64,000 nucleotides of DNA. It comes from Ahniella affigens. GTDB lineage: Bacteria > Pseudomonadota > Gammaproteobacteria > Xanthomonadales > Ahniellaceae. A model generated the notes under the pieces. It saw only the letters and a list, made by a program, of their open reading frames with translations, searched no databases and was not told the DNA's origin. The translations under genes were made by a program, and so were the position numbers. The stretch covers positions 1,860,001 to 1,924,000 of the forward strand of contig NZ_CP027860.1 in the NCBI RefSeq assembly GCF_003015185.1, read 5' to 3'. Within the stretch, counting starts at the first letter, position 1; each line of letters opens with the position of its first letter. Shown here piece by piece: positions 1 through 64,000 of the stretch.

Positions 1-11
1 GTGGGCTCAAA

Positions 12-36
12 CCGGGTCGGTCGTCATAAGACCCGG
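12..36 (-). terminator. Possible terminator of the prolyl oligopeptidase gene
   Basis: A 7-bp inverted repeat (CCGGGTC / GACCCGG, loop of 11 bases) lies about 40 bases past the stop codon of the minus-strand peptidase gene and, read on that strand, is followed by TTT. The T-run is short, so termination is only a possibility. Confidence 0.35.
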
Positions 37-74
37 CCATATGCATATTCAGGCATGAGCGCGCGGGGGCGAGC

Positions 75-2279
75 TCATTCCGTGTCGTCGGTATCCTCGT
101 CGAGATTGGTCATCCCGAGCTCTTTGCTCAGGAACGCAAAGATGTCGGCCGTTTCCTCGATCTGCTTGACCGTCGGCTTGCCCGCGCCGTGGCCGGCACG
201 CGTTTCGACGCGGATCAGGGTTGGCAGTTCGGCGTTCGGATTGGCAGCCTGCATCGCTGCGGTGAACTTCAGGCTGTGGGCCGGGAAGACGCGATCGTCA
301 CGATCGGCGGTGGTGACGAGCAGGGCCGGATAGCGGGTATTCGGCTTGATGTTGTGCAACGGCGAATAGGCATACAGCGCCTTGAACTCTTCTTCGTTCT
401 TGACGGTGCCGTAGTCGGACTCCCATGCCCAGCCAATCGTGAAGTCACGGAAGCGGAGCATGTCGAGCACGCCGACGGCCGGTAAGGACGCCCGGAACAG
501 ATCCGGATATTTGAGCACGGTTGCCGCAGCCAGCAGGCCGCCATTGGAGCGCCCGCTGAGCGCGAGCTTGTCGGCGCTCGTGTACTGTTGTTCGATCAGG
601 AATTTGGCGGCGCCAGCCGCGTCATCAAACACGTTTTGCTTTTGGGTCTTGGTGCCTTGTTCGTGCCAGGCCGGACCATATTCGCCACCGCCGCGCAGGT
701 TGGCGCTTGCGTAGATGCCGCCCATCTCCATCCACGCAATGTTGGCCGGCGAGAACCGCGGTGTATTCGGGATATTGAAACCACCGTAGCCGTACAGAAT
801 GGTTGGGTTAGTGCCATCGAGCGCGAGGCCTTTCTTCATCGTGATGAACAACGGCACCGGCGTACCGTCCTTGGCGCTGGCAGCCTTGACCTGAATCGTC
901 TCGTACTTGCCCGGGTCAAAATCGACCTTGGGGGTCTTGAACGCGCTGACTTGGCCGGTGGTGGCGTCATATCGGTACATCGTGTCGGGTACCGCAAAGC
1001 TTGCGTAGCTGAAGAACGCTTCGGTATCCGTCACACTGCCGCGGAATCCGTTGGTGGCGCCAAGGCCGGGCAGATCAATGTCACGCACCTTCTTGCCTTG
1101 TTCGTCATAGACCGTTACGGCGCTGCGCGCATCGACCAGATACGACGCAATGAACTGGTTATTGAGGTGCGACACTTCCTGAAGTGTGCCCACGCCGCCG
1201 CCGCCGGACGGAATCAATTCGCGCCACTTGTCGCGCGCTGGCTGATCGAGATCCAGCGCGATAAGGCGGTATTGACTCGCCTGGTCGTCGGTCCGTAGAA
1301 AGATAGTGCGACCTTGATTGCCGACGAAGTCCCAGGTGGCGTCCAGATTTTCGAACACAGTTTCGATCGGTGCGTCCGCTTGGCTCAGGTCTTTGACCCA
1401 GAGCCGGTTCCGCTCGTCGGTGCCTTGCGACCCGCTGATGACCAGCAGACGGCCATCATCGCTGACGGTTGCCGAGAAGCCCCACTCCGGTTGGTCCTTG
1501 CGCTCGAAAATCAATTGATCGTCTTGTTGCGCGGCACCGAGTTTGTGAAACCACAGTTTTTGAAACCGGTTGACCGCTTTGAGTTCGTCCTCGCCCTCGG
1601 GCTTGTCATAGCCGGCATAGTAGAAGCCGCTGTTGTCTTTCGCCCACGTGATGTTGGTGAACTTGGCCCACTTGATCACATCATCCAGGTCTTTGCCGGT
1701 TTCGACATCCCGCACGCGGATCGCGCGCCAGTCGGAACCACCATCTGACGTGGAATAGCCAAACAGCTTGCCATTCGGACTCGGCGCGGATTCAGACAAC
1801 GCAATCGTACCGTCCGCCGACAACTCATTGGGGTCCAGCAGCAAGCGCGGCGTGCCATCCAAGCCGTCCTGAACAAAGATCGGCGACTGATTCTGGAGGC
1901 CGGTGTTCTGGGTATAGAAGTAGCGGCCGGCCGCTACTTCGGGCAGGCCGAATCGCTCGAAGTTCCAGAGGGCGCTCAGGCGCTTCTTGATGAACGCACG
2001 ACTTGGCGCATCCTCCAGGTAGGACTGCACGAGTTTGTTTTCGGCGGCCACCCAGGTTGCGAGATCTGGGTCATCCAGATTCTCCATCCAGCGATACGGG
2101 TCTTGCACCTTCACGCCGAAATACTCGTCCACCTGCGCGACCGTCTTGGCTGCCGGATAGCCCCATTTTGAGGTCGCCTCACTGCCGGAAGCGGCGGTGG
2201 GGTCAGCACCCGGAGCAGGTGCTTCACAGGCACTCAGTGGCAGGAGCAGGGCAAGCAAAATGGCGGCGTGTAGACGCAT
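75..2279 (-). CDS. Prolyl oligopeptidase family serine peptidase (S9A), predicted lipoprotein
   Basis: Predicted 734-residue prolyl endopeptidase, cleaving short peptides after proline. The start was chosen at the ATG giving MRLHAAILLALLLPLSAC: a hydrophobic signal ending in an LSAC lipobox with Cys18 as lipidation site, so export to the periplasmic or outer-membrane side is expected. The N-terminal part (about 40-440) contains the YRWMENLDDPD motif typical of the family and would form the beta-propeller. The C-terminal alpha/beta hydrolase domain carries the triad Ser578 (GRSNGG), Asp661 (DRDDRV) and His697 (AGHGAG). Length matches the family. An open frame extends 49 codons upstream but would destroy the signal peptide. 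It is divergent from dinB and stands alone. Family assignment is firm; substrate is not known. Confidence 0.95.
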   Translation of the reverse strand: MRLHAAILLALLLPLSACEAPAPGADPTAASGSEATSKWGYPAAKTVAQVDEYFGVKVQDPYRWMENLDDPDLATWVAAENKLVQSYLEDAPSRAFIKKRLSALWNFERFGLPEVAAGRYFYTQNTGLQNQSPIFVQDGLDGTPRLLLDPNELSADGTIALSESAPSPNGKLFGYSTSDGGSDWRAIRVRDVETGKDLDDVIKWAKFTNITWAKDNSGFYYAGYDKPEGEDELKAVNRFQKLWFHKLGAAQQDDQLIFERKDQPEWGFSATVSDDGRLLVISGSQGTDERNRLWVKDLSQADAPIETVFENLDATWDFVGNQGRTIFLRTDDQASQYRLIALDLDQPARDKWRELIPSGGGGVGTLQEVSHLNNQFIASYLVDARSAVTVYDEQGKKVRDIDLPGLGATNGFRGSVTDTEAFFSYASFAVPDTMYRYDATTGQVSAFKTPKVDFDPGKYETIQVKAASAKDGTPVPLFITMKKGLALDGTNPTILYGYGGFNIPNTPRFSPANIAWMEMGGIYASANLRGGGEYGPAWHEQGTKTQKQNVFDDAAGAAKFLIEQQYTSADKLALSGRSNGGLLAAATVLKYPDLFRASLPAVGVLDMLRFRDFTIGWAWESDYGTVKNEEEFKALYAYSPLHNIKPNTRYPALLVTTADRDDRVFPAHSLKFTAAMQAANPNAELPTLIRVETRAGHGAGKPTVKQIEETADIFAFLSKELGMTNLDEDTDDTE

Positions 2280-2478
2280 GATGGACTCCAACGATTCAGG
2301 ATTAGCGGGCGACCATAGCTGATGCCGGGCAGTTTTGGCGACTGACGAATGGGCCAGAAGCATTTGTCCGGTTGGTGAACGTTTTCTGGCGGTGCTCCTG
2401 ACATCCGCCGTCAGCAGGAGGGACACATCAGGCGCCTCAATCTGCCGGGATGGCCGGCCGGCTGGCTAAAATACGCGA

Positions 2479-3561
2479 ATGTCAGCGCCGAGCCCTCGGA
2501 AAATCGTGCATGTGGACATGGACGCGTTCTATGCGTCTGTGGAGCAGCGCGATGCGCCCGAATTGCGCGGCAAACCGGTCGTCGTAGCCTGGCGCGGCGC
2601 GCGCTCGGTGGTGTGTGCGGCGAGCTACGAAGCCCGCAAGTTTGGCGTCCGCTCGGCGATGCCCGCAATTCGGGCAGAACGATTGTGCCCGCAAGCGATC
2701 TTTGTGCCGCCGGACTTTTCGCGGTATCGCGCGGTTTCGAGGCAGACCCGGGAGATTTTTGCGCGCCATACGGACCTGATTGAGCCTTTGTCGTTGGATG
2801 AGGCGTACCTGGATGTGACCCAGAACAAACAGGGATTAGCCACTGCTACGGAAGTGGCGGCGATGATCCGTACGGCGATTCGCGAAGAACTGAACCTGAC
2901 GGCGTCAGCAGGCGTGGCACCAAACAAGTTTCTGGCCAAGATCGCGTCTGACTGGAAGAAGCCGGATGGACAATTCGTTTTGAAGCCGCACCAGATTCGA
3001 GCGTTCTTGGAGCCGCTGCCGGTTGGTCGGCTGCCGGGCGTTGGTAAAGTCACCGAGACCAAACTTCACGAGGCTGGCTTGGTAACCGTAGGTGACCTTG
3101 CACGGGCGCAGGAGGCCGATTTGGTCGAGCGTTTTGGCAACTATGGCCACCGGCTGTTTTTGCTGGCTCAAGGGATCGATGAACATCCGGTCTGTGTCGA
3201 CCGACCGACCCAGCAGATTTCGGCCGAGGACACGTTTGCCGAAGACGTGCCGCTCGACGCGATTGACGAAACGATCGAGCGTCTGGCCGAGAAAGTCTGG
3301 ACTCAGGCATGCCACGAAACCGAGCGGGTGGCGCGGACGATCATCCTGAAGCTGAAGACGCGTGAGTTTCGAATCCTGACCCGATCGGTGACGCCGGCGG
3401 TGCTGCCGACGTCTGCCGAAGAGCTGGCGGCCGTGGCGTTGTCACTGAAAGCGCGTGTCGAGTTGCCGGAGCGGACACGGTATCGCTTGGCCGGGGTTGG
3501 TCTCGGCCATTTCCAGGATCGACAAGAGCTTGAAGTGCAAGGCGAGTTATTCAAGGGTTGA
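2479..3561 (+). CDS. dinB: DNA polymerase IV (Y-family translesion polymerase)
   Basis: 360 residues, the usual Pol IV length. The palm motif HVDMDAFYASVEQ supplies the metal ligand Asp13 and the steric-gate Phe17, and EPLSLDEAYLDV supplies Asp107 and Glu108. The thumb helix-hairpin-helix (PVGRLPGVGKVTETKL) and the little-finger domain follow. It extends mismatched or damaged primer ends, is error-prone and has no proofreading. It is the only gene in its orientation here, divergent from the peptidase gene, with a 600-base gap downstream. I see no clear LexA operator in the short upstream gap. Confidence 0.96.
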   Translation: MSAPSPRKIVHVDMDAFYASVEQRDAPELRGKPVVVAWRGARSVVCAASYEARKFGVRSAMPAIRAERLCPQAIFVPPDFSRYRAVSRQTREIFARHTDLIEPLSLDEAYLDVTQNKQGLATATEVAAMIRTAIREELNLTASAGVAPNKFLAKIASDWKKPDGQFVLKPHQIRAFLEPLPVGRLPGVGKVTETKLHEAGLVTVGDLARAQEADLVERFGNYGHRLFLLAQGIDEHPVCVDRPTQQISAEDTFAEDVPLDAIDETIERLAEKVWTQACHETERVARTIILKLKTREFRILTRSVTPAVLPTSAEELAAVALSLKARVELPERTRYRLAGVGLGHFQDRQELEVQGELFKG

Positions 3562-3781
3562 TTGGCCCCCTGGCTGCTTGATTGCTTGAATGCCTGATCG
3601 CGGCGGCTATTCCCAAAACCAGGTTTTTCCCGATGAGATTGTGATGATCCAGCGGTGTTGCAGGTATGCATCAACTGAGCCCTCCCGCACCCGCAGGGGA
3701 GTCCAGCCGCTCCTTTGTTGCGCTTATTCGCGCATCAAACTGTCAGCGAAGGGTCGCGATTTTCACGACGGTGCGGTGCGG

Positions 3782-3890
3782 CAAGTAGCCCTCTCCCCAG
3801 CCCGCTCCCACTCGCGTGGGAGAGGGAGTCGGCTCCCTCCCCCGTGAGCGCGGGGGAGGGTCGGGGAGGGGGTTACTTGCCATCAGGATG
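3782..3890. repeat. Large REP-like composite palindrome
   Basis: Nested inverted repeats: an outer imperfect pair (CAAGTAGCCCTCTCCCC near 3781 against GGGGAGGGGGTTACTTG near 3874), an inner perfect 7-bp stem CTCCCAC/GTGGGAG (3805-3822), and a perfect 10-bp stem CCCTCCCCCG/CGGGGGAGGG (3835-3860). It lies in the 3562-4160 gap, which otherwise holds no credible gene. The composition (C-rich arm, G-rich arm) is typical of REP-like intergenic repeats in Xanthomonadales. Confidence 0.7.
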
Positions 3891-3948
3891 GGCATCAGTC
3901 GTAGGTGTACTGAGTACATCAATCAACGGGTTATCGTGTGCTTGATGA

Positions 3949-4005
3949 GAGAGGGAGCAGGCTCCCTGCCCCGCGACCGCGGGGGAGCAGGGAAGGGGGC
4001 TGTTT
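3949..4005. repeat. Second, smaller REP-like palindrome
   Basis: A related C-rich/G-rich inverted repeat: CTCCCTGCCCCGCG pairs imperfectly with the CGCGGGGGAGCAGGG that follows after a three-base turn. It shares the GAGGGAG-x-GGCTCCCT start with the larger repeat 100 bases upstream, so the two look like diverged copies of one element. Confidence 0.6.
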
Positions 4006-4111
4006 GCGATCGGCTTCCAAAGCGCACCACCGATTGCCTGAACCAAGCAACGCGCGTTCCCTAATTACAGCTGGCTGGTGGGGTTCACGTTCAAAAGGCG
4101 CTTGCATTCTA

Positions 4112-4142
4112 AATCTAAATACGATTAAATCGCATTTAGATT
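4112..4142. promoter_or_regulatory. Fur-box-like dyad upstream of the tonB-receptor operon
   Basis: Two 15-base arms (AATCTAAATACGATT and AATCGCATTTAGATT) flank a single central A; the arms differ from perfect symmetry at one position. Read on the minus strand the core AATGCGATTTAATCGTATT matches the Fur consensus-like AATGAGAATTATTCTCATT at 14 of 19 positions by eye. It sits 18 bases before the GTG start of the tonB-like gene, in an unusually AT-rich patch, as expected for an iron-responsive operator. Regulator identity is inferred from the downstream genes. Confidence 0.55.
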
Positions 4143-4160
4143 CCGGAACATCATCGAACT

Positions 4161-5093
4161 GTGAACGCTTTGCTGTCTGCCACGACCTTGGTCACACCGC
4201 CTCACCCCGCATCACCCGCGGGGGATACGTCGGCTGCAGATCATTCGTCGCGGTCGGTTGAGGCAATGGCGCAGGCAATCGAGACATGGTCGCAGGCGTC
4301 GCATTTTGCACCACGTCCCAGTGTTTCCGCCGACGACTTTGGGTCGATGTGGGCCCGCTTGCGCTGGTGGCGGATTCTCGCCATCGCGCTCAGTTTGTTT
4401 GTACACCTTGGCGCCGGCATGTTGTTGGCGCATGCGTCGCTTGTGCATGCCCCGACACCTGTGGCCGTCGCTGAGCGCGACGCGCTGATCGTGGAGTTTC
4501 TGACGCTATCGGACCCGAAGCCGGTGTCGAAGCTCCCGCCAGTGGTGCAGAAAGTCGTTCCTCCGCAGCCTGCGAAACCGCTGCCGAAACCCATTGAGCC
4601 AATGGCGCAACAGGAGCCGCTCGTCGCGCCGAAACCAGCGACGCCGGAGCCGCCCGCGACGGTTGCCGTAACCGATACGCCCATGCCGGCGCCCGCGCCG
4701 GAACCGCAGATGCCGGAATTGGTCAGTACGCCCGTTGCCAGCGCGCCTCCGGCAACACCTGAGCCGGTCGAAGCACCGCTGACGGCGAGCGGCAAGCGCG
4801 CGCAGAGCAAGTACTTGCGCGAGTTGATGGCCTGGCTCGCCAAGCATCGCGTCTATCCGACCGAAGCGCGCAAGGAAAAGGCCGAGGGTATCGTGCAGGT
4901 TCGCTTTTCGCTCGACCGCGAAGGCCACTTGCTCGCCGCCTCCGTGCAACGTAGCGCCGGCTTCAGTGTGTTGGATCAAGCGGCGCTGGACGTGTTGAGG
5001 CGCGCCGCGCCTATGCCCGCATTCCCCAAAGGACTGGATCGTCAAAAGATGACGGTCAGTCTGCCTATCGATTTTTCCTTACAAACCGATTAG
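4161..5093 (+). CDS. TonB-family energy transducer
   Basis: 310 residues from a GTG start. A transmembrane segment lies at about 71-91 (RILAIALSLFVHLGAGMLLA), followed by a long Pro/Glu/Lys-rich periplasmic spacer (about 118-205) and a C-terminal TonB domain (about 220-310) with YPTEARKEKAEGIVQVRF. It couples proton motive force from ExbB/ExbD to outer-membrane receptors. The 70-residue cytoplasmic N-terminus is longer than usual; an ATG at 4266 would shorten it, but its GAGG sits only two bases away. The receptor gene begins 9 bases downstream, so this is probably a dedicated TonB. No exbBD is present in the window. Confidence 0.88.
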   Translation: MNALLSATTLVTPPHPASPAGDTSAADHSSRSVEAMAQAIETWSQASHFAPRPSVSADDFGSMWARLRWWRILAIALSLFVHLGAGMLLAHASLVHAPTPVAVAERDALIVEFLTLSDPKPVSKLPPVVQKVVPPQPAKPLPKPIEPMAQQEPLVAPKPATPEPPATVAVTDTPMPAPAPEPQMPELVSTPVASAPPATPEPVEAPLTASGKRAQSKYLRELMAWLAKHRVYPTEARKEKAEGIVQVRFSLDREGHLLAASVQRSAGFSVLDQAALDVLRRAAPMPAFPKGLDRQKMTVSLPIDFSLQTD

Positions 5094-5102
5094 AGGTTTC
5101 CC

Positions 5103-7430
5103 ATGTCGAAGATCAAGTCGGCCGAGCGCCGTCCGGCCTCGTTGCGCCCGCAATCTGCCCTGACCCTGCCGGGACTGGCCCTGGGCATCTCCTCTGCGCT
5201 GCTGAGCGGTGCGGTGTTGGCCGAAGAGGAAGTGGTCGAACTCGACACGCTGCGTGTGGAAGACCGTGCGATCGACAGCAACCCGAACGCCGAAAAGGAC
5301 GCGCCCTATAAAGCCAAGACGTCGGGTGACAAGCGTCGTCGCACCGAGCTTGCCAAGACTCCTGCTACCGTGCAGGTGATCACGCAGACCGAGATCAAGG
5401 ACGCAGGGGTATCGGATCTGCGCGATATCGTATCGGCGCAACCGGGCATCACGATCGGCACGGGCGAGAACGGCAACGCGTTCGGCGATCGCTATGTGAT
5501 CCGCGGTCAGGAAGCGCGCAGCGACGTATTTATCGATGGCCTGCGTGATCCTGGCATGACCATTCGCGAGAGTTTCGCGGTGGACCAGGTCGAAATCGCG
5601 AAAGGTCCGAATTCGACCTACGCCGGCCGCGGTTCGTCGGGCGGCACGATCAATAGCGTGACCAAGCAGGCGAGTCCGGAGTACGACTTCACCAAGATTG
5701 AGGCAGGCGTCGGTACCGACGACTATCGCCGCGTGACCGTCGATACCAATCAGCCAATCGGCGACAAACTCGCGCTGCGCGCCAATTTGCTGCACGCGTA
5801 TGAGGAAGTGCCGGATCGTGGTCCGGCCGAGCGCGAACGCGATGGCGCGGCACTGTCGCTGCACATTGCCCCGAGTGATCGGGTCCAGATCCTTGCCGAC
5901 TATTACGGATTGAATGCGGCCGGCGCGGCCGATCTCGGTACCTATATTGTTCCGGGCGGCGGTCGCCCGGTTGCGGATTTACCGGTTTACCAGCAGGCCG
6001 AGGATTTCCTCGAATCGAGCGTGGACATCGGCACGCTGCGCGTAAACGTCGACACCGCAGCCGGCTGGCGTTTTGAAAACGCGCTGCGCTATGGCCGCAC
6101 GGATAATGGCTACGTGTTGACGGGCGCCCGTGGCACCTCGCGTGCAGCGGGCGATACGGCGGCGCCGCTCGCGCCGACCGTTACGCTGAGTACGCATCAA
6201 GGCTGGCAGGAAGTCGACTACTGGGTTGATCAGTTCAACGCGTTTCACGATGCGGAGTGGGGCAGCATGACCCACAAACTGGTCTTCGGTGCCGAGTACG
6301 CCGAGCATGATGTGCTGAACGGCAACTACACCGTCACGAACAACGGCGATCGCAACTGCCGTACGGGCAACGGCGCTGGCACGTTGAACTATTGCATGCT
6401 CGGCCCGGATGGCAATGCGGTGCCAGACCTCGAGCACTTGCTGCAGCGGAGCATTGTCCGCGGCGCGTATGATGCGGACTACGGCATCGAGACGGTGTCG
6501 CTCTACGCACTCGACGTGGTCGATCTGACCGATCGGTTGCATCTGACGGTCGGCGTGCGGTGGGATGATTTCGACTACCAGAATACGCTTCGCAACAACG
6601 CTGGCGTCGAGACGGTGTATGCCTATTCGGACTCGCTGTGGAACGGCAACGCCGGTCTGGTGTTCGACTTGAATGACTATGGCAACGTTTATGTCAGCGT
6701 GGCGACCGCGAGTGACATCAATGGCGGCGAGTCCGACGTGGGCGGGAGCTGCGGCTACGGTGGTCTGTGCGGCACGCCCGATCAGGTCGTGCTAAGCAAG
6801 CCGGAGCGCGTCGAAAACATCGAACTCGGGACGAAGTGGAATGTGTTCGACGAGAAGCTGTTGCTGACCGCAGCGGTCTTCCAGATCACGAAGGACGACG
6901 TGATGGAGAGCGTCGGCAGTGCCTACGACACGCTCGGCACGTTGAACACCGGCAAGAATCGGGTGCGCGGCGTCGAGTTCGGGGCGGTGGGCAACTTCAC
7001 TGAGCGCCTGTCCGGTCAGTTCTCGGCCAGCGTGATGGATTCTGAAGTGCTCGAAGCGTTCGTCGCCAACCAAATCGGCAAGACCCTGGCCAACTTCGCC
7101 GAGAAAAGCGCGAACCTGCAGATCAAGTACCAGTTCAACGACCAGTTCTCATTCGGTGGTGGTGCCAGTTACCAGGGCGAGATGTACGCCGGCCAGCCGG
7201 ATACGGCAGCCACGTTCGACGCCACGACCGGAGCCTACAGTTACCGAGTGCCGTCCTACACCAAGTTCGACGCGTTCGCGAACTATGCGTTCTCCGAGCA
7301 ATACAAGCTGCGGCTGAATGTAGGCAACGTGTTCGACAAGGACTATTATTTGGCGGCCTATCGCAGCGGCGCGTTCACCTACATCGGCGATGCCCGCAAT
7401 GTGACCCTCACGTTCAGCGCAGAGTTCTGA
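5103..7430 (+). CDS. TonB-dependent siderophore receptor (catecholate type)
   Basis: 775 residues. A signal peptide precedes EEEVVELDTLRV (candidate TonB box region, about 41-52). The plug domain (about 80-185) has KTPATVQVIT and YVIRGQEARSDVFIDGLRD, which are typical of Fiu-like receptors for ferric catecholates. A 22-strand barrel follows and ends in AEF with the C-terminal Phe needed for outer-membrane insertion. It is second in the iron operon behind the Fur-like dyad and is followed by an FMN enzyme and a PiuC-type dioxygenase. The ligand (catecholate monomer or other siderophore) cannot be read from sequence. Confidence 0.92.
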   Translation: MSKIKSAERRPASLRPQSALTLPGLALGISSALLSGAVLAEEEVVELDTLRVEDRAIDSNPNAEKDAPYKAKTSGDKRRRTELAKTPATVQVITQTEIKDAGVSDLRDIVSAQPGITIGTGENGNAFGDRYVIRGQEARSDVFIDGLRDPGMTIRESFAVDQVEIAKGPNSTYAGRGSSGGTINSVTKQASPEYDFTKIEAGVGTDDYRRVTVDTNQPIGDKLALRANLLHAYEEVPDRGPAERERDGAALSLHIAPSDRVQILADYYGLNAAGAADLGTYIVPGGGRPVADLPVYQQAEDFLESSVDIGTLRVNVDTAAGWRFENALRYGRTDNGYVLTGARGTSRAAGDTAAPLAPTVTLSTHQGWQEVDYWVDQFNAFHDAEWGSMTHKLVFGAEYAEHDVLNGNYTVTNNGDRNCRTGNGAGTLNYCMLGPDGNAVPDLEHLLQRSIVRGAYDADYGIETVSLYALDVVDLTDRLHLTVGVRWDDFDYQNTLRNNAGVETVYAYSDSLWNGNAGLVFDLNDYGNVYVSVATASDINGGESDVGGSCGYGGLCGTPDQVVLSKPERVENIELGTKWNVFDEKLLLTAAVFQITKDDVMESVGSAYDTLGTLNTGKNRVRGVEFGAVGNFTERLSGQFSASVMDSEVLEAFVANQIGKTLANFAEKSANLQIKYQFNDQFSFGGGASYQGEMYAGQPDTAATFDATTGAYSYRVPSYTKFDAFANYAFSEQYKLRLNVGNVFDKDYYLAAYRSGAFTYIGDARNVTLTFSAEF

Positions 7431-8534
7431 TTGACCGACCAACCGTCGAGCCAGCTGTTGCCGCCTGATCTGCTCAGCGCGGCCGACTACGAGCGGCATG
7501 CCAACGTCCGGCTGCCGCCCGCTGTGTGGGCATGGCTTGAAGGGGGAAGTGGTGATGAGGCGAGCCTCATCGCGAACCGACGGGCTTTCGAATCCTGGTC
7601 GATTGTGCCGCGGGTATTGCGGCGAAGCGGGCAGGGCAGTACGCGGGTTCGGCTTTTGGGCCAGCAGTTGGCAATGCCGATTCTGCTCGCGCCCATTGGG
7701 CAAATGGCGCGCTTTCATGTTGACGGAGAAGTCGCCGTGGCAAGAGCCGCTGCGGCAGCCGGCACACAGTTGATTGCGAGCAGCAACAGCAGTCTGCCGA
7801 TCTCCGACATTGCGAACCAGGTCGGCAACAGCAGTTGGTTTCAGCTGTATTGGCAGGGTAACCGGGAACGGACGCTCGCGTTGCTTCATCGCGCCGAGGC
7901 AGCCGGCTGCACCGCCATCGTGCTGACGCTCGACACACCGATTCAACCTGCGTCGCCGCGCGCGCAGGTGGCGGGGGCTTCGGCGCTGCCGTTTGCGTGT
8001 CCCAATTTGCGCGACTTGCCGGCACTACCACCACGCAGCTTGCAGCCAGGGGACTCGGTGATCTTTCAGGGTGCGATGGCCGATGCGCCGGATGCCGAGG
8101 ACGTGGCTTGGCTCCGCGCGCGAACGAAGCGCCCGTTGCTCGCCAAAGGCGTGATGCATCCCGATGATGCGGCGCTGCTGATCGCGTTGGGTTGCGATGG
8201 CTTGGTGGTATCGAATCACGGCGGACGCGCCTTGCCATCAGCGCCAGCAAGTCTGACGGTCCTGCCTGCGATTCGACGGCAGGTTGGTCCCGCTGCCCTA
8301 GTGCTCATGGACGGCGGCGTGCGGACGGGTTGCGATGTGTTCAAGGCGCTTGCGCTGGGCGCCAATGCGGTATTGCTCGGTCGCCCACAAGCCCATGCAT
8401 TGGCCGTCGCCGGGGCACTCGGCGTGGCGCATCTATTGCGACTCCTCCATGACGAGCTCAGCACCTGCATGGCGTTGGCAGGGCGCTTTCGTGTGTCTGA
8501 TATTGTTTGCGACGATTTATTGGCGAATCCTTGA
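7431..8534 (+). CDS. FMN-dependent alpha-hydroxy-acid oxidase/dehydrogenase homologue
   Basis: 367 residues starting at a TTG that directly abuts the receptor stop codon (TGA-TTG), so translation is likely coupled. The fold and FMN residues of the lactate/glycolate oxidase family are present: Tyr140, Asp168, Lys239, catalytic His263 and Arg266 in SNHGGR, and the [18 protein letters not shown] phosphate-binding region. By hand alignment with spinach glycolate oxidase (from memory), the substrate-side Tyr24 and Trp108 are replaced by Trp35 and Asn119, and the Asp of the usual SNHGGRQLD is Pro. It is likely an active flavoenzyme with an altered substrate. Its place between a receptor and PiuC suggests a role tied to iron uptake, which is inference. 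Confidence 0.85.
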
Positions 8535-8562
8535 ATGCGCTGACGCTGCCACGGAGCAATGT

Positions 8563-9246
8563 ATGTTGATGGTGCTTGATGAGGTCTTGGATGCGGCGAC
8601 GGCGCGTCAGTATCGCGACGCGCTGCAGGCGGCGGATTGGCAGGATGGCAGGCTGAGTGCCGGAAGCCTCGCCAAGTCGGTGAAGAGCAATCAACAATTG
8701 GAACCCGACCACCCTGTTGCGGCGGCATTGGGCCGGCAGATTCTCAGTCGACTCGGTCAGCATCCAGGGTTTCTGTCGGCGGCCTTGCCGGAGCGGATTT
8801 ATCCGCCGCGTTTCAATCGCTACGAATTGGGCGGCCAATTTGGATTGCATGTGGACAGCGCCGTGATGGTGTTGCCGGACAGCTTGCAGACCCTGCGCAG
8901 CGACTTGTCGGCAACTTTATTCTTGACCGAACCAGACGAATACGACGGTGGCGAACTTGAGATCGAAACGCCATTCGGCGCGCAGGCGGTCAAGCTCGCG
9001 GCCGGGGCCATGGTGTTGTATCCGTCATCCAGTTTGCATCGCGTGCGGCCCGTGACGACGGGCGCACGGATCAGTTCGTTCTTCTGGATTCAAAGTCTGG
9101 TGCAAGACGATGCTGCCCGCGGGATGCTGTATGACCTGGATCGCAGCATTCAGGGGCTCCGTCAATCGTTGCCAGCCGAGCATGCCGACCTGCTGACTCT
9201 GACGGGCGTCTATCACAACCTGCTGCGGCGCTGGGCGCGGCCCTGA
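8563..9246 (+). CDS. piuC: PiuC/YbiX-type Fe(II)/2-oxoglutarate dioxygenase (PKHD-type)
   Basis: 227 residues, matching the 225-230 of the PiuC/YbiX family. Iron ligands are His96 and Asp98 (LHVDSA) and His159 (SSLHRVRP), and Arg169 would bind 2-oxoglutarate. Prolyl-4-hydroxylase-like double-stranded beta-helix with a C-terminal helical extension. Homologues are commonly coded next to catecholate receptors (piuA, fiu), as here, and are iron-regulated. The start ATG lies 28 bases after the FMN enzyme. The physiological substrate of the family is not settled. Confidence 0.92.
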
Positions 9247-9278
9247 CCCACACGATTTGAGTGATGAGGCGAGACAAC

Positions 9279-9355
9279 TGGCGCGCCCGGAGGGACTCGA
9301 ACCCCCGACCCCCAGGTTCGAAGCCTGGTGCTCTATCCAGCTGAGCTACGGACGC
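9279..9355 (-). tRNA. tRNA-Arg (anticodon TCG)
   Basis: A 77-nt cloverleaf on the minus strand. The acceptor GCGTCCG pairs with CGGGCGC (one G-U), and the CCA end is encoded. The D arm contains AGCTCAGCTGGATAGAGC. The anticodon stem CCAGG/CCTGG encloses CTTCGAA, giving anticodon TCG for CGN arginine codons. The T arm contains GGGTTCGAGTCCC. It sits alone between piuC and the permease terminator. Confidence 0.97.
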
Positions 9356-9440
9356 GTGCGGATAGTCTAGCAGGCTGGAACCAAAACGCTCATGTTTGCT
9401 TGTTCTGATGTCGCCGCCACGATCAGAACGCCAGAGACGC

Positions 9441-9471
9441 AAACAAAAACGCCGCGACGGTTGGTCGCGGC
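9441..9471 (-). terminator. Rho-independent terminator of the amino-acid permease
   Basis: Read on the minus strand: an 8-bp perfect stem GCCGCGAC/GTCGCGGC with a 5-base loop followed by GTTTTTGTTTG. It lies 30 bases beyond the permease stop codon. Confidence 0.85.
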
Positions 9472-9501
9472 GCTTCGGTGCGAGCCCGAGTGGGCGCGGC
9501 G

Positions 9502-11013
9502 TTACTTCGGCGGGGTCGGATCGCCACCCGGTGTGCCACCACCTGGGCCCGGACCATCAGCGAGATTGCTGCGCGCACGGGCATACGCGAAGTAGACGAT
9601 GATGCCGATGACTGCCCAGATCACGAAGAACTTGATCGTCGGGTTCCAGCCCAGGCTGAAGAACAGGAGTGCGCAGCCAGCCACTGCCGCCGGACCGACG
9701 ACCCAAATGAAGGGCGTGCGGAACGGGCGCGGGCGACTCGGCTGCGTCACCCGCAGGACCATCACGCCAATCGCAACGGCGAAGAACGCAAACAGGGTGC
9801 CGGCATTCGAGATGTCAGCCAGGATATCGACCGGGAACACGGCCGCAAACAGCGCCACGGCGATACCAGTGATGATCGTCACCACGTGCGGGGTCGAGTA
9901 CTTGCTGTGCACGGCGGTGAACGATTTCGGCATCAGGCCATCGCGGGCCATCGTGAACAGAATGCGCGTTTGGCCGTAGATCATCATTAGCACCACCGAC
10001 GGCAGCGCGACGATGGCCGCGCCAGCGACCCAATCACCCACGCGTGGATAATCCAGGCTCCGGAGCACGAACGCCAGCGGTTCCTTGGACTGCGACAGCT
10101 CGCCACCTGGCTGCGCACCGGCAGCACCGATAACGGCGTACGCAACAATCAAGTAGAAGACCGTGCAGACGCCAAGCGAGCCAATGAGGCCGATCGGGAT
10201 GTTGCGATTCGGATTCTTGGTTTCTTCAGCGGCCGTCGACACCGCATCAAAGCCCACGTACGCAAAGAAGATCGACGCCGCGGCACCCAGCACGCCCACG
10301 CCGGACAACGGTGTGCCCCAGCCGTTTGGCAGCATCGGGGTAAAGTTCTCAGACTGCACAGCCGGCAGCGCCAACGCCACGAAGACCGTCAGCGCGATGA
10401 TCTTGATCACCACCAGAGCGGCCGTGACTTTTGCACTCTTCGAGGTACCAATGACCAGCAGCCACGTCACCAGCAGCGATAGCAGGAAGGCAATCAGATT
10501 GAAGCCACCTTTGTGCGTCACGCCGTCCACCATCCGAACGACCGTACCGGCATCGGTGTGCTCGGTGTAGAACGGGCCTGCGGTCAGAAAATCAGGCAAC
10601 GACAGGCCATAGTGGGCGAGCGCGCCATTGGCGTAGCCCGACCAGCCTACGGCAACCGCACCCGCGGCAATGGCGTATTCCAAAATCAGCGCCCAACCGA
10701 CCATCCAGGCAATCACTTCGCCCAATACGGCGTAGGAGTAGGTATAGGCGGAGCCGGCGACCGGCACCATCGAGGCGATTTCGGAATAGATCAGCGCCGT
10801 CAACGCGCAAACGATACCGGCAATGATGAACGAGTACATCATGCCCGGACCCGCCTTGTTGGCGGCCACGGCGGTCAACACGAAGATGCCGGTACCGATG
10901 ATGGCGCCGACGCCGAGCATGGTCAGGTCAAAAGCCCCCAACTGCCGCTTCAGGCCTTTCTTCTCGGCTGTGGCCAAAATCTGGTCCAGTGGTTTGATAC
11001 GGTCAAATAGCAT
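9502..11013 (-). CDS. APC-family amino acid permease (cationic amino acid transporter type)
   Basis: 503 residues with about 12 predicted transmembrane helices. The N-terminal KRQLGAFDLTMLGVGAIIGTGIF is the conserved first helix of the APC superfamily with its unwound GAIIGTGIF segment, and FFAYVGFDAVSTAAEETKNP is the signature of the CAT/YfnA subgroup. The start was chosen at MLFDRIKPLDQI because GGAG lies 8 bases upstream; the frame is open for another 200 codons without family similarity. The C-terminus ends in a Gly/Pro-rich tail. It has its own terminator. Substrate within the group is not predictable. Confidence 0.92.
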   Translation of the reverse strand: MLFDRIKPLDQILATAEKKGLKRQLGAFDLTMLGVGAIIGTGIFVLTAVAANKAGPGMMYSFIIAGIVCALTALIYSEIASMVPVAGSAYTYSYAVLGEVIAWMVGWALILEYAIAAGAVAVGWSGYANGALAHYGLSLPDFLTAGPFYTEHTDAGTVVRMVDGVTHKGGFNLIAFLLSLLVTWLLVIGTSKSAKVTAALVVIKIIALTVFVALALPAVQSENFTPMLPNGWGTPLSGVGVLGAAASIFFAYVGFDAVSTAAEETKNPNRNIPIGLIGSLGVCTVFYLIVAYAVIGAAGAQPGGELSQSKEPLAFVLRSLDYPRVGDWVAGAAIVALPSVVLMMIYGQTRILFTMARDGLMPKSFTAVHSKYSTPHVVTIITGIAVALFAAVFPVDILADISNAGTLFAFFAVAIGVMVLRVTQPSRPRPFRTPFIWVVGPAAVAGCALLFFSLGWNPTIKFFVIWAVIGIIVYFAYARARSNLADGPGPGGGTPGGDPTPPK

Positions 11014-11217
11014 CCGGTTACTCCGTGTTCTGGTGACTGATCGTCGGAACCATGGCCACGCCCGGCAGCTCCCTCGTCTGCGTTGAGCGTCGGCTGGCAT
11101 GAATTTGTGTCGGCTTGCTAACGAAACCCTCGCGGCCCAGACGGGCAATCGGGTTCCGGGCACGGCCACAACGTGGGCTAAGATACGCACGAACTCCACA
11201 TCGGGCAAGGGAAATCC

Positions 11218-11781
11218 GTGATACCAGTGTTTGAATCGGCCCAGGAAAAGGTCCGGGCCTTGCTTTTTGACAACCAACATGTGCCGGGATTGTCGCCAGA
11301 GATCGTGCAGCTGTTCTTGGATTTCGCCGCTTCCAGTGCTGATTGCTGCGAGCGCCATCACGCCCCTGGGCACTTCACCGGCTCGGCGCTGGTGCTGAGT
11401 GCCGACAGTCAGCGAACGCTGCTGACCCATCATCGCAAGCTCGATCGTTGGCTCCAACCCGGCGGTCATGCTGACGGCGATGGCGATCTGCGCGCAGTGG
11501 CGCTCAGGGAGGCGGAGGAGGAGACGGGCTTGGTCGGGCTGACGGTCGAGTCGGCCATTCTGGACCTCGATCGTCATTGGATTCCGGAGCGGAAGGGTGA
11601 GCCTGGACATTGGCACTACGACGTGCGCTTTCTAGTCCGGGCGACGGCGAGTGAAGCGTTTGTCATCAGTGAAGAATCACATGCCCTGAAATGGTGGCCG
11701 TTGACGGCGGTGGCTACCGATGCGGCATTCGATCCGTCATTGATGCGTATGGCCGCGCGTTGTCTGGAACGCCCGGTTTAA
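11218..11781 (+). CDS. NUDIX hydrolase
   Basis: 187 residues from a GTG start. The NUDIX box occupies about 83-105 and ends in REAEEETGL (97-105) with the metal-binding glutamates. The first conserved Glu of the canonical GX5E pattern is Gly89, a variation I recall in related proteins with GGHADGD. It hydrolyses a nucleoside diphosphate linked to another group, with unknown substrate. It is divergent from the permease and followed by a strong terminator hairpin, so probably monocistronic. Confidence 0.9.
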   Translation: MIPVFESAQEKVRALLFDNQHVPGLSPEIVQLFLDFAASSADCCERHHAPGHFTGSALVLSADSQRTLLTHHRKLDRWLQPGGHADGDGDLRAVALREAEEETGLVGLTVESAILDLDRHWIPERKGEPGHWHYDVRFLVRATASEAFVISEESHALKWWPLTAVATDAAFDPSLMRMAARCLERPV

Positions 11782-11825
11782 GGCGGGGCGGAACAGACTA
11801 GTCCTGGGCAATCAGATGCGGCGAG

Positions 11826-11849
11826 CCGCCCGTGCCTGGGCGGTTCTTT
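11826..11849 (+). terminator. Rho-independent terminator after the NUDIX gene
   Basis: A 6-bp GC stem CCGCCC/GGGCGG with a 6-base loop, followed by TTCTTT, about 45 bases after the stop codon on the plus strand. Confidence 0.7.
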
Positions 11850-11860
11850 GGCCCAAAACG

Positions 11861-11887
11861 CACAACGCGCCGATGTGGCGCGTTGTG
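11861..11887 (-). terminator. Terminator of the binding-protein gene
   Basis: A perfect 11-bp stem (CACAACGCGCC/GGCGCGTTGTG) with a 5-base loop. On the minus strand it is followed by CGTTTTGG, about 30 bases beyond the stop of the minus-strand gene. It faces the NUDIX terminator head-on, so the two convergent genes are insulated from each other. Confidence 0.75.
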
Positions 11888-11918
11888 TCAGAAGCGGAAA
11901 CTGGCGTGCTTGCCGATG

Positions 11919-12752
11919 TTACTGGCCGCCACCTTCTACTGGTTTGTAACCGAAAAAGCTCTCGAGCAGTTTGTCGTCGCCATCGTATTCGCTCGCATTG
12001 GCTTCGACGAATTGGCTGATGCGAAGCTCATTCAACGCGGCGTAGCCGTCGTTGTCTTCGTGCATATTGAGCAGCGCGTCCTTGATGGCAGTCTTGACGG
12101 CCGGGTCGACGCCCGCGGCGGCCGAAAAGGCAGGTCCCGTGAATTCGCGCGTGGTCGTCATGACGATCAGGTTGGGATATTCGTCCTTGATGATCGACGG
12201 CACGATGGCGGCTTCGGCCTCGCCAGCAAACACGATTTCGACACCGTCGCGCCAGCTTTGGGCTGTGGACATGACATTCGGTTGGCGAATGGCGTCGGGC
12301 CAGATTTCGGCCAGTAGCGCAAACCCCATGCTCGGGCTCGGCATTGTGACAACGCGGGCACCGATCAGGCCGCGTAGGCCCTTGGCGGCTGTTTCGTCCA
12401 TCGCCAGTACGGCATAACTGGTTTTCTCCGCGGTTTTGACGAACGGTTCATAGCCAAAGCGCTTGGCGCGATAATCGGTGAGATGCGCTTCGGCAAACAT
12501 GAAATCGGCGGGCGCGTTTTGACGAACGTCGCGCCAGAAGAAGTGGAAGTTTCGGGGATAGACCAGCGTGACCGAATGTTTCATCGGCTTGAGCGCCTTG
12601 TTGAGGTGCGCCTCCAGCGGCGCAAACACTTCGGCAGCGCGCTCGGGCCCGTAATGCGGCTCGATTATGATCTTGAATTCTGCCGCCGTCGCGCCGCTTG
12701 CGCCCGCAACCAGGGCAAGCGAGGCTGCCAGACTACGAAACATCCGCTTCAT
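11919..12752 (-). CDS. PhnD-like periplasmic substrate-binding protein
   Basis: 277 residues. A Sec signal peptide (about 1-23, cleavage near ATAA|EFKI) precedes a mature domain like the phosphate/phosphite/phosphonate-binding PhnD group: YGPERAAEVFAPLEAHLNKAL near the N-terminus, DFMFAEAHLTDYRAKRFGYE, and a second lobe with GEAEAAIVPSIIKDEYPNL. There are no ABC permease or ATPase genes beside it, so it is an orphan; such orphans may work with a remote transporter or a sensor kinase. The ligand is unknown. Confidence 0.82.
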   Translation of the reverse strand: MKRMFRSLAASLALVAGASGATAAEFKIIIEPHYGPERAAEVFAPLEAHLNKALKPMKHSVTLVYPRNFHFFWRDVRQNAPADFMFAEAHLTDYRAKRFGYEPFVKTAEKTSYAVLAMDETAAKGLRGLIGARVVTMPSPSMGFALLAEIWPDAIRQPNVMSTAQSWRDGVEIVFAGEAEAAIVPSIIKDEYPNLIVMTTTREFTGPAFSAAAGVDPAVKTAIKDALLNMHEDNDGYAALNELRISQFVEANASEYDGDDKLLESFFGYKPVEGGGQ

Positions 12753-12852
12753 TGACGCCTCCAGGGTCGATCATCTGAGTGGTGGTTTAGCACGTTCTTA
12801 TTGACCTGCCAATGCTTTGAATAGGCTAGTTCAACCATGGTGTGACGAATGT

Positions 12853-13641
12853 TCAGGAATCGGCGAACACTTGCTCCAGAACCAAGTGGCGGCCGGCGGC
12901 GTCGGTGATGGCCATACCGGGCTGCGGCTCGTGCAGCACGGCCAAACCATCGCCGCCGATGGCCAAGGCCAATTCTCCCAATGGCTGGCCGCTGTCGGCG
13001 CTCAGAATCCGATGGTCGGTCTGATTCGGGTCGAGCCCGCTGAGCCGGCACAGCGCACGCTTGTTGCGGCCCAGAAAATGCGTTCGGGCGACGATTTCCT
13101 GACCGGGATAGCAGCCCTTGCCAACACTGATGGCACCCAGTCGCTTCAGTCCCAGCGCGTGGCCAATGAACAGTTCCGACCGTGTGGCATCCAGAAATGG
13201 CAGGCCGGCTGCAATGTCAGCCACGCCGGGCTGGGCCTGTGACGGCGAATCCGGTGACGATGCTTGGAGCCAGAAATGGCGTGTGTCGGACCCTGGCACG
13301 TTCAAACCGGCCAGCACCGACTCCGGAACGCTGGCACCGTCGCGCACGATGAGGTCCGGGCGCACGCGGATCGTGACTTTGCTTCGAAACACAAAGCGGC
13401 GCAGGCGCTCTGCCAACTCGGTACTCCGGCCAAACGCGATCGCCAGAACGAACGCATCCGGTGCCAGTCGAAACAGCGGAAAAAACGCCACGACCCGCCC
13501 TTGAGGGTTCAACCAGGCGCTGAACTGGCCCGAGCCTTGTGACACTGGTCGCAGGTCGCTCGCCAATTGCGATTGCAGGAAGCGCTCGGCATCCGGTCCG
13601 GCGACCTCCAGCAGCTCGAACGCGGCAAGGGCAGGGGACAT
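12853..13641 (-). CDS. ygfZ: YgfZ/GcvT-like folate-dependent protein
   Basis: 262 residues. The signature KGCYPGQE at 175-182 with Cys177 is diagnostic of the YgfZ (COG0354) family, which uses tetrahydrofolate to support assembly or repair of a subset of Fe-S proteins. The start was placed at MSPALAAFEL, preceded by CTGGAG; the upstream in-frame extension is not conserved-looking. It lies just upstream of, and divergent from, the succinate dehydrogenase operon, whose iron-sulfur subunit is a plausible beneficiary; that link is inference. Confidence 0.9.
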   Translation of the reverse strand: MSPALAAFELLEVAGPDAERFLQSQLASDLRPVSQGSGQFSAWLNPQGRVVAFFPLFRLAPDAFVLAIAFGRSTELAERLRRFVFRSKVTIRVRPDLIVRDGASVPESVLAGLNVPGSDTRHFWLQASSPDSPSQAQPGVADIAAGLPFLDATRSELFIGHALGLKRLGAISVGKGCYPGQEIVARTHFLGRNKRALCRLSGLDPNQTDHRILSADSGQPLGELALAIGGDGLAVLHEPQPGMAITDAAGRHLVLEQVFADS

Positions 13642-13838
13642 GAACGTCGACTCCAGTTGGCAGGAGCGTTCACCCTGGGGGCGCTGTCGCAATTTTTCAA
13701 GGTTCTACCGACCCAGGGCGCTGATCTAAAGGCGCCGGCCCGCGTGGGCTAGCGCGAATTGCCGCGCTTGTAAACGACTTGTTCGTTCTGGGCGCGCTGG
13801 CTACCCTTGGAACGCTTTGTAAGCAGACTGCGCCGATC

Positions 13839-14000
13839 TTGAACGATTCCACCGCCAAAACCACCGAACTCGTGCCCGAGACCTCGCAAGACTCGCGGCC
13901 GGCAGCACCTGTGCTGCCCAAAGAGATCGGTGGTCGCGATGGGCCTGAGCCCACGCGCTTTGGTGATTGGGAAAAGAACGGACGCTGCATCGATTTTTGA
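13839..14000 (+). CDS. SdhAF4-like succinate dehydrogenase assembly factor (DUF1674)
   Basis: A small protein of about 53 residues (TTG start assumed; the frame is open back to 13779). The C-terminal half PKEIGGRDGPEPTR-FGDWEKNGRC-IDF is the DUF1674/SdhAF4 motif, which in mitochondria and alphaproteobacteria binds flavinylated SdhA before it joins SdhB. It precedes sdhC by 53 bases, which supports the assignment. No strong ribosome-binding site precedes any candidate start, so the N-terminus is uncertain. Confidence 0.75.
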   Translation: MNDSTAKTTELVPETSQDSRPAAPVLPKEIGGRDGPEPTRFGDWEKNGRCIDF

Positions 14001-14053
14001 CGCGACGTCGGCACCATCACGTGCCTGACGCTGGACCACGAGAGGTGCTCAAC

Positions 14054-14455
14054 ATGGCAGGACAACGCCCCATATCGCCGCATCTGCAGATTTACAAGAA
14101 ACAGCTGACGTCCACGCTGTCGATTCTGCATCGCATTACTGGTTTGCTGCTGGCCTTGGGTGGCGTGCTGCTGGTTGGCTGGGTGCTGGTACTGGCCGAT
14201 GGCCCGGACCACTATGCCCATCTGCAGGGCACACTCGGTGGCTCGGTGCTGCATTGGTTTGTCTGTGTCGGGTTCTACGTGTTCAGTTTCAGTCTGAGCT
14301 ATCACTTGCTGAACGGCATCCGGCATCTGTTGTGGGACGCAGGCATCGGCCTTGATATTCCAAACGCGTACAAGAGCGGCTGGATCGTGGTGCTGCTGGC
14401 CCTGGTGTCGACGGCATTGTTGGCCTTCCGCGCATTGAGTGGAGGTGCGGCATGA
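14054..14455 (+). CDS. sdhC: Succinate dehydrogenase cytochrome b556 subunit
   Basis: 133 residues with three transmembrane helices. RPISPHLQIYKK and LSILHRITG (quinone-site Ser and Arg) are the SdhC signatures; His84 (LSYHLLNGIRH) is the expected heme b ligand. It anchors complex II in the inner membrane. Its stop overlaps the sdhD start (ATGA), so translation is coupled. Confidence 0.96.
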   Translation: MAGQRPISPHLQIYKKQLTSTLSILHRITGLLLALGGVLLVGWVLVLADGPDHYAHLQGTLGGSVLHWFVCVGFYVFSFSLSYHLLNGIRHLLWDAGIGLDIPNAYKSGWIVVLLALVSTALLAFRALSGGAA

Positions 14456-14832
14456 GTCTCAGAACCCCTCTGGCGCGCGTGCGCGGCCTTGGCTCAGCCA
14501 AGGATGGTACGGGCCATTGGCTCGCCCAGCGCATTTCGGCCGTGCTGCTCGTGCCCTTGTCGATTTGGTTCCTCGTCTGCTTCTGGCCGGTTCTGGGCCA
14601 GGAATATGCAGATGCCCGGGTGTATTTGGCCCAGCCAATGCACGCCTTCCTGCTGCTGGCGTTTGTGCTGACGCTGATCTATCACGCCCTGCTTGGGGTG
14701 CAAGTGGTGATCGAGGACTACATTCATACGCGCTGGCTCGAAGTCAGCCTGCAAGTTGCGATCAAGCTGATTGCGTTCCTGGCCGCGCTGGCCACGGCGT
14801 TCGCGCTGATCCGCATCGTTCTGGGAGCCTGA
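14452..14832 (+). CDS. sdhD: Succinate dehydrogenase membrane anchor subunit
   Basis: 126 residues with three predicted helices. GHWLAQRISAVLLVPLS opens the first helix. His78 in LIYHALLGVQ is the likely second heme ligand, and VIEDYIH (87-92) carries the quinone-site Asp-Tyr. It overlaps sdhC by four bases and ends 3 bases before sdhA. Confidence 0.94.
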   Translation: MSLRTPLARVRGLGSAKDGTGHWLAQRISAVLLVPLSIWFLVCFWPVLGQEYADARVYLAQPMHAFLLLAFVLTLIYHALLGVQVVIEDYIHTRWLEVSLQVAIKLIAFLAALATAFALIRIVLGA

Positions 14833-14835
14833 ACC

Positions 14836-16629
14836 ATGGCGATTGACGCCTACAAGATCATCGAACACAAATACGACGTCGTCGTGGTTGGCGCGGGTGG
14901 CGCCGGTCTCCGCGCAACCATGGGTATGGCCGCCAAAGGCCTGTCCACCGCGTGCATCACCAAAGTGTTCCCGACCCGCTCGCACACCGTCGCCGCACAA
15001 GGCGGCATGTCGGCCGCGCTGGCCAACATGGGCCCGGACGACTGGCGCTGGCACTTCTTCGACACCGTGAAGGGCTCGGACTGGTTGGGCGATCAGGATG
15101 CGATCGAGTACATGTGCCGGGAAGCGATTCCAGCCGTGATTGAGTTGGAACACTTCGGTGTGCCGTTCTCGCGCACGGACGATGGCAAGATCTATCAGCG
15201 CCCATTTGGCGGCATGACCACCGAATTCGGCAAGGGCCCGCCCGCCCAGCGCACGTGCGCTGCGGCGGACCGCACCGGTCACGCCATTCTGCACACGCTG
15301 TATCAGCAATCGCTGCGCTATGACGCCCGCTTCTACATCGAATATTTTGCGCTGGATCTGATCTTCGACAATGAAGGCGTCTGCCGTGGCGTGCTCGCGC
15401 TCGACATGGCCGAAGGTACGTTGCATCTGTTCCGCGCGCAGTCGGTCGTGCTCGCCACCGGTGGCTATGGTCGTGCCTACTTCTCCTGCACCAGTGCGCA
15501 TACGTGCACGGGCGACGGCGGTGGCATGGTGCTGCGTGCGGGCCTGCCGCTGCAGGACATGGAGTTTGTGCAGTTCCACCCGACCGGCATTTACGGCGCG
15601 GGCTGCCTGATTACCGAAGGCGTGCGTGGCGAAGGCGGGCAGCTCAAGAACAGCAAGGGCGAGCGTTTCATGGAACGCTATGCGCCAAGCGTCAAAGATC
15701 TGGCGCCGCGGGACATGGTCAGTCGTTGCATGACCATCGAGATTCGCGAAGGCCGTGGCGTTGGCAAAGACGCCGACCACATCTTCCTGCATCTGGAACA
15801 TCTGGGCGCCGGCACGATTCACGAAAAGCTGCCGGGCATTGCTGAATCGGCCCGCATTTTCGCTGGGGTCGACGTGACTCGCGAACCGATTCCGGTGCTG
15901 CCAACCGTGCACTACAACATGGGTGGTATTCCGACCAATTATCACGGCGAAGTCGTGACCAAGCGGGGCGACAACCCCGATCACGTGATTCCGGGCTTGT
16001 TTGCCATTGGCGAAGCGGCATGCGTGTCCGTTCACGGCGCCAACCGTTTGGGGTCGAACTCATTGCTCGATCTCGTGGTATTTGGTCGCGCTGCTGCGAA
16101 TCGCTGCGCCGAAATCCTGAAGCCGAACGCGCCCCACAAGCCGTTGCCGAAGGACGCTTGCGACGCCGCGTTGAGCAATCTCGACCGCTTGCGCTATGCC
16201 AAGGGCGGTACGCCTACGGCCGACATCCGTCTGAACATGCAGCGTACGATGCAGCGCGATGCGGCGGTGTTCCGCACCGGCGAGACGTTGCTCGACGGGT
16301 GCAAAAAGATGACCGAGATCTACGACTCGTTTGGCGACGTCAAGGTCACGGACCGCTCGTTGATCTGGAACTCCGATCTGATCGAAACCCTGGAGTTGCA
16401 GAATCTGTTGGGTCAGGCCGTGGCAACCATCTATTCGGCCGAGCATCGCACCGAAAGCCGCGGTGCGCATGCCCGCGAAGACTTCAAGGATCGCGACGAC
16501 AACAATTGGATGAAGCATACGCTGGTGTCAGTCGACACGGCGGGCAAAACCAGCTTCGACTATCGCCCGGTCCACATGTACACCAATGGCGACGTCGATG
16601 TGGTGCCGCCAACGGAGCGTAAGTACTGA
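14836..16629 (+). CDS. sdhA: Succinate dehydrogenase flavoprotein subunit
   Basis: 597 residues, standard length. Rossmann motif GAGGAGLRA (19-27), His50 in [10 protein letters not shown] as covalent FAD attachment site, and the C-terminal [20 protein letters not shown]. It oxidises succinate to fumarate and passes electrons through FAD to SdhB. Its stop overlaps the ATG of the next small gene (TGATG). Confidence 0.98.
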
Positions 16630-16997
16630 TGGACGCTTCGGATCGCAGCGGTGGCTTGATTGCTTGGCAATGGCGCACCTATGCCCGCAATCACCGCAGT
16701 CGGGTGAATCTGGTCGTGCACATGTTCGCCGTGCCGCTGTTCATCGCCGCGACGTTTGCAGCCATCCGATTGCTGATCGCGTCGGCGTTTGTGCCGGCGT
16801 TGCTGTGCCTCGTGATCATGGCGGTGGCGTTTCTGCTGCAGGGCATTGGTCACAAGCAAGAGCGCGAGCCGCCAGTACCGTTCAAGGGGCCGTTCGATTT
16901 TCTGGCGCGGGTGTTCGTTGAGCAGTTCGTGACCTTTCCAAGATTCGTGCTGTCGGGTGGCTGGAGCCGTCACCTGGCGGGGCAGTTTGATTCCTGA
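16629..16997 (+). CDS. Small membrane protein, Mpo1/DUF962-like, within the sdh operon
   Basis: 122 residues with two or more hydrophobic helices (about 27-50 and 52-72). NLVVHMFAVPLFIAA, LLQGIGHKQER and the C-terminal EQFVTFPRFVLSGGWSR resemble the Mpo1-like (DUF962, YGL010w) family, which in yeast is a fatty-acid alpha-dioxygenase using H-x4-H-type histidines; I recognise the pattern but cannot confirm it. It starts inside the sdhA stop codon and ends 8 bases before sdhB, so it is co-translated with complex II. Function unknown. Confidence 0.7.
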   Translation: MDASDRSGGLIAWQWRTYARNHRSRVNLVVHMFAVPLFIAATFAAIRLLIASAFVPALLCLVIMAVAFLLQGIGHKQEREPPVPFKGPFDFLARVFVEQFVTFPRFVLSGGWSRHLAGQFDS

Positions 16998-17005
16998 GGT
17001 GAACC

Positions 17006-17788
17006 ATGGCTGAGTTTACGCTTCCGAAGAATTCCTTGGTCGGCAAGGGCAAGCATTTTGCGTCGCCAGGCGCCAAAGCGCCGCGGCAATTCAAGGTGTA
17101 CCGCTGGAATCCGGATGACACGGCCAATCCGCGCACGGACACGTACGAGGTCGACTTGTCGAGTTGTGGCCCGATGGTGCTCGATGCGCTGATCAAGATC
17201 AAAAACGAGATCGACCCGACGCTGACTTTCCGCCGCTCTTGTCGCGAAGGAATCTGCGGCTCGTGTGCGATGAATATCGATGGCACCAACACGCTCGCGT
17301 GCACGAAGGCGATCGACGAGATTCAAGGCGAAGTGCGCATTTACCCGTTGCCGCACATGCCGGTGGTTAAGGACCTCGTTCCGGATCTGACGCACTTTTA
17401 TGCCCAGTATGCGTCGATTCGGCCGTGGATGCGGACGCAGAGCGTGCCGCGTCCGGATGGCGAGCGCCTGCAGTCGAAGGAAGACCGCGCGAAGCTCGAC
17501 GGACTGTACGAGTGCATTCTGTGTGCCTGCTGCTCGACGTCCTGCCCGAGTTACTGGTGGAACGGCGATCGCTACCTTGGTCCGGCCATTCTGTTGCAGG
17601 CCTACCGATGGATCATCGATTCGCGTGATGAGGACACCGGCGACCGTCTCGACAACCTCGAAGATCCGTTCCGTCTGTATCGCTGCCACACCATCATGAA
17701 TTGCGCGAAGACCTGTCCGAAGGGTCTGAACCCGGCGAAGGCGATTGCTGAAATCAAGAAGCTGATGGTTCAACGGCGCTCGCTCTGA
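17006..17788 (+). CDS. sdhB: Succinate dehydrogenase iron-sulfur subunit
   Basis: 260 residues. The [2Fe-2S] ligands are Cys79, Cys84, Cys87 (CREGICGSC) and Cys99. The [4Fe-4S] motif is [12 protein letters not shown] and the [3Fe-4S] motif is [12 protein letters not shown]. It relays electrons from SdhA to ubiquinone at the SdhCD interface. A GGTGAACC ribosome-binding region precedes the ATG. Confidence 0.97.
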
Positions 17789-17798
17789 ATTGGCAATC

Positions 17799-18056
17799 AT
17801 GAGCGAACTAAGCCCCGAGCAAATCCGGGCCAAACGAATGCGCTGGCATTGCCGGCGCGGCACCACGGAGCTTGAGCGGCTGTTGGGTCGGCATTTGGAC
17901 CGGCTGCTGGCGGCAGGCGATAGCCGGGCGCTGGATTTGTTCGAGCAACTGCTCGCTGAGGAAGATCGCGATTTGCAGCGTTGGCTACTGGGCTACGAAA
18001 CGTGCACCGTACCGGAGTACGTGGCGTTGATTCATGATCTCCGCCAGCCCGCTTGA
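17799..18056 (+). CDS. sdhE: FAD assembly factor SdhE (CptB)
   Basis: 85 residues. RGTTELE at 20-26 corresponds to the RGxxE(L)(D/E) motif that contacts SdhA during covalent flavinylation. It starts 10 bases after sdhB; an in-frame TTG three codons upstream is less likely. It overlaps the next gene by 23 bases. Together with the SdhAF4-like gene it brackets the operon with maturation factors. Confidence 0.92.
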   Translation: MSELSPEQIRAKRMRWHCRRGTTELERLLGRHLDRLLAAGDSRALDLFEQLLAEEDRDLQRWLLGYETCTVPEYVALIHDLRQPA

Positions 18057-18462
18057 CTGGACGCTGCGGCCATCGCGCCTGCAGCCGCTGTTCAGCGTTG
18101 GCGCAGTCACCCTTGGGCTCGCCGCACTCTTAATCTGGACCGATCTGCGGCTCTGGCAGCTATTGTCCGTATTGATCATCGTGCTCGGCCTGGAATGGTG
18201 GCGATTTCGCCGCTTTGGCCGCACCGAAGCCGGGCGCTATCTGATTCGGCCCGACGGGTTCTGGCAGTTGCCCGGGTCGGACGCACTCTGGCAGCTCCGG
18301 TCGGTCTCCTGGTTTCCGGGGCTCTGTCACTGTCAACTTCAAGAAGCCACGCGCCCAAGTGAAGCGCGGCAGTTGCTGTTCTGGCGCGACCAAGTGGACA
18401 CGCATAGCTGGCGGCGTTTGCGGGCTCGTCTTCGAACATATCGTCCGGGAGCGGCTGAATAA
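18034..18462 (+). CDS. YgfX-like inner membrane protein
   Basis: 142 residues. Two adjacent transmembrane helices (about 20-55) and a basic C-terminal cytoplasmic domain fit the YgfX (CptA) family, whose E. coli member is coded next to sdhE (ygfY) as here and has been described as a membrane-bound toxin affecting cytoskeletal proteins. Similarity beyond topology and context is weak by eye. The stop codon overlaps the first bases of a dispersed repeat. Confidence 0.72.
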   Translation: MISASPLDWTLRPSRLQPLFSVGAVTLGLAALLIWTDLRLWQLLSVLIIVLGLEWWRFRRFGRTEAGRYLIRPDGFWQLPGSDALWQLRSVSWFPGLCHCQLQEATRPSEARQLLFWRDQVDTHSWRRLRARLRTYRPGAAE

Positions 18463-18490
18463 GTCCATCCTGGACTTTCAGACCCGCATT
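18456..18490 (+). repeat. Dispersed hairpin repeat, copy 1 (short)
   Basis: A 35-base segment identical at 33 positions to 42704-42738. It begins TGAATAAGTCC and contains the 6-bp stem AGTCCA-TCC-TGGACT. It overlaps the ygfX stop codon. The second module found in the other two copies (GAGTCCGGCACA) is missing; instead a run of seven T follows at about 18499. Confidence 0.75.
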
Positions 18491-18828
18491 GCCTCAGATT
18501 TTTTTCAGAGACTGCTCAAAACTGCGGGCGACGTTCAGGCGGTTGCGCGCTGCGGCCTGCGGGCGATATGGCGGTTTCGGACATCCCGTCGAACTGTGAT
18601 GCAGTTCGCATAACAGGCTGTCAACTTCGCCACACTTTGGAGTGGAAAGGCGTCAACGTCGGCACGTCAACAGGGACATCGATGCAACCGACCCAGATCA
18701 GTAGGGCTTGTGTTTTCATAGCGCCCCAACCGACCGCAGCGCCTCGGCATAGCGGCTCTGAATCAGCGCGGACAAACGGACGCGTCGCCTGATTGCAAAC
18801 CGGTCTGATGGCGATCAGGAGTGGTGTC
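18491..18828. other. Intergenic region upstream of the gingipain-like gene
   Basis: About 340 bases with no credible gene in either strand. It holds a T-rich stretch near 18499-18507 that may help end the sdh operon transcript, and presumably the promoter of the large downstream gene; I could not pick a convincing -35/-10 pair. Confidence 0.5.
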
Positions 18829-21800
18829 ATGCGTAGGTTCGTAAGCTGCTTGGTCTGCGTGCTGGCAATGGCTGCGACGCCGGTCTGGTCTGCCGTTGAG
18901 ACTGCGGTGTCCCGCGATCCTGAATTGGGCACCAGAACCGCGCTGCCCAACGCCAAGTTCAAAAAGCGTTTGCATCGCTACGACGAGCCGATGCGAGCGC
19001 AGCAGTTTTTCAACTGGCAGCGGAGCAAAGATCAATCATTCGACACTGATCGCGCCATCGCCGAAGCGCGTCGGCTTGCCGAGCAAATGCCGTGGTTTTC
19101 CAGTGCCCGCAACGAAGTCGTGGCGGGTGTGCCGAATCTTGATCAGTCGGGAACAGAGCCAAACAGCGCACTCGACAGCTGGACGGCACTCGGCCCCGGC
19201 AATGTCGGCGGACGGACCCGTACGCTGGTGTTCCACCCGAACTTTGCCTCGAACAATACGATGTTCGTCGGCGGCGTCGCGGGCGGCATCTGGCGCACTA
19301 CCGATGGTGGCAGCACATGGAGTCCGTTGGGCGATTTCAATCCGAACATCGCGGTGACGGCCATGTTGATTGACCGGACCAATGCGAACCACCTTTGGGT
19401 TGGTACGGGCGAAGGCTTCTTCAATGTCGATGGTGTTCGTGGTGCTGGCATCTTCGAGTCCAACGACGGCGGAACAACGTGGACGCAAATCCAGACAACC
19501 GCGCCGTCGGCCAGCAATACCAATTTCCGCTATGTGATCGACATGGCGCAAAGCCCGAATGCGGCAGCGACGTTTTATGTGACGACGCTCACCGGGTTAT
19601 GGCGTACCACCGACAGCGGCGCGACCTGGACACGCTACATCGATCCGACTGCGGGAACCGCCGCCAACGGTTGCCACGACATCATCGTGCGGCCGGACAT
19701 CACGCCGAACGACACGGTTGTGGTCAGCTGTGGCAATTTCGCGCCGACTGGCACGGCGACTGGCATTTGGCAAAGCACGAACGCGAATGCCGTCACGCCG
19801 ACTTGGAGCAAGCGACTGGGCCCCGCCGGAACAACCGTCCTGAATCGGATGGGACGCACGAGTCTCGCTGTAGCGCCCAGCAATTCCGCCACGATGTATG
19901 CGCTGATCGCGTGCAGTGCCCAGGCAACATCGGGCACGACGGCTTGTGGTGATTTGGGCGGCACCGCCAACGACAATCATTTTGATGACGGGCTGCGTGC
20001 GATCTACCGCTCGACCGATGGTGGCGCGACCTGGGCCGCGCAATACACGAACGGCTTTACCGAAGCGACGACCGCCAATCGCGAACTATTGCTGACGAAC
20101 CCGCTGATCGGCCGCTGTGGCCTCTGCACGTCCATCTGTGGTGTTGGCGCGACCAGCAGCTATGGTGGTCAGGGCTGGTACGACAACGTGATCGCGGTCG
20201 ATCCGGCCAATGCCAGTCGGGTCTGGGTTGGCGGGATCGATCTGTGGCGGTCCGATGACGCTGGTGTCAACTGGGGAATTGCGTCGTACTGGGGCCAGCA
20301 ATACATGCCCGGAGTGCCAGTCACCAACTACGCCCATGCGGATCAACACGGCATCTGGTTTCCGCCCAATTACGACGGCAGCACGGTCAAGACGCTGTTC
20401 GTGACCAACGACGGCGGCGTACACCGAACGCTGGATGCGACAGTTGCGGTTGGAACGTCGTCCACCAATAGCCAGGCGACGAATTCCATCTGCGGCCAGG
20501 CCAATCGGCCTGCCATTGCGTGGGGCAATCTCAATAACGGCTATCAGGTAACCCAGTTCTATCATGGCACCGTGTTCCCGAACGGCCAGACCTATTTCGG
20601 TGGCGCTCAGGACAACGGCACGAACCTGCGCGCGGAATCGACGATGAGCGCGAATCAGTGGAACGAGGTCAACGGCGGTGACGGCGGCTATGTGGCGGTG
20701 GACCCGACCAACACGAACATTCTGTATTCCGAAACGACTGGCATCAGCATCGACAAGTCCACTGACGGGGGCGTCAATTGGGCAAGCGCGATCAGCGGCA
20801 TCACCGATGTGGGTGGCCTGTTCATCAATCCGTTCCTGCTCGATCCAAACCTGAATACGCGCCTGTTCACCTCCGGTCGAAGCATTTGGCGTTCCGCGAA
20901 TTCCGCCGGGACTTGGACGCAGGCGTCGAGCGCGCTGGCCACGCGGACCTGTGGTGCGAGTGCCTTCAACGACAATTACTCGGCCTACGCAGTGGCGCCG
21001 GGGGACAGCAATCTGATGGTGATGGGCTCCGATCTGGGGCGGCTCTGCCGGATCACCAACGCCACCTCGTCAACCAATGCGACGACGCCGGTGTGCACGA
21101 CGCCGCTCGGCACCAATTGCGCAACGATCTCCTCGATTGCGTTCGACGCGACTCAGGCAACGTCCACGGCGCAGAACAGCCGCGTGGTGTTCGCGACCGT
21201 TTCGGATTTTGGTTTCAGCCATGTCCTGAAATCCACCGACGGCGGCCAAACCTGGACTGCGATCGACAATCAGGCCGGCACCACCGCGCGACTGCCCGAT
21301 GTCCCGGCACACTCGCTGGTCACGGATGCGGCGTATGGCGTCGGGCAGCGACTGTATGTTGGCACTGACCTCGGCGTGTTTGTCAGTATCGATGCGGGTC
21401 TGAACTGGATGCGCGAAAACGCAGGCTTCGCGAACACGCCAGTGGAATGGTTGCAGATGCATGCGCGGACGATTGGCACTGGGCTCGCTGCGGCAAAGGC
21501 GCCTGCCACGGGCCAACTGTTTGCCTTTACGCATGGTCGGAGTTTGTTCAAGACGAGTTTGCGCGCCGCTGGTGGTTTCTGTGCCAGTCCGGCGGCCGCG
21601 ATTCCGGACAACAACGTGGGGGGCGCGACCTCCAGCATCACTCTGAGTAACATCAGCGCGACGCAGACCGGTTGGATCGACCTCGATCTGCAGATGACGG
21701 TGACGCACGCGAATGTGGGCGATCTCAGCGCCACATTGACGCGCACCAGTGGTGCGGGCGCACCGGTGTCGGTGACCTTGTTCTCCCGTCCCGGTGTGCC

Positions 21801-24597
21801 GAGCACGAGCTTCTGCACCGGCAGCGGCGACAATATTGCGGCGACGTTCGATGATGACGCGGACTTTACTGCCGAAACGCGTTGTATCGACGCCAACACG
21901 CCAACATTGGCGGGGCAGTTCCGTGCCGAGGGCGCTCTGTCATCCGTCTTGGTTGCCGGAACGGCGACCTATCAACTCACCATCAATGATCAGGCCGCGG
22001 GCACGGCGGGCACGCTGAACAGTTGGTGTTTGGTTCCGACTGCAAATACCGACGCCACCGTGCCCGTAACCTTGAGTGCGCTCACTTCCGAACGCGACCA
22101 ACAGGGCGTGCTCACGGTGCGCGTGACGACCGATGTGCAGGTGTCGGTAGCAGCATTCGAACTCAGCAGTACACGGCGAGAACAAGAGGTATTTGAGCGC
22201 GCAGCGGCAGGAGCCGATCGCACGATGCCGGATACCCTGCAGTTGCGGGCGCCCTACAGCGGCAATCAGTTCTATCTGCGCATCCTGAACATCGATGGTT
22301 CGGCTGATACGTTGGGGCCGTTTCAGGTTGGTCAGCACTATGGCCGAGCGGCATCCAATGGTGAGGCCGTGCCCATCGACTGGCCTGCCGTTCGCCAGGA
22401 ACAGAACCAGATCGGTCGCAGCCCGGCCAGTGTCAGTGCCGGCACGGGTGTGGCGCGGCCAGCCGTCAACCTGCTCGTGGCAGACGATGGGATTCAGAAT
22501 GTGAGTTACGAAGCATTGATGACAGCTGGCGCAACTGGCTTTGCCGACGTGCCATTGGCCGATCTGGCACTGAGTCTGGAAGGGCGCCAGGTGGCCGTGA
22601 ACGTGAGATCTGCAGACACGATCTTCAATGCTGGCGATGAGATTGAGTTCGTTGGGCACAGTCTGCACCGTCCGAGTCAGACTGGTGCGGCCTACGAGAG
22701 TCTGTACAGTCGCCGGCTTCCGTATCGGTTGAGCGTCGACCCGGACCATGCATTGCGCGTTCGGCCGGCTCGAACGAACGATACCCCGACCGATGGTCCG
22801 GCTCAGGTTCGCCAGCAGGTGACGGTGGAGGACAACCAGCTGTATGTCTACAGTGCGCCGCTGAACGACCCGTGGGCATGGTCCAGAACGCTGGCGATGA
22901 ACGGATCACCAGCCACGACGCAGCACCAGTTTTCGCTCGCGTCCGTGGACGTCGCGGCGCCGGCGTCGATCGAAGTGAGTCTGTACGGTGGCAACGACTT
23001 CCCGCTGGGGGGCCTCGATCATCACGTCGAGGTCCTGTTGAACGGACAGTTGTTGGGCGAAACGCAGTTTGATGGCCTGCAGGCGCAGACCATGCGCTTC
23101 AGCCTGCCGGCAGGTAGTCTGCAGGCCAACAATACGTTGAGCGTGCGCGTGCCTGGGGATGTGGGGCAGGTCTACGACATGGTCTATCTGGAGGATATCC
23201 AGGTTGACTATTACCGCACGTTGCAAGCAACCGATGGTCAGCTGTCATTCGTGTCGGAGACCGGCGCCGGGCAGCCCGTCGCGCTGCCGCAAGGCTATCT
23301 GATGAGCGATGCATTTGAGGATCCGGTGCCCTTGTGCGTCCCGGAGGCCTGTCAGACCCTGACAATCACCGGCCTGCAGCCAGCCACTGCCAGAATTTAT
23401 CAAGGTGCTGGCGAGGACTGGTTCGAGATCGCGGCGGTCGAGCAGTCGGGCGCGCTCAGGTTTACCGCGCCGGTTTCGGCGGGGCACCGTTTTGAAGTGG
23501 CTGACGCCAGCGGATTGAAGCATCCAGAGGTTGCGGCCATAGCGGATACCACGATGTTGAGCGCGGGGCCAGCCGAATATCTGGTGATCGCGCACCCACA
23601 GTTTCGGTCGGCATTGAGTGGCCTGCTTGCCGCCCGACAATCGGACGGACTCAGCACCAAGCTGGTCGATGTGGACGCGGTGTATCAGCAATACGCAGGC
23701 GGCCGTGTCGATCCGCAGGCGATCGATGACTACGTGGCGTTTGCGTATGCGAACCTGGGCACGCGCTATGTGCTCTTGGTTGGGGGCGATACTTACGATT
23801 ATTTCGATGACTTGCATTTGGGTGCGATCTCGCACATGCCCACGATCTATCGGGCCGGCGATGCGTTTGTCCGATTCGCGGCCAGTGACAATGCGTTCGC
23901 CGACATCGATGGGGACTTGGTGCCGGAACTTGCGATCGGTCGCTTGCCGGTTCGAACAGTGGCTGAACTCAACACGCAGATCAACAAAATCTTGGCGTAC
24001 CAATCGAACCATGCCAGCACGCTCGTCTTTGGCGCTGACCTGAGCGCCGATGGTGTGGACTTTGACACCCTGGTGGACGCGCATCAGCTTGCCTATGTCG
24101 GCCCCGGCTCCAAGCTGAGCATCTACCCTGACGTGAGTGGCATGCCTGCTGCTAAGGCCTTGCTGGTGGATACGATCAATGCTGGCGCACGTTATGTCGA
24201 GTACTTTGGTCACAGCTCGCCCGATCGCTGGAGCTATTCGCCGATGTTGACCGCCAGCGATCTCAATAGCGGCGCCCTGACTAACATCAATCAGCCGATC
24301 GTGGTCAATCAACTTGGGTGTTGGAACACGTTTTTTGTGTCGCCACAGGCAAACGGTATGGCTCACGCGTGGCTGAACAATACCGCGGGCGCAGCGGCGG
24401 TGATTGGCGCGACGGCGCTCATTGAAATTGGTAGCGGCCACGAGCTCGGGCTCCGGATCAGCGAGCGATTGCAACCCGGGGCACGAATCGGCGATGTGCT
24501 GAAATCAGCCAAGCAGGACCTCCAGGCGGACGGCATCAATGCCGTGGATGTGCTGGTCGTGTCGACGCTTCTTGGGGATCCGGCCATGCCGTATTGA
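18829..24597 (+). CDS. Giant secreted protein: BNR/sortilin-like propeller, P-domain, gingipain-like (C25) peptidase
   Basis: 1922 residues. Start at MRRFVSCLVCVLAMAA: AGGAG lies 8 bases upstream and a Sec signal peptide follows. Residues about 100-900 carry repeated Asp-box-like motifs (WRTTDGGSTW, FESNDGGTTW, YRSTDGGATW, KSTDGGQTW) typical of BNR/VPS10 propellers. About 915-1066 resembles a proprotein-convertase P-domain (DNNVGGATSS...NSWCLVP). A long linker of beta-sandwich character follows. From about 1581 the protein resembles the gingipain C25 catalytic domain: EYLVIAHPQF, YVLLVGGDTYDYF, His1795 in YFGHSSPDRW and Cys1831 in VNQLGCWNTFF, spaced 36 apart much like the gingipain His/Cys dyad. 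No C-terminal sorting domain was recognised. Likely exported endopeptidase; substrate and activation unknown. Confidence 0.85.
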   Translation: MRRFVSCLVCVLAMAATPVWSAVETAVSRDPELGTRTALPNAKFKKRLHRYDEPMRAQQFFNWQRSKDQSFDTDRAIAEARRLAEQMPWFSSARNEVVAGVPNLDQSGTEPNSALDSWTALGPGNVGGRTRTLVFHPNFASNNTMFVGGVAGGIWRTTDGGSTWSPLGDFNPNIAVTAMLIDRTNANHLWVGTGEGFFNVDGVRGAGIFESNDGGTTWTQIQTTAPSASNTNFRYVIDMAQSPNAAATFYVTTLTGLWRTTDSGATWTRYIDPTAGTAANGCHDIIVRPDITPNDTVVVSCGNFAPTGTATGIWQSTNANAVTPTWSKRLGPAGTTVLNRMGRTSLAVAPSNSATMYALIACSAQATSGTTACGDLGGTANDNHFDDGLRAIYRSTDGGATWAAQYTNGFTEATTANRELLLTNPLIGRCGLCTSICGVGATSSYGGQGWYDNVIAVDPANASRVWVGGIDLWRSDDAGVNWGIASYWGQQYMPGVPVTNYAHADQHGIWFPPNYDGSTVKTLFVTNDGGVHRTLDATVAVGTSSTNSQATNSICGQANRPAIAWGNLNNGYQVTQFYHGTVFPNGQTYFGGAQDNGTNLRAESTMSANQWNEVNGGDGGYVAVDPTNTNILYSETTGISIDKSTDGGVNWASAISGITDVGGLFINPFLLDPNLNTRLFTSGRSIWRSANSAGTWTQASSALATRTCGASAFNDNYSAYAVAPGDSNLMVMGSDLGRLCRITNATSSTNATTPVCTTPLGTNCATISSIAFDATQATSTAQNSRVVFATVSDFGFSHVLKSTDGGQTWTAIDNQAGTTARLPDVPAHSLVTDAAYGVGQRLYVGTDLGVFVSIDAGLNWMRENAGFANTPVEWLQMHARTIGTGLAAAKAPATGQLFAFTHGRSLFKTSLRAAGGFCASPAAAIPDNNVGGATSSITLSNISATQTGWIDLDLQMTVTHANVGDLSATLTRTSGAGAPVSVTLFSRPGVPSTSFCTGSGDNIAATFDDDADFTAETRCIDANTPTLAGQFRAEGALSSVLVAGTATYQLTINDQAAGTAGTLNSWCLVPTANTDATVPVTLSALTSERDQQGVLTVRVTTDVQVSVAAFELSSTRREQEVFERAAAGADRTMPDTLQLRAPYSGNQFYLRILNIDGSADTLGPFQVGQHYGRAASNGEAVPIDWPAVRQEQNQIGRSPASVSAGTGVARPAVNLLVADDGIQNVSYEALMTAGATGFADVPLADLALSLEGRQVAVNVRSADTIFNAGDEIEFVGHSLHRPSQTGAAYESLYSRRLPYRLSVDPDHALRVRPARTNDTPTDGPAQVRQQVTVEDNQLYVYSAPLNDPWAWSRTLAMNGSPATTQHQFSLASVDVAAPASIEVSLYGGNDFPLGGLDHHVEVLLNGQLLGETQFDGLQAQTMRFSLPAGSLQANNTLSVRVPGDVGQVYDMVYLEDIQVDYYRTLQATDGQLSFVSETGAGQPVALPQGYLMSDAFEDPVPLCVPEACQTLTITGLQPATARIYQGAGEDWFEIAAVEQSGALRFTAPVSAGHRFEVADASGLKHPEVAAIADTTMLSAGPAEYLVIAHPQFRSALSGLLAARQSDGLSTKLVDVDAVYQQYAGGRVDPQAIDDYVAFAYANLGTRYVLLVGGDTYDYFDDLHLGAISHMPTIYRAGDAFVRFAASDNAFADIDGDLVPELAIGRLPVRTVAELNTQINKILAYQSNHASTLVFGADLSADGVDFDTLVDAHQLAYVGPGSKLSIYPDVSGMPAAKALLVDTINAGARYVEYFGHSSPDRWSYSPMLTASDLNSGALTNINQPIVVNQLGCWNTFFVSPQANGMAHAWLNNTAGAAAVIGATALIEIGSGHELGLRISERLQPGARIGDVLKSAKQDLQADGINAVDVLVVSTLLGDPAMPY

Positions 24598-24757
24598 TCC
24601 CGGCTGCGGTTGGTCGCGGCAACGTCGGCTTAATCGGTCTTGCCCGAGTCTTGGCTGGCGATCGGCTGACGCTTCCCCGGAAGCGCTTGTTTTATTTGGC
24701 GATTCCAGCCCGCTTGGTTACACTTCCGGTCTTTACTTTTCGGAATTGGCCCGAACC

Positions 24758-25886
24758 ATGATTGAAATCAATCCAATCGTCAGCCGCATTGCGGACCTGA
24801 CCGAGCGCACGGCGTCGCTCAGGGGGTATCTTTGACTTCGACAGCAAGCGCGAGCGGCTGGAGGAAGTAAGTCGAGAGTTGGAGCTCCCGACAGTCTGGG
24901 ACAATCCCCAGCGGGCCCAGGACTTGGGGCGTGAACGCGCCATGCTCGAGAAAATCGTCAACGAGCTGCAGGGCGTTGGCGCCGGCCTCGTCGAAGCGAA
25001 AGAGCTGCTCGACATGGCCGTGGCCGAAGGCGATGAAGGCACGATTGGTGCCGTTCAGGCCGATGTCGAAGGCTTTGCGGCACGCATCGAAAAGCTTGAG
25101 TTCCAGCGTATGTTCTCGGGCAAGATGGATTCGCACAGCTGCTTCGTCGAATTGCAGGCGGGTGCTGGTGGTACCGAGGCTCAGGATTGGACGGAAATGC
25201 TGACCCGCATGTATCTGCGGTTTGCCGAAGCGCGGGGCTGGAAGTCGGAAGTCGTCGAAGCCTCCGATGGCGAAGTCGCGGGCATCAAGGGTGCGACAAT
25301 CCGGATCGAAGGCGACTACGCGTTCGGCTGGTTGAAGACCGAAACCGGCGTGCATCGTCTGGTGCGCAAGTCGCCGTTCGATTCCGATAATCGCCGACAT
25401 ACGTCGTTCTCGTCGGTGTTCGTGTCGCCCGAAGTCGATGACGATATCGACATCGAAATCAACCCGGCCGACCTGAAGACCGATGTGTATCGCTCGTCCG
25501 GTGCCGGTGGTCAGCACGTCAATAAGACCGAATCCGCCGTGCGTATCACGCATGTGCCGAGCGGTGTCGTGGTGGCGTGCCAAACCGAGCGGTCGCAGCA
25601 TGCGAACCGCGATCGCGCGATGAAGATGCTGAAAGCAAAGCTGTACGAAATCGAGATCCAGAAGCGCAACGCCGAGAAGAATGCGATCGAGGCGTCGAAG
25701 TCCGATATCGGCTGGGGCAGTCAGATCCGTTCGTATGTGCTCGATCAGAGTCGCATCAAAGATCTGCGCACTGGCGTGGAGCGCACCGACACCCAGAAAG
25801 TGTTGGACGGCGATATCGATGAATTCATCGAAGCCAGTTTGAAGGCCGGGTTGGAAGCGGGCGCGAAACGCGCTGATGCGAACTGA
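24758..25886 (+). CDS. prfB: Peptide chain release factor 2, with programmed +1 frameshift
   Basis: The coding sequence is in two frames: 24758-24832 (25 codons, [20 protein letters not shown]... to LRGYL), an in-frame TGA at 24833-24835, then the +1 frame from GAC at 24834 to the stop at 25886. The product is about 375 residues. SPF-type anticodon loop ([14 protein letters not shown]) and GGQ motif ([13 protein letters not shown]) identify RF2, which releases at UGA and UAA. It precedes lysS by 47 bases as in E. coli. The break is regulation, not decay. Confidence 0.97.
24821..24836 (+). promoter_or_regulatory. prfB programmed +1 frameshift site
   Basis: AGG GGG TAT CTT TGA C: a Shine-Dalgarno-like AGGGGG stimulator three bases before the CTT slippery codon, and a poorly terminating UGA-C. 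It is identical to the well-characterised E. coli element. Low RF2 favours slippage from CUU to UUU, giving autoregulation. Confidence 0.97.
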
Positions 25887-25933
25887 TTTGCCGTGTTTGT
25901 CCCGAAGCTATTGACTACGTAAAGAGCCAGCCC

Positions 25934-27457
25934 ATGAGCGAGTCCAATTCCCCCGCGCCGACCGAAGTCATCCAAGATGAGAACCATCTGATCGCCGAAC
26001 GTCGTGCCAAATTGGGCGCGATCCGGGAGCTGGGCATCGCGTTTCCGAACGACTTCAAGACGGACACGTTTGCCGGTGACTTGCAGGCCGAGTACGCCGA
26101 CAAGGAACAGTTCACCGCGGAAGCATTGCTTGCGGTGAATCGCGATGTGTCCGTTGCGGGTCGCATGCTGCTGAAGCGTGTGCAAGGCAAGATTGGGTTT
26201 GTGCAATTGCAGGACATGACCGGGCGCATTCAGCTGTTCTTGAGTGCCGCCGAGCTGGGCGCGTCGTTCGAGGCGTTCAAGTCTTGGGACATTGGCGACA
26301 TTCTGGGGGTCCAGGGCGTCGTGATGCGCACGAAGACTGGCGAATTGTCAGTCAAAGCCAAAAGCCTGCGCTTGCTGACCAAGTCGTTGCGTCCGCTGCC
26401 GGACAAGTTTCATGGCTTAGAAGACGTCGAACAACGCTATCGCCAGCGCTATGTCGATCTGATCGTCAACTCAGAGTCGCGGCAGGTGTTCCAGCTGCGC
26501 TCGAAGGTCGTCACGCATTTGCGCAGTTTCCTGGACGCTGAACGCTTCATGGAAGTCGAAACGCCGATGATGCATCCGATTCCGGGTGGTGCCACCGCGC
26601 GGCCGTTCGTCACGCATCACAACGCGCTCGACCTGCAGATGTATCTGCGCGTTGCGCCGGAGTTGTACCTGAAGCGCCTTACCGTGGGCGGCTTTGATCG
26701 CGTCTACGAGATCAATCGCAACTTCCGGAACGAAGGCGTCAGTACCCGGCATAATCCGGAATTCACGATGCTCGAGTTGTACCAAGCCTATGCGACCTAC
26801 AACGAGGTCATGGACCTGACCGAAGCCATGATCCAAAGCGCGGCCAAGGCGGTATCCGAGAACCCCGTGTTCAATTGGGATGGGATGGCGATCGACCTCG
26901 CCAAGCCGTTCCGCCGCTGGCCGATGGAAGACGCCGTGCTGGAGCACAATCCTGACATCAAGCGCGAAGACTTGCGCGATCGCGAGCGCATGGCCGCACA
27001 TTGCCAACGCCTGAAGATTCAGGTCAAGCCGAATTACGGCTGGGGCAAGCTGCTGCTCGAAATCTTCGAGAAAACGGTCGAATCCAAGCTGATCCAACCA
27101 ACATTCATCACTGATCACCCGGTCGAAGTCTCGCCGCTCGCGCGTGCGAACGATCAGGATCCACAGCTCACCGATCGCTTCGAGCTGTTCATTGGTTGCA
27201 AAGAACTTGCCAATGGCTTCTCCGAGTTGAACGACCCGGAAGACCAGGCCGAGCGCTTCCGCGCCCAAGTCGCGCAGAAGGACAGCGGCGACGACGAGGC
27301 GATGCACTTCGACGCCGACTACATACGCGCGCTGGAATACGGCATGCCGCCAACGGGTGGCCTGGGTGTCGGCATTGATCGATTAGTCATGCTGCTCGCG
27401 GGCGTTGGTTCGATTCGCGACGTGTTGTTGTTCCCATACATGCGACCGGAAGCCTGA
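25934..27457 (+). CDS. lysS: Lysyl-tRNA synthetase, class II
   Basis: 507 residues. The N-terminal OB fold (about 60-160) binds the anticodon. Class II motif 2 is [18 protein letters not shown] and motif 3 is [16 protein letters not shown]. It charges tRNA-Lys with lysine in the cytoplasm. It is preceded by AAAGAGCCAGCCC and follows prfB; the pair is probably one transcript. Confidence 0.98.
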
Positions 27458-27471
27458 ATGGAGTAGGGGTC

Positions 27472-28446
27472 ATGCGACGACTGCTGCGGGTGTTGGCGGT
27501 ACTGGCGGTGCTAGTCGGACTGGGTGTTGGCGGGTTCGTGTACATGAACTGGCCAACACCCGAACGGATGCCCGGCGTGCCGAACGTGAGCATCGGTTCG
27601 ATCAAGAGACTCGACGGCCTGACGTTCCATGCGATCGACCCGCGCCCGGTCGATGTCTGGCTGCCTGCGGGCTACCCTGCCAACGCGCCGTATGACGTGC
27701 TCTACATGCACGATGGGCAGATGCTGTTTGATGCCGCCGAGACCTGGAACCATCAGGAATGGATGGTTGATGAGATCGCCGGCGCATTGCAACAGGCAGG
27801 TGACGTGCAACCCTTCATCGTCGTCGGGATCCACAACCGCAGTGCCGATCGCCACGCGGAATACCAGCCGCAGCGGGCGTTCGCGCGACTGAGCGACGCC
27901 GACAAGGCGGCCCAGCTGGCACAGCGACGCACCCTTCTGGACCCGTTATATCGTGGCGACGTGCGCTCGGACCGCTACCTGCAATGGTTGGTCGAAGAAT
28001 TGAAACCGGTTATTGATCGCGACTTCAGGGTCTCGCCGCTCATGTCCGACACCGCGATCATGGGTTCCAGCATGGGCGGATTGATTTCTTGGTATGCGTT
28101 GGAACGCTACCCGACGGTATTTGGCGCGGCGGCTTGCTTGTCGACGCACTGGCCCGGTGGGTTTCCGGACGGTGACAACACGTTGGATGACGCGCTGCTG
28201 GCGGAGTTCGAGGCCGGTTTGCCCGAACCAGGCACGCATCGGTTCTGGTTCGACCACGGCACCGAGACACTTGATCAGCATTACCCTGAACTCCAGCAGC
28301 GCGCGGATCAGATTCTGAAAGCCAAGGGCTACACCGACGCCGATTGGCAAACCCGGGTCTACCCGGGCGCTGACCACAGCGAGCAGGCGTGGGCGAGCCG
28401 ATTGGCCGACCCGCTGCGGTTTTTGTTTGCCAAACCGCAGTCCTGA
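27472..28446 (+). CDS. Secreted or membrane-anchored esterase (alpha/beta hydrolase, esterase D-like)
   Basis: 324 residues. The N-terminus RRLLRVLAVLAVLVGLGVGGFVYM is a hydrophobic signal anchor or signal peptide. The hydrolase domain resembles putative esterase PF00756 (YieL/enterochelin-esterase-like): DVLYMHDGQMLFD, nucleophile in IMGSSMGGLISWYAL, and PGADHSEQAW supplying the His. It lies 14 bases after lysS, so it may be cotranscribed. The substrate is unknown. Confidence 0.85.
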   Translation: MRRLLRVLAVLAVLVGLGVGGFVYMNWPTPERMPGVPNVSIGSIKRLDGLTFHAIDPRPVDVWLPAGYPANAPYDVLYMHDGQMLFDAAETWNHQEWMVDEIAGALQQAGDVQPFIVVGIHNRSADRHAEYQPQRAFARLSDADKAAQLAQRRTLLDPLYRGDVRSDRYLQWLVEELKPVIDRDFRVSPLMSDTAIMGSSMGGLISWYALERYPTVFGAAACLSTHWPGGFPDGDNTLDDALLAEFEAGLPEPGTHRFWFDHGTETLDQHYPELQQRADQILKAKGYTDADWQTRVYPGADHSEQAWASRLADPLRFLFAKPQS

Positions 28447-28619
28447 TTTCGGTCCAGATCGCTCGGCGCGGGTCCGCTTTCGGATCGATTGACGATCCTG
28501 ACCCAACAATCAATGGCTTAGCTGCTATCACGTCGCGCTTGTTTTGCGCCTGGGCGTGGTCGTGCGGTGCAGCGAAGTGTTAACATGCCCGCCCGTTTTT
28601 ATCCCTGAAGTGCTTTTTC

Positions 28620-29411
28620 ATGACCCGGATCATCGCCATTGCCAATCAGAAAGGCGGCGTCGGCAAGACGACCACGGCGGTGAACCTGGCGGCCGCGCTG
28701 GCGGACGCGCAGCGTAAAGTGCTGCTGATCGACCTGGACCCCCAGGGCAATGCCACGATGGCGTCGGGCGTCGATAAGTCGCAGGCAAAGCCGAATGGCT
28801 GCGAGGCCCTGCTCGAAGAGGCGACGGTCGAGGAATGCATTGTCCCGACGCAAGGTGGCTTTGATCTGATCCCGGGAAATGGCGATCTCACGGCTGCCGA
28901 AGTCAAGCTGATGGACGAAATCGCACGCGAAACGCGGCTTCGCCAAATACTCGCGCCGATTGTGGCGCGCTATCACTATGTGATCATCGACTGCCCGCCG
29001 TCGCTGAGCCTGTTGACGCTGAACGCGCTGACCGCGGCGCAGGGCGTCCTGGTTCCAATGCAGTGCGAATACTTCGCGCTTGAGGGCCTGACGGCGCTGA
29101 TGAACACGATCAAGGCAGTCAAGACACGCATCAATCCGGAGCTTGAACTTGAGGGCATTCTGCGCACCATGTACGACGTGCGCAACAACCTCGGTAACGA
29201 CGTCTCCAATCAGCTGACCAAACATTTCGGTGAGAAGGTCTACCGGACGGTAGTGCCGCGCAATGTGCGTCTGGCGGAAGCACCGTCGCACGGCCTGCCG
29301 ATTTCACAATATGACCGCGAATCGAGAGGGGCGATCGCGTATCTGGGGCTGGCGGGTGAAGTCATCCGTCGTGAACGCACCAAGGCACCGGAAAGCCCGG
29401 TCACGCCCTGA
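28620..29411 (+). CDS. parA: Chromosome partitioning ATPase ParA (Soj)
   Basis: 263 residues. The deviant Walker A motif is NQKGGVGKTTTAVNLA near residue 10, and DPQGNATMASG and VIIDCPPSLSLLTLNAL are the Walker A' and B regions. It moves ParB-parS complexes by ATP-dependent patterning on the nucleoid. parB follows 9 bases later. The usual neighbours rsmG/mnmG are not upstream; an esterase gene is. Confidence 0.96.
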   Translation: MTRIIAIANQKGGVGKTTTAVNLAAALADAQRKVLLIDLDPQGNATMASGVDKSQAKPNGCEALLEEATVEECIVPTQGGFDLIPGNGDLTAAEVKLMDEIARETRLRQILAPIVARYHYVIIDCPPSLSLLTLNALTAAQGVLVPMQCEYFALEGLTALMNTIKAVKTRINPELELEGILRTMYDVRNNLGNDVSNQLTKHFGEKVYRTVVPRNVRLAEAPSHGLPISQYDRESRGAIAYLGLAGEVIRRERTKAPESPVTP

Positions 29412-29420
29412 GGAACCTGC

Positions 29421-30308
29421 ATGTCTGTCGCAAAAAAACGCCCCGGTCTGGGCCGTGGTCTCGATGTTCTTCTCGGCATGGATTCTGGCCCGTCGGGCGA
29501 TCCTGGCCCCTCTCCTGAAGACACATTGACCGAACTCGAAATCTCGGCGATGCAGCCGGGCAAGTATCAGCCGCGTACGGGCATGGACCCAGAGCGACTG
29601 GCTGAGCTTGCCGACTCGATCAGAGCCCAGGGCATGATCCAGCCGATCGTGGTGCGCCCGATCGCAAAGAACCGCTACGAAATCATTGCCGGTGAGCGCC
29701 GCTGGCGCGCAGCGCAGCTAGCCGGACTGGAACGCGTACCCGTTGTGTTGCGTGCTGTGCCGGATCAAGCCGCGATTGCGATGGCTTTGATTGAAAACAT
29801 TCAGCGCGAGGATTTGAATCCGCTGGAAGAGGCCAACGCACTGAAGCGCCTGATCGACGAATTCGCGCTGACGCACCAGCAAGCGGCTGAAGCGGTTGGC
29901 CGATCACGTGCCGCCGTCAGCAATCTGCTTCGCCTGCTCGAACTGCCTGAAACGGTTCGGAGTCTGCTGGAAAAGCGGCGTCTGGAGATGGGGCACGCCC
30001 GGACCCTGATTACGTTGCCGACGGCACGCGCCGTGGCGCTCGCGTTGATGGCGGCTGACAGTGGTTGGTCGGTGCGCGAACTAGAAGAAAAAGTCCGTGC
30101 CGAGCAGCAACAGAATGGCGCCAAGCCGGCTGGTAATGGCAAGAGCAAGGCCAAGGCCGATCCGAACGTCACGCAGTTGGAGACCGAGCTGTCCGAACGC
30201 TTCGCGACGCGCGTCAATATTCAGCATTCGGCGAAAGGCGGCAAGATCGTGATTGCGTATCACAGCCTTGATGAGTTGGACGGATTGCTGGAACGTTTCC
30301 GGCGCTGA
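29421..30308 (+). CDS. parB: Chromosome partitioning protein ParB
   Basis: 295 residues. LGRGLDVLLG near the N-terminus is the ParA-interacting motif. The CTP-binding region contains YEIIAGERRWRAAQLAG, and the central helix-turn-helix contains THQQAAEAVGRSRAAVSNLLRLL. A C-terminal dimerisation domain ends in LLERFRR. It binds parS and loads SMC. No complete parS site was seen in this window. Confidence 0.96.
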   Translation: MSVAKKRPGLGRGLDVLLGMDSGPSGDPGPSPEDTLTELEISAMQPGKYQPRTGMDPERLAELADSIRAQGMIQPIVVRPIAKNRYEIIAGERRWRAAQLAGLERVPVVLRAVPDQAAIAMALIENIQREDLNPLEEANALKRLIDEFALTHQQAAEAVGRSRAAVSNLLRLLELPETVRSLLEKRRLEMGHARTLITLPTARAVALALMAADSGWSVRELEEKVRAEQQQNGAKPAGNGKSKAKADPNVTQLETELSERFATRVNIQHSAKGGKIVIAYHSLDELDGLLERFRR

Positions 30309-30975
30309 GGCGCTTGCTTCTGTGCGCGCTTATGGTCCTGAGGCGGATCAGCAAGTCCAATTTACCTGGACCCCAGCCGTCCAGACTTTGTGAAAACGCC
30401 GCGATCAGCCCGCCCGAACGACTGAAGCGTTCGAATGTTGGCGCCACTATGGTCGTCATGCTGGAAGCCGCGTAGCGGATTCCGGGATTCAGGGCAATCT
30501 CGCGACACGCTCGCAACGATGGCACACGGCACTCCAGATTATCGTTTGGCGCAAGATTGCCCTGGATTCCGGCTGCGCCAGGATGACGACAATCGGGTCC
30601 GCCATCGCGAGGCGCGAATGACGCCGATCGGCGATCCTCGATAATTGACTTGCCGTCGCTCCGGTTCAGGCCGGCGCCCAGGGAAATCTAGCGGCGCGCC
30701 TGCATTCAATGCGCGCCCGAATCGCATCGATCCAGCGCCATCGCTCGGCCACGCAATGCGGGCCGCAATCGCAGTCTCTTGACCAACAGGTCCCCCTGCA
30801 GCGAATCATCATCAAACGATGTGCGCGCTTCTTGGCGCACACCCTGGCGCCGACACCACAGTCCGAATAGCCTTCCACGATCGCAACGCCAGGAGGGCAG
30901 GTTGCGAGCATGCGCGCGATGGATCGCACGCACCTTCGGGCCATGGGTCCGACTCACCAATCAAGGAAGATGTTC
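30309..30975. other. 667-base intergenic region after parB
   Basis: No gene could be supported. It contains the imperfect inverted repeat described separately (30451-30590) and a GC-rich remainder. Short minus-strand open frames near 30666-30960 are Cys- and Arg-rich without a ribosome-binding site and look spurious. Confidence 0.5.
30451..30590. repeat. Imperfect long inverted repeat
   Basis: The left arm (30451-30500, GGTCGTCAT ... CAGGGCAATCT) and the right arm (30554-30590, AGATTGCCCTGGATTCCGG ... GGATGACGAC) pair imperfectly around a 53-base centre. The CCTGGATTCCGGC...GGATGACGA pattern is common among dispersed intergenic repeats of Xanthomonadales. Confidence 0.6.
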
Positions 30976-32157
30976 ATGCATGCAAGGACTATGTGTCTGG
31001 CCGTTGCGGCGTTCGCCATCGGCATGACCTGCGCGGCCGGCGCCACGTGTCAGCTCAGCGACATTCAACTCGAAGGACCGGTTGAAGGGACCCGCAAACT
31101 CGGTACCTGGTGGCCCGATCAAGGGGCGCCAGCATTTGTGATGACGAACGATTTGAACCTAAACCCGCAGCATTCAGTGCTTTCTTGCGCCGACGCTGAG
31201 TGCGACGTTCAGAATCTGGACGCGCTCGATATCGCAGCGCTTGGCGCCTCAGCACCAGCTGCCTTTGCCGACCCAGTCACGGCGCAGCCAAGCATCGTCG
31301 CAGCACATCCGACCGGTCTGGTGCTCTATCGGTGCAACGACGTATCGTGCACGACTAGGCAAATCATCGCGCTGCCCAATACGCAGGGCGTCGTCCTGCA
31401 CAGCAATGTGGTTCGCTTCGGTGCAAATGACTGGGCAGTGGCGTACATCGATGCGCCGACGGAACAAGGGCATCTTCGGCTGCTGCATTGCCAGAACGCG
31501 GATTGCTCGGCGTCGGCGACGCGTATCATCTTCAACCAGTTTGATCACGCAATGCACCAGATTCGTGACGTGCACCTCGCCCGGGCGAACGACGGCGGGA
31601 TTCAGGTGGCGAGCCTCGATGTGGCATTGACTGCCAACCCGGTCATTGGCGTTCGCATGAGTTACTGCCAGACGGCCGAATGCGTGACGCCTATGCACCG
31701 CATGTTTGCCTTGGGTCCGCCGACGCCCGATCTGGATCATCTCGCACTCGCGCTGCGGCCCGACGGTCGTCCGTTGGTACTGATCCCCCGACGCGATGAT
31801 CCGGTGTTGCTGGATTGCGGGGATCGCCTCTGCTTCTCGTCCCATCCGTTGCGACCATTGCCAAGCGACACGAACGACTGGTACGCGGGCTTGGTGCTCG
31901 ATTCTGAAAATCGCCCAATCATCGGCCATATCCGCGGCAACGAAGCGGGCTTTCTGCAATGCCTGGATTCGCAGTGCGACAGCAGTGTGTCGAATCGGAT
32001 CCCGCTGTCGCTGTCGTCGCCGCTTGCGGCGACACTGAGCCAGAACACTCATGGCGACTTGGTACTCAGCCACATCGATCGTGAGGAGGGCGTCCCCCAT
32101 GCGACTCGTTGTGTGTCGACGGTGCTGTTTGCCACCGATTTTGAAGCCGACGACTGA
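30976..32157 (+). CDS. Secreted protein with six C-x4-C repeats
   Basis: 393 residues, not recognised as a named family. The start ATG at 30976 has AAGGA about 9 bases upstream and gives a signal peptide (cleavage near AAGA|TCQL). Six cysteine pairs, all C-x4-C, occur at 71/76, 120/125, 172/177, 231/236, 281/286 and 329/334, spaced 48-59 residues, each after a hydrophobic strand (LSC, YRC, LHC, SYC, LDC, LQC). This regularity suggests six beta-blades, each closed by a disulfide. The C-terminus, VLFATDFEADD, resembles the tails of two other secreted-protein genes in the window. It stands alone on its strand with large gaps upstream. Confidence 0.8.
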   Translation: MHARTMCLAVAAFAIGMTCAAGATCQLSDIQLEGPVEGTRKLGTWWPDQGAPAFVMTNDLNLNPQHSVLSCADAECDVQNLDALDIAALGASAPAAFADPVTAQPSIVAAHPTGLVLYRCNDVSCTTRQIIALPNTQGVVLHSNVVRFGANDWAVAYIDAPTEQGHLRLLHCQNADCSASATRIIFNQFDHAMHQIRDVHLARANDGGIQVASLDVALTANPVIGVRMSYCQTAECVTPMHRMFALGPPTPDLDHLALALRPDGRPLVLIPRRDDPVLLDCGDRLCFSSHPLRPLPSDTNDWYAGLVLDSENRPIIGHIRGNEAGFLQCLDSQCDSSVSNRIPLSLSSPLAATLSQNTHGDLVLSHIDREEGVPHATRCVSTVLFATDFEADD

Positions 32158-32248
32158 CCGCTCCGGCCCGCGCACTGAATTCACGCATCGACCGACGAGA
32201 CGCCGCCGGCCCCGCTTCGCTAAGATCGCTTGGCACGGAGGCAAATCG

Positions 32249-32701
32249 ATGGCGGACGACAAGATCATACTGGGCTGGCGCGAATGGGTGGGATTGCCAG
32301 CATTGGAACTGGAACAAATACGCGCCAAGCTCGACACCGGTGCGCGTTCCTCCTCGCTGCATGTGGAGCAGTCGGAGGAGTATGTCGAGGCCGGTGTGCT
32401 GTGGGTGCGCTTTGCGATCGACCCAGTAGCCAAGCGTGACCGCACGCGGACTTGGTTTGCAGCGCCGATTCTCGACAAGCGCGAGGTGACCGACTCGGGC
32501 GGCAATCGGACGTTGCGGCCGTTCATCAAGACGCCGATCTGTATTGCCGGCCAAACGTACGAGATTGAAATCAATTTGACTAATCGACGTGAGATGCTGT
32601 TTCCGATGTTATTGGGCCGGACGGCATTGGTCCCGCGAATCATGGTGGACCCGGCGCTGTCCTACACTCTCGGCAACTTTGATCCGGAAGCAATGGCATG
32701 A
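32249..32701 (+). CDS. RimK-associated ATP-dependent zinc protease family protein (PF05618)
   Basis: 150 residues. [11 protein letters not shown], the [13 protein letters not shown] motif (aspartyl-protease-like DTGA) and [13 protein letters not shown] are characteristic of the small putative zinc protease usually coded beside rimK. GGAGG precedes the ATG by 8 bases. Its stop overlaps the rimK start (ATGA), so the two are translationally coupled. Probably acts on glutamylated proteins or on RimK products; this is unproven. Confidence 0.87.
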
Positions 32702-33747
32702 AGATCGCGATTTTGTCCCGGAACAGCAAGCTCTATTCGACGCAACGTTTGGTGGAGGCCGCGCGCGCGCGCGGCCACCGTGTGCGTGTGCTCGACCCTT
32801 TGCGTTGTTACCTGTGTATTGAGCCTGGCAAGTTCGCGATTCACTACAAGGGCAAGGATCTGCCGCATTTTGATGCGGTCATTCCGCGTATCGGTGCGTC
32901 GGTCACGCGCTATGGTTCGGCCGTGCTCAGACAGTTTGAAATGATGAAGGTGTTTACACCCAATCGTTCGGAATCGGTACTGAAAGCGCGCGACAAGCTG
33001 AAGTGTCTGCAATTGCTGGCCGAACAGCAGATCGGTTTGCCGAAAACCGTATTTGGTGACAATCCGGACGACACGAGCGATTTGATGTCGATGCTGGGCA
33101 AACCGCCGCATGTGATCAAGCTCGTCGAGGGCTCGCAAGGGCAGGGGGTCGTGCTGGCAGAGAAAATGAGCGCTTCGCGGAGTGTCATCGAAGCCTTTCG
33201 CGGTCTTTATGCAAATTTCATTGTGCAAGAGTTCATTGGCGAAGCCAAAGGCGCCGATGTGCGCTGTTTCGTGGTGGGTGGGAAAGTCGTTGCGGCCATG
33301 CGTCGGCAGGCAAAGGCCGGTGAGTTCCGGTCCAATCTCCATCGCGGCGGCTATGCCGAGTCGACCACGCTGACCGTTGCCGAGCATGAAGCCGCCATTC
33401 GGGCGGCGGCGGTGATGGGATTGGGCGTTGCCGGTGTGGATTTGTTGCGCTCCAGACGCGGCCCATTGGTGCTCGAAGTCAATTCGTCGCCGGGTCTGGA
33501 GGGAATCGAGAAAGCCACGGGCGTCGATGTCGCGGGTTGTATCATCGAGTATCTGGAAGCGCGCCAAAAACGGAGCCAAGCTGCTGCCAAGCGAAGATCG
33601 GCGGCGCGCGATGCCGAAGCGGCGCAGGAACAGGTGCAAGCCAAAGCGCGGTTGCAGCAGGCAAAGTCCGGCAAGCGGAAGTCAGGCAAAGCCAACGCAG
33701 GCAACGCAAAGCCGCGGCGACGCCAACGCGCCGGCGCACTCCAGTGA
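32698..33747 (+). CDS. rimK: RimK: ribosomal protein S6 alpha-L-glutamate ligase, with basic C-terminal extension
   Basis: 349 residues, about 49 longer than E. coli Rim[22 protein letters not shown] opens the pre-ATP-grasp domain; the ATP-grasp fold has [24 protein letters not shown] and [14 protein letters not shown]. It adds glutamates to the C-terminus of uS2/bS6-type substrates using ATP. The extra tail (about 300-349) is rich in Lys, Arg, Ala and Gln and looks disordered; its role is unknown. It overlaps neighbours on both sides. Confidence 0.94.
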
Positions 33748-34430
33748 CAGCCACGCCATCGCCCCAATGGCAACGTTGGCTGGGTCTGGCGGCGCTGAGT
33801 CTCCTACTGATCGGGCTGTGGCAAGTACCCTGGCTTGGATGGCTGGTTTACCCATTTCGGGTCTTTGGCACGTTTGTGCATGAACTCAGCCATGGCATGA
33901 CGGCGATTGCAACCGGCGGCACCTTCCTGCGGTTTCAGGTGTCGTCCGATCTGTCGGGGGTCGCCCAGTCATCCGGCGGAGTGCGGATGCTGATAGCCAG
34001 CGCCGGCTATGTTGGCAGCGCGGTGTTCGGCGGCGTCTTGCTCCTGATCAATGCGCGCGGCGTTCGCGCGCGCTGGTTGCTCGCCGCGATGGGCCTGATC
34101 CTGGCCTTGCTGGCGGTTCTGTTTCTGCGCAACGCGTTTGGTTGGCTCGCTGCAGGGGTGCTGAGCGCCGGCTTGCTGGGCGCCGCGTGGCGGCTCTCTG
34201 AACGGTGGCAGCAATGGCTGTTTGATCTGCTCGCCTTGCAATTGGTTCTGGACGGCTATTCGAGCCTATGGACCGTCTGGCAACTTTCAGGAGACGCCAG
34301 TGTCGCGACCGATGCACAATCGATGGCGAACCTGACGTGGTTGCCGGCCTGGTCCTGGGCGGTCATTTGGGCGCTGTTTTCAACGATCGTGCTGGTCTTC
34401 TGCGTCCGCGCTTCCATTCGGCGCGCGTGA
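33744..34430 (+). CDS. M50B-like membrane protein with HELSH motif
   Basis: 228 residues from a GTG that overlaps the rimK stop (GTGA). Hydrophobic helices start at about 13-35; [11 protein letters not shown] places HExxH-type zinc ligands at His46, Glu47 and His50, as in peptidase M50B-like proteins (PF13398). About six transmembrane segments are visible, but the second M50 motif (Asp of the NPDG type) was not found, so it may be a non-proteolytic relative. The coupling to rimK suggests a shared function. Confidence 0.8.
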
Positions 34431-34528
34431 CATCGGGTGTCGCGACCGGCCCGTGCGGGGCGGGGCGATGTTCCGGCTCGTCGGCGGCAGCTTTTGTGGC
34501 AGAAAATCGCTTCAAGATCCTCACAAGC

Positions 34529-34557
34529 CCTTGATTCCGTAGTCACCGCCCCAATCT
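34529..34557 (+). promoter_or_regulatory. Candidate sigma-32 promoter of grpE
   Basis: CCTTGATT (34529-34536), a 12-base spacer and CCCCAATCT (34549-34557) approximate the heat-shock consensus CTTGAAA / CCCCATNT. It ends about 30 bases before the grpE ATG. Confidence 0.5.
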
Positions 34558-34587
34558 GCGCCGGGTTTGGAACTTTTGGAGACTCCC

Positions 34588-35109
34588 ATGACGCAGACCG
34601 CCCCCGAGGGCCAGGCATTCGACGGCGACCCGAACGGCGCCGAGTCGGAGCTGGACCAGCTTCGCAATCAATTGCAGACCGCCAAGGAAGACCAGATTCG
34701 GCTTTTGGCCGAGATGGACAACCAGCGCAAGCGTGCGGCCCGCGAGGCCGAGCAGGCCCGCAAGTTTGCCGGTGAGCGCCTGCTTGGCGACATCCTGCCG
34801 GTGCTGGACAGCCTGGAAGCCGGTCTGGCCCAAGCCAGCGCCGACCCGAGCAAGCTGCGCCCGGGCATGGAGCTGACGCTGAAAGTGCTGCAAAAAGCTG
34901 TTGAGAACAACGGCATGCAGACCATCAATCCGGTTGGCGAGGCGTTCAACGCTGAATTGCACCAGGCCATGGCCATGCTGCCGACCAGTCAGCACGAGGC
35001 GGGGACGGTGGTGAATGTGATGCAGAAGGGCTACACCCTGAACGGGCGCTTGCTGCGTCCGGCCATGGTGACGGTGGCCGAACCACTCCCACCGCCTGAA
35101 GATGCCTGA
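34588..35109 (+). CDS. grpE: Nucleotide exchange factor GrpE
   Basis: 173 residues from MTQTAPEGQA, with GGAG 7 bases upstream. A long N-terminal coiled coil (ELDQLRNQLQTAKEDQIRLLAEMDNQRKR...) precedes the C-terminal beta domain with GEAFNAELHQAMAML and VMQKGYTLNGRLLRPAMV. It releases ADP from DnaK. hrcA, often upstream of grpE in other groups, is absent. Confidence 0.95.
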   Translation: MTQTAPEGQAFDGDPNGAESELDQLRNQLQTAKEDQIRLLAEMDNQRKRAAREAEQARKFAGERLLGDILPVLDSLEAGLAQASADPSKLRPGMELTLKVLQKAVENNGMQTINPVGEAFNAELHQAMAMLPTSQHEAGTVVNVMQKGYTLNGRLLRPAMVTVAEPLPPPEDA

Positions 35110-35128
35110 ACAAAAGTTTGTTCGGCGC

Positions 35129-35156
35129 CTTGAAAAGCATTTCACGAAACCATAAC
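35129..35156 (+). promoter_or_regulatory. Candidate sigma-32 promoter of dnaK
   Basis: A perfect CTTGAAA -35 element (35129-35135), 14 bases of spacer, and ACCATAAC (35149-35156) in place of CCCCATNT, within the 94-base grpE-dnaK gap. The -35 is consensus; the -10 is partial. Confidence 0.55.
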
Positions 35157-35203
35157 TCCGTACCAGTCGGCCAAACGGCCAAAATATTTGAAGGGGATTT
35201 CCC

Positions 35204-37135
35204 ATGGGCAAGATCATCGGTATCGATTTGGGCACCACCAACTCCTGCGTCGCCATTATCGACGGCGGTCAGGTGCGGGTGATCGAAAACTCGGAAGGTG
35301 ACCGCACGACGCCTTCCATCATCGGTTTCACCAAAGACGGTGAAGTCATTGTCGGTGCCTCGGCCAAACGCCAGGCGGTGACCAATCCGAAGAACACGTT
35401 CTATGCGGTGAAGCGCCTGATCGGCCGCAAATTCACCGACGCTGAGGTGAAGAAGGACATCGACTTGGTGCCCTACGGCATCATCGCCCATGAAAACGGC
35501 GACGCCTGGGTGTCGACGAGCGACGGCAAGCGCATGGCGCCGCCGGAAATCTCGGCCAAGGTGCTGATGAAGATGAAGAAGACCGCCGAGGACTTCCTGG
35601 GCGAGCCGGTCACCGAGGCCGTGATCACGGTGCCAGCGTACTTCAACGACAGCCAGCGCCAGGCGACCAAGGACGCGGGCCGCATTGCCGGTCTCGAAGT
35701 CAAGCGCATCATCAACGAACCAACGGCCGCAGCGCTTGCTTACGGCCTCGACAAGTCGGGCGGCAAGGATCGCAAGATCGCGGTGTACGACCTCGGCGGC
35801 GGTACGTTTGACGTGTCGATCATCGAAATCGCAGAGATCGATGGCGAGAAGCAGTTCGAAGTGTTGGCGACGAACGGCGACACGTTCCTCGGTGGTGAGG
35901 ACTTCGACAAGCGCATCATCGACTATGTGCTCGACGAGTTCGAGAAGCAGCATGGCGTGGATCTGCGGAAGAACGCGATCGCACTTCAGCGCATCAAGTC
36001 GGCTGCCGAGCGCGCCAAGATCGAGCTGAGCTCGCGCGCGCAGACCGACATCAACGAACCGTTCATTACGCAAGTCGACGGCAACCCGGTGCATCTCGAA
36101 ATGCGCCTGACGCGCGCCAAGCTCGAAGCGCTGGTGGAAGACTTGATCAAGAAGACGATCGAGCCGTGCCGCATCGCGTTGAACGACGCCAAGCTGAAGC
36201 CGTCCGACATCCATGAAGTGATCCTGGTCGGCGGTATGACCCGCATGCCCAAGGTGGTGCAGGCGGTCGCTGAATTCTTTGGCAAAGAGCCGCGCAAGGA
36301 CGTCAACCCGGACGAAGCGGTGGCTATTGGTGCAGCGATTCAGGCCGGCGTGCTGACCGGTGCGGTCAAAGACGTGCTGCTGCTCGATGTGACCCCACTG
36401 TCGCTCGGTATCGAAACGATGGGTGGCGTGTTTACGCGTTTGATCGAGAAGAACACGACGATCCCGACCAAGGCGTCGCAGGTGTTCTCGACCGCCGACG
36501 ACAACCAGCAGGCGGTGACCGTGCATGTGCTGCAGGGTGAGCGCGATCAGGCCCGCTTCAACAAGTCGCTGGCCAAGTTCGACCTCGCGGGCATCGACGC
36601 CGCCCCGCGCGGTATGCCACAGATCGAAGTCACGTTCGACATCGATGCGAACGGTATCCTGCACGTGTCCGCCAAAGACAAGAAGACGGGCAAGGAACAG
36701 CGCATCGAAATCAAGGCGGGTTCGGGCTTGTCGGATGACGAAATCCAGCGGATGGTTCGCGAAGCCGAAGCGGCCCGCGACGAAGACCAGAAGTTCAAGG
36801 AACTGGCGGAGACCAAGAACAAGGCCGACGGCCTGGTGCATCAGGTTCGCTCGATGCTGAAGGAGCATGGCGGCAAGGTGCCGGGCGAGCAGGTTGGCCC
36901 GATCGAAGATGCAGTCAAGGACTTGGAAGGCGTCATGAAGGGCGACGACAAGGCCAAGATCGAATCGAAGATCGCGGCGCTGGAGCAAGCTGCACAATCG
37001 CTTGCGGCAGCGGCATCGGCCGGTGCGCAGTCGGGTGGCCCGGGTCCAGGCTTCAATCCGGGTGCAGGTGCGGCCGGCGGCAAAGGCGACGACGTGGTCG
37101 ACGCCGAGTTCACCGAGGTCAAGAACGACAAGTAA
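35204..37135 (+). CDS. dnaK: Chaperone DnaK (Hsp70)
   Basis: 643 residues. The N-terminal ATPase begins [17 protein letters not shown], with [15 protein letters not shown] and the [12 protein letters not shown] signatures. The substrate-binding domain starts near 390 ([14 protein letters not shown]), and the helical lid ends in a Gly/Ala-rich tail and [11 protein letters not shown], the conserved C-terminal GrpE/DnaJ-cycle motif. Central heat-shock chaperone. Confidence 0.98.
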
Positions 37136-37157
37136 GTCGACACCATCGACACTCAAC

Positions 37158-37193
37158 AACCCGGGACGCGCAGGCGTTCCGGGTTCGTTGTTT
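37158..37193 (+). terminator. Terminator or attenuator hairpin between dnaK and dnaJ
   Basis: A 12-bp stem (AACCCGGGACGC with GCGTTCCGGGTT, one G-U) with a GCAG tetraloop followed by CGTTGTTT, 22 bases after the dnaK stop. It could reduce dnaJ transcription relative to dnaK or stabilise the dnaK message end. Confidence 0.7.
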
Positions 37194-37227
37194 CCAAAGC
37201 CACCGATTTGCAAGGTAGTCTGGCACC

Positions 37228-38343
37228 ATGAGCAAGCGCGATTATTACGAAGTACTGGGTGTTGAGAAGAACGCCTCCGAGGACGACATCAAGAAGTCGT
37301 ACCGCCGTTTGGCGATGAAGTTCCACCCGGATCGCAATGATGGCGACAAGGAAGCCGAGGCCAAGTTCAAAGAGGTCAAGGAAGCCTACGAAGTGCTGTC
37401 CGATGGCGACAAGCGCGCCGCATACGACCGCCATGGCCATGCCGCGTTCGAGGCGGGCATGGGTGGACGTGGTGGACCGGGATTCAACGATGTCGGTGAT
37501 ATTTTCGGTGACATCTTTGGCGATATTTTCGGTGGTGGTCGTCGGCGCGCGCAGCGTGGTCAAGACCTGCGCTATGTGATGGAGCTCGATCTGGAAGAGG
37601 CCGTATTTGGCGTCCAGAAAGAATTCGAGATTCCCACCGCGGTGGCGTGTGAACCGTGCAAGGGCTCGGGATCTGAGGACGGCAAGTCCAGTGCCTGTCA
37701 GACCTGTCGCGGTCGGGGTCGCGTGGCGATGGCGCGGGGCATTTTCCATGTCGAGCAAACGTGCCCGCATTGCAATGGCGCCGGCAAGAAGATCGAGAAC
37801 CCGTGCAAGACTTGTCGCGGCCATGGTCTCGTGCAAAAAAACAAGACGCTGTCGGTCAAGATTCCTGCTGGCGTCGATACGGGTGACCGGATTCGCCTGA
37901 CCGGCGAAGGCGAGGCGGGTGCCAATGGTGTGCCGGCCGGCGATCTATACGTCGAGGTCAATGTTCGCGAGCACAAGATTTTCGAGCGGCGCGAGAACGA
38001 TCTCTACTGCGAAGTGCCGATCCGCTTCTCGCAAGCGGCGCTCGGTGGCGATGTCGTGATTCCGACGCTCGATGGCGAAGCGATCATCAAGGTCCCGTCC
38101 GAGACGCAGACCGGCAAGCTGTTCAAACTGCGCGGCAAAGGTGTGAAGTCGGTGCGGAGCAATCATGTCGGCGATTTGCTGTGCCGCGTCGTCGTGGAAA
38201 CGCCCGTGCGCCTGACGAAGCGTCAGAAAGAGCTGATGCAGGAATTCGAATCGACCTTTCATGAGGACGGTCGCGACCACACGCCACGGCAATCATCGTG
38301 GCTCGATGGCGTAAAGTCATTTTGGGATCGCATGACGTCTTGA
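37228..38343 (+). CDS. dnaJ: Chaperone DnaJ (Hsp40)
   Basis: 371 residues. J-domain with HPD at 33-35 ([10 protein letters not shown]), a Gly/Phe-rich linker (about 75-105), four CxxCxGxG zinc repeats ([32 protein letters not shown]) and the C-terminal substrate-binding domains. It delivers clients to DnaK and stimulates its ATPase. It is convergent with the deacetylase gene, 19 bases apart. Confidence 0.97.
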
Positions 38344-38362
38344 TGATCGGCCGCCTGGTCGG

Positions 38363-39133
38363 TCATGCCTCGGGCATCGCGCTCGGTTGCGCCTTGGTTG
38401 GTGACGTTGAATCCAATAGCGCCGACACGGTGACAAAATTGTAGCCACGGGCCTTCAGTCCCTCGATGATGCGGGGCACGGCTGCCAATGACGCTTGTCG
38501 GCTGGGATACATCACGTGCAGCAAGATGATCGACCCTGGGCGCGTTTCAGCCAATGTGGTCTCCGTGATGCGCTCGGATGTTGCGGTCTTGCCCCGCTTG
38601 GAGTCGGGTTCAACATCCCACATGATCGTGCGTCGCCCGGTGCGTTCGAGATAGCGGGGCAGCGTGATGCCCTTGGCGCCATATGGCGGTCGGAACAGGA
38701 TTTCGCCTTCAGCGCCCGCTGCGCGGATCAATGCATCCGTCCGCTCGATCTCGTTTTCGACAAAGGCCGCGGACTTGAACACCATTCGCTGATGGCTAAA
38801 ACTGTGGTTGCCCAACTCATGTCCGGCTGCAAGCAATTGCTGGCCGAGTTCAGGATGGCGCTCGAGCTCCGCGCCCGTGACAAAGAACGTTGCCTGGACG
38901 CCGTGGGCAGCGAGAATGGGCAGCAAGGCGGCTAGCGCGTTGGCATTAGGGCCGTCGTCAAAAGTCAGGGCTACCATCGGTGCTTCAGTCTCAACACGAG
39001 CGACCAAAACCCCAGCAACCTGGAACGTGCGTGACTTGCAAAGGTTCCAGACCGCCGCAGTGGTCATGATGAGCAATAAGGGCAACAAGAGCACCCAGGC
39101 TTGCCATCGCCGCCACATTCGCTTACGTCTCAT
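38363..39133 (-). CDS. Polysaccharide deacetylase (NodB family, CE4), membrane-anchored
   Basis: 256 residues. An N-terminal transmembrane anchor (WVLLLPLLLIMTTAAVWNL) precedes the NodB homology domain: motif 1 VALTFDDGPN (metal Asp), motif 2 HSFSHQ (HxxxH metal ligands), motif 3 LFRPPYGAKG, and a late LLHVMYPSR with the catalytic His. It would deacetylate N-acetylated surface or cell-wall glycan outside the cytoplasmic membrane. No polysaccharide cluster surrounds it. Confidence 0.9.
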   Translation of the reverse strand: MRRKRMWRRWQAWVLLLPLLLIMTTAAVWNLCKSRTFQVAGVLVARVETEAPMVALTFDDGPNANALAALLPILAAHGVQATFFVTGAELERHPELGQQLLAAGHELGNHSFSHQRMVFKSAAFVENEIERTDALIRAAGAEGEILFRPPYGAKGITLPRYLERTGRRTIMWDVEPDSKRGKTATSERITETTLAETRPGSIILLHVMYPSRQASLAAVPRIIEGLKARGYNFVTVSALLDSTSPTKAQPSAMPEA

Positions 39134-39274
39134 GCTGCTGTCCTAACGCCGCTTCGGGAATTTCGATGCTGCCAGAGAGGTCGGCCAAGACTGGGGCGCA
39201 CTCCTGGCAAGACTGCGGCATACAGAGCTTGTGTGTTTCAGTTTTCACGATGTAGCCGGCGTTGCCGAATCAAT

Positions 39275-39817
39275 TCAGTTGCTTGGGCGGCAATCGCGCG
39301 AGTTTGCCTGCGACCAGCGCAACGCGCTTGCGGCAATCGATTCAACGACTGCCGATTTGTGTTGCTGATAAGCAGCCGCCACACCAGCGCTTGCAGCGCG
39401 TGCTTCGAATTTCGCGCGGGAATACTGTTCGACCGCTTCAGGGTGCGCCAGTAGGTAGTCCCGAAACCGCAGATGCCGGGCGACTTCCGGGTGGCCGGCA
39501 ACGTAGGCGTGCAGATGATGCGTGCGCGTCGATTTACCGCGCTGAAAATAGCACCGGCCGCTAATGCCGTTCTCGCCGCGCCAAACATAGCCCAGTGTTT
39601 CGAAGCCGGATCGATACAAAGCCAAGGCATCGAGATCGCGGACTTCCATGAGCAGATCGATGGTGGGCTTGGCGACTAGTCCAGGCACCGCCGTGCTGCC
39701 GATATGGTGAATCGCGAGTACCTGGGTGCCAAGCAAGTGCAGCAACTCATCTGCTGCAGACTGAAAGCGTGTGGCCCAGCTCGGGTCGTAGGGGCCGATG
39801 CAAATTGTGCGGTTCAT
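39275..39817 (-). CDS. GrpB family protein (UPF0157)
   Basis: 180 residues from MNRTICIGPYDPSW. IHHIGSTAVPGLVAKPTIDLLMEV is the family signature, a nucleotidyltransferase-like Asp-x-Asp region with IDLLMEV; HLHAYVAGHPEV and FRDYLLAHPEAVEQYSRAK follow. Function is not established; members occur fused to dephospho-CoA kinase. It is isolated, with about 140 bases on each side. Confidence 0.85.
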   Translation of the reverse strand: MNRTICIGPYDPSWATRFQSAADELLHLLGTQVLAIHHIGSTAVPGLVAKPTIDLLMEVRDLDALALYRSGFETLGYVWRGENGISGRCYFQRGKSTRTHHLHAYVAGHPEVARHLRFRDYLLAHPEAVEQYSRAKFEARAASAGVAAAYQQHKSAVVESIAASALRWSQANSRDCRPSN

Positions 39818-39958
39818 TCCGCAATGGTGGATGTTGCGGTTCGCCGCAAGCAAGTGTAGATCGTGGAGGGCAGCGACCATGTTCGTTCTGCGGTCATCCT
39901 GTTGCCCGCATGGCGATGAGCTCAGGTTCGACTGCTGCTGGCGTTTCGTACGATGGGT

Positions 39959-40594
39959 TCAAGCACGCTGCAAGCGGGAAAACGCGAACGATCGGCCATG
40001 ACCCATCTTGATGGCGAGATGTATCCAAGTCATCGCAAAGGGTTCCAAATATCGAGCTGCCGCCAAACTGCCTGCATCGACCGCGTCAAAACCGATCCGT
40101 GTTGCCAAGGCCATGACGTGTTGTTTGGCCGCCGCATCGTCACCACAAACCGGCATGAACGGCACGCCGCCTGGATACCGACTGTCTGCCAGGTTCTCGG
40201 CACCGGTCGTGTTGAATGCTTTGACGACGCGCGCTCCAGAAGCCATGGCGGCCAGAGTTTCTGCACCGGAGGTGTGAGTGCCAAGGCTCAGGCCACTCAG
40301 TCCGGGTGCCAAGGGGTTCGTTGCGTCTACGAGAATCTTGCTGTGCCAGTCAGTCCGCATCGCGGCTATGGTGCCTAGCGCGCTGTAAGGCACGGCGAGA
40401 ATAATCACGTCGCCTGCAGTGATTGCGGCATCGGTTCCCAGCAGACGCACGCTGGGGAGTTGAGCGGCAAATTGGTCACGATATTTGTCTCGGTCCGGTA
40501 CGCCAACGACAACGGCGTCACCAGCGCGGGTGAGTGCGGTGGCCAATGCCATGCCCACATTGCCCGCGCCGAGAATGCTGATGGTCTGGCTCAT
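39959..40594 (-). CDS. NADP-dependent oxidoreductase, F420-reductase-like Rossmann protein
   Basis: 211 residues. GAGNVGMALATAL near the N-terminus binds NADP; VDATNPLAPG, VVKAFNTTGAENLADSRY and the final domain match NADPH-dependent F420 reductase-like (Fno/Npd) proteins found in organisms without F420. It follows the DJ-1-like gene by 12 bases, so the two form an operon opposite a LysR regulator. The physiological substrate is unknown. Confidence 0.85.
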   Translation of the reverse strand: MSQTISILGAGNVGMALATALTRAGDAVVVGVPDRDKYRDQFAAQLPSVRLLGTDAAITAGDVIILAVPYSALGTIAAMRTDWHSKILVDATNPLAPGLSGLSLGTHTSGAETLAAMASGARVVKAFNTTGAENLADSRYPGGVPFMPVCGDDAAAKQHVMALATRIGFDAVDAGSLAAARYLEPFAMTWIHLAIKMGHGRSFAFSRLQRA

Positions 40595-40606
40595 GCTGGC
40601 GTCTCC

Positions 40607-41377
40607 TTAGCGACCAAGGGTTTCGACGATCAAGCGCGCGGTCTCTTCGCCTGAAAAGTTCTGCTGGCCGGTGATCAGGTTGCCGTCTCGTATCGCGAAA
40701 CTGCGCCACAAGCCAGCGTGCACGTAGTTTGCGCCCAGTGCCCGCAGGCGATCTTCGATCCGCCAGGGCATGACATGCTGATCGCGCGGCAGCAGGCCAT
40801 AGGTCCAGACGGCATTGTCGGCGAAGTCCTCTTCGACATTGGCGAAACCCGTTACCGTCTTGCCTTCGGCAATCAGCCGGCCGTCTTGGTTACGGGCGTA
40901 TGCGAGGATCGCCACGCCGTGGCAAAGCGCCGCCGCCACTTTGCCCTCGCCGTGAAATGCCGCAAAGATCTGGTGCAAGTCGGTTGCCGGTTCGAACGTG
41001 AACATCGGTGCTTGTCCGCCTGCCACCAGAATGGCATCGAAACGGTCAATTGCGATCTCGCGAACCGGGCGCGTCTGGTCGATCAATGCGCGCAGTTCGG
41101 GGGTGTGGATGAACCCCTGGCTGATCAAGTCCGTCCGGCTATAGCCACTTGAGTCATTCGGATCACTCATGGCATCAGCCTGACAGGCGCCGCCATTGGG
41201 GCTGAATAATTCGACCTCGTAGCCAGCTTCGGCGAACACGTGATACGGGTGGGTCAGTTCACTCCACCAGAAGCCGACCGGCCAGCCAGTGCTGCTCGAA
41301 ATGGCCGGATTGGCGATCACGATCGCCACACGCTTGGGTTTGGAGGTCGAGCTGGGATTGGGGTCGCGAAGGCTCAT
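40607..41377 (-). CDS. DJ-1/PfpI (class I glutamine amidotransferase-like) protein
   Basis: 256 residues from MSLRDPNPSS. Nucleophile elbow AAALCHGVAIL with Cys152-His153, and GFWWSELTHPYHVFAEAGYEV with a Glu near residue 40 that could tune the cysteine, resemble the Hsp31/YhbO-like branch. Possible roles are glyoxalase, deglycase or chaperone; I cannot decide. No strong ribosome-binding site precedes the chosen ATG. It is divergent from the LysR gene, a typical regulator-target layout. Confidence 0.86.
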   Translation of the reverse strand: MSLRDPNPSSTSKPKRVAIVIANPAISSSTGWPVGFWWSELTHPYHVFAEAGYEVELFSPNGGACQADAMSDPNDSSGYSRTDLISQGFIHTPELRALIDQTRPVREIAIDRFDAILVAGGQAPMFTFEPATDLHQIFAAFHGEGKVAAALCHGVAILAYARNQDGRLIAEGKTVTGFANVEEDFADNAVWTYGLLPRDQHVMPWRIEDRLRALGANYVHAGLWRSFAIRDGNLITGQQNFSGEETARLIVETLGR

Positions 41378-41417
41378 CGTAAGGGGCTGGTTGCTGGGGG
41401 TGTCAGCATTGTTCCAG

Positions 41418-41433
41418 TTACCAATTGTGGTAA
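41418..41433. promoter_or_regulatory. Candidate LysR-type operator
   Basis: TTACCA-ATTG-TGGTAA: a perfect 6-bp dyad with a 4-base spacer, in the 99-base divergent gap, nearer the lysR start. It contains T-N12-A in place of the usual T-N11-A, so it is a candidate only. Confidence 0.45.
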
Positions 41434-41476
41434 AAATAGGGCCAACGTGAACACACTGTTGCCGGAATAGACAACA

Positions 41477-42373
41477 ATGGACTTCATCCAGCTCCAGGCT
41501 TTCGTTAAGGTCGTTCAAACCGGCAGCTTTACCCGTGCCGCCGATCTTCTGGACACTCAAAAGGCACACGTGTCCAGATTGGTCTCGCAGCTTGAACGCG
41601 AACTCGGTGTGCGCCTGCTGTCGCGTTCAACTCGGGCTTTGTCCTTGACCGAGATCGGACGCGAGTTCTTTGAGCGTGCAAGCGTGATCCTCGCATCGGT
41701 CGATGAGGCAACGCGCGAAGTCCAGAAGGCGCAGGGTCAGCCACGTGGCACGCTCCGTCTGACCTGTGGGGTCGAGTTCGGGATGATTGCCGTGAGCGCC
41801 TGGATCCGCGACTACCTGCAGCAGTATCCGGACGTTCAGGTGGACGCCGATTTCACGAGTCGCGTCGTCGACTTGGTCCACGAGGGCTTTGATCTAGCGA
41901 TTCGCGTTGGACCGCTGAATGACTCCAATCTGGCGGCACGCAAGCTCGGTGAGCTCCGCTATGGTCTTTTCGCTGCACCCGATTACCTGATTCGGCATAC
42001 GCCGCCAGTAGCGCCAGAAGATTTGTCGGCGCATCCGACCCTGGTGTTTGCGGGCGGTAGCCATCACCCAGTCTGGACGCTTTCCCACAATGGCCAGAGC
42101 CAACGGATCAGCTTGCAACCGCGACTGAAGGCCAACAACGTGTTTGCAATCCGCGACGCCGCAATGGCCGCACAGGGCATCGCCCTGTTGCCTCGGGTCG
42201 TCGCTGATCCGGCCGTAACGAAAGGCGTGTTGCAGGCAGTATTGCCATTGTGGGAAGCCCCCAACGTGCCCGTGCACGCCGTGTTCGCCAGCGCTCGCTA
42301 CCTGACCCCAAAAGTGCGTGCGTTTATCGATCTGGCTGTGGCACAGATGCAAGGTGTGAGTGAACAGTCATGA
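41477..42373 (+). CDS. LysR-family transcriptional regulator
   Basis: 298 residues. N-terminal winged helix-turn-helix (FVKVVQTGSFTRAADLLD...KAHVSRLVSQLERELGVRLL) and a C-terminal periplasmic-binding-like effector domain (GTLRLTCGVEFGM to the end). It resembles the DhcR/PA-type subgroup with RxTRxLSLTEIG. It probably controls the divergent DJ-1-like and NADP-oxidoreductase operon. The inducer is unknown. Confidence 0.93.
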   Translation: MDFIQLQAFVKVVQTGSFTRAADLLDTQKAHVSRLVSQLERELGVRLLSRSTRALSLTEIGREFFERASVILASVDEATREVQKAQGQPRGTLRLTCGVEFGMIAVSAWIRDYLQQYPDVQVDADFTSRVVDLVHEGFDLAIRVGPLNDSNLAARKLGELRYGLFAAPDYLIRHTPPVAPEDLSAHPTLVFAGGSHHPVWTLSHNGQSQRISLQPRLKANNVFAIRDAAMAAQGIALLPRVVADPAVTKGVLQAVLPLWEAPNVPVHAVFASARYLTPKVRAFIDLAVAQMQGVSEQS

Positions 42374-42703
42374 TGGCCGCGGGCGGTTGCAACTCGCAGT
42401 GGAGGCCGGCCAACGATCAGTCAGACGGGACACAATGCAGCGGCTCGATCGCACCGCAGCAGCATTGGAGTCCGGCAAAGTGCAAGCGTCGCTATTGCTG
42501 CGTCGTGTTGCGTCGGCCAATGGCACGGTCACTGGAACGAACATCGACGGCGTGTCCGACCTGCCACTGACGATCGCCAATGCGGTTCGGGTGACAGCGA
42601 CAGCGTTCTCGAATCAGACGACGCCTGGCGGCACGAACAATGTGTTCAGCAATGCAAGCGGCAACTTCATGTTGTCGCTGCCGCCGGGCCGCTAGGGAGG
42701 GTG
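42374..42703. other. Non-coding or decayed segment after lysR
   Basis: A short plus-strand open stretch ends at 42695; its last 60 codons (from ASANGTVTGTNIDGV) have the Thr/Asn/Ala composition of a secreted protein but no start or ribosome-binding site. It may be the upstream part of the decayed gene that follows. Confidence 0.4.
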
Positions 42704-42799
42704 TGAATCAGTCCATCCTGGACTTTCAGACCCGCACTGAGTCCGGCACATGTCCGGACTCAGTGCTCCAGAATCAACCACCTGCGTGTTTGATTCTGG
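42704..42799 (+). repeat. Dispersed hairpin repeat, copy 2: three consecutive hairpins
   Basis: The first 35 bases match copy 1 (33 of 35). Hairpin A: AGTCCA-TCC-TGGACT (42710-42724). Hairpin B: 13-bp perfect stem GCACTGAGTCCGG / CCGGACTCAGTGC with a 7-base loop (42734-42766). Hairpin C: CCAGAATCAA / TTGATTCTGG with a 12-base loop (42768-42799). It directly precedes the decayed secreted-protein gene. Confidence 0.8.
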
Positions 42800-42810
42800 G
42801 CAGGCCATCC

Positions 42811-43257
42811 ATGGCCAGCATCACCTCTGAACTTGTTCTGAGGCTCCCTAAGGCATTTGGTGGCGCAGCCTGCAACCCAAATGACTGCGCCAACGTCGTC
42901 GGTGTGACCTTCGCGACCAGTACCGGAACCGAGACGGTCTGCGGCACCGGCATCGCGCTCGCCGCGGTACAGGCTATTGCTGTGAATGGACTCATTGCGA
43001 GCCGTGCGCAGACCAACGCGACTGGTGACGATACGCTCGGTGGCCTGTAGCTCGGCGTCTGCAAACTCCGCGAGACGAATACCGCGGACTTGATCAACCT
43101 TGGTCTGCAAGATAGCTTGTTCGGTGGCCCTACCTGCATCGGCTCATGCAATGTTCTGAGCGGCACCGCGATTACGGTGAGCGTGGCGATCACCACGGCC
43201 AATGTCGACTTCGCCGTGGCGCAACAGCCACTCGTCTTCTGCGACGGATTCGAGTAG
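42811..43257 (+). pseudogene. Decayed secreted-protein gene with in-frame TAG
   Basis: One frame runs from ATG 42811 (MASITSELVLRLPKAFGG) through TAG at 43048-43050 to a stop at 43255-43257. The sequence on both sides of the TAG has the same Cys/Thr/Val-rich secreted character (GTGIALAAVQAIAVNG before; GGPTCIGSCNVLSGTAIT after) and it ends in PLVFCDGFE, like other secreted proteins in the window. There is no signal peptide, so the 5' part is lost or displaced. A sequencing error at the TAG is possible but would not restore the start. Confidence 0.6.
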
Positions 43258-43334
43258 ACATTGAAACCGGATCGCCCCTGGGTGGGCGACCCAGGCTTGC
43301 TGGTCAGCGACGACCCGCGCTTCGGAGAGGTGTG

Positions 43335-45635
43335 ATGACGGCTTCGCTCCACAAAACGGCGTGTCCACTGTGTTCCAGAAACTGCGGCATCACCGTGGAA
43401 GTGGAACAAGGCAAGTTGGGTAAAATTCGCGGCGACGACGCGCATCCCAACACGCGTGGCTACATGTGCCAGAAGGCGGCGCGGCTGGCCTATTACCAGG
43501 AGCATCGAGAGCGCCTGCGCGAGCCGTTGAAGCGACGGGAAGATGGCAGCTTCGAAGCGATCTCCTGGGAGCAGGCGCTCAGTGAGATTGCTGCCAAGTT
43601 GAGCAAGATTCGCGATCAGCATGGGGGCGATGCATTCGCATTCGTGGGTGGCGGTGGCCAAGGCAATCATTTGGGTGCGGTCTATAGCGCGAGTCAGCTG
43701 TGTAAGGCCATGGGCAGCCGCTACATCTACAACTCGCTGGGACAGGAAAAGACGCCGGATTTCTGGCTGAATGGTCGCTTGTTTGGCGATCAGCGTTGCC
43801 ACACCACAGAAGATGTCGAGCACGCGGACTTCGTGTTGTTCATCGGCTGCAATCCATTTCAGTCGCATGGTATTGCCAATGCCCGCGATACGTTGCGGGC
43901 GTTAAGGAAGTCCGCGGATCGGACCATGGTGGTCATTGATCCGCGCCGCACCGAGACCGCGGAGCAGGCCGATGTGCATCTGCAATTGCGCCCGGGCACC
44001 GATGCTTTTCTGATGGCGGCCATGCTGGCCATCATGTTGCGCGATGGGTTGCTTGATCGCGAATTCATCGCCTTGCATTGCACGGGTTTTGAGCAGATCG
44101 AGCCCTTGCTGGCGGCCGTGCCGATCGAGGATTACGTACGTCGGGCCGATGTTCCACTCGCAGAAGTGGAGGCGGTCGCGCAAGGATTTGCGCGTGCGAA
44201 ATCGGCATGCGTGCGCATCGATCTCGGCATCCAGCATACGCTGCATACCACGCTCAACGGCTATCTGGAAAAACTGCTCTATTTGCTCACCGGCAATTTC
44301 GGCAAGCGCGGCGGCAACAATCTGCATACCTTTCTGCTGCCGATTCTTGGTCATACGGACGAGCGCGTGCAGAAGCGGGGCAGGCCGCTGAAACGCACCC
44401 AGTATCATCAGATGTTTCCGATTGCGGGCGTGCTGCCGCCGAATATTTTGCCTGACGAGATTCTGAAAGCGGGCGAGAAGCGCGTACGAGCCGTGTTTGT
44501 CGACAGCAGCAATCCCTTGCTGACCTATGCGGACACCGATGCCTATCGGCGCGCGTTCGCCGCATTGGAACTCTTGGTCACGGTCGATGTGGCGATGACC
44601 GAAACCGCACGCGCCTCGCACTATGTACTGCCAGCCGCCTCGCAATTCGAGAAATGGGAAGCGGCCGGATTCACCTTTGAGTTTCCGGACAACTTCTTTC
44701 ATCTACGTGCCCCTTTATTGCCAGCCACAGGCGACGCATTGCCTGAGGCCGAGATCTATACCCGCCTACTGGAGGCAATGGGACTAATTCCGAAGTCCAT
44801 GCCGTGGCTCAGACGGATTGCGCGCTTCGAGCCGGGATTCACGAACCATCTCGTCTATCTGGGGGCGCTTGGCGTCGTGCTGTCCCGGCATCGCTCGTGG
44901 CGGGATTTTGCCGCGAGTATTCTGTATCGCACGCTCGGCCCGAGTCTGCGGAATGGTGCTGCGGCCGCAGCACCCTTGCTGCCCTTGGCCAAGATGTTTG
45001 TGGATCGCTATGGCGAGGCGGTTGCACGTGCGGGCTTTGACGGGCCGGTTTGGACACGTGCCGCAAAATTGTTCGCGGGGATTCTGTCATCTGATTCCGG
45101 GCTGATGATTAGCCGGCATACGCACGAGGAAGTCTGGTCCTTGCTCGCCACAGCTGATCGCAAAGTGCATCTCGCGATCCCGGAAATGCTGGGCGATCTT
45201 GCTGCCTTGCAACGGGAGTCTGAGCCCACGCCCGACGAGGCATATCCGTTTGTGCTGATGGCTGGCGAGCGGCGCAGCTACAACGCCAATCAGATCCTGC
45301 GCGATCCGGCTTGGCGCAAGGTAGACCCAGACGGTGCCCTGCGCATACATCCCGACGATGCCGCAGCGTTGTCGCTTCACGATGGCGGCTTGGCCCAATG
45401 CGAATCACGACGCGGGCGGATCGTAGTCAGCGTGTCAATAGATGCCAGCGTCCGGCGCGGTGTGGTGAGTCTGCCGCACGGTTACGGCATGGAAATTGAA
45501 ACGGGGCAGCAAATCGGTCCGGCGATCAATCGTCTGACTGCCAGTGATGATTGCGATCCGTTTACCAAGACGCCGTATCACAAGCACGTTCGGGTCGCGT
45601 TGTGCGCAATTCAATCGGACGCGAGTGCAGCGTGA
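43335..45635 (+). CDS. Molybdopterin-dependent oxidoreductase (DMSO reductase superfamily), single-subunit
   Basis: 766 residues from an ATG with GGAGAGG upstream. N-terminal [4Fe-4S] ligands Cys10, Cys13, Cys17 (CPLCSRNC) and Cys45 (GYMCQKA). VIDPRRTETAEQADVHLQLRPGTDAFL is the conserved MGD-binding stretch, and the C-terminal dinucleotide-binding domain has FVLMAGERRSYNANQILRDP. It lacks a Tat signal, so it is cytoplasmic. There are no Fe-S or membrane partner genes nearby. It resembles FdhF/NasA-like enzymes but the Mo ligand region (near YIYNSLGQEKTP) does not let me name the substrate. Confidence 0.88.
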   Translation: MTASLHKTACPLCSRNCGITVEVEQGKLGKIRGDDAHPNTRGYMCQKAARLAYYQEHRERLREPLKRREDGSFEAISWEQALSEIAAKLSKIRDQHGGDAFAFVGGGGQGNHLGAVYSASQLCKAMGSRYIYNSLGQEKTPDFWLNGRLFGDQRCHTTEDVEHADFVLFIGCNPFQSHGIANARDTLRALRKSADRTMVVIDPRRTETAEQADVHLQLRPGTDAFLMAAMLAIMLRDGLLDREFIALHCTGFEQIEPLLAAVPIEDYVRRADVPLAEVEAVAQGFARAKSACVRIDLGIQHTLHTTLNGYLEKLLYLLTGNFGKRGGNNLHTFLLPILGHTDERVQKRGRPLKRTQYHQMFPIAGVLPPNILPDEILKAGEKRVRAVFVDSSNPLLTYADTDAYRRAFAALELLVTVDVAMTETARASHYVLPAASQFEKWEAAGFTFEFPDNFFHLRAPLLPATGDALPEAEIYTRLLEAMGLIPKSMPWLRRIARFEPGFTNHLVYLGALGVVLSRHRSWRDFAASILYRTLGPSLRNGAAAAAPLLPLAKMFVDRYGEAVARAGFDGPVWTRAAKLFAGILSSDSGLMISRHTHEEVWSLLATADRKVHLAIPEMLGDLAALQRESEPTPDEAYPFVLMAGERRSYNANQILRDPAWRKVDPDGALRIHPDDAAALSLHDGGLAQCESRRGRIVVSVSIDASVRRGVVSLPHGYGMEIETGQQIGPAINRLTASDDCDPFTKTPYHKHVRVALCAIQSDASAA

Positions 45636-45778
45636 GTTCTTGATCGTTGGCGGCACGAGGCTTGTCAGGGCTCTCGGTCGCACGGAAGGTGCGCCTGTTA
45701 GCGCATCAAACGGTCGGTGACGGAGTGCCCGGGGGCGGACGCGCGTTTCTGTTTGAACCCAGTGGACGCGGGATCGCG

Positions 45779-45871
45779 ATGACGTGGCGATTCTCGTTGA
45801 CGCAATTTGGCCTAGTGGGCCTGCTTCCCTTGTGGCCCTCGCAGCGTGCTCGGGCCGAACGTTGGCGGTAG
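45779..45871 (+). pseudogene. Remnant duplicate of the flavin amine oxidase signal-peptide region
   Basis: Thirty codons then TAG. The translation MTWRFSLTQFGLVGLLPLWP... matches the first 30 residues of the amine oxidase at 49177 (MKRRLLLTQCGLAGLLPMLP...) at 19 of 30 positions, in register, without gaps. The stop falls where the mature domain should begin. It is best read as the broken 5' end of a duplicated gene. Confidence 0.7.
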
Positions 45872-45972
45872 GCAACCGCAGTCAACGCCAATCGAACATC
45901 TGCAATGGGACTTGCGGTCAAGTTCCGCGCGATTTTTGGGTCGCACGGACCACGAGCTTGTGTGTGGATCGA

Positions 45973-46005
45973 GGCGCTGCCAACGTCGCGTTGGCAGCGC
46001 CTTTT
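45973..46005 (+). terminator. Strong Rho-independent terminator
   Basis: A 13-bp perfect stem GGCGCTGCCAACG / CGTTGGCAGCGCC with a TCG loop followed by TTTT on the plus strand. It lies 340 bases after the molybdoenzyme and about 100 after the amine oxidase remnant, and would stop readthrough into the convergent secreted-protein gene. Confidence 0.85.
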
Positions 46006-46043
46006 GTCGTGCACAGGACGCTTTGCCCTGTGCAGGTTGTCGT

Positions 46044-48875
46044 TTACTCGAAGCTGTTCGCAAACACGTCGTTTGGAATACCGCAGCCTTCCACGCGGAT
46101 ATCGTCGACATACCAGCCGTGCGGGACGCTGCCGACCGACGAGTCCGTCAGCGCGGTGAAGCGGAAGCGCACCGATTGACCCTGGTACGGACCAAGATCG
46201 AAGCTCGCCACGCGATAAGGCCGCGTTCCACACCACGCCTGCTCGCCAGTCGGCACCGGTCCGGTGTAGTTGTCTTCCAGCTGGCTGCCAGGCGGCAGTT
46301 GCGTCCAAGTCGAGCCGTCGTTGGTCGAAATCTCGACAAAGCCACCGTCAAAACAGGTGGTGGCGGTGTCCGGCTCCATCGTGACGTCATGCAGGAAGCG
46401 CAGCGTTGGCGAATTCCGGTCGTTCGGAATGGCAATAGACGGCGAAATCAGCCGTTGCTGCGACGTCGTGGCGACGTCGACCGCGAGCCAGGCGAACGAG
46501 CCGGAACCACCTGCGGTGTTGCTCGGGCGTGCCGTCGAGCGCGTCCAGGTGGTGCCCGAGACGGGAACCGTGGTCCAGCCGTTCACGCCATTGTCGACGT
46601 TATCGGAGAACGCGTTGATGATTTGCTCGCCGACCGCGCAGATGCCTGGCGCAAACCGGGTCGTGAAGCTGGCGACGGCTGAATTGCTGCCTGGGCCACA
46701 GGCATTGGCGCCACGAACGCGCCAGAAATAGGTGGTGGCTGGCGTCAGGATGGCGGGCACTTGTACCGAGGTACCAGCGGTGGGGCTCGACGTGAACACG
46801 ATATTGGTGAACGCGTTGTCGGTGGCGATTTCGGCAATGTACGACTGCGTTTGCGCGGTGGCCGTCCAGGTCAGTAGCGGACCATACGCCACACTTTGGG
46901 CGCCGTCGGCAGGCGAGCTGGCTGTTGGCGCGACCGGAGCGGCCGAATCAACGGTGAGGCCGACCGTGCGTTCGCGGAGCAGGCTTGGGCTCGTCGAACT
47001 ACCCGACACACGCAAGGTGTAACTGCCCGCAGCCACCGCATTCAGATTGCTGATGGTCCAGGTTTCGGTTCCAGGCACCGCGCCGAAGCTCGCTGGCAAG
47101 CTCGATGTCGCACCGGCCGGCAGATCATTGGCCGCCAGGTTGACGGTTCCCGAAAAGGCGTTGTACGCGTGCGATTCGACCGTGTAGGTGGCATTGGTGT
47201 TCGCGCAGACGCGCTGATTCAAGGGCACTGCGGCCACGCCAAAATCGGGGTTGCCGCAATCCGGGAACTTGAATGAGCCGGTTCGGAGTGTCCAGGTGAC
47301 GCCGGACGTGGCGAAAAACTCATTGATGTACCAGAACGTGCAGTCGTCGGTTGGATCAATGTTCATCGACGTGTAGTCGCCCCAGCGCCGGGTGGTTGCG
47401 GTGTGGCCGCCGCCGCCGGCAATGAACGTACCTTCGCCTTGCGTCATCGTATCCAGCGGGTCACTTTCCAGGCGGCCGGTGTAGCGGACGCTCGGGAACA
47501 CCGCAGTGCCGCTGGCGCTGTATCCGAGACCCATGTTGCCGGACTTGTCCTGGGCAATCGAGCCCATCCAGCGGTGCACACCATCGGTAATGCCGGGCGC
47601 GTAGGTGCTGTCTTGGTACAGCACCGCGTTGGCGCCAGGATTGCGGACTTCCCACCAACGGATGCCGGCCATCGCGGTCGCAGCTTCCACCGATTGGTTG
47701 GTCACAATGGACTGGTAGCTGCCAAAGTTGCGATAGGCGGCCCGATTGAGCGGCCGCTGGCGGTACGACAGAATGTCGACCGGATTCAAGGGCGCAGGCT
47801 GCGGCACGCAGGCCCGTGCATCGGTAGGCAAGCAGGGGAAGATCGTGTCATAGGGGTCGATCGGGATCGTTGCCGCGAGCAGGAACGTCGACGAGCCGGG
47901 TGTCGTGAAATTGATATTGAATTCCCACAGGCTCAGGGCATCCTGCGTGGCGCCGTATGGCCCGCCGTTGTCCATCGATCCCAGGAAATACGCTGGCGCG
48001 CCGGGTGGCGGCAGCGTGCTGCCATCGATGTCTGCCGGGAGCAAGCCATCGCCGGAGTTCTCGTCAACCGGGACGGTGAACTGAATGACGGTTGGCGCGG
48101 TATTGCCCGCCAGCATCTGCGTTCGGTCAATGGCGTAAGCGCCAATCAATCCGGCATTCACTTCGCGCGTGCTGATCAAGTAGGCATTACCCCAAATGCC
48201 ATACTTCGGATAGTCGGGAAACGTCGCAGTAGGGAAGGCCCAGCGATAGTAGGCACCCGTTGGATCGGACGTCTGCGACAGTGCCACGCAGTTGAAAAAA
48301 CCGGGTCCTGCGCTATCGGAGAACTGGGTCAACAGCCAGCGATCCGCCAATTGATCGTAGAGCACGATCGGATCACCGGCGTTTTCGGTTTCGCAAGCGC
48401 CGCCGAAACCCGAGAACAGCGTGTTGATATTGGCCGGCCCAAAAACCGACGTGCCGGTCTTGTTGAAAATCTGGAACGACACGTTGGACATGCGGACATA
48501 ATGATTCGGTCCAACGTCGCCAACTGGATCAGGTGGATTCGCGGTGCCGCTGCCAGCGTTGAAATTGGCGATCGGTGCGGGAATGGCTCGAAATGGACCA
48601 GGCAACACAGGCTGCACGTTTCGGTCGACGTCCTGGGGACCAAATCGGTATTTGCCCATGGGCTCGGGATCGATCATCAGCGTCCCGAAGAAGTTTGCCG
48701 GAGGTTCGGGCTTGATCGGAATGTTGCGAAGTGGCGGCGACACATCGAACTTGATGGCGCTGAACGCTGCCTTGAAGGTGCCATGTGGGACATCGCTGGA
48801 TTCTGTGGAAACCGCCGACGCTGATACCAAACACCCGCTGAGAACCAGTAAACCTCTGAGATAGGACTGCTTCAT
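46044..48875 (-). CDS. Large secreted protein with FN3-like and C-terminal jelly-roll-like regions
   Basis: 943 residues. Start at MKQSYLRGLLVLSGCLVSASA with AAGGGG upstream, giving a Sec signal peptide. The N-terminal 500 residues have propeller-like segments (DPVGDVGPNHYVRMSNVSFQ, DQLADRWLLTQFSDS) often seen in exported proteins of unknown role. A fibronectin-III-like domain lies near 680-780 (TASSPADGAQSV...TYFWRVRGANACG). The C-terminal region (about 790-935) resembles the MAM/M6-associated jelly-roll domain (WLAVDVATTSQQRLISPSI, HGWYVDDIRVEGC). It ends NDVFANSFE. No catalytic motif was recognised; function unknown. Confidence 0.85.
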   Translation of the reverse strand: MKQSYLRGLLVLSGCLVSASAVSTESSDVPHGTFKAAFSAIKFDVSPPLRNIPIKPEPPANFFGTLMIDPEPMGKYRFGPQDVDRNVQPVLPGPFRAIPAPIANFNAGSGTANPPDPVGDVGPNHYVRMSNVSFQIFNKTGTSVFGPANINTLFSGFGGACETENAGDPIVLYDQLADRWLLTQFSDSAGPGFFNCVALSQTSDPTGAYYRWAFPTATFPDYPKYGIWGNAYLISTREVNAGLIGAYAIDRTQMLAGNTAPTVIQFTVPVDENSGDGLLPADIDGSTLPPPGAPAYFLGSMDNGGPYGATQDALSLWEFNINFTTPGSSTFLLAATIPIDPYDTIFPCLPTDARACVPQPAPLNPVDILSYRQRPLNRAAYRNFGSYQSIVTNQSVEAATAMAGIRWWEVRNPGANAVLYQDSTYAPGITDGVHRWMGSIAQDKSGNMGLGYSASGTAVFPSVRYTGRLESDPLDTMTQGEGTFIAGGGGHTATTRRWGDYTSMNIDPTDDCTFWYINEFFATSGVTWTLRTGSFKFPDCGNPDFGVAAVPLNQRVCANTNATYTVESHAYNAFSGTVNLAANDLPAGATSSLPASFGAVPGTETWTISNLNAVAAGSYTLRVSGSSTSPSLLRERTVGLTVDSAAPVAPTASSPADGAQSVAYGPLLTWTATAQTQSYIAEIATDNAFTNIVFTSSPTAGTSVQVPAILTPATTYFWRVRGANACGPGSNSAVASFTTRFAPGICAVGEQIINAFSDNVDNGVNGWTTVPVSGTTWTRSTARPSNTAGGSGSFAWLAVDVATTSQQRLISPSIAIPNDRNSPTLRFLHDVTMEPDTATTCFDGGFVEISTNDGSTWTQLPPGSQLEDNYTGPVPTGEQAWCGTRPYRVASFDLGPYQGQSVRFRFTALTDSSVGSVPHGWYVDDIRVEGCGIPNDVFANSFE

Positions 48876-49176
48876 CGTAAACCCCTTTGCCGAGAAACGT
48901 GACCTTACCGACGAAAATTGAGCTCGGCAAGGTCCTGGGGCGGATGCGCCGCGCAAATGCGTGTGATAAGTCTGTCAAAACGCTACGACTGCAGGCGTAT
49001 GACTTATGGCAGGGGGGCAAAATCCGTCGGCGGCGCGTGCTTGTGCACGTCTGGTCAGAACGTCACCGATCAATCGCCACATGCTACCGACTCAGGTCAG
49101 CGGTAAGCTCGCTGAAGGAGGTCGTGTGTCGCATCGACCCGGGCATTAGGTAAAACGGGCGGGAGGAGCGTTGATC
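48876..49176. other. Divergent intergenic region
   Basis: 301 bases between two divergent exported-protein genes. It must hold both promoters. I see no gene, no clear operator and no convincing promoter pair. Confidence 0.5.
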
Positions 49177-50553
49177 ATGAAGCGCCGATTATTGTTGACG
49201 CAATGTGGTTTGGCGGGCTTGCTTCCGATGCTGCCCTCAGGGCGCGCTCGCGCTGCACGGCGGCGGGACGCTGCGGAAGTCGATGTGCTGGTGATTGGCG
49301 CCGGAATGGCCGGTCTGGCGGCGGCATCGCATCTGCGCGACGCGGGTTTGCAAGTGCAGGTTCTGGACGCGCGCTCACGATTGGGCGGGCGGGTCTGGAC
49401 CAGTCGCGCTTGGCCCGATCTACCAATGGACTTGGGGGCGAGCTGGATTCATGGTGCTCAGGGCAATCCGATGACGGCATTGGCGCGCGCGGCGGGCGTC
49501 AAGACGGTCGCGACGTCTTACGAGCGCGCGTTGGCCTTTGATGCTGCGGGCAAGGTGATCCGGGGCGGTAGCCTGCGACACTTCGAGACCGTGCAGGAGC
49601 GTGCCGAAGCGGCCCTGAAAGCCGCGGGAGATGCGAAACGTGACCAGTCGGCTCGAAACGCCGTGGCCAAGCTTCGGCGCGAATGGCAGGACGATCCGCA
49701 GTCTTTGCGCGAATTGGAATTTGTGCTGAACAGTACTTTGGAGCAGGAGTTCGGTGGCAGTGCGGCGGATTTGTCGAGCTACTGGATGGATGATGGCGAA
49801 GGATTTGATGGCGAGGATCGCTTGTTTCCGGACGGGTACGGGCAGTTGATCGCGCACTTAGCACGTGGGATTTCTGTTCAGCTGAATGACGCGGTGCAGA
49901 CGATTGATTGGCAACATGATCTTATCGAAGTTCGAACCACGCAGCGTCGCTGGACCGCCGAGCAAGTCGTGGTGACGGTACCGCTCGGCGTGTTGAAGGC
50001 CAACAGCATCGTCTTCACGCCGGGCTTGCCAAAGCGCAAGCAGGAAGCCATCGAGGGTCTCGGCATGGGCCTTCTGAACAAATGCGCGTTGCGCTTTGAG
50101 AACGTGTTCTGGCCCGATGATTTCGACTGGTTGGAATTTGTCGGCGAGCGCACGGGCGAATGGGCCGAATGGATCAGCTTTGCCCGCGCCATCGGTGCAC
50201 CCGTGCTGCTGGGGTTTCATGCGGCCGATCAGGCGCGGGCCTTGGAGCGGCGCTCGGATCAAGAGACCATCGCTGCCGCGATGCGCGTCTTGCGGCATCT
50301 GTTTGGGGCCGACACACCCGATCCTGTTGCAGCGCAGATCACCCGCTGGGCCAGAGATCCATTCGCGTTCGGCGCGTATTCGTACAATCCCGTTGGCGTG
50401 CACCCACGCATTCGCGACGATTTGGCGGAAAGCCTGGAAGATCGATTGCATTTTGCCGGCGAGGCGACCACCCGAGCCCACTTCGGCACTGTGCACGGCG
50501 CCTATCTTTCCGGTCAGCGAGCGGCTTTGGCCGTACTTGCCACGTTGGCCTGA
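49177..50553 (+). CDS. Flavin-containing amine oxidase (FAD-dependent), exported
   Basis: 458 residues; GGAGGAG precedes the ATG by 9 bases. The N-terminus KRRLLLTQCGLAGLLP is a signal peptide with Tat-like arginines. VDVLVIGAGMAGLAAASHL binds the FAD ADP moiety, GGRVWTSRAW and DLGASWIHG follow, and the C-terminus has LHFAGEATTRAHFGTVHGAYLSG, the covalent/noncovalent FAD region of polyamine and monoamine oxidases. It oxidises an amine with release of hydrogen peroxide; the substrate is unknown. A decayed relative of its 5' end lies 3.4 kb upstream. Confidence 0.92.
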   Translation: MKRRLLLTQCGLAGLLPMLPSGRARAARRRDAAEVDVLVIGAGMAGLAAASHLRDAGLQVQVLDARSRLGGRVWTSRAWPDLPMDLGASWIHGAQGNPMTALARAAGVKTVATSYERALAFDAAGKVIRGGSLRHFETVQERAEAALKAAGDAKRDQSARNAVAKLRREWQDDPQSLRELEFVLNSTLEQEFGGSAADLSSYWMDDGEGFDGEDRLFPDGYGQLIAHLARGISVQLNDAVQTIDWQHDLIEVRTTQRRWTAEQVVVTVPLGVLKANSIVFTPGLPKRKQEAIEGLGMGLLNKCALRFENVFWPDDFDWLEFVGERTGEWAEWISFARAIGAPVLLGFHAADQARALERRSDQETIAAAMRVLRHLFGADTPDPVAAQITRWARDPFAFGAYSYNPVGVHPRIRDDLAESLEDRLHFAGEATTRAHFGTVHGAYLSGQRAALAVLATLA

Positions 50554-50559
50554 GAGAAC

Positions 50560-51486
50560 CTACATTTTCAGTGCACGGATCCGGGTTTCTGGTTCGGCGC
50601 GCTCCCACAGACGATCGAATGCCAGCTGCAGTTCGCGGAGACGCGGGCGGTCGTTCAAGGCGTACTCGCCGTCGTACCGACTCGGGTCTTGTCGCTTCAG
50701 CCAGCCGCCCTGATCATTAAGGAGCAACGCCGGACGATCATTGCCGGCGTACTCAGGATTCGGCCGACGGACTTCGATCTTGCTGGAAAGGCGCTGGGCG
50801 AGTTGAATCAGCCGGTGATCGCGCTCCAGGGCCAGGCGCACATCATCGATCAGCAAGCGGACCAATGCCCCGCGGCCAGACAAAGCGACTGCTTTCAAGG
50901 CTTCGATGAATGTTTCATCATCATAAAGTTCGAATTCCAATTCGCGACTGGCGAGGCACAAACCGTGTCGGGCCGATTTGGCAATCTCGATTGCCGCCGC
51001 CCGCACGGAAGCAGCGCGATCCACTTGCAGTACCTTGCCTGGGAGATTGGCCGCTTTGAGCGGCAATCGCATGTTCTGATGCGGCGCGCCGCACTCGTCG
51101 AATGGCTCGCCTTCGGCCACAAAGCCGGCGCGCTGGTAGAAGGGGATCGCATGCATCTGCGAGTGCAACGACACCGACTCATAGCCCAACTCGCGCGCAA
51201 TGTCGATCAATCGCTGCACGATCGCGAGTCCCACGCCGGCGCCACGCCAAGCCGGCAGCACCGCCATGCGGCCAATCTTGTGTTCCGGGGTCAATCGACC
51301 CGTCGCGATCGGCTTGCCATCGGCATCGATCGCGAGCACATGCCGGGACAGCGGGTCCAGTGCATCCCATTCCTCCGCAAGCGGAAACTGTTGCTCGGTG
51401 ATGAACACCGGCTCGCGGATCGACTGCAATGCGGGAAAGTCGGCTTGATAGTCGGCGTCTCGAAGTTGGAACGTGCGCGGACTCAT
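50560..51486 (-). CDS. GNAT acetyltransferase with C-terminal uncharacterised domain
   Basis: 308 residues. GNAT domain about 5-150, with IGRMAVLPAWRGAGVGLAIVQ (acetyl-CoA loop RGAGVG, 81-86) and SLHSQMHAIPFYQRAGF as in the ElaA-like group. The C-terminal half (about 150-308) has VLLNDQGGWLKRQDPSRYDG and RLLIDDVRLALERDHRLIQLAQRL and matches nothing I can name beyond recurring fusions in related bacteria. Its ATG overlaps the stop of the roxA-like gene (TGATG), so the two are coupled. Confidence 0.87.
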   Translation of the reverse strand: MSPRTFQLRDADYQADFPALQSIREPVFITEQQFPLAEEWDALDPLSRHVLAIDADGKPIATGRLTPEHKIGRMAVLPAWRGAGVGLAIVQRLIDIARELGYESVSLHSQMHAIPFYQRAGFVAEGEPFDECGAPHQNMRLPLKAANLPGKVLQVDRAASVRAAAIEIAKSARHGLCLASRELEFELYDDETFIEALKAVALSGRGALVRLLIDDVRLALERDHRLIQLAQRLSSKIEVRRPNPEYAGNDRPALLLNDQGGWLKRQDPSRYDGEYALNDRPRLRELQLAFDRLWERAEPETRIRALKM

Positions 51487-52670
51487 CAACGTTGGTCCCG
51501 TGCCAGCACCATCAGGCCCTGCCGATACAAGTGGTGCAGCAGATCACGCTGGACTTGGTTCAGTCGCGTCCAGTCGGCGCCACGTACGGCGCGTTCGCGA
51601 AGCAATGCATAGACCTCGGCATCCGTGTCAATGGTCTGGCCGGCGATCACAACCTGTGCGTTCCGCCCGCGATTGAGCCTGGCCATGCGCGCATAAGGAT
51701 GCAGCGTCAGCAAATGTTGCTTGTTCAGCCGATCGCCGAGTTGCGTCAAGCTCAAAGGTCTGGGCGGTGCCGCTGGTTCCTGCGCGGCGCGGTAGCGGGT
51801 GATGAAACTGGCGAACCAGTTGCCCAGCGCCGCGTCGTCGAGCGCCAAGAGCGGCGCCAGACTGTGGCGCACGCGCTTGATCGCAGCGGCGTCGATGTCG
51901 TACGGATCGTTGGCAGCGCGCAGGTCTGGGTCGACCAGGCGTTGATCTTCGCTCAGCTTTTCGGCGAAGGAATCGGCGAGGTCACCCAGCATCTCGTGAA
52001 TGGCTGGTGCACGCATGCCCACCGAGATCGTCAGACACTCGTCTTCCGCTACGCCATGATGCGGCACGTTCGGCGGCAGATACAACATGTCGCCAGGACC
52101 GAGCACCCAATCGTGGGTCGGCCAGAATTCTTTCAGCAGCTTGAGTTCAACATCGTCACGGAAGTCCCGCGGACAGTTCGGGTCAACATCGATCTGCCAC
52201 CGGCGATGGCCCATGCCTTGCAGCAGAAACACATCATATTGATCGACATGCGCGCCGACCGAACCGCCCGCGACAGCGTAGGAAATCATGATGTCGTCGA
52301 TCCGCCAGCGTGGCAGAAATCGAAAGTGCTCGAGCAGGGCGGCAATGTCCGGGTCCCATTTGTCAACGTCTTGAACCAAGAGCGTCCAGTCCTTCTTGCC
52401 CGTGCGTGCAAAACGCTTTTCCGGGAACGGACCTGATTCGAGCTTCCATTGGTCCTTCTTGCGATCATGCGTGACGATTCGCGCAAGCGCCAACGGCTCG
52501 AGCGCCAGACCGGCTAGGTCGTTCGGGCTCACCGGGCTCTCGAAATCCGGAAACGCCTCGCGTATCAGCAGTGGATGCTTTTGCCAGTAGTGTTTCAAGA
52601 ACTGCGCGACGGGCATGCCGAGCAGGTGGCCTCGGCTGGCACGGACTTCAATGGGCAAGGCCTTTGTCAT
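51486..52670 (-). CDS. roxA: RoxA/YcfD-like JmjC ribosomal oxygenase (uL16 arginine hydroxylase type)
   Basis: 394 residues from MTKALPIEVR. The cupin/JmjC core has Fe(II) ligands His141 and Asp143 (GAHVDQYDVFLLQ) and His204 (PPNVPHHG), with GRRRW-like GMGHRRWQID following; the C-terminal dimerisation and winged-helix parts are present. E. coli YcfD hydroxylates an arginine of ribosomal protein uL16 using oxygen and 2-oxoglutarate. It lies 98 bases after gspK and is coupled to the GNAT gene. Confidence 0.92.
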   Translation of the reverse strand: MTKALPIEVRASRGHLLGMPVAQFLKHYWQKHPLLIREAFPDFESPVSPNDLAGLALEPLALARIVTHDRKKDQWKLESGPFPEKRFARTGKKDWTLLVQDVDKWDPDIAALLEHFRFLPRWRIDDIMISYAVAGGSVGAHVDQYDVFLLQGMGHRRWQIDVDPNCPRDFRDDVELKLLKEFWPTHDWVLGPGDMLYLPPNVPHHGVAEDECLTISVGMRAPAIHEMLGDLADSFAEKLSEDQRLVDPDLRAANDPYDIDAAAIKRVRHSLAPLLALDDAALGNWFASFITRYRAAQEPAAPPRPLSLTQLGDRLNKQHLLTLHPYARMARLNRGRNAQVVIAGQTIDTDAEVYALLRERAVRGADWTRLNQVQRDLLHHLYRQGLMVLARDQR

Positions 52671-52768
52671 AGCGATCTCGGATGCAATCAGATAGGGCGG
52701 CATTGTGATGGCTGGCGGCCACTGGCGGCAACGGTGGTCGTTAGGCTGCGAACGCGGATGGTTGCGCG

Positions 52769-53695
52769 TCAGTAGACCCCACGGCTGCGGCGGTCCACGC
52801 GGATCAGTTCGCCGACACGTTCGATCCGAAAGTAGTAGCGAAACGGTGTGCCATCCAGTTCGACATCGGCCTGCGCCAGAAAATGCGTGCTCTGCACGCC
52901 CAGACCGCGCTGTTGGTCTACATGCAAGCTGAGACCGGTCAGCTGCTGTTCGATCCCAGCCAATTCACGAAACCGGGCGCGCCCGTGGTCACTGAGATTC
53001 GCCGCTTGGGCTTGGGTCATTCCCGGTACGACCGCGACCCACACCAGATCGGTAGCCGTATTGAGATTAATCGGCGCACCCGGCGGCAAGGCGCAGACAT
53101 GCGGACTCAACAACGCAAAGACCTTTGCATCGACGCCGCGAATCAGGCGTAGCTCGGAGAGATCAAGCATGGCCTGATTTGCTGCGCGGTAGGGCGGTGT
53201 GCGTGCACTGTAGACCGAGTCTTCGGCACCGCGGTTTAACGGGACGGTATCGGGATCGACCCAGTCGGTCAGCGCATCGATCAAGTCGCGGCTGAGCCGG
53301 AGCTCGTCAACCAGTCGTTCGAAGCGCGAGCGGGTCAGCGCGTCCGGCTGCCCGTTCTGGACGAGGTTGTTGATGTTCAGGCAACCGTTCAATTCCCGCA
53401 TTCGACCCGTCACGCGGCCACCGGGCACTTCCATCGGGGGCATGGTTTGCGCCCAGGCGTCTTCGGCGTGATCAAACGCGCCGGCGCTGCCGTCCCGCGC
53501 CAGGACGTCTTTGCCCCACGCTTCGAGCCCGCTTGCGTACTGCCGCGCCTGTAGTTCGCGCGTCAGATTGCGGGCACGCGCCTGCGCCAGCTGATTCGAC
53601 TCGATCAGATTCGCCGCGATGATCAATCCCACCGCAATCAGCAGCACAATGATGATGAGTGCAATACCTCGGGGGCGTCGCGTGATCGGCGTCAT
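52769..53695 (-). CDS. gspK: Type II secretion minor pseudopilin GspK
   Basis: 308 residues. The prepilin leader RPRG precedes IALIIIVLLIAVGLII, and as usual for GspK there is no Glu at mature position 5. The large alpha domain and the SAM-like domain with APINLNTATDLVWVAV are present. It caps the pseudopilus with GspI and GspJ. Its ATG overlaps the gspJ stop (ATGA). Confidence 0.93.
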   Translation of the reverse strand: MTPITRRPRGIALIIIVLLIAVGLIIAANLIESNQLAQARARNLTRELQARQYASGLEAWGKDVLARDGSAGAFDHAEDAWAQTMPPMEVPGGRVTGRMRELNGCLNINNLVQNGQPDALTRSRFERLVDELRLSRDLIDALTDWVDPDTVPLNRGAEDSVYSARTPPYRAANQAMLDLSELRLIRGVDAKVFALLSPHVCALPPGAPINLNTATDLVWVAVVPGMTQAQAANLSDHGRARFRELAGIEQQLTGLSLHVDQQRGLGVQSTHFLAQADVELDGTPFRYYFRIERVGELIRVDRRSRGVY

Positions 53696-54321
53696 GGCGT
53701 ACCCTCCGGGCGCAGTGCAGTGCCGGAAAAATCGGTCAATGCGACGATCCGGTTGATCTGGCCGTAATCGGGGCACGTCACCTGAATGCGCACGGCGCGG
53801 GGCAGGCGATCGGGAAACGGCGAGTTGTTCGCTGGCCAAGCGTCGAGCCAGCGGCCTTCGGCGTCCATGAAGCTCAACTCCAGACGATCGACCTCAGTCA
53901 GCATTTCGGCTGCCTCGACCTGATCAAAGCGGGCACCATCAAGGTTGGGCCACGCACGCCGTTCGAGCCTGCGATCGCGCCATTGCCACGCGACGCGCTC
54001 GACGTTGGCGCGTGCGAGATCGAGCGGATTGGCCCGACCGGATCGGCTGACGCGAAATGCATCGCGGCGGCCGCTCAGGGCGGGATCAATCACGCCCTGA
54101 CTATCGCGGGACTTGCGGCTGATGGCGTACCGAAGATCGCGCTCCATGGCGCCGAGCGCGGTCTGCAATTCACGCAAGCGGGTCTGTTTGTCATCCAACG
54201 TTGACTGAACCCGCGTGAGCTGTGCGATCGATGCATAGGCTGCCGCCGCAATGATGGCAAACACCGCCAGGGCGACCAGCAGCTCAACCAGCGTAAAGCC
54301 GCGTCGGGCCAAGTGTTTCAC
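53692..54321 (-). CDS. gspJ: Type II secretion minor pseudopilin GspJ
   Basis: 209 residues. Prepilin peptidase site RRG|FTLVELLVALAVF with Glu5, then the long N-terminal helix and a beta-rich globular domain (AMERDLRYAISRKSRDSQG). It assembles with GspI and GspK at the pseudopilus tip. It overlaps both neighbours by four bases. Confidence 0.93.
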   Translation of the reverse strand: MKHLARRGFTLVELLVALAVFAIIAAAAYASIAQLTRVQSTLDDKQTRLRELQTALGAMERDLRYAISRKSRDSQGVIDPALSGRRDAFRVSRSGRANPLDLARANVERVAWQWRDRRLERRAWPNLDGARFDQVEAAEMLTEVDRLELSFMDAEGRWLDAWPANNSPFPDRLPRAVRIQVTCPDYGQINRIVALTDFSGTALRPEGTP

Positions 54322-54689
54322 TGTGGCTCCAGCGCGAAGCCCGCCAGGCTCGTAATCGGGTGTTCGTCCGGGCTCTCGGTGTTGCCGGCGAAAACATGCA
54401 CGTCAATTCGCCGAATGCCAGGCTCGGGTGTGTTCTGGATGACGACCCGCCAATGCAGCGGATAAGGCCCCAATTGACCGCGCCCGTCGCGCTGGCCTAG
54501 GGCCGGAAACGGGTCGGTGAGCGCGAGTTCGGTCAGCACATTGTCGGCGGCCCATGAGGCGAAAGTCAGTTGTTCCAGCTGCCCTGACTGGCGCGCCATC
54601 AAGGTGGCCGAGCCGAGCAGGGCCGTGATGGCGGTGGCCACCAACGCCAAAGCAACCAAGACTTCGATCAAGGAAAAGCCTCGCCGCAT
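54318..54689 (-). CDS. gspI: Type II secretion minor pseudopilin GspI
   Basis: 123 residues, typical of GspI. Prepilin leader MRRG|FSLIEVLVALALVATAI with Glu5; ASWAADNVLTELAL is the conserved GspI helix region. It nucleates the tip complex. The frame sits between gspJ (overlap) and gspH (1-base gap). Confidence 0.93.
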   Translation of the reverse strand: MRRGFSLIEVLVALALVATAITALLGSATLMARQSGQLEQLTFASWAADNVLTELALTDPFPALGQRDGRGQLGPYPLHWRVVIQNTPEPGIRRIDVHVFAGNTESPDEHPITSLAGFALEPQ

Positions 54690-54690
54690 C

Positions 54691-55227
54691 TCAGCGCTCC
54701 AATGCCTGCCAGGTATTTTGTTCCGGCAGCTGCCGTTCGATCAGCGTCGGCTTAGGCCACTGGTCGCGCAGTCGAAAGCGTTCATCCGTCGGCCCCGCAA
54801 CGACGTGCAATTGAAACGGCGACACTTCGCCGGTCGCAAAACACAAAATGCCGGGCGTCAGCTTCTGGCGTTCGGCGGCGCTGACATCGCCACCCTCAAG
54901 ACGGACGCCACTGGGCAGCTTGAATGCCTTAAGACTCGCATCGGATTCCAGCTGCCACTGTTCGCCTTCCGCGCGGAGGAAGCGATAGCTTTCAGCCTGC
55001 ACCGTGAGGCCGATTGTGCGGCCGCTCAGCTCTGCCCGCTCGCACGCATAGTCCAGGCGGCTGGCCAGGCGGATCGCCTCCTGCCGTGCCCGGGCGCTGC
55101 CATCGGCGGCACGCACCGATAGCACCAGGATGCTCGATACCACCCCCAGTATGACCAGTACCACGAGGATTTCGATCAAACTGACGCCGCGAGCGGCAAT
55201 GCGGGTGCTGGATGGGACAACAGTCAT
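54691..55227 (-). CDS. gspH: Type II secretion minor pseudopilin GspH
   Basis: 178 residues. Leader AARG|VSLIEILVVLVILGVV with Glu5 and a beta-sandwich globular domain (ASRLDYACERAELSGRTIGL is the GspH signature region). The leader before the cleavage site is about 14 residues, longer than in its neighbours. Part of the gspGHIJK operon. Confidence 0.92.
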   Translation of the reverse strand: MTVVPSSTRIAARGVSLIEILVVLVILGVVSSILVLSVRAADGSARARQEAIRLASRLDYACERAELSGRTIGLTVQAESYRFLRAEGEQWQLESDASLKAFKLPSGVRLEGGDVSAAERQKLTPGILCFATGEVSPFQLHVVAGPTDERFRLRDQWPKPTLIERQLPEQNTWQALER

Positions 55228-55242
55228 GCCGAGTCGATGCCG

Positions 55243-55677
55243 TCAGGGCGCGTTCGTCCAATTGCCGACTTCGGCGTTGAAGCCATCGCCGCCCAATTGG
55301 CCGTCGGCGCCCATCGAGTAGACATCGAACTCGCTGTGTTGCCCGGGCGACAGGTACTGATAGTCACGGCCCCAGGGATCTTTTGGCAGTTCCTGGATAT
55401 AGCCGCCGCTCTGCCAATTTGGCGCGTCCGGCGTGCCGGCTGGCTTGGTCAGCAGCGCTTGCAGACCTTGATCGGTACTTGGGTACGTGAAGTTGTGCAG
55501 CTTATAGAGATTCAGCGCGGTGGCGAGGGCCTGGACATCGGTTTTGGCCTTGGTCACGCGGGCCTTATCGACTTCACCAAAGAATTTGGGCACGACGATC
55601 GTGGCGAGAATGGCCAGAATGACCAGCACGACCATGATTTCGATCAGGGAAAAGCCTTGGCTGATTGGGCGCGGCAT
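55243..55677 (-). CDS. gspG: Type II secretion major pseudopilin GspG
   Basis: 144 residues. Prepilin site QG|FSLIEIMVVLVILAIL, then the GspG-specific LNFTYPSTDQGLQAL-type loop (HNFTYPSTDQGLQALL), KDPWGRDYQYLSPG and a calcium-loop-like EFDVYSMGADGQLGGDG. It forms the pseudopilus shaft. First gene of the operon; it is divergent from bioA with only 44 bases between the starts. No gspC, D, E, F, L or M gene is in the window. Confidence 0.96.
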   Translation of the reverse strand: MPRPISQGFSLIEIMVVLVILAILATIVVPKFFGEVDKARVTKAKTDVQALATALNLYKLHNFTYPSTDQGLQALLTKPAGTPDAPNWQSGGYIQELPKDPWGRDYQYLSPGQHSEFDVYSMGADGQLGGDGFNAEVGNWTNAP

Positions 55678-55721
55678 GATTTCAGGTTGTGTCGGGGAGA
55701 GGTAGCCGCGATCATAGCGGG

Positions 55722-57068
55722 ATGAATGCCGAATGGATGCGACGTGATCTGGCCGTGCTCTGGCACCCCTGTACCCAGATGCACGATCATGAGACGTTGC
55801 CCCTGATCCCCATTGCGCGTGGTGCGGGTGTCTGGTTGTACGACCATGACGGCCGGCGTTACCTAGATGCCGTGTCCAGTTGGTGGGTCAACTTGTTTGG
55901 ACATCAGAACCCACATATCAAGGCCGCCATTCAGACTCAACTGGATCGGCTGGAACACGTCATTTTTGCCGGATTCAGTCACGAGCCCGCCATTCGGCTG
56001 GCCGAGCGCCTGCTGGCCGTCGCGCCACCGGGTCTCGGCAAGGTCTTTCTTGCCGACAACGGCTCAAGCGCGGTCGAAGTGGCGTTGAAGATGAGTTTTC
56101 ATGCGCATCATCTGGCGGGACAGACACGGCCACGGTTTGTCGCCCTGCAAAACAGTTATCACGGCGAAACGCTGGGCGCCTTGTCGGTCGGCGATCTTGG
56201 CTTGTATCGCGAGTTGTACGAGCCGCTGTTGCTGCAGCCGCTCTTTGTCCCGAGCCCGGATGCCTATGAGGCGGCACCCGGCGAGTCGGCCGAAGCGTGC
56301 GCGCTGCGCGCTGCGGCGGTTTTGGCCGAAACCCTGGAACAGCACGCGCACGAGATCTCGGCGCTGATTTTGGAGCCGCTGGTGCAATGTGCGGGCGGCA
56401 TGCGGATGTATCACCCGGCCTATCTGCGCGAGGCCAGGCGTCTCTGTGATCAGTATGGCGTGCATCTGATTGCCGATGAAATTGCCGTCGGATTTGGCCG
56501 GACCGGCACGCTGTTCGCTTGCGAGCAGGCACAGATATCGCCGGACTTTTTGTGTCTGTCGAAGGGCATTACGGGCGGTTTCCTGCCGTTGTCGGCGGTG
56601 CTGATTCCGAACGCGATGTATGACCTGTTTTATGATCGCTACGAGACGCGCAAGGCGTTCCTGCACTCGCACAGTTACACAGGCAATCCGTTGGCGTGTG
56701 CCGCGGCCAACGCGGTACTCGATTTGTTTGAGGCGACGCCGGTGCTCAGCCGAATTCAGCACCTGGGGCAAACGTTGGAGCACGCATTGGCGCCGCTGCG
56801 GGAGCATCCCCATGTGGCCGATGTGCGTCGAACGGGGCTGATCGCTGCCGTCGAACTGGTGCAGAATCGGCAGACGCGGCAGCCCTTTCCATGGCAGGAG
56901 CGGCGCGGGCTTTTGGTGTATCAACACGGTCTGCAGCACGAAATGCTGCTGCGTCCGCTGGGCAACGTGGTGTATTTCATGCCGCCCTATGTGATTACCG
57001 ACGCGGAAATCGAGCAAATGGTCGCCGTGGCGCGAGTTGGTATCGAACGGGCCACCGCATCGCCCTGA
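55722..57068 (+). CDS. bioA: Adenosylmethionine-8-amino-7-oxononanoate aminotransferase
   Basis: 448 residues, class III aminotransferase. HPCTQMHDHE, DAVSSWWVNLFGHQNP and FLADNGSSAVEVALKM are BioA motifs, and Lys281 in LCLSKGITGG is the PLP Schiff-base lysine. It uses S-adenosylmethionine as amino donor to make 7,8-diaminopelargonate in biotin synthesis. The start at ATG 55722 gives MNAEWMRRDL; an upstream GTG would add 11 residues. rsmE follows. Confidence 0.95.
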   Translation: MNAEWMRRDLAVLWHPCTQMHDHETLPLIPIARGAGVWLYDHDGRRYLDAVSSWWVNLFGHQNPHIKAAIQTQLDRLEHVIFAGFSHEPAIRLAERLLAVAPPGLGKVFLADNGSSAVEVALKMSFHAHHLAGQTRPRFVALQNSYHGETLGALSVGDLGLYRELYEPLLLQPLFVPSPDAYEAAPGESAEACALRAAAVLAETLEQHAHEISALILEPLVQCAGGMRMYHPAYLREARRLCDQYGVHLIADEIAVGFGRTGTLFACEQAQISPDFLCLSKGITGGFLPLSAVLIPNAMYDLFYDRYETRKAFLHSHSYTGNPLACAAANAVLDLFEATPVLSRIQHLGQTLEHALAPLREHPHVADVRRTGLIAAVELVQNRQTRQPFPWQERRGLLVYQHGLQHEMLLRPLGNVVYFMPPYVITDAEIEQMVAVARVGIERATASP

Positions 57069-57195
57069 AGCCATAGCGGTTGTCTCGTGCGCTGACGTCA
57101 AACGAAGTCATGTGGTCGGACGGGTTGGTTTGAGCTCGGGCGTCCGCTCATGCTTAACTTCGGGCATTAGGGATGGGCCGGCAAAGGAGACCGCC

Positions 57196-57942
57196 ATGCG
57201 CAAGATTCGAGTTTATGTAGACGCGCCGATGCAGATTGGGCGCCAGGTGTCGTTGCCCGAGTTTGCCGCGCATCATGCAGTGCGCGTGCTCAGGTTGCGT
57301 GAGGGTGACCCGTTGACGCTGTTCAATGGCGACGGGCAGGACTATCACGGCGTGCTGTCGCACACCCGGAAAGACCTGGTGACTGTGACGTTGGGCAGCG
57401 CCGAGCCTGTTTCACGGGAGTCGCCGCTAAAGATTACGCTGATTCAGGCGATGGCACGCGGCGAGAAGATGGATCTGATTCTGCAGAAGGCTGCCGAGCT
57501 TGGGGTGACCAATGTATTGCCGGTAGTGACGGAGCGGACCGAAGTCAAACTCGAAGAGGATCGGCTCGACAAGCGCATGATGCACTGGAAGTACGTGCTG
57601 GCCAGCGCTTGTGAGCAGTGTGGGCGCGCTGAGGTTCCGAGTGTTGCGGCGCCCGTGGTGCTGCACGAGTTGCCGCAGCTGCTGGGTGCGAAAGCGGATG
57701 GCGAGCTTCGGCTCGCGCTGCATCCGGAGCCCGCTGGCAGTCCGGACTTGCCCGCACAAGTCACCTCAGTCTGTCTGTTGATTGGGCCGGAAGGAGGCTT
57801 GACGGCTCGCGATCTCGCTCAAGTCAAACAAGCTGGATTCCAGACGTTTGGCATGGGACCGAGAATCCTTCGTACCGAAACGGCTGGCCTGGCGGCGATT
57901 ACGCTGATGCAGGCGCGATACGGCGATTTTGCCGTAGCCTGA
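57196..57942 (+). CDS. rsmE: 16S rRNA (uracil-1498-N3)-methyltransferase
   Basis: 248 residues; AAAGGAG precedes the ATG. An N-terminal PUA-like domain is followed by the SPOUT knot: LQKAAELGVTNVLPVVTERT, LLIGPEGGLTARDL and GMGPRILRTETAGLAAI are RsmE signatures. It methylates U1498 of 16S rRNA with SAM. It is about 125 bases after bioA and probably shares its transcript. Confidence 0.95.
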   Translation: MRKIRVYVDAPMQIGRQVSLPEFAAHHAVRVLRLREGDPLTLFNGDGQDYHGVLSHTRKDLVTVTLGSAEPVSRESPLKITLIQAMARGEKMDLILQKAAELGVTNVLPVVTERTEVKLEEDRLDKRMMHWKYVLASACEQCGRAEVPSVAAPVVLHELPQLLGAKADGELRLALHPEPAGSPDLPAQVTSVCLLIGPEGGLTARDLAQVKQAGFQTFGMGPRILRTETAGLAAITLMQARYGDFAVA

Positions 57943-57965
57943 ATCACGCCAACTGCGGCTCGCAA

Positions 57966-58024
57966 AAAAGGGGGTGGTGTGTCAGCGCCAGCAGGGGAAC
58001 TAATCACTGGCACACCACACCCGG
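57966..58024 (-). terminator. Terminator of the ZnuD-like receptor gene
   Basis: On the minus strand: an imperfect stem GGGTGTGGTGTGCCAG / CTGACACACCACCCCC with a loop of about 28 bases, then TTTTTTG. Between the convergent rsmE and receptor genes. Confidence 0.6.
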
Positions 58025-58065
58025 GGAACCGGCGCCGGACCAGCCCGGCGCAACGTGTCGAATGG

Positions 58066-58115
58066 GTCCGACTCTGTGCCGGACTCAAAGCGAGCCGATC
58101 GTTCCAGGATGGACG
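58066..58115 (-). repeat. Dispersed hairpin repeat, copy 3 (diverged)
   Basis: On the minus strand the two blocks GTCCATCCTGGA and GAGTCCGGCACA occur with exactly 16 bases between them, as in copy 2 at 42711-42750; the 16-base spacer itself differs. The second block again starts a hairpin (GTCCG / CGGAC). It lies between the receptor stop codon and its terminator. Confidence 0.6.
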
Positions 58116-58129
58116 TATCCAGACTCGCC

Positions 58130-60088
58130 CTAGAAATAGAATCGGATCCCCGTCTGGAACGTTCGACCCGGCAGCGGAACATTGTCCTTGAGGAACGACG
58201 TGTGCAAGTGCGCTTCCTCGTCAGTCAGATTCTTCGCGCGGACAAACACTTCCCACTCGTTCTCGCCTTGAGTGAAGGCGTAGGCGGCACCTAGGTCAAC
58301 GGTGGTGAATCCCGGCGTTTCGGTCTCGAACTCGGCAACGTCGTCCTGACGCTGGTAATCCATCACCAGCAAGTCGGCACGCCAACCTTGCAGTTCCCAG
58401 TTTAGGCCGGCACCGACGCGCCCTGGGGCAATGCGCGGCAGGTTGCCGCCGTCATCGAGCTCGGCTCGGACGCCGTCGGTGAGTAGGCGCAGAGACCACA
58501 AGCCAGTGGCATTGTCAGCCAGTTGAACGTTGGCTTCGAGTTCAAAACCCTGAAACGTCGCATCGGCTTGCGACCAAGCGCGCAAAGGCAACGCTTCCTC
58601 GGTTTCGCCGGTGTCAGCGAGATAGATGAAGTCATTGAACTGGTTGCGATAGACGGTGCCTTGCAACGACCAGAAGTCGGACACAAAGTCGACGCCCAAC
58701 TCGAATTGATTGGCGACTTCGGTGCCGAGTTCCGGTTCGCCCAGTTCATAACTGCCGGTCGCCACGTGCACGCCATCACTGAACAGTTCTTCGGTCGTCG
58801 GCGCGCGTTCGGCGCGGTCATAGCCTGCCCGAAGATGCCACTGTTCGTTCAAGTCCCAATGACCGTTGATCGAAAAGCTGGTGCCGCTGAAGTCGCGGGT
58901 GTCGGCATCGGTTTCGATATCCGTTTGGTCCAAACGCAGGCCGAACTCCAGCTCAAACGCACCGAATTGCTTGCGTTCGATGCCAAAAATGCCCATGTCC
59001 TGGGTGTTGGCAGCAGGAATGAATGCTTCTTCGCCAATCGCTTGCAAGTCCTTGTCGGTCGCCGCGACACCAAACACGCCGCGCCAACCATGCCAATCGT
59101 CGTGAACGAGCTCCAGTCGCGCGTCGACGGCACCGACTTCAAAGCGCGTGCCAATCTCGTCACCTTCAAGTTCGTTATGGGAATAGTCCGTGTTGGCGAA
59201 TTCGACGTTGAGACGATCGAATCCCGGTAGCGGGCCGGACAACGAGCCTTTGCCGTCGATTCGCGTCTGCTCCAGATCGATGCGAACCGATTCCTCGTCA
59301 CCCGGAATGCCGTAGCGCGAGTCGAACTGGGCCGCCGAGACACCAAAGAACCCGCGCTGGCCGAAAATGCTGCCGCCGAGCGCGCCGCCCTGGGTATCGA
59401 TGGCCGAGTTGGCCAGTTGGTCGTCGCCATTCGCAAGGCCGGGTACGTTGACGTTGTCGGCGTTGCGATCGTACGCGTCGGCATGGAACAGGAACTGATC
59501 GTTGCCAGCATCCAACCGGGCCATGCCGGATCGCTCGTTGGCGCCGGTATCGCCGCGCAATTCGGCGCGGCCATGAATGCCGTCCACGGGTTGCTCGGCA
59601 ATACGGCCGTCGATCACGTTGACGATGCCGCCAATGGCGCCGGAGCCGTAGAGCAGGGTGGCCGGACCTTTCAGGACCTCGATCTGATCAGCCAGGAACG
59701 GCTCAATGGCCACAGCATGATCGACACTGACCGTCGATGCATCCTGTGTGGCCATGCCGCCACTCAGGATCTGCACGCGGGCGCCTTCTTGCCCGCGAAT
59801 GATCGGACGGCCGACGCCAGGCCCAAAATAAGTCGATTGCACCCCGGTTTGCGTGGCGACGGTCTCGCCGAGCGTGGCCGCACGATGGTCTTCCAGTTCC
59901 GCGCCTTCGATGACCTTGATCGGTTGCACGGTGTCGTCGCGACGGCCGAGCGGATCGGCACTTACCACAACGGCTTCGAGCTTCTTCTCATGGTGCTTGG
60001 CGCTGTCGGATCGCCCGTCTTCCGCCCAAGTCGCGGTGAGCGGCAGGGCAAACAGGATGGCGATCACCAACGGTTTATGACTGAGCAT
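58130..60088 (-). CDS. TonB-dependent receptor, ZnuD-like (zinc uptake)
   Basis: 652 residues. Signal peptide to about 22, a His/Lys-rich segment (SAKHHEKKLEAVVVSADPL), plug domain with GQEGARVQILSGGMATQDASTV (the ZnuD-type plug) and EVLKGPATLLYGSGAIGGIVNVID, then the barrel, ending in HTSFLKDNVPLPGR and FYF with terminal Phe. ZnuD-type receptors import zinc. The Zur-box-like site just upstream supports this. Confidence 0.9.
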   Translation of the reverse strand: MLSHKPLVIAILFALPLTATWAEDGRSDSAKHHEKKLEAVVVSADPLGRRDDTVQPIKVIEGAELEDHRAATLGETVATQTGVQSTYFGPGVGRPIIRGQEGARVQILSGGMATQDASTVSVDHAVAIEPFLADQIEVLKGPATLLYGSGAIGGIVNVIDGRIAEQPVDGIHGRAELRGDTGANERSGMARLDAGNDQFLFHADAYDRNADNVNVPGLANGDDQLANSAIDTQGGALGGSIFGQRGFFGVSAAQFDSRYGIPGDEESVRIDLEQTRIDGKGSLSGPLPGFDRLNVEFANTDYSHNELEGDEIGTRFEVGAVDARLELVHDDWHGWRGVFGVAATDKDLQAIGEEAFIPAANTQDMGIFGIERKQFGAFELEFGLRLDQTDIETDADTRDFSGTSFSINGHWDLNEQWHLRAGYDRAERAPTTEELFSDGVHVATGSYELGEPELGTEVANQFELGVDFVSDFWSLQGTVYRNQFNDFIYLADTGETEEALPLRAWSQADATFQGFELEANVQLADNATGLWSLRLLTDGVRAELDDGGNLPRIAPGRVGAGLNWELQGWRADLLVMDYQRQDDVAEFETETPGFTTVDLGAAYAFTQGENEWEVFVRAKNLTDEEAHLHTSFLKDNVPLPGRTFQTGIRFYF

Positions 60089-60112
60089 GGCGGGGCCCTT
60101 GGATTGAAGTTG

Positions 60113-60130
60113 GAAATGTTATAACATCAC
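60113..60130. promoter_or_regulatory. Zur-box-like operator shared by the receptor and MerC genes
   Basis: GAAATGTTATAACATCAC contains the perfect palindrome ATGTTATAACAT (60116-60127), matching the gammaproteobacterial Zur pattern GAAATGTTATAACATTTC. It lies 28 bases before the receptor start and 45 before the divergent MerC-domain gene, so one site could repress both under zinc sufficiency. Confidence 0.72.
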
Positions 60131-60174
60131 CAAATCAGCTCGACAAGTGAGAGATTTCCCTGGACACTGCACTG

Positions 60175-60618
60175 ATGAAACATGCAAATTGCGACCATGA
60201 CCATCGTCATGGTCCACTCACTCGATTCGATCAGTTCGGTGCGATCGCCGGGTTGTTGTGCGCATTGCATTGCGCGTTGCTGCCGTTGTTTGTCGGCCTG
60301 TTGCCGAGTTTCGGACTGGAGTTTTTTGGCAGTCACGCCTTCGATATCTGGATGGTCTGCTTTCTTGGCGTATTCGCGTTGATCGTGATCAGTCTGGGTT
60401 ATGCGGTGGATCGCGCCTTTGTGGTGTGGTCCATGATTCTGGGGGGGCTCGCAATCATGGGGCTTGGCCTGTTACCGGGCTTGTGGGCATGGGCGCATGC
60501 CTTGCTCTTGGCGATTGGTGGCATGTCGGTGGCGCTTGGGCATTGGCTGAATCGCCGCGCGATTGCGCTGGGCTCGCCCGTTACGCATCTGCTCCGGTTG
60601 CGATCGCTGATCGATTGA
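60175..60618 (+). CDS. MerC-domain membrane protein
   Basis: 147 residues with four predicted helices. The His-rich N-terminus KHANCDHDHRHG could bind metal, and LLCALHCALLPLFVGLLP carries the Cys-x2-His-Cys pattern of the MerC first helix. Classical MerC transports mercury, but there is no mer operon here; sharing a Zur-like site with a zinc receptor suggests a role in zinc entry across the inner membrane. That role is inferred. Confidence 0.82.
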   Translation: MKHANCDHDHRHGPLTRFDQFGAIAGLLCALHCALLPLFVGLLPSFGLEFFGSHAFDIWMVCFLGVFALIVISLGYAVDRAFVVWSMILGGLAIMGLGLLPGLWAWAHALLLAIGGMSVALGHWLNRRAIALGSPVTHLLRLRSLID

Positions 60619-60739
60619 AATAGCGCGCTCGAATACTCGCGTCTGGTGGCGATGCGCCAACGCGCCAACGCTCCTGAGTTCGTACCGAGTCCAAATGGCC
60701 ATCACAGGCTTTGATGCCGCGCCGTGGCGGCGAACAACG

Positions 60740-60792
60740 CAACGCCCCGATGGCGCTGCTGACCCAAGGGGCCAGGGTGCATCGGGGCGTTG
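60740..60792. terminator. Long inverted repeat between merC-like gene and glnK
   Basis: A perfect 13-bp stem CAACGCCCCGATG / CATCGGGGCGTTG with a 27-base loop between convergent genes. TTT follows on the plus strand. It probably serves as a terminator or 3' stabiliser, perhaps bidirectionally. Confidence 0.55.
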
Positions 60793-60830
60793 GTTTACCG
60801 GCAGCCGATCGGCGACCGGCAGGTCAAGTG

Positions 60831-62499
<1,669 letters not shown>

Positions 62500-62791
62500 T
62501 GGTCGGTCTCCGGGGTGGGGGCTACCCGAAACTCGCAAGGGCTTGATGGAGCCGTTGTTCTAATTTCTGCACAATTTTCAGGTCTTATTCCCGAATACGA
62601 TTGCGCTGCACAAAACCTTTCAATTTTCTGAGGAATATGACTAAGCTCGAAGTCCCGCAGTGCAATATCCGGCGCTTTTTTGGCGGTCGGCGCTTGCCTG
62701 GACGCTGTCGAGCAGCGTCGTGGCTGGATGAATTTCGTCCAAGCCGGTAGCGTGCCGACGCAATCGCGAAGCTGCTAGGCTAGTCAACAAC

Positions 62792-63220
62792 ATGCCCCAG
62801 TTCGATCTTTCAACGTCTACCGCAGAAGTCATCGCGGCCAGTACCTATCGGCGTATGCCGGGGGTATATCGCTACGTGCGCGTACGCGAAGTGCGTCACC
62901 CCGAGCGGCATCTCCTGGTGACCCGCGACGAGCGCGAGGTCACGGTGGTCACATTGAGCGAACATCTGATCGACGAGCCTGTGATCGAAACCAGTGCCCG
63001 CTCCTGGGTCTTGTTTGTCGTCGATTGTGCGAAGCCCTTCTTCTGCGTCGGTTTCATCGCGCACACCACCGCCTATTTTGCCAAGGCGGGAATTGACGTG
63101 CTCGTCGTTTCAACCTTCAGCCGGGACTATTTCATGGTCCAGCGCGAACATGCCGACTTAGCCGAGCAGGTGCTGCAGGACGCGGGCTTTGCGGTCGGCA
63201 AGGAAGCTCGCGTCGCTTGA
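62792..63220 (+). CDS. ACT-domain protein (CASTOR/ACT_7-like)
   Basis: 142 residues. The C-terminal half (FFCVGFIAHTTAYFAKAGIDVLVVSTFSRDYFMVQ) is an ACT domain of the small stand-alone type; the N-terminal half contains YRYVRVREVRHPERH. These proteins bind small ligands such as amino acids, but the ligand here is unknown. It is convergent with the DUF885 gene and divergent from amtB. Confidence 0.82.
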   Translation: MPQFDLSTSTAEVIAASTYRRMPGVYRYVRVREVRHPERHLLVTRDEREVTVVTLSEHLIDEPVIETSARSWVLFVVDCAKPFFCVGFIAHTTAYFAKAGIDVLVVSTFSRDYFMVQREHADLAEQVLQDAGFAVGKEARVA

Positions 63221-63322
63221 TTTGGCACCAATCGGACGGAAGCCCACGGAACGCCGTGGTCAACGACGTTCTGTGTGCGTTCGGTGCGTCGACCTAGGGC
63301 CGACGCTTACCGCGGTTGCCGC

Positions 63323-64000
63323 TCAGGATTGCGGCTTTTTCTTGGCCAGCCAGCGGTCAATCTTGGCTTCCAGCACGTCCAAGCGGACGCTGCCGTCGCG
63401 TAGCACTTCGGCGTGGAATTCGCGCGGATCAAACTGGTCTCCCAGCGCTTGTTCGGCGCGCGCCCGAAGTTCCAGGATCTTGAGTTCGCCAATTTTATAC
63501 GCCAGTGCCTGACCCGCAATCGCAATATAGCGCTCTGTTTCGGACACAGCATCGGTATCGCTGGTGGCAGAGTTGTCCTTCATGTACTGAATGACTTGCT
63601 CGCGGGTCCAGCCTTTGGCGTGGATGCCGGTGTCCACCACTAGTCGGATGGCGCGCCACAGTTCCGCTTGCAGTCGACCGAAATATTGATAGGGGTCCTG
63701 ATACACACCCAGTTCCTTGCCAAGCGATTCGGCATAAAGGCCCCAGCCCTCGGCAAACGCAGTTTCCCCACCGAAGCGCCGGAACATCGGCAAATCGGTC
63801 AGTTCTTGTTGCAGCGCGATCTGGAAGTGGTGGCCCGGAATCGCTTCGTGCAGGAACAGGCTCTCCTTGTCCCAGGTCTTGCGCGACTTCAAGTCGTAGG
63901 TGTTGACGTAGAAAATGCCCGGCCGCTTACCGTCTTGACTCGGGCCTTGGTAGCTGCCACCAGCCGAGGAGGCCGCGCGGAAGGCTTCCACCGGGCGAAT
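63323..64000 (-). CDS. DUF885 family protein (putative metallopeptidase-like), 3' part
   Basis: The C-terminal 225 residues of a gene that continues past the right edge; the frame is open through position 64000 (IRPVEAF...). HEAIPGHHFQIALQQE is the HExxGH-like motif of DUF885, and FGGETAFAEGWGLYAE supplies a downstream Glu, as in gluzincin-type zinc peptidases. Full-length relatives are about 600 residues and often exported lipoproteins, so the missing part would tell its location. Confidence 0.88.
   Translation of the reverse strand: MRPVEAFRAASSAGGSYQGPSQDGKRPGIFYVNTYDLKSRKTWDKESLFLHEAIPGHHFQIALQQELTDLPMFRRFGGETAFAEGWGLYAESLGKELGVYQDPYQYFGRLQAELWRAIRLVVDTGIHAKGWTREQVIQYMKDNSATSDTDAVSETERYIAIAGQALAYKIGELKILELRARAEQALGDQFDPREFHAEVLRDGSVRLDVLEAKIDRWLAKKKPQS

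What the first reader, a model, noticed from the sequence alone, without database searches (positions are those of the whole stretch)
18829..24597. A 1922-residue exported protein joining a BNR/sortilin-like propeller, a P-domain and a gingipain-like (C25) catalytic domain
Seen directly: signal peptide, repeated Asp-box-like TDGGxTW motifs, P-domain-like segment, and a C-terminal His1795 (YFGHSSPDRW) / Cys1831 (QLGCWN) dyad with the surrounding C25 pattern. Known: gingipains are mostly described from Bacteroidetes, where they carry a type IX sorting domain. Here there is no such domain, the context is proteobacterial, and the catalytic part lies at the far C-terminus after about 1580 residues. 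The propeller may act as recognition or inhibitory module.
Basis: partly seen in the sequence, partly recalled or inferred. Interest (0 to 1): 0.7.

Follow-up and report, generated by a model that had tools for sequence, protein, structure and literature searches.

The report
Secreted propeller-tethered gingipain-fold protease
A bacterium apparently related to Xanthomonas encodes a large, probably exported protein that ends in a protease fold best known from gum-disease bacteria, here joined to a propeller-shaped front part and found without the secretion tag it usually goes with.

Summary
The 1922-residue protein at 18829-24597 has five Asp boxes, a tandem beta-propeller, a sub-threshold P-domain-like stretch and a complete C25 domain at its very C-terminus. 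The model of residues 1067-1922 (pLDDT 89.7) matches RgpB at Z 39.6 and PorU at Z 19.8; His1795 and Cys1831 are invariant in 43 of 43 relatives. The closest solved relative over the last ~720 residues is PorU, but the Arg reported for PorU as sortase is Ala here, and no type IX tail was found in the genome. Best reading: a Sec-exported cysteine endopeptidase with a PorU-like pro-region and a binding propeller. It is not exotic: this genome has four such genes, and 59 of 250 genomes of the order carry C25. The surprise lies beside it: 46 sites in this genome read F-x-x-G-F-E-stop (control 0), and a GFE-like motif recurs in the disordered linker before the C25 core, in 29 of 44 rows from tail-rich genomes. 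This hints at a C-terminal signal. But 30 of 77 tail-rich genomes lack C25, and a kinship-corrected test had no power, so the link is only a lead.

The parts
18829..24597 (+). Gene for the 1922-residue propeller-C25 protein
   Evidence: Open frame and AGGAG at 18817-18821; Pfam C25 and Sortilin-Vps10 over cut-off
18817..18821 (+). Shine-Dalgarno-like AGGAG, 7 nt before the ATG
   Evidence: Sequence read directly
18829..18891 (+). Signal peptide, residues 1-21
   Evidence: Sequence pattern read by eye; no signal-peptide program was available
19174..21570 (+). Tandem beta-propeller region, residues 116-914, with five Asp boxes
   Evidence: Asp boxes 5 vs 0.028 expected; model m7f8b6ed17264 (mean pLDDT 70.1) aligns with the GH74 enzyme 6p2k_A, Z 28.0, rmsd 5.6, 624 residues
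21571..22026 (+). P-domain-like stretch, residues 915-1066 (tentative)
   Evidence: Pfam P_proprotein 12.7 bits, under the cut-off of 21; the ortholog L009 scores 17.1 and matches this stretch with 130.9 bits
22057..22332 (+). Beta-sandwich, residues 1077-1168 (model residues 11-102)
   Evidence: Structural rows at Z 7-8 only, which may be just a common arrangement
22438..23295 (+). PorU-like N-terminal beta region, residues 1204-1489; candidate pro-region
   Evidence: PorU 6za2_A aligns with model residues 138-856 and with profile positions 109-828 (E 9.7e-51)
23296..23319 (+). Disordered linker with GFE-like motif YLMSDAFE, residues 1490-1497
   Evidence: Model residues 422-431 have pLDDT under 50; a GFE-like motif lies at this place in 29 of 44 C25 rows from tail-rich genomes
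23578..24591 (+). Peptidase C25 catalytic domain, residues 1584-1921
   Evidence: PF01364 193.4 bits; RgpB 4ief_B Z 39.6, rmsd 2.2, 309 residues
24211..24213 (+). Catalytic His1795
   Evidence: Invariant in 43 of 43 rows; aligned with RgpB and Kgp
24319..24321 (+). Catalytic Cys1831
   Evidence: Invariant in 43 of 43 rows; aligned with RgpB and Kgp
24670..24685 (+). Terminator-like hairpin after the gene
   Evidence: One site found, 0.6 expected by shuffling, so weak

Best explanation
The gene encodes a Sec-exported cysteine endopeptidase of family C25. Shown: signal-peptide-like start, tandem propeller, PorU-like beta region, and a C25 fold with its His/Cys dyad at the extreme C-terminus. Inferred: the protein crosses the outer membrane by a type II system (two GspD secretins are present in the genome); the propeller and the P-domain-like part bind substrate or a surface and bring the protease to it; the PorU-like beta region acts as a pro-region; and cleavage in the disordered linker at residues ~1488-1497 activates or frees the protease. 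It is more likely a hydrolase than a sortase, because the Arg reported as conserved in PorU and missing in gingipains is Ala1863 here.
For: C25 over cut-off and full length; RgpB Z 39.6, Kgp Z 35.9, PorU Z 19.8 on a model of pLDDT 89.7; PorU profile match E 9.7e-51; dyad 43 of 43. Sortase Arg: PorU Arg722 lies 32 residues after the catalytic Cys and is absent from gingipains (PMC4560394, passages); the same place is Ala1863 here and Arg in 1 of 43 rows (3 more have Arg one column later). Por_Secre_tail: 0 in the genome, while 1 of 14 control genomes rang. GspD: two loci over cut-off. The four C25 genes of the genome share the C-terminal module but differ in front end: propeller; P-domain plus GEVED (two genes); Gly-rich. 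That fits a protease aimed by exchangeable binding parts. Linker pLDDT under 50.
Against: No activity, localisation or processing data. Secretion by T2SS is a guess from the presence of secretins. The pro-region role rests on homology with PorU only. Substrate specificity is unknown: no S1-pocket residue was assigned with confidence. The propeller model is middling (pLDDT 70.1), and many unrelated single propellers match it at nearly the same Z. The SprA search was uninformative, so absence of type IX secretion rests on the missing tails.
Confidence: 0.62

Rival explanations
1. Self-processing module: the C25 part is a C-terminal maturation domain that cuts itself off at the linker, leaving an exported propeller protein whose new C-terminus resembles the GFE tail of other exported proteins of this genome.
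For: Same C-terminal module behind different front ends. GFE-like motif ([GSAT]F[ED]) in the linker window in 29 of 44 C25 rows from tail-rich genomes, 3 of 11 from tail-poor genomes of the order, 1 of 15 outside the order; background in the rest of these proteins 0.13, 0.20 and 0.09 per 65 residues. The strict form GF[ED]: 21 of 44, 1 of 11 and 1 of 15; among named records 17 of 28 with titles I count to the order and 0 of 50 others. Two of the other three propeller proteins listed for this genome end in DSFE or SGFE. The motif lies in the segment of pLDDT under 50. Caspase-fold domains that might process surface proteins are mentioned in PMC3482391 (one passage).
Against: 15 of 44 rows from tail-rich genomes lack even the loose motif (17 of 44 under the rule), and the loose motif also occurs in 13 of 50 named records that I count outside the order. 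The test on independent pairs has 4-7 pairs and no power. No cleavage data. The linker copy in this protein is the variant AFE, not GFE.
Confidence: 0.18
2. Sortase: the C25 proteins process GFE-tailed exported proteins, as PorU processes T9SS cargo.
For: PorU is the nearest solved relative over ~720 residues. C25 and tails co-occur: 47 of 77 genomes with 5 or more tail sites have C25, against 12 of 173 of the rest (Fisher p 1.8e-19, not corrected for kinship).
Against: 30 of 77 tail-rich genomes have no C25 match. The PorU sortase Arg is Ala1863 here and Arg in 1 of 43 rows. Cutting next to the last residues of a protein would remove almost nothing.
Confidence: 0.07
3. Glycan-active propeller with an accessory protease: the tandem propeller is a GH74-like enzyme or sugar binder and the C25 part only matures it.
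For: Of the 50 rows listed, the one that spans both propellers is the GH74 enzyme 6p2k_A (624 residues, Z 28.0, rmsd 5.6); the best sequence match in the PDB is 6p2m_A (E 5.8e-08), which I take from its neighbouring code to be of the same study.
Against: GH74 catalytic acids were not checked; single-propeller chains of unrelated function score the same Z; in this genome the other three C25 proteins have other front ends.
Confidence: 0.08

Closest known systems
PorU, type IX secretion C-terminal peptidase/sortase (C25)
   Same: Fold and order of domains over the last ~720 residues; Cys/His dyad
   Different: Sortase Arg replaced by Ala1863; no counterpart of the PorU chain after its residue ~787; no T9SS tail found in the genome; a propeller front end is fused on
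Gingipains RgpB and Kgp (C25)
   Same: Catalytic fold: Z 39.6 and 35.9; dyad
   Different: About 20% identity; nothing follows the catalytic part, so no Ig-like or sorting domain; specificity unknown
PorZ, two seven-bladed propellers, needed for surface exposure of PorU (PMC5121618, passages)
   Same: A double propeller together with a PorU-type peptidase, here in one chain
   Different: Homology between the propellers was not tested; PorZ carries a T9SS signal; the other three C25 proteins of this genome have other front ends
Sortilin/Vps10 and GH74 tandem propellers
   Same: Asp-box propellers, Sortilin-Vps10 over cut-off; GH74 structural match over both propellers
   Different: Front half of a secreted-type peptidase rather than a receptor or a glycosidase alone; GH74 active site not checked

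Membership tests
Peptidase family C25 | PF01364 over its gathering score, full length | tested here: met
   193.4 bits vs 23; positions 1-373 of 374
Peptidase family C25 | Cys/His catalytic dyad | tested here: met
   His1795 and Cys1831, 43 of 43 rows; aligned with RgpB
Peptidase family C25 | Caspase-like gingipain fold | tested here: met
   Z 39.6 to 4ief_B, rmsd 2.2, 309 residues
Gingipain proper (Arg- or Lys-specific) | Cleavage after Arg or Lys | not testable with these tools
   Needs an assay
PorU sortase | NCBIfam equivalog-domain score | tested here: not met
   NF033707 146.6 bits vs cut-off 420; NF052324 118.4 vs 450
PorU sortase | Conserved Arg 32 residues after the catalytic Cys | tested here: not met
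   Ala1863; Arg in 1 of 43 rows; feature taken from PMC4560394 (passages)
PorU / type IX secretion | T9SS cargo tails (Por_Secre_tail) in the same genome | tested here: not met
   PF18962: 0 matches; 1 of 14 control genomes rang, none over the cut-off
Type IX secretion | SprA translocon | tested here: inconclusive
   TIGR04189: 0 matches, but no control genome rang either
Sortilin-Vps10 propeller | PF15902 over its gathering score | tested here: met
   47.9 bits vs 33
Proprotein convertase P-domain | PF01483 over its gathering score | tested here: not met
   12.7 bits vs 21; paralogs L005 and L006 pass at 28.3 and 29.8
GH74 | Catalytic acids | not tested
   Only the fold was compared

The most novel reading that the evidence does not exclude
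Many genomes of this order carry an apparently undescribed C-terminal signal, [ILVM]-F-x-[DNSH]-G-F-E at the very end of dozens of exported-looking proteins, and their C25 proteins often carry the same motif in the flexible linker before the protease. The protease would cut itself off there, so that the exported front end acquires the same C-terminus as the tail-bearing proteins: a self-maturing branch of an unknown sorting or anchoring route.
Probability: 0.13. Interest if true: 0.85.

Novelty: new variant of a known kind. Interest (0 to 1): 0.5.

Why it matters
It puts a PorU-type peptidase, known from the type IX secretion route, into a genome in which no type IX tail was found, fused to a tandem propeller. 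This lets one ask what such peptidases do without that route. If the GFE-like linker and the GFE tails belong together, they would define a new C-terminal signal in a large group of bacteria, testable by mass spectrometry of secreted proteins.

Tried and rejected
Sortase for GFE tails: rejected as the main reading, because 30 of 77 tail-rich genomes have no C25 match and the PorU Arg is missing. Phylogenetic link between linker motif and tails: of 69 rows, 27 are tail-rich with motif, 17 tail-rich without, 3 tail-poor with, 22 tail-poor without; the independent-pairs test had 4 pairs on starred branches and 7 on all, median p 1, so no support beyond kinship. The motif needs at least 14 changes on the tree of 129 rows, 41 of them with motif, three of these titled Acidobacteria or Thermoanaerobaculia; 49 of 126 inner branches are open. 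The rule for the motif was chosen after seeing the sequences and loosened, so its counts lean in favour. The rows come from 70 loci that I chose among those fetched; the second C25 group of the order (15 loci below) and a few partial loci were left out of that count.

A second C25 group of the order (792-1038 aa) has, read by eye, an Arg 34 residues after the Cys in 15 of 15 loci listed. I looked for shared neighbours at 4 of these loci and saw nothing I could interpret (those neighbours were not scanned for families). None of the four C25 matches of the window's genome is of this group. SprA search: no match, but no control rang, so it says nothing. Named C-terminal signal models: ten 25-residue GFE tails gave no NCBIfam match except one sub-threshold repeat (14.6 bits, cut-off 41) in the residues before one tail; two full proteins ending in DSFE and SGFE matched no C-terminal signal model. 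Literature: searches for gingipain with peptidase C25 and Gammaproteobacteria, C25/gingipain with Xanthomonadales or Lysobacter, CTERM signals, C25 with PorU and Proteobacteria, 'GFE motif', DGFE, peptidase C25 with Acidobacteria and C25 with Chloroflexi/Lysobacterales showed no description of this architecture or tail in their listings; only the first rows were listed, and the library holds open-licence papers only. A first genome-contig scan with the whole protein found nothing. PorZ did not appear among the 50 rows listed for the propeller model; that is no evidence against it.

Full report
What is there. The frame at 18829-24597 encodes 1922 residues without a stop. It starts with a signal-peptide-like segment behind an AGGAG. 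Its scanned neighbours on the same strand look like housekeeping genes by Pfam (ten proteins): before it a succinate dehydrogenase/fumarate reductase flavoprotein type (14836), an Mpo1-like protein, an Fe-S subunit type (17006) and a CptA-like protein (18034); after it a peptide chain release factor, a class II tRNA synthetase (D, K or N type), an esterase, a ParA-type and a ParB-type protein; the tenth had no match. So it looks like a single gene set among core genes, with a weak terminator-like hairpin at 24670.

Front half. Five Asp boxes stand against 0.028 expected, and Sortilin-Vps10 is over its cut-off. The AlphaFold model of residues 22-1080 is middling (pLDDT 70.1, pTM 0.70, 16 sequences). 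Of the 50 rows listed, the one that covers both propellers is the GH74 enzyme 6p2k_A (624 residues, Z 28.0, rmsd 5.6); single-propeller chains of unrelated function score as high. So the fold is most likely a tandem propeller, and its function is open. The P-domain reading is under the Pfam cut-off here (12.7 of 21 bits), although two paralogs pass it.

Back half. The model of residues 1067-1922 is good (pLDDT 89.7, pTM 0.91, 43 sequences). It aligns with RgpB (Z 39.6, rmsd 2.2, 309 residues), Kgp (Z 35.9) and PorU (Z 19.8, rmsd 6.8, 564 residues, model residues 138-856). The profile of the family finds PorU best, at 9.7e-51 over positions 109-828, then RgpB at 3.1e-33. The catalytic His and Cys are invariant in 43 of 43 rows. 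The protein ends one residue after the C25 domain, so there is no room for an Ig-like or sorting domain.

Hydrolase or sortase. A paper on P. gingivalis (PMC4560394, passages) reports an Arg in PorU, 32 residues after the catalytic Cys and missing in gingipains, as a sortase-like feature. Here that residue is Ala1863; among 43 rows one has Arg there and three have Arg at the next column. NCBIfam's PorU models score 146.6 and 118.4 bits against cut-offs of 420 and 450. No T9SS tail was found in the genome, with one control genome ringing below the cut-off. So membership in C25 is met, and membership as a PorU sortase is not.

How common it is. The genome has four C25 genes with a shared C-terminal module of about 850 residues and three kinds of front end: propeller, P-domain plus GEVED (twice), and Gly-rich. 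C25 was found in 59 of 250 genomes of the order and in 20 of 369 genomes of the class sample. A scan of named records gave 78 loci kept out of 194 relatives, with titles from Lysobacterales, Acidobacteriota, Chloroflexota, Deltaproteobacteria and others. By equal contig lengths (for example 14743, 28715 and 29958 bases) I infer that the window's order is Lysobacterales; the genome itself is unnamed, and some record titles (Alcanivoracaceae, Oceanospirillales) disagree with the order code. The full propeller-C25 architecture was seen in at least 3 of 101 genomes, where at most four candidates per genome were scored: the window's own, G005 (51% identity over residues 45-1920) and G008 (split at contig ends). 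On the tree these three group together with support 92. The C-terminal place of C25 is the rule: 63 of 70 rows and 72 of 78 (the two sets overlap) have 124-137 residues after the His. C25 genes were already known to be abundant among exported peptidases in sediments (PMC6752024, passages).

The tail. Two other propeller proteins of the genome end in DSFE and SGFE. The pattern F-x-x-G-F-E-stop has 47 sites in the genome and none with the pattern reversed; one site (L117) ends in TGG, leaving 46. Of 30 loci read, 29 show such a frame end. Of the 40 of 47 sites fetched with about 6 kb, 36 lie at the end of a frame of at least 100 residues, four at frames of 52-68, and 29 have a crude signal-peptide-like start by my own rule, which was not calibrated and had no control set. 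In the order, 77 of 250 genomes have 5 or more sites. Among the 364 genomes of the class sample that lie outside the order the highest count is 7. Ten tails matched no NCBIfam C-terminal signal model.

The linker. In the C25 proteins a GFE-like motif recurs about 290-336 residues before the catalytic His, in the stretch the model of this protein leaves disordered. In its loose form it is present in 29 of 44 rows from tail-rich genomes, 3 of 11 from tail-poor genomes of the order and 1 of 15 outside it; elsewhere in the same proteins it occurs 0.09-0.20 times per 65 residues (one row, L050, was dropped for lack of a recognised His, identical cores were merged, and the second C25 group was not included). 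In its strict form GF[ED] the counts are 21 of 44, 1 of 11 and 1 of 15; among the named records 17 of 28 with titles I count to the order and 0 of 50 others, while the loose form is in 20 of 28 and 13 of 50. Forms such as IFSDGFE, IFNNGFE and LFADGFD match the tails closely. In this protein it is YLMSDAFE at residues 1490-1497. Against a functional link: 30 of 77 tail-rich genomes lack a C25 match, 12 of 59 C25 genomes are tail-poor, and the test on independent pairs has no power.

Most likely function. I read it as an exported cysteine endopeptidase that is aimed by its front end and held latent by its PorU-like region (0.62). Export by type II secretion is inferred from two GspD secretins over cut-off. 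Self-processing at the linker is the strongest rival (0.18) and the source of the most novel reading. What is shown is the anatomy and the predicted fold; activity, export and processing are inferred.

Noticed in passing
G000 genome-wide, e.g. L096 (end of the 1284-aa frame), L249-L288: 46 sites read F-x-x-G-F-E-stop (47 pattern sites, one of them TGG; control 0); 77 of 250 genomes of the order have 5 or more, against a maximum of 7 in 364 genomes of the class sample outside it. Ten of these tails matched no NCBIfam C-terminal signal model.
   Followed up: partly
18462-18486 and 42710-42734: Palindromic repeat AGTCCATCCTGGACTTTCAGACCCG, 149 copies in the genome at up to 2 mismatches (control 0), some in runs spaced 127 bases apart; one copy sits at the end of the CptA-like gene just before the C25 gene.
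   Followed up: partly
42640-43257: A frame ending in VFCDGFE has an in-frame stop at 43048-43050 and a copy of the repeat at 42710-42734 upstream, so this tail-bearing gene looks interrupted or truncated.
   Followed up: no
L038, L066-L077, L080, L091: A second C25 group of the order (792-1038 aa) has an extra C-terminal part of about 85-251 residues and, read by eye, an Arg 34 residues after the Cys in 15 of 15 loci; in family f12 the five genomes with a strong C25 match are also the only ones with 5 or more tail sites.
   Followed up: partly
L186, L188, L193 (C-termini); L100: Two Acidobacteriota C25 proteins end in FEDGDTSAWSTP or FESGDTSAWSTP and a third in ESGGFTAWSAVR, after the C25 domain; the 2571-aa C25 protein in L100 ends in IFKDGFESGISSE.
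   Followed up: no
24879-25886: The release-factor frame starts at position 13 of the PCRF profile, which would fit a start in another frame and the programmed frameshift known for prfB (the latter from memory).
   Followed up: no
L095 (2006-aa frame): A propeller paralog carries a long array of similar ~80-residue repeats around the string TQPTTPNQTCVV before its DSFE end.
   Followed up: no
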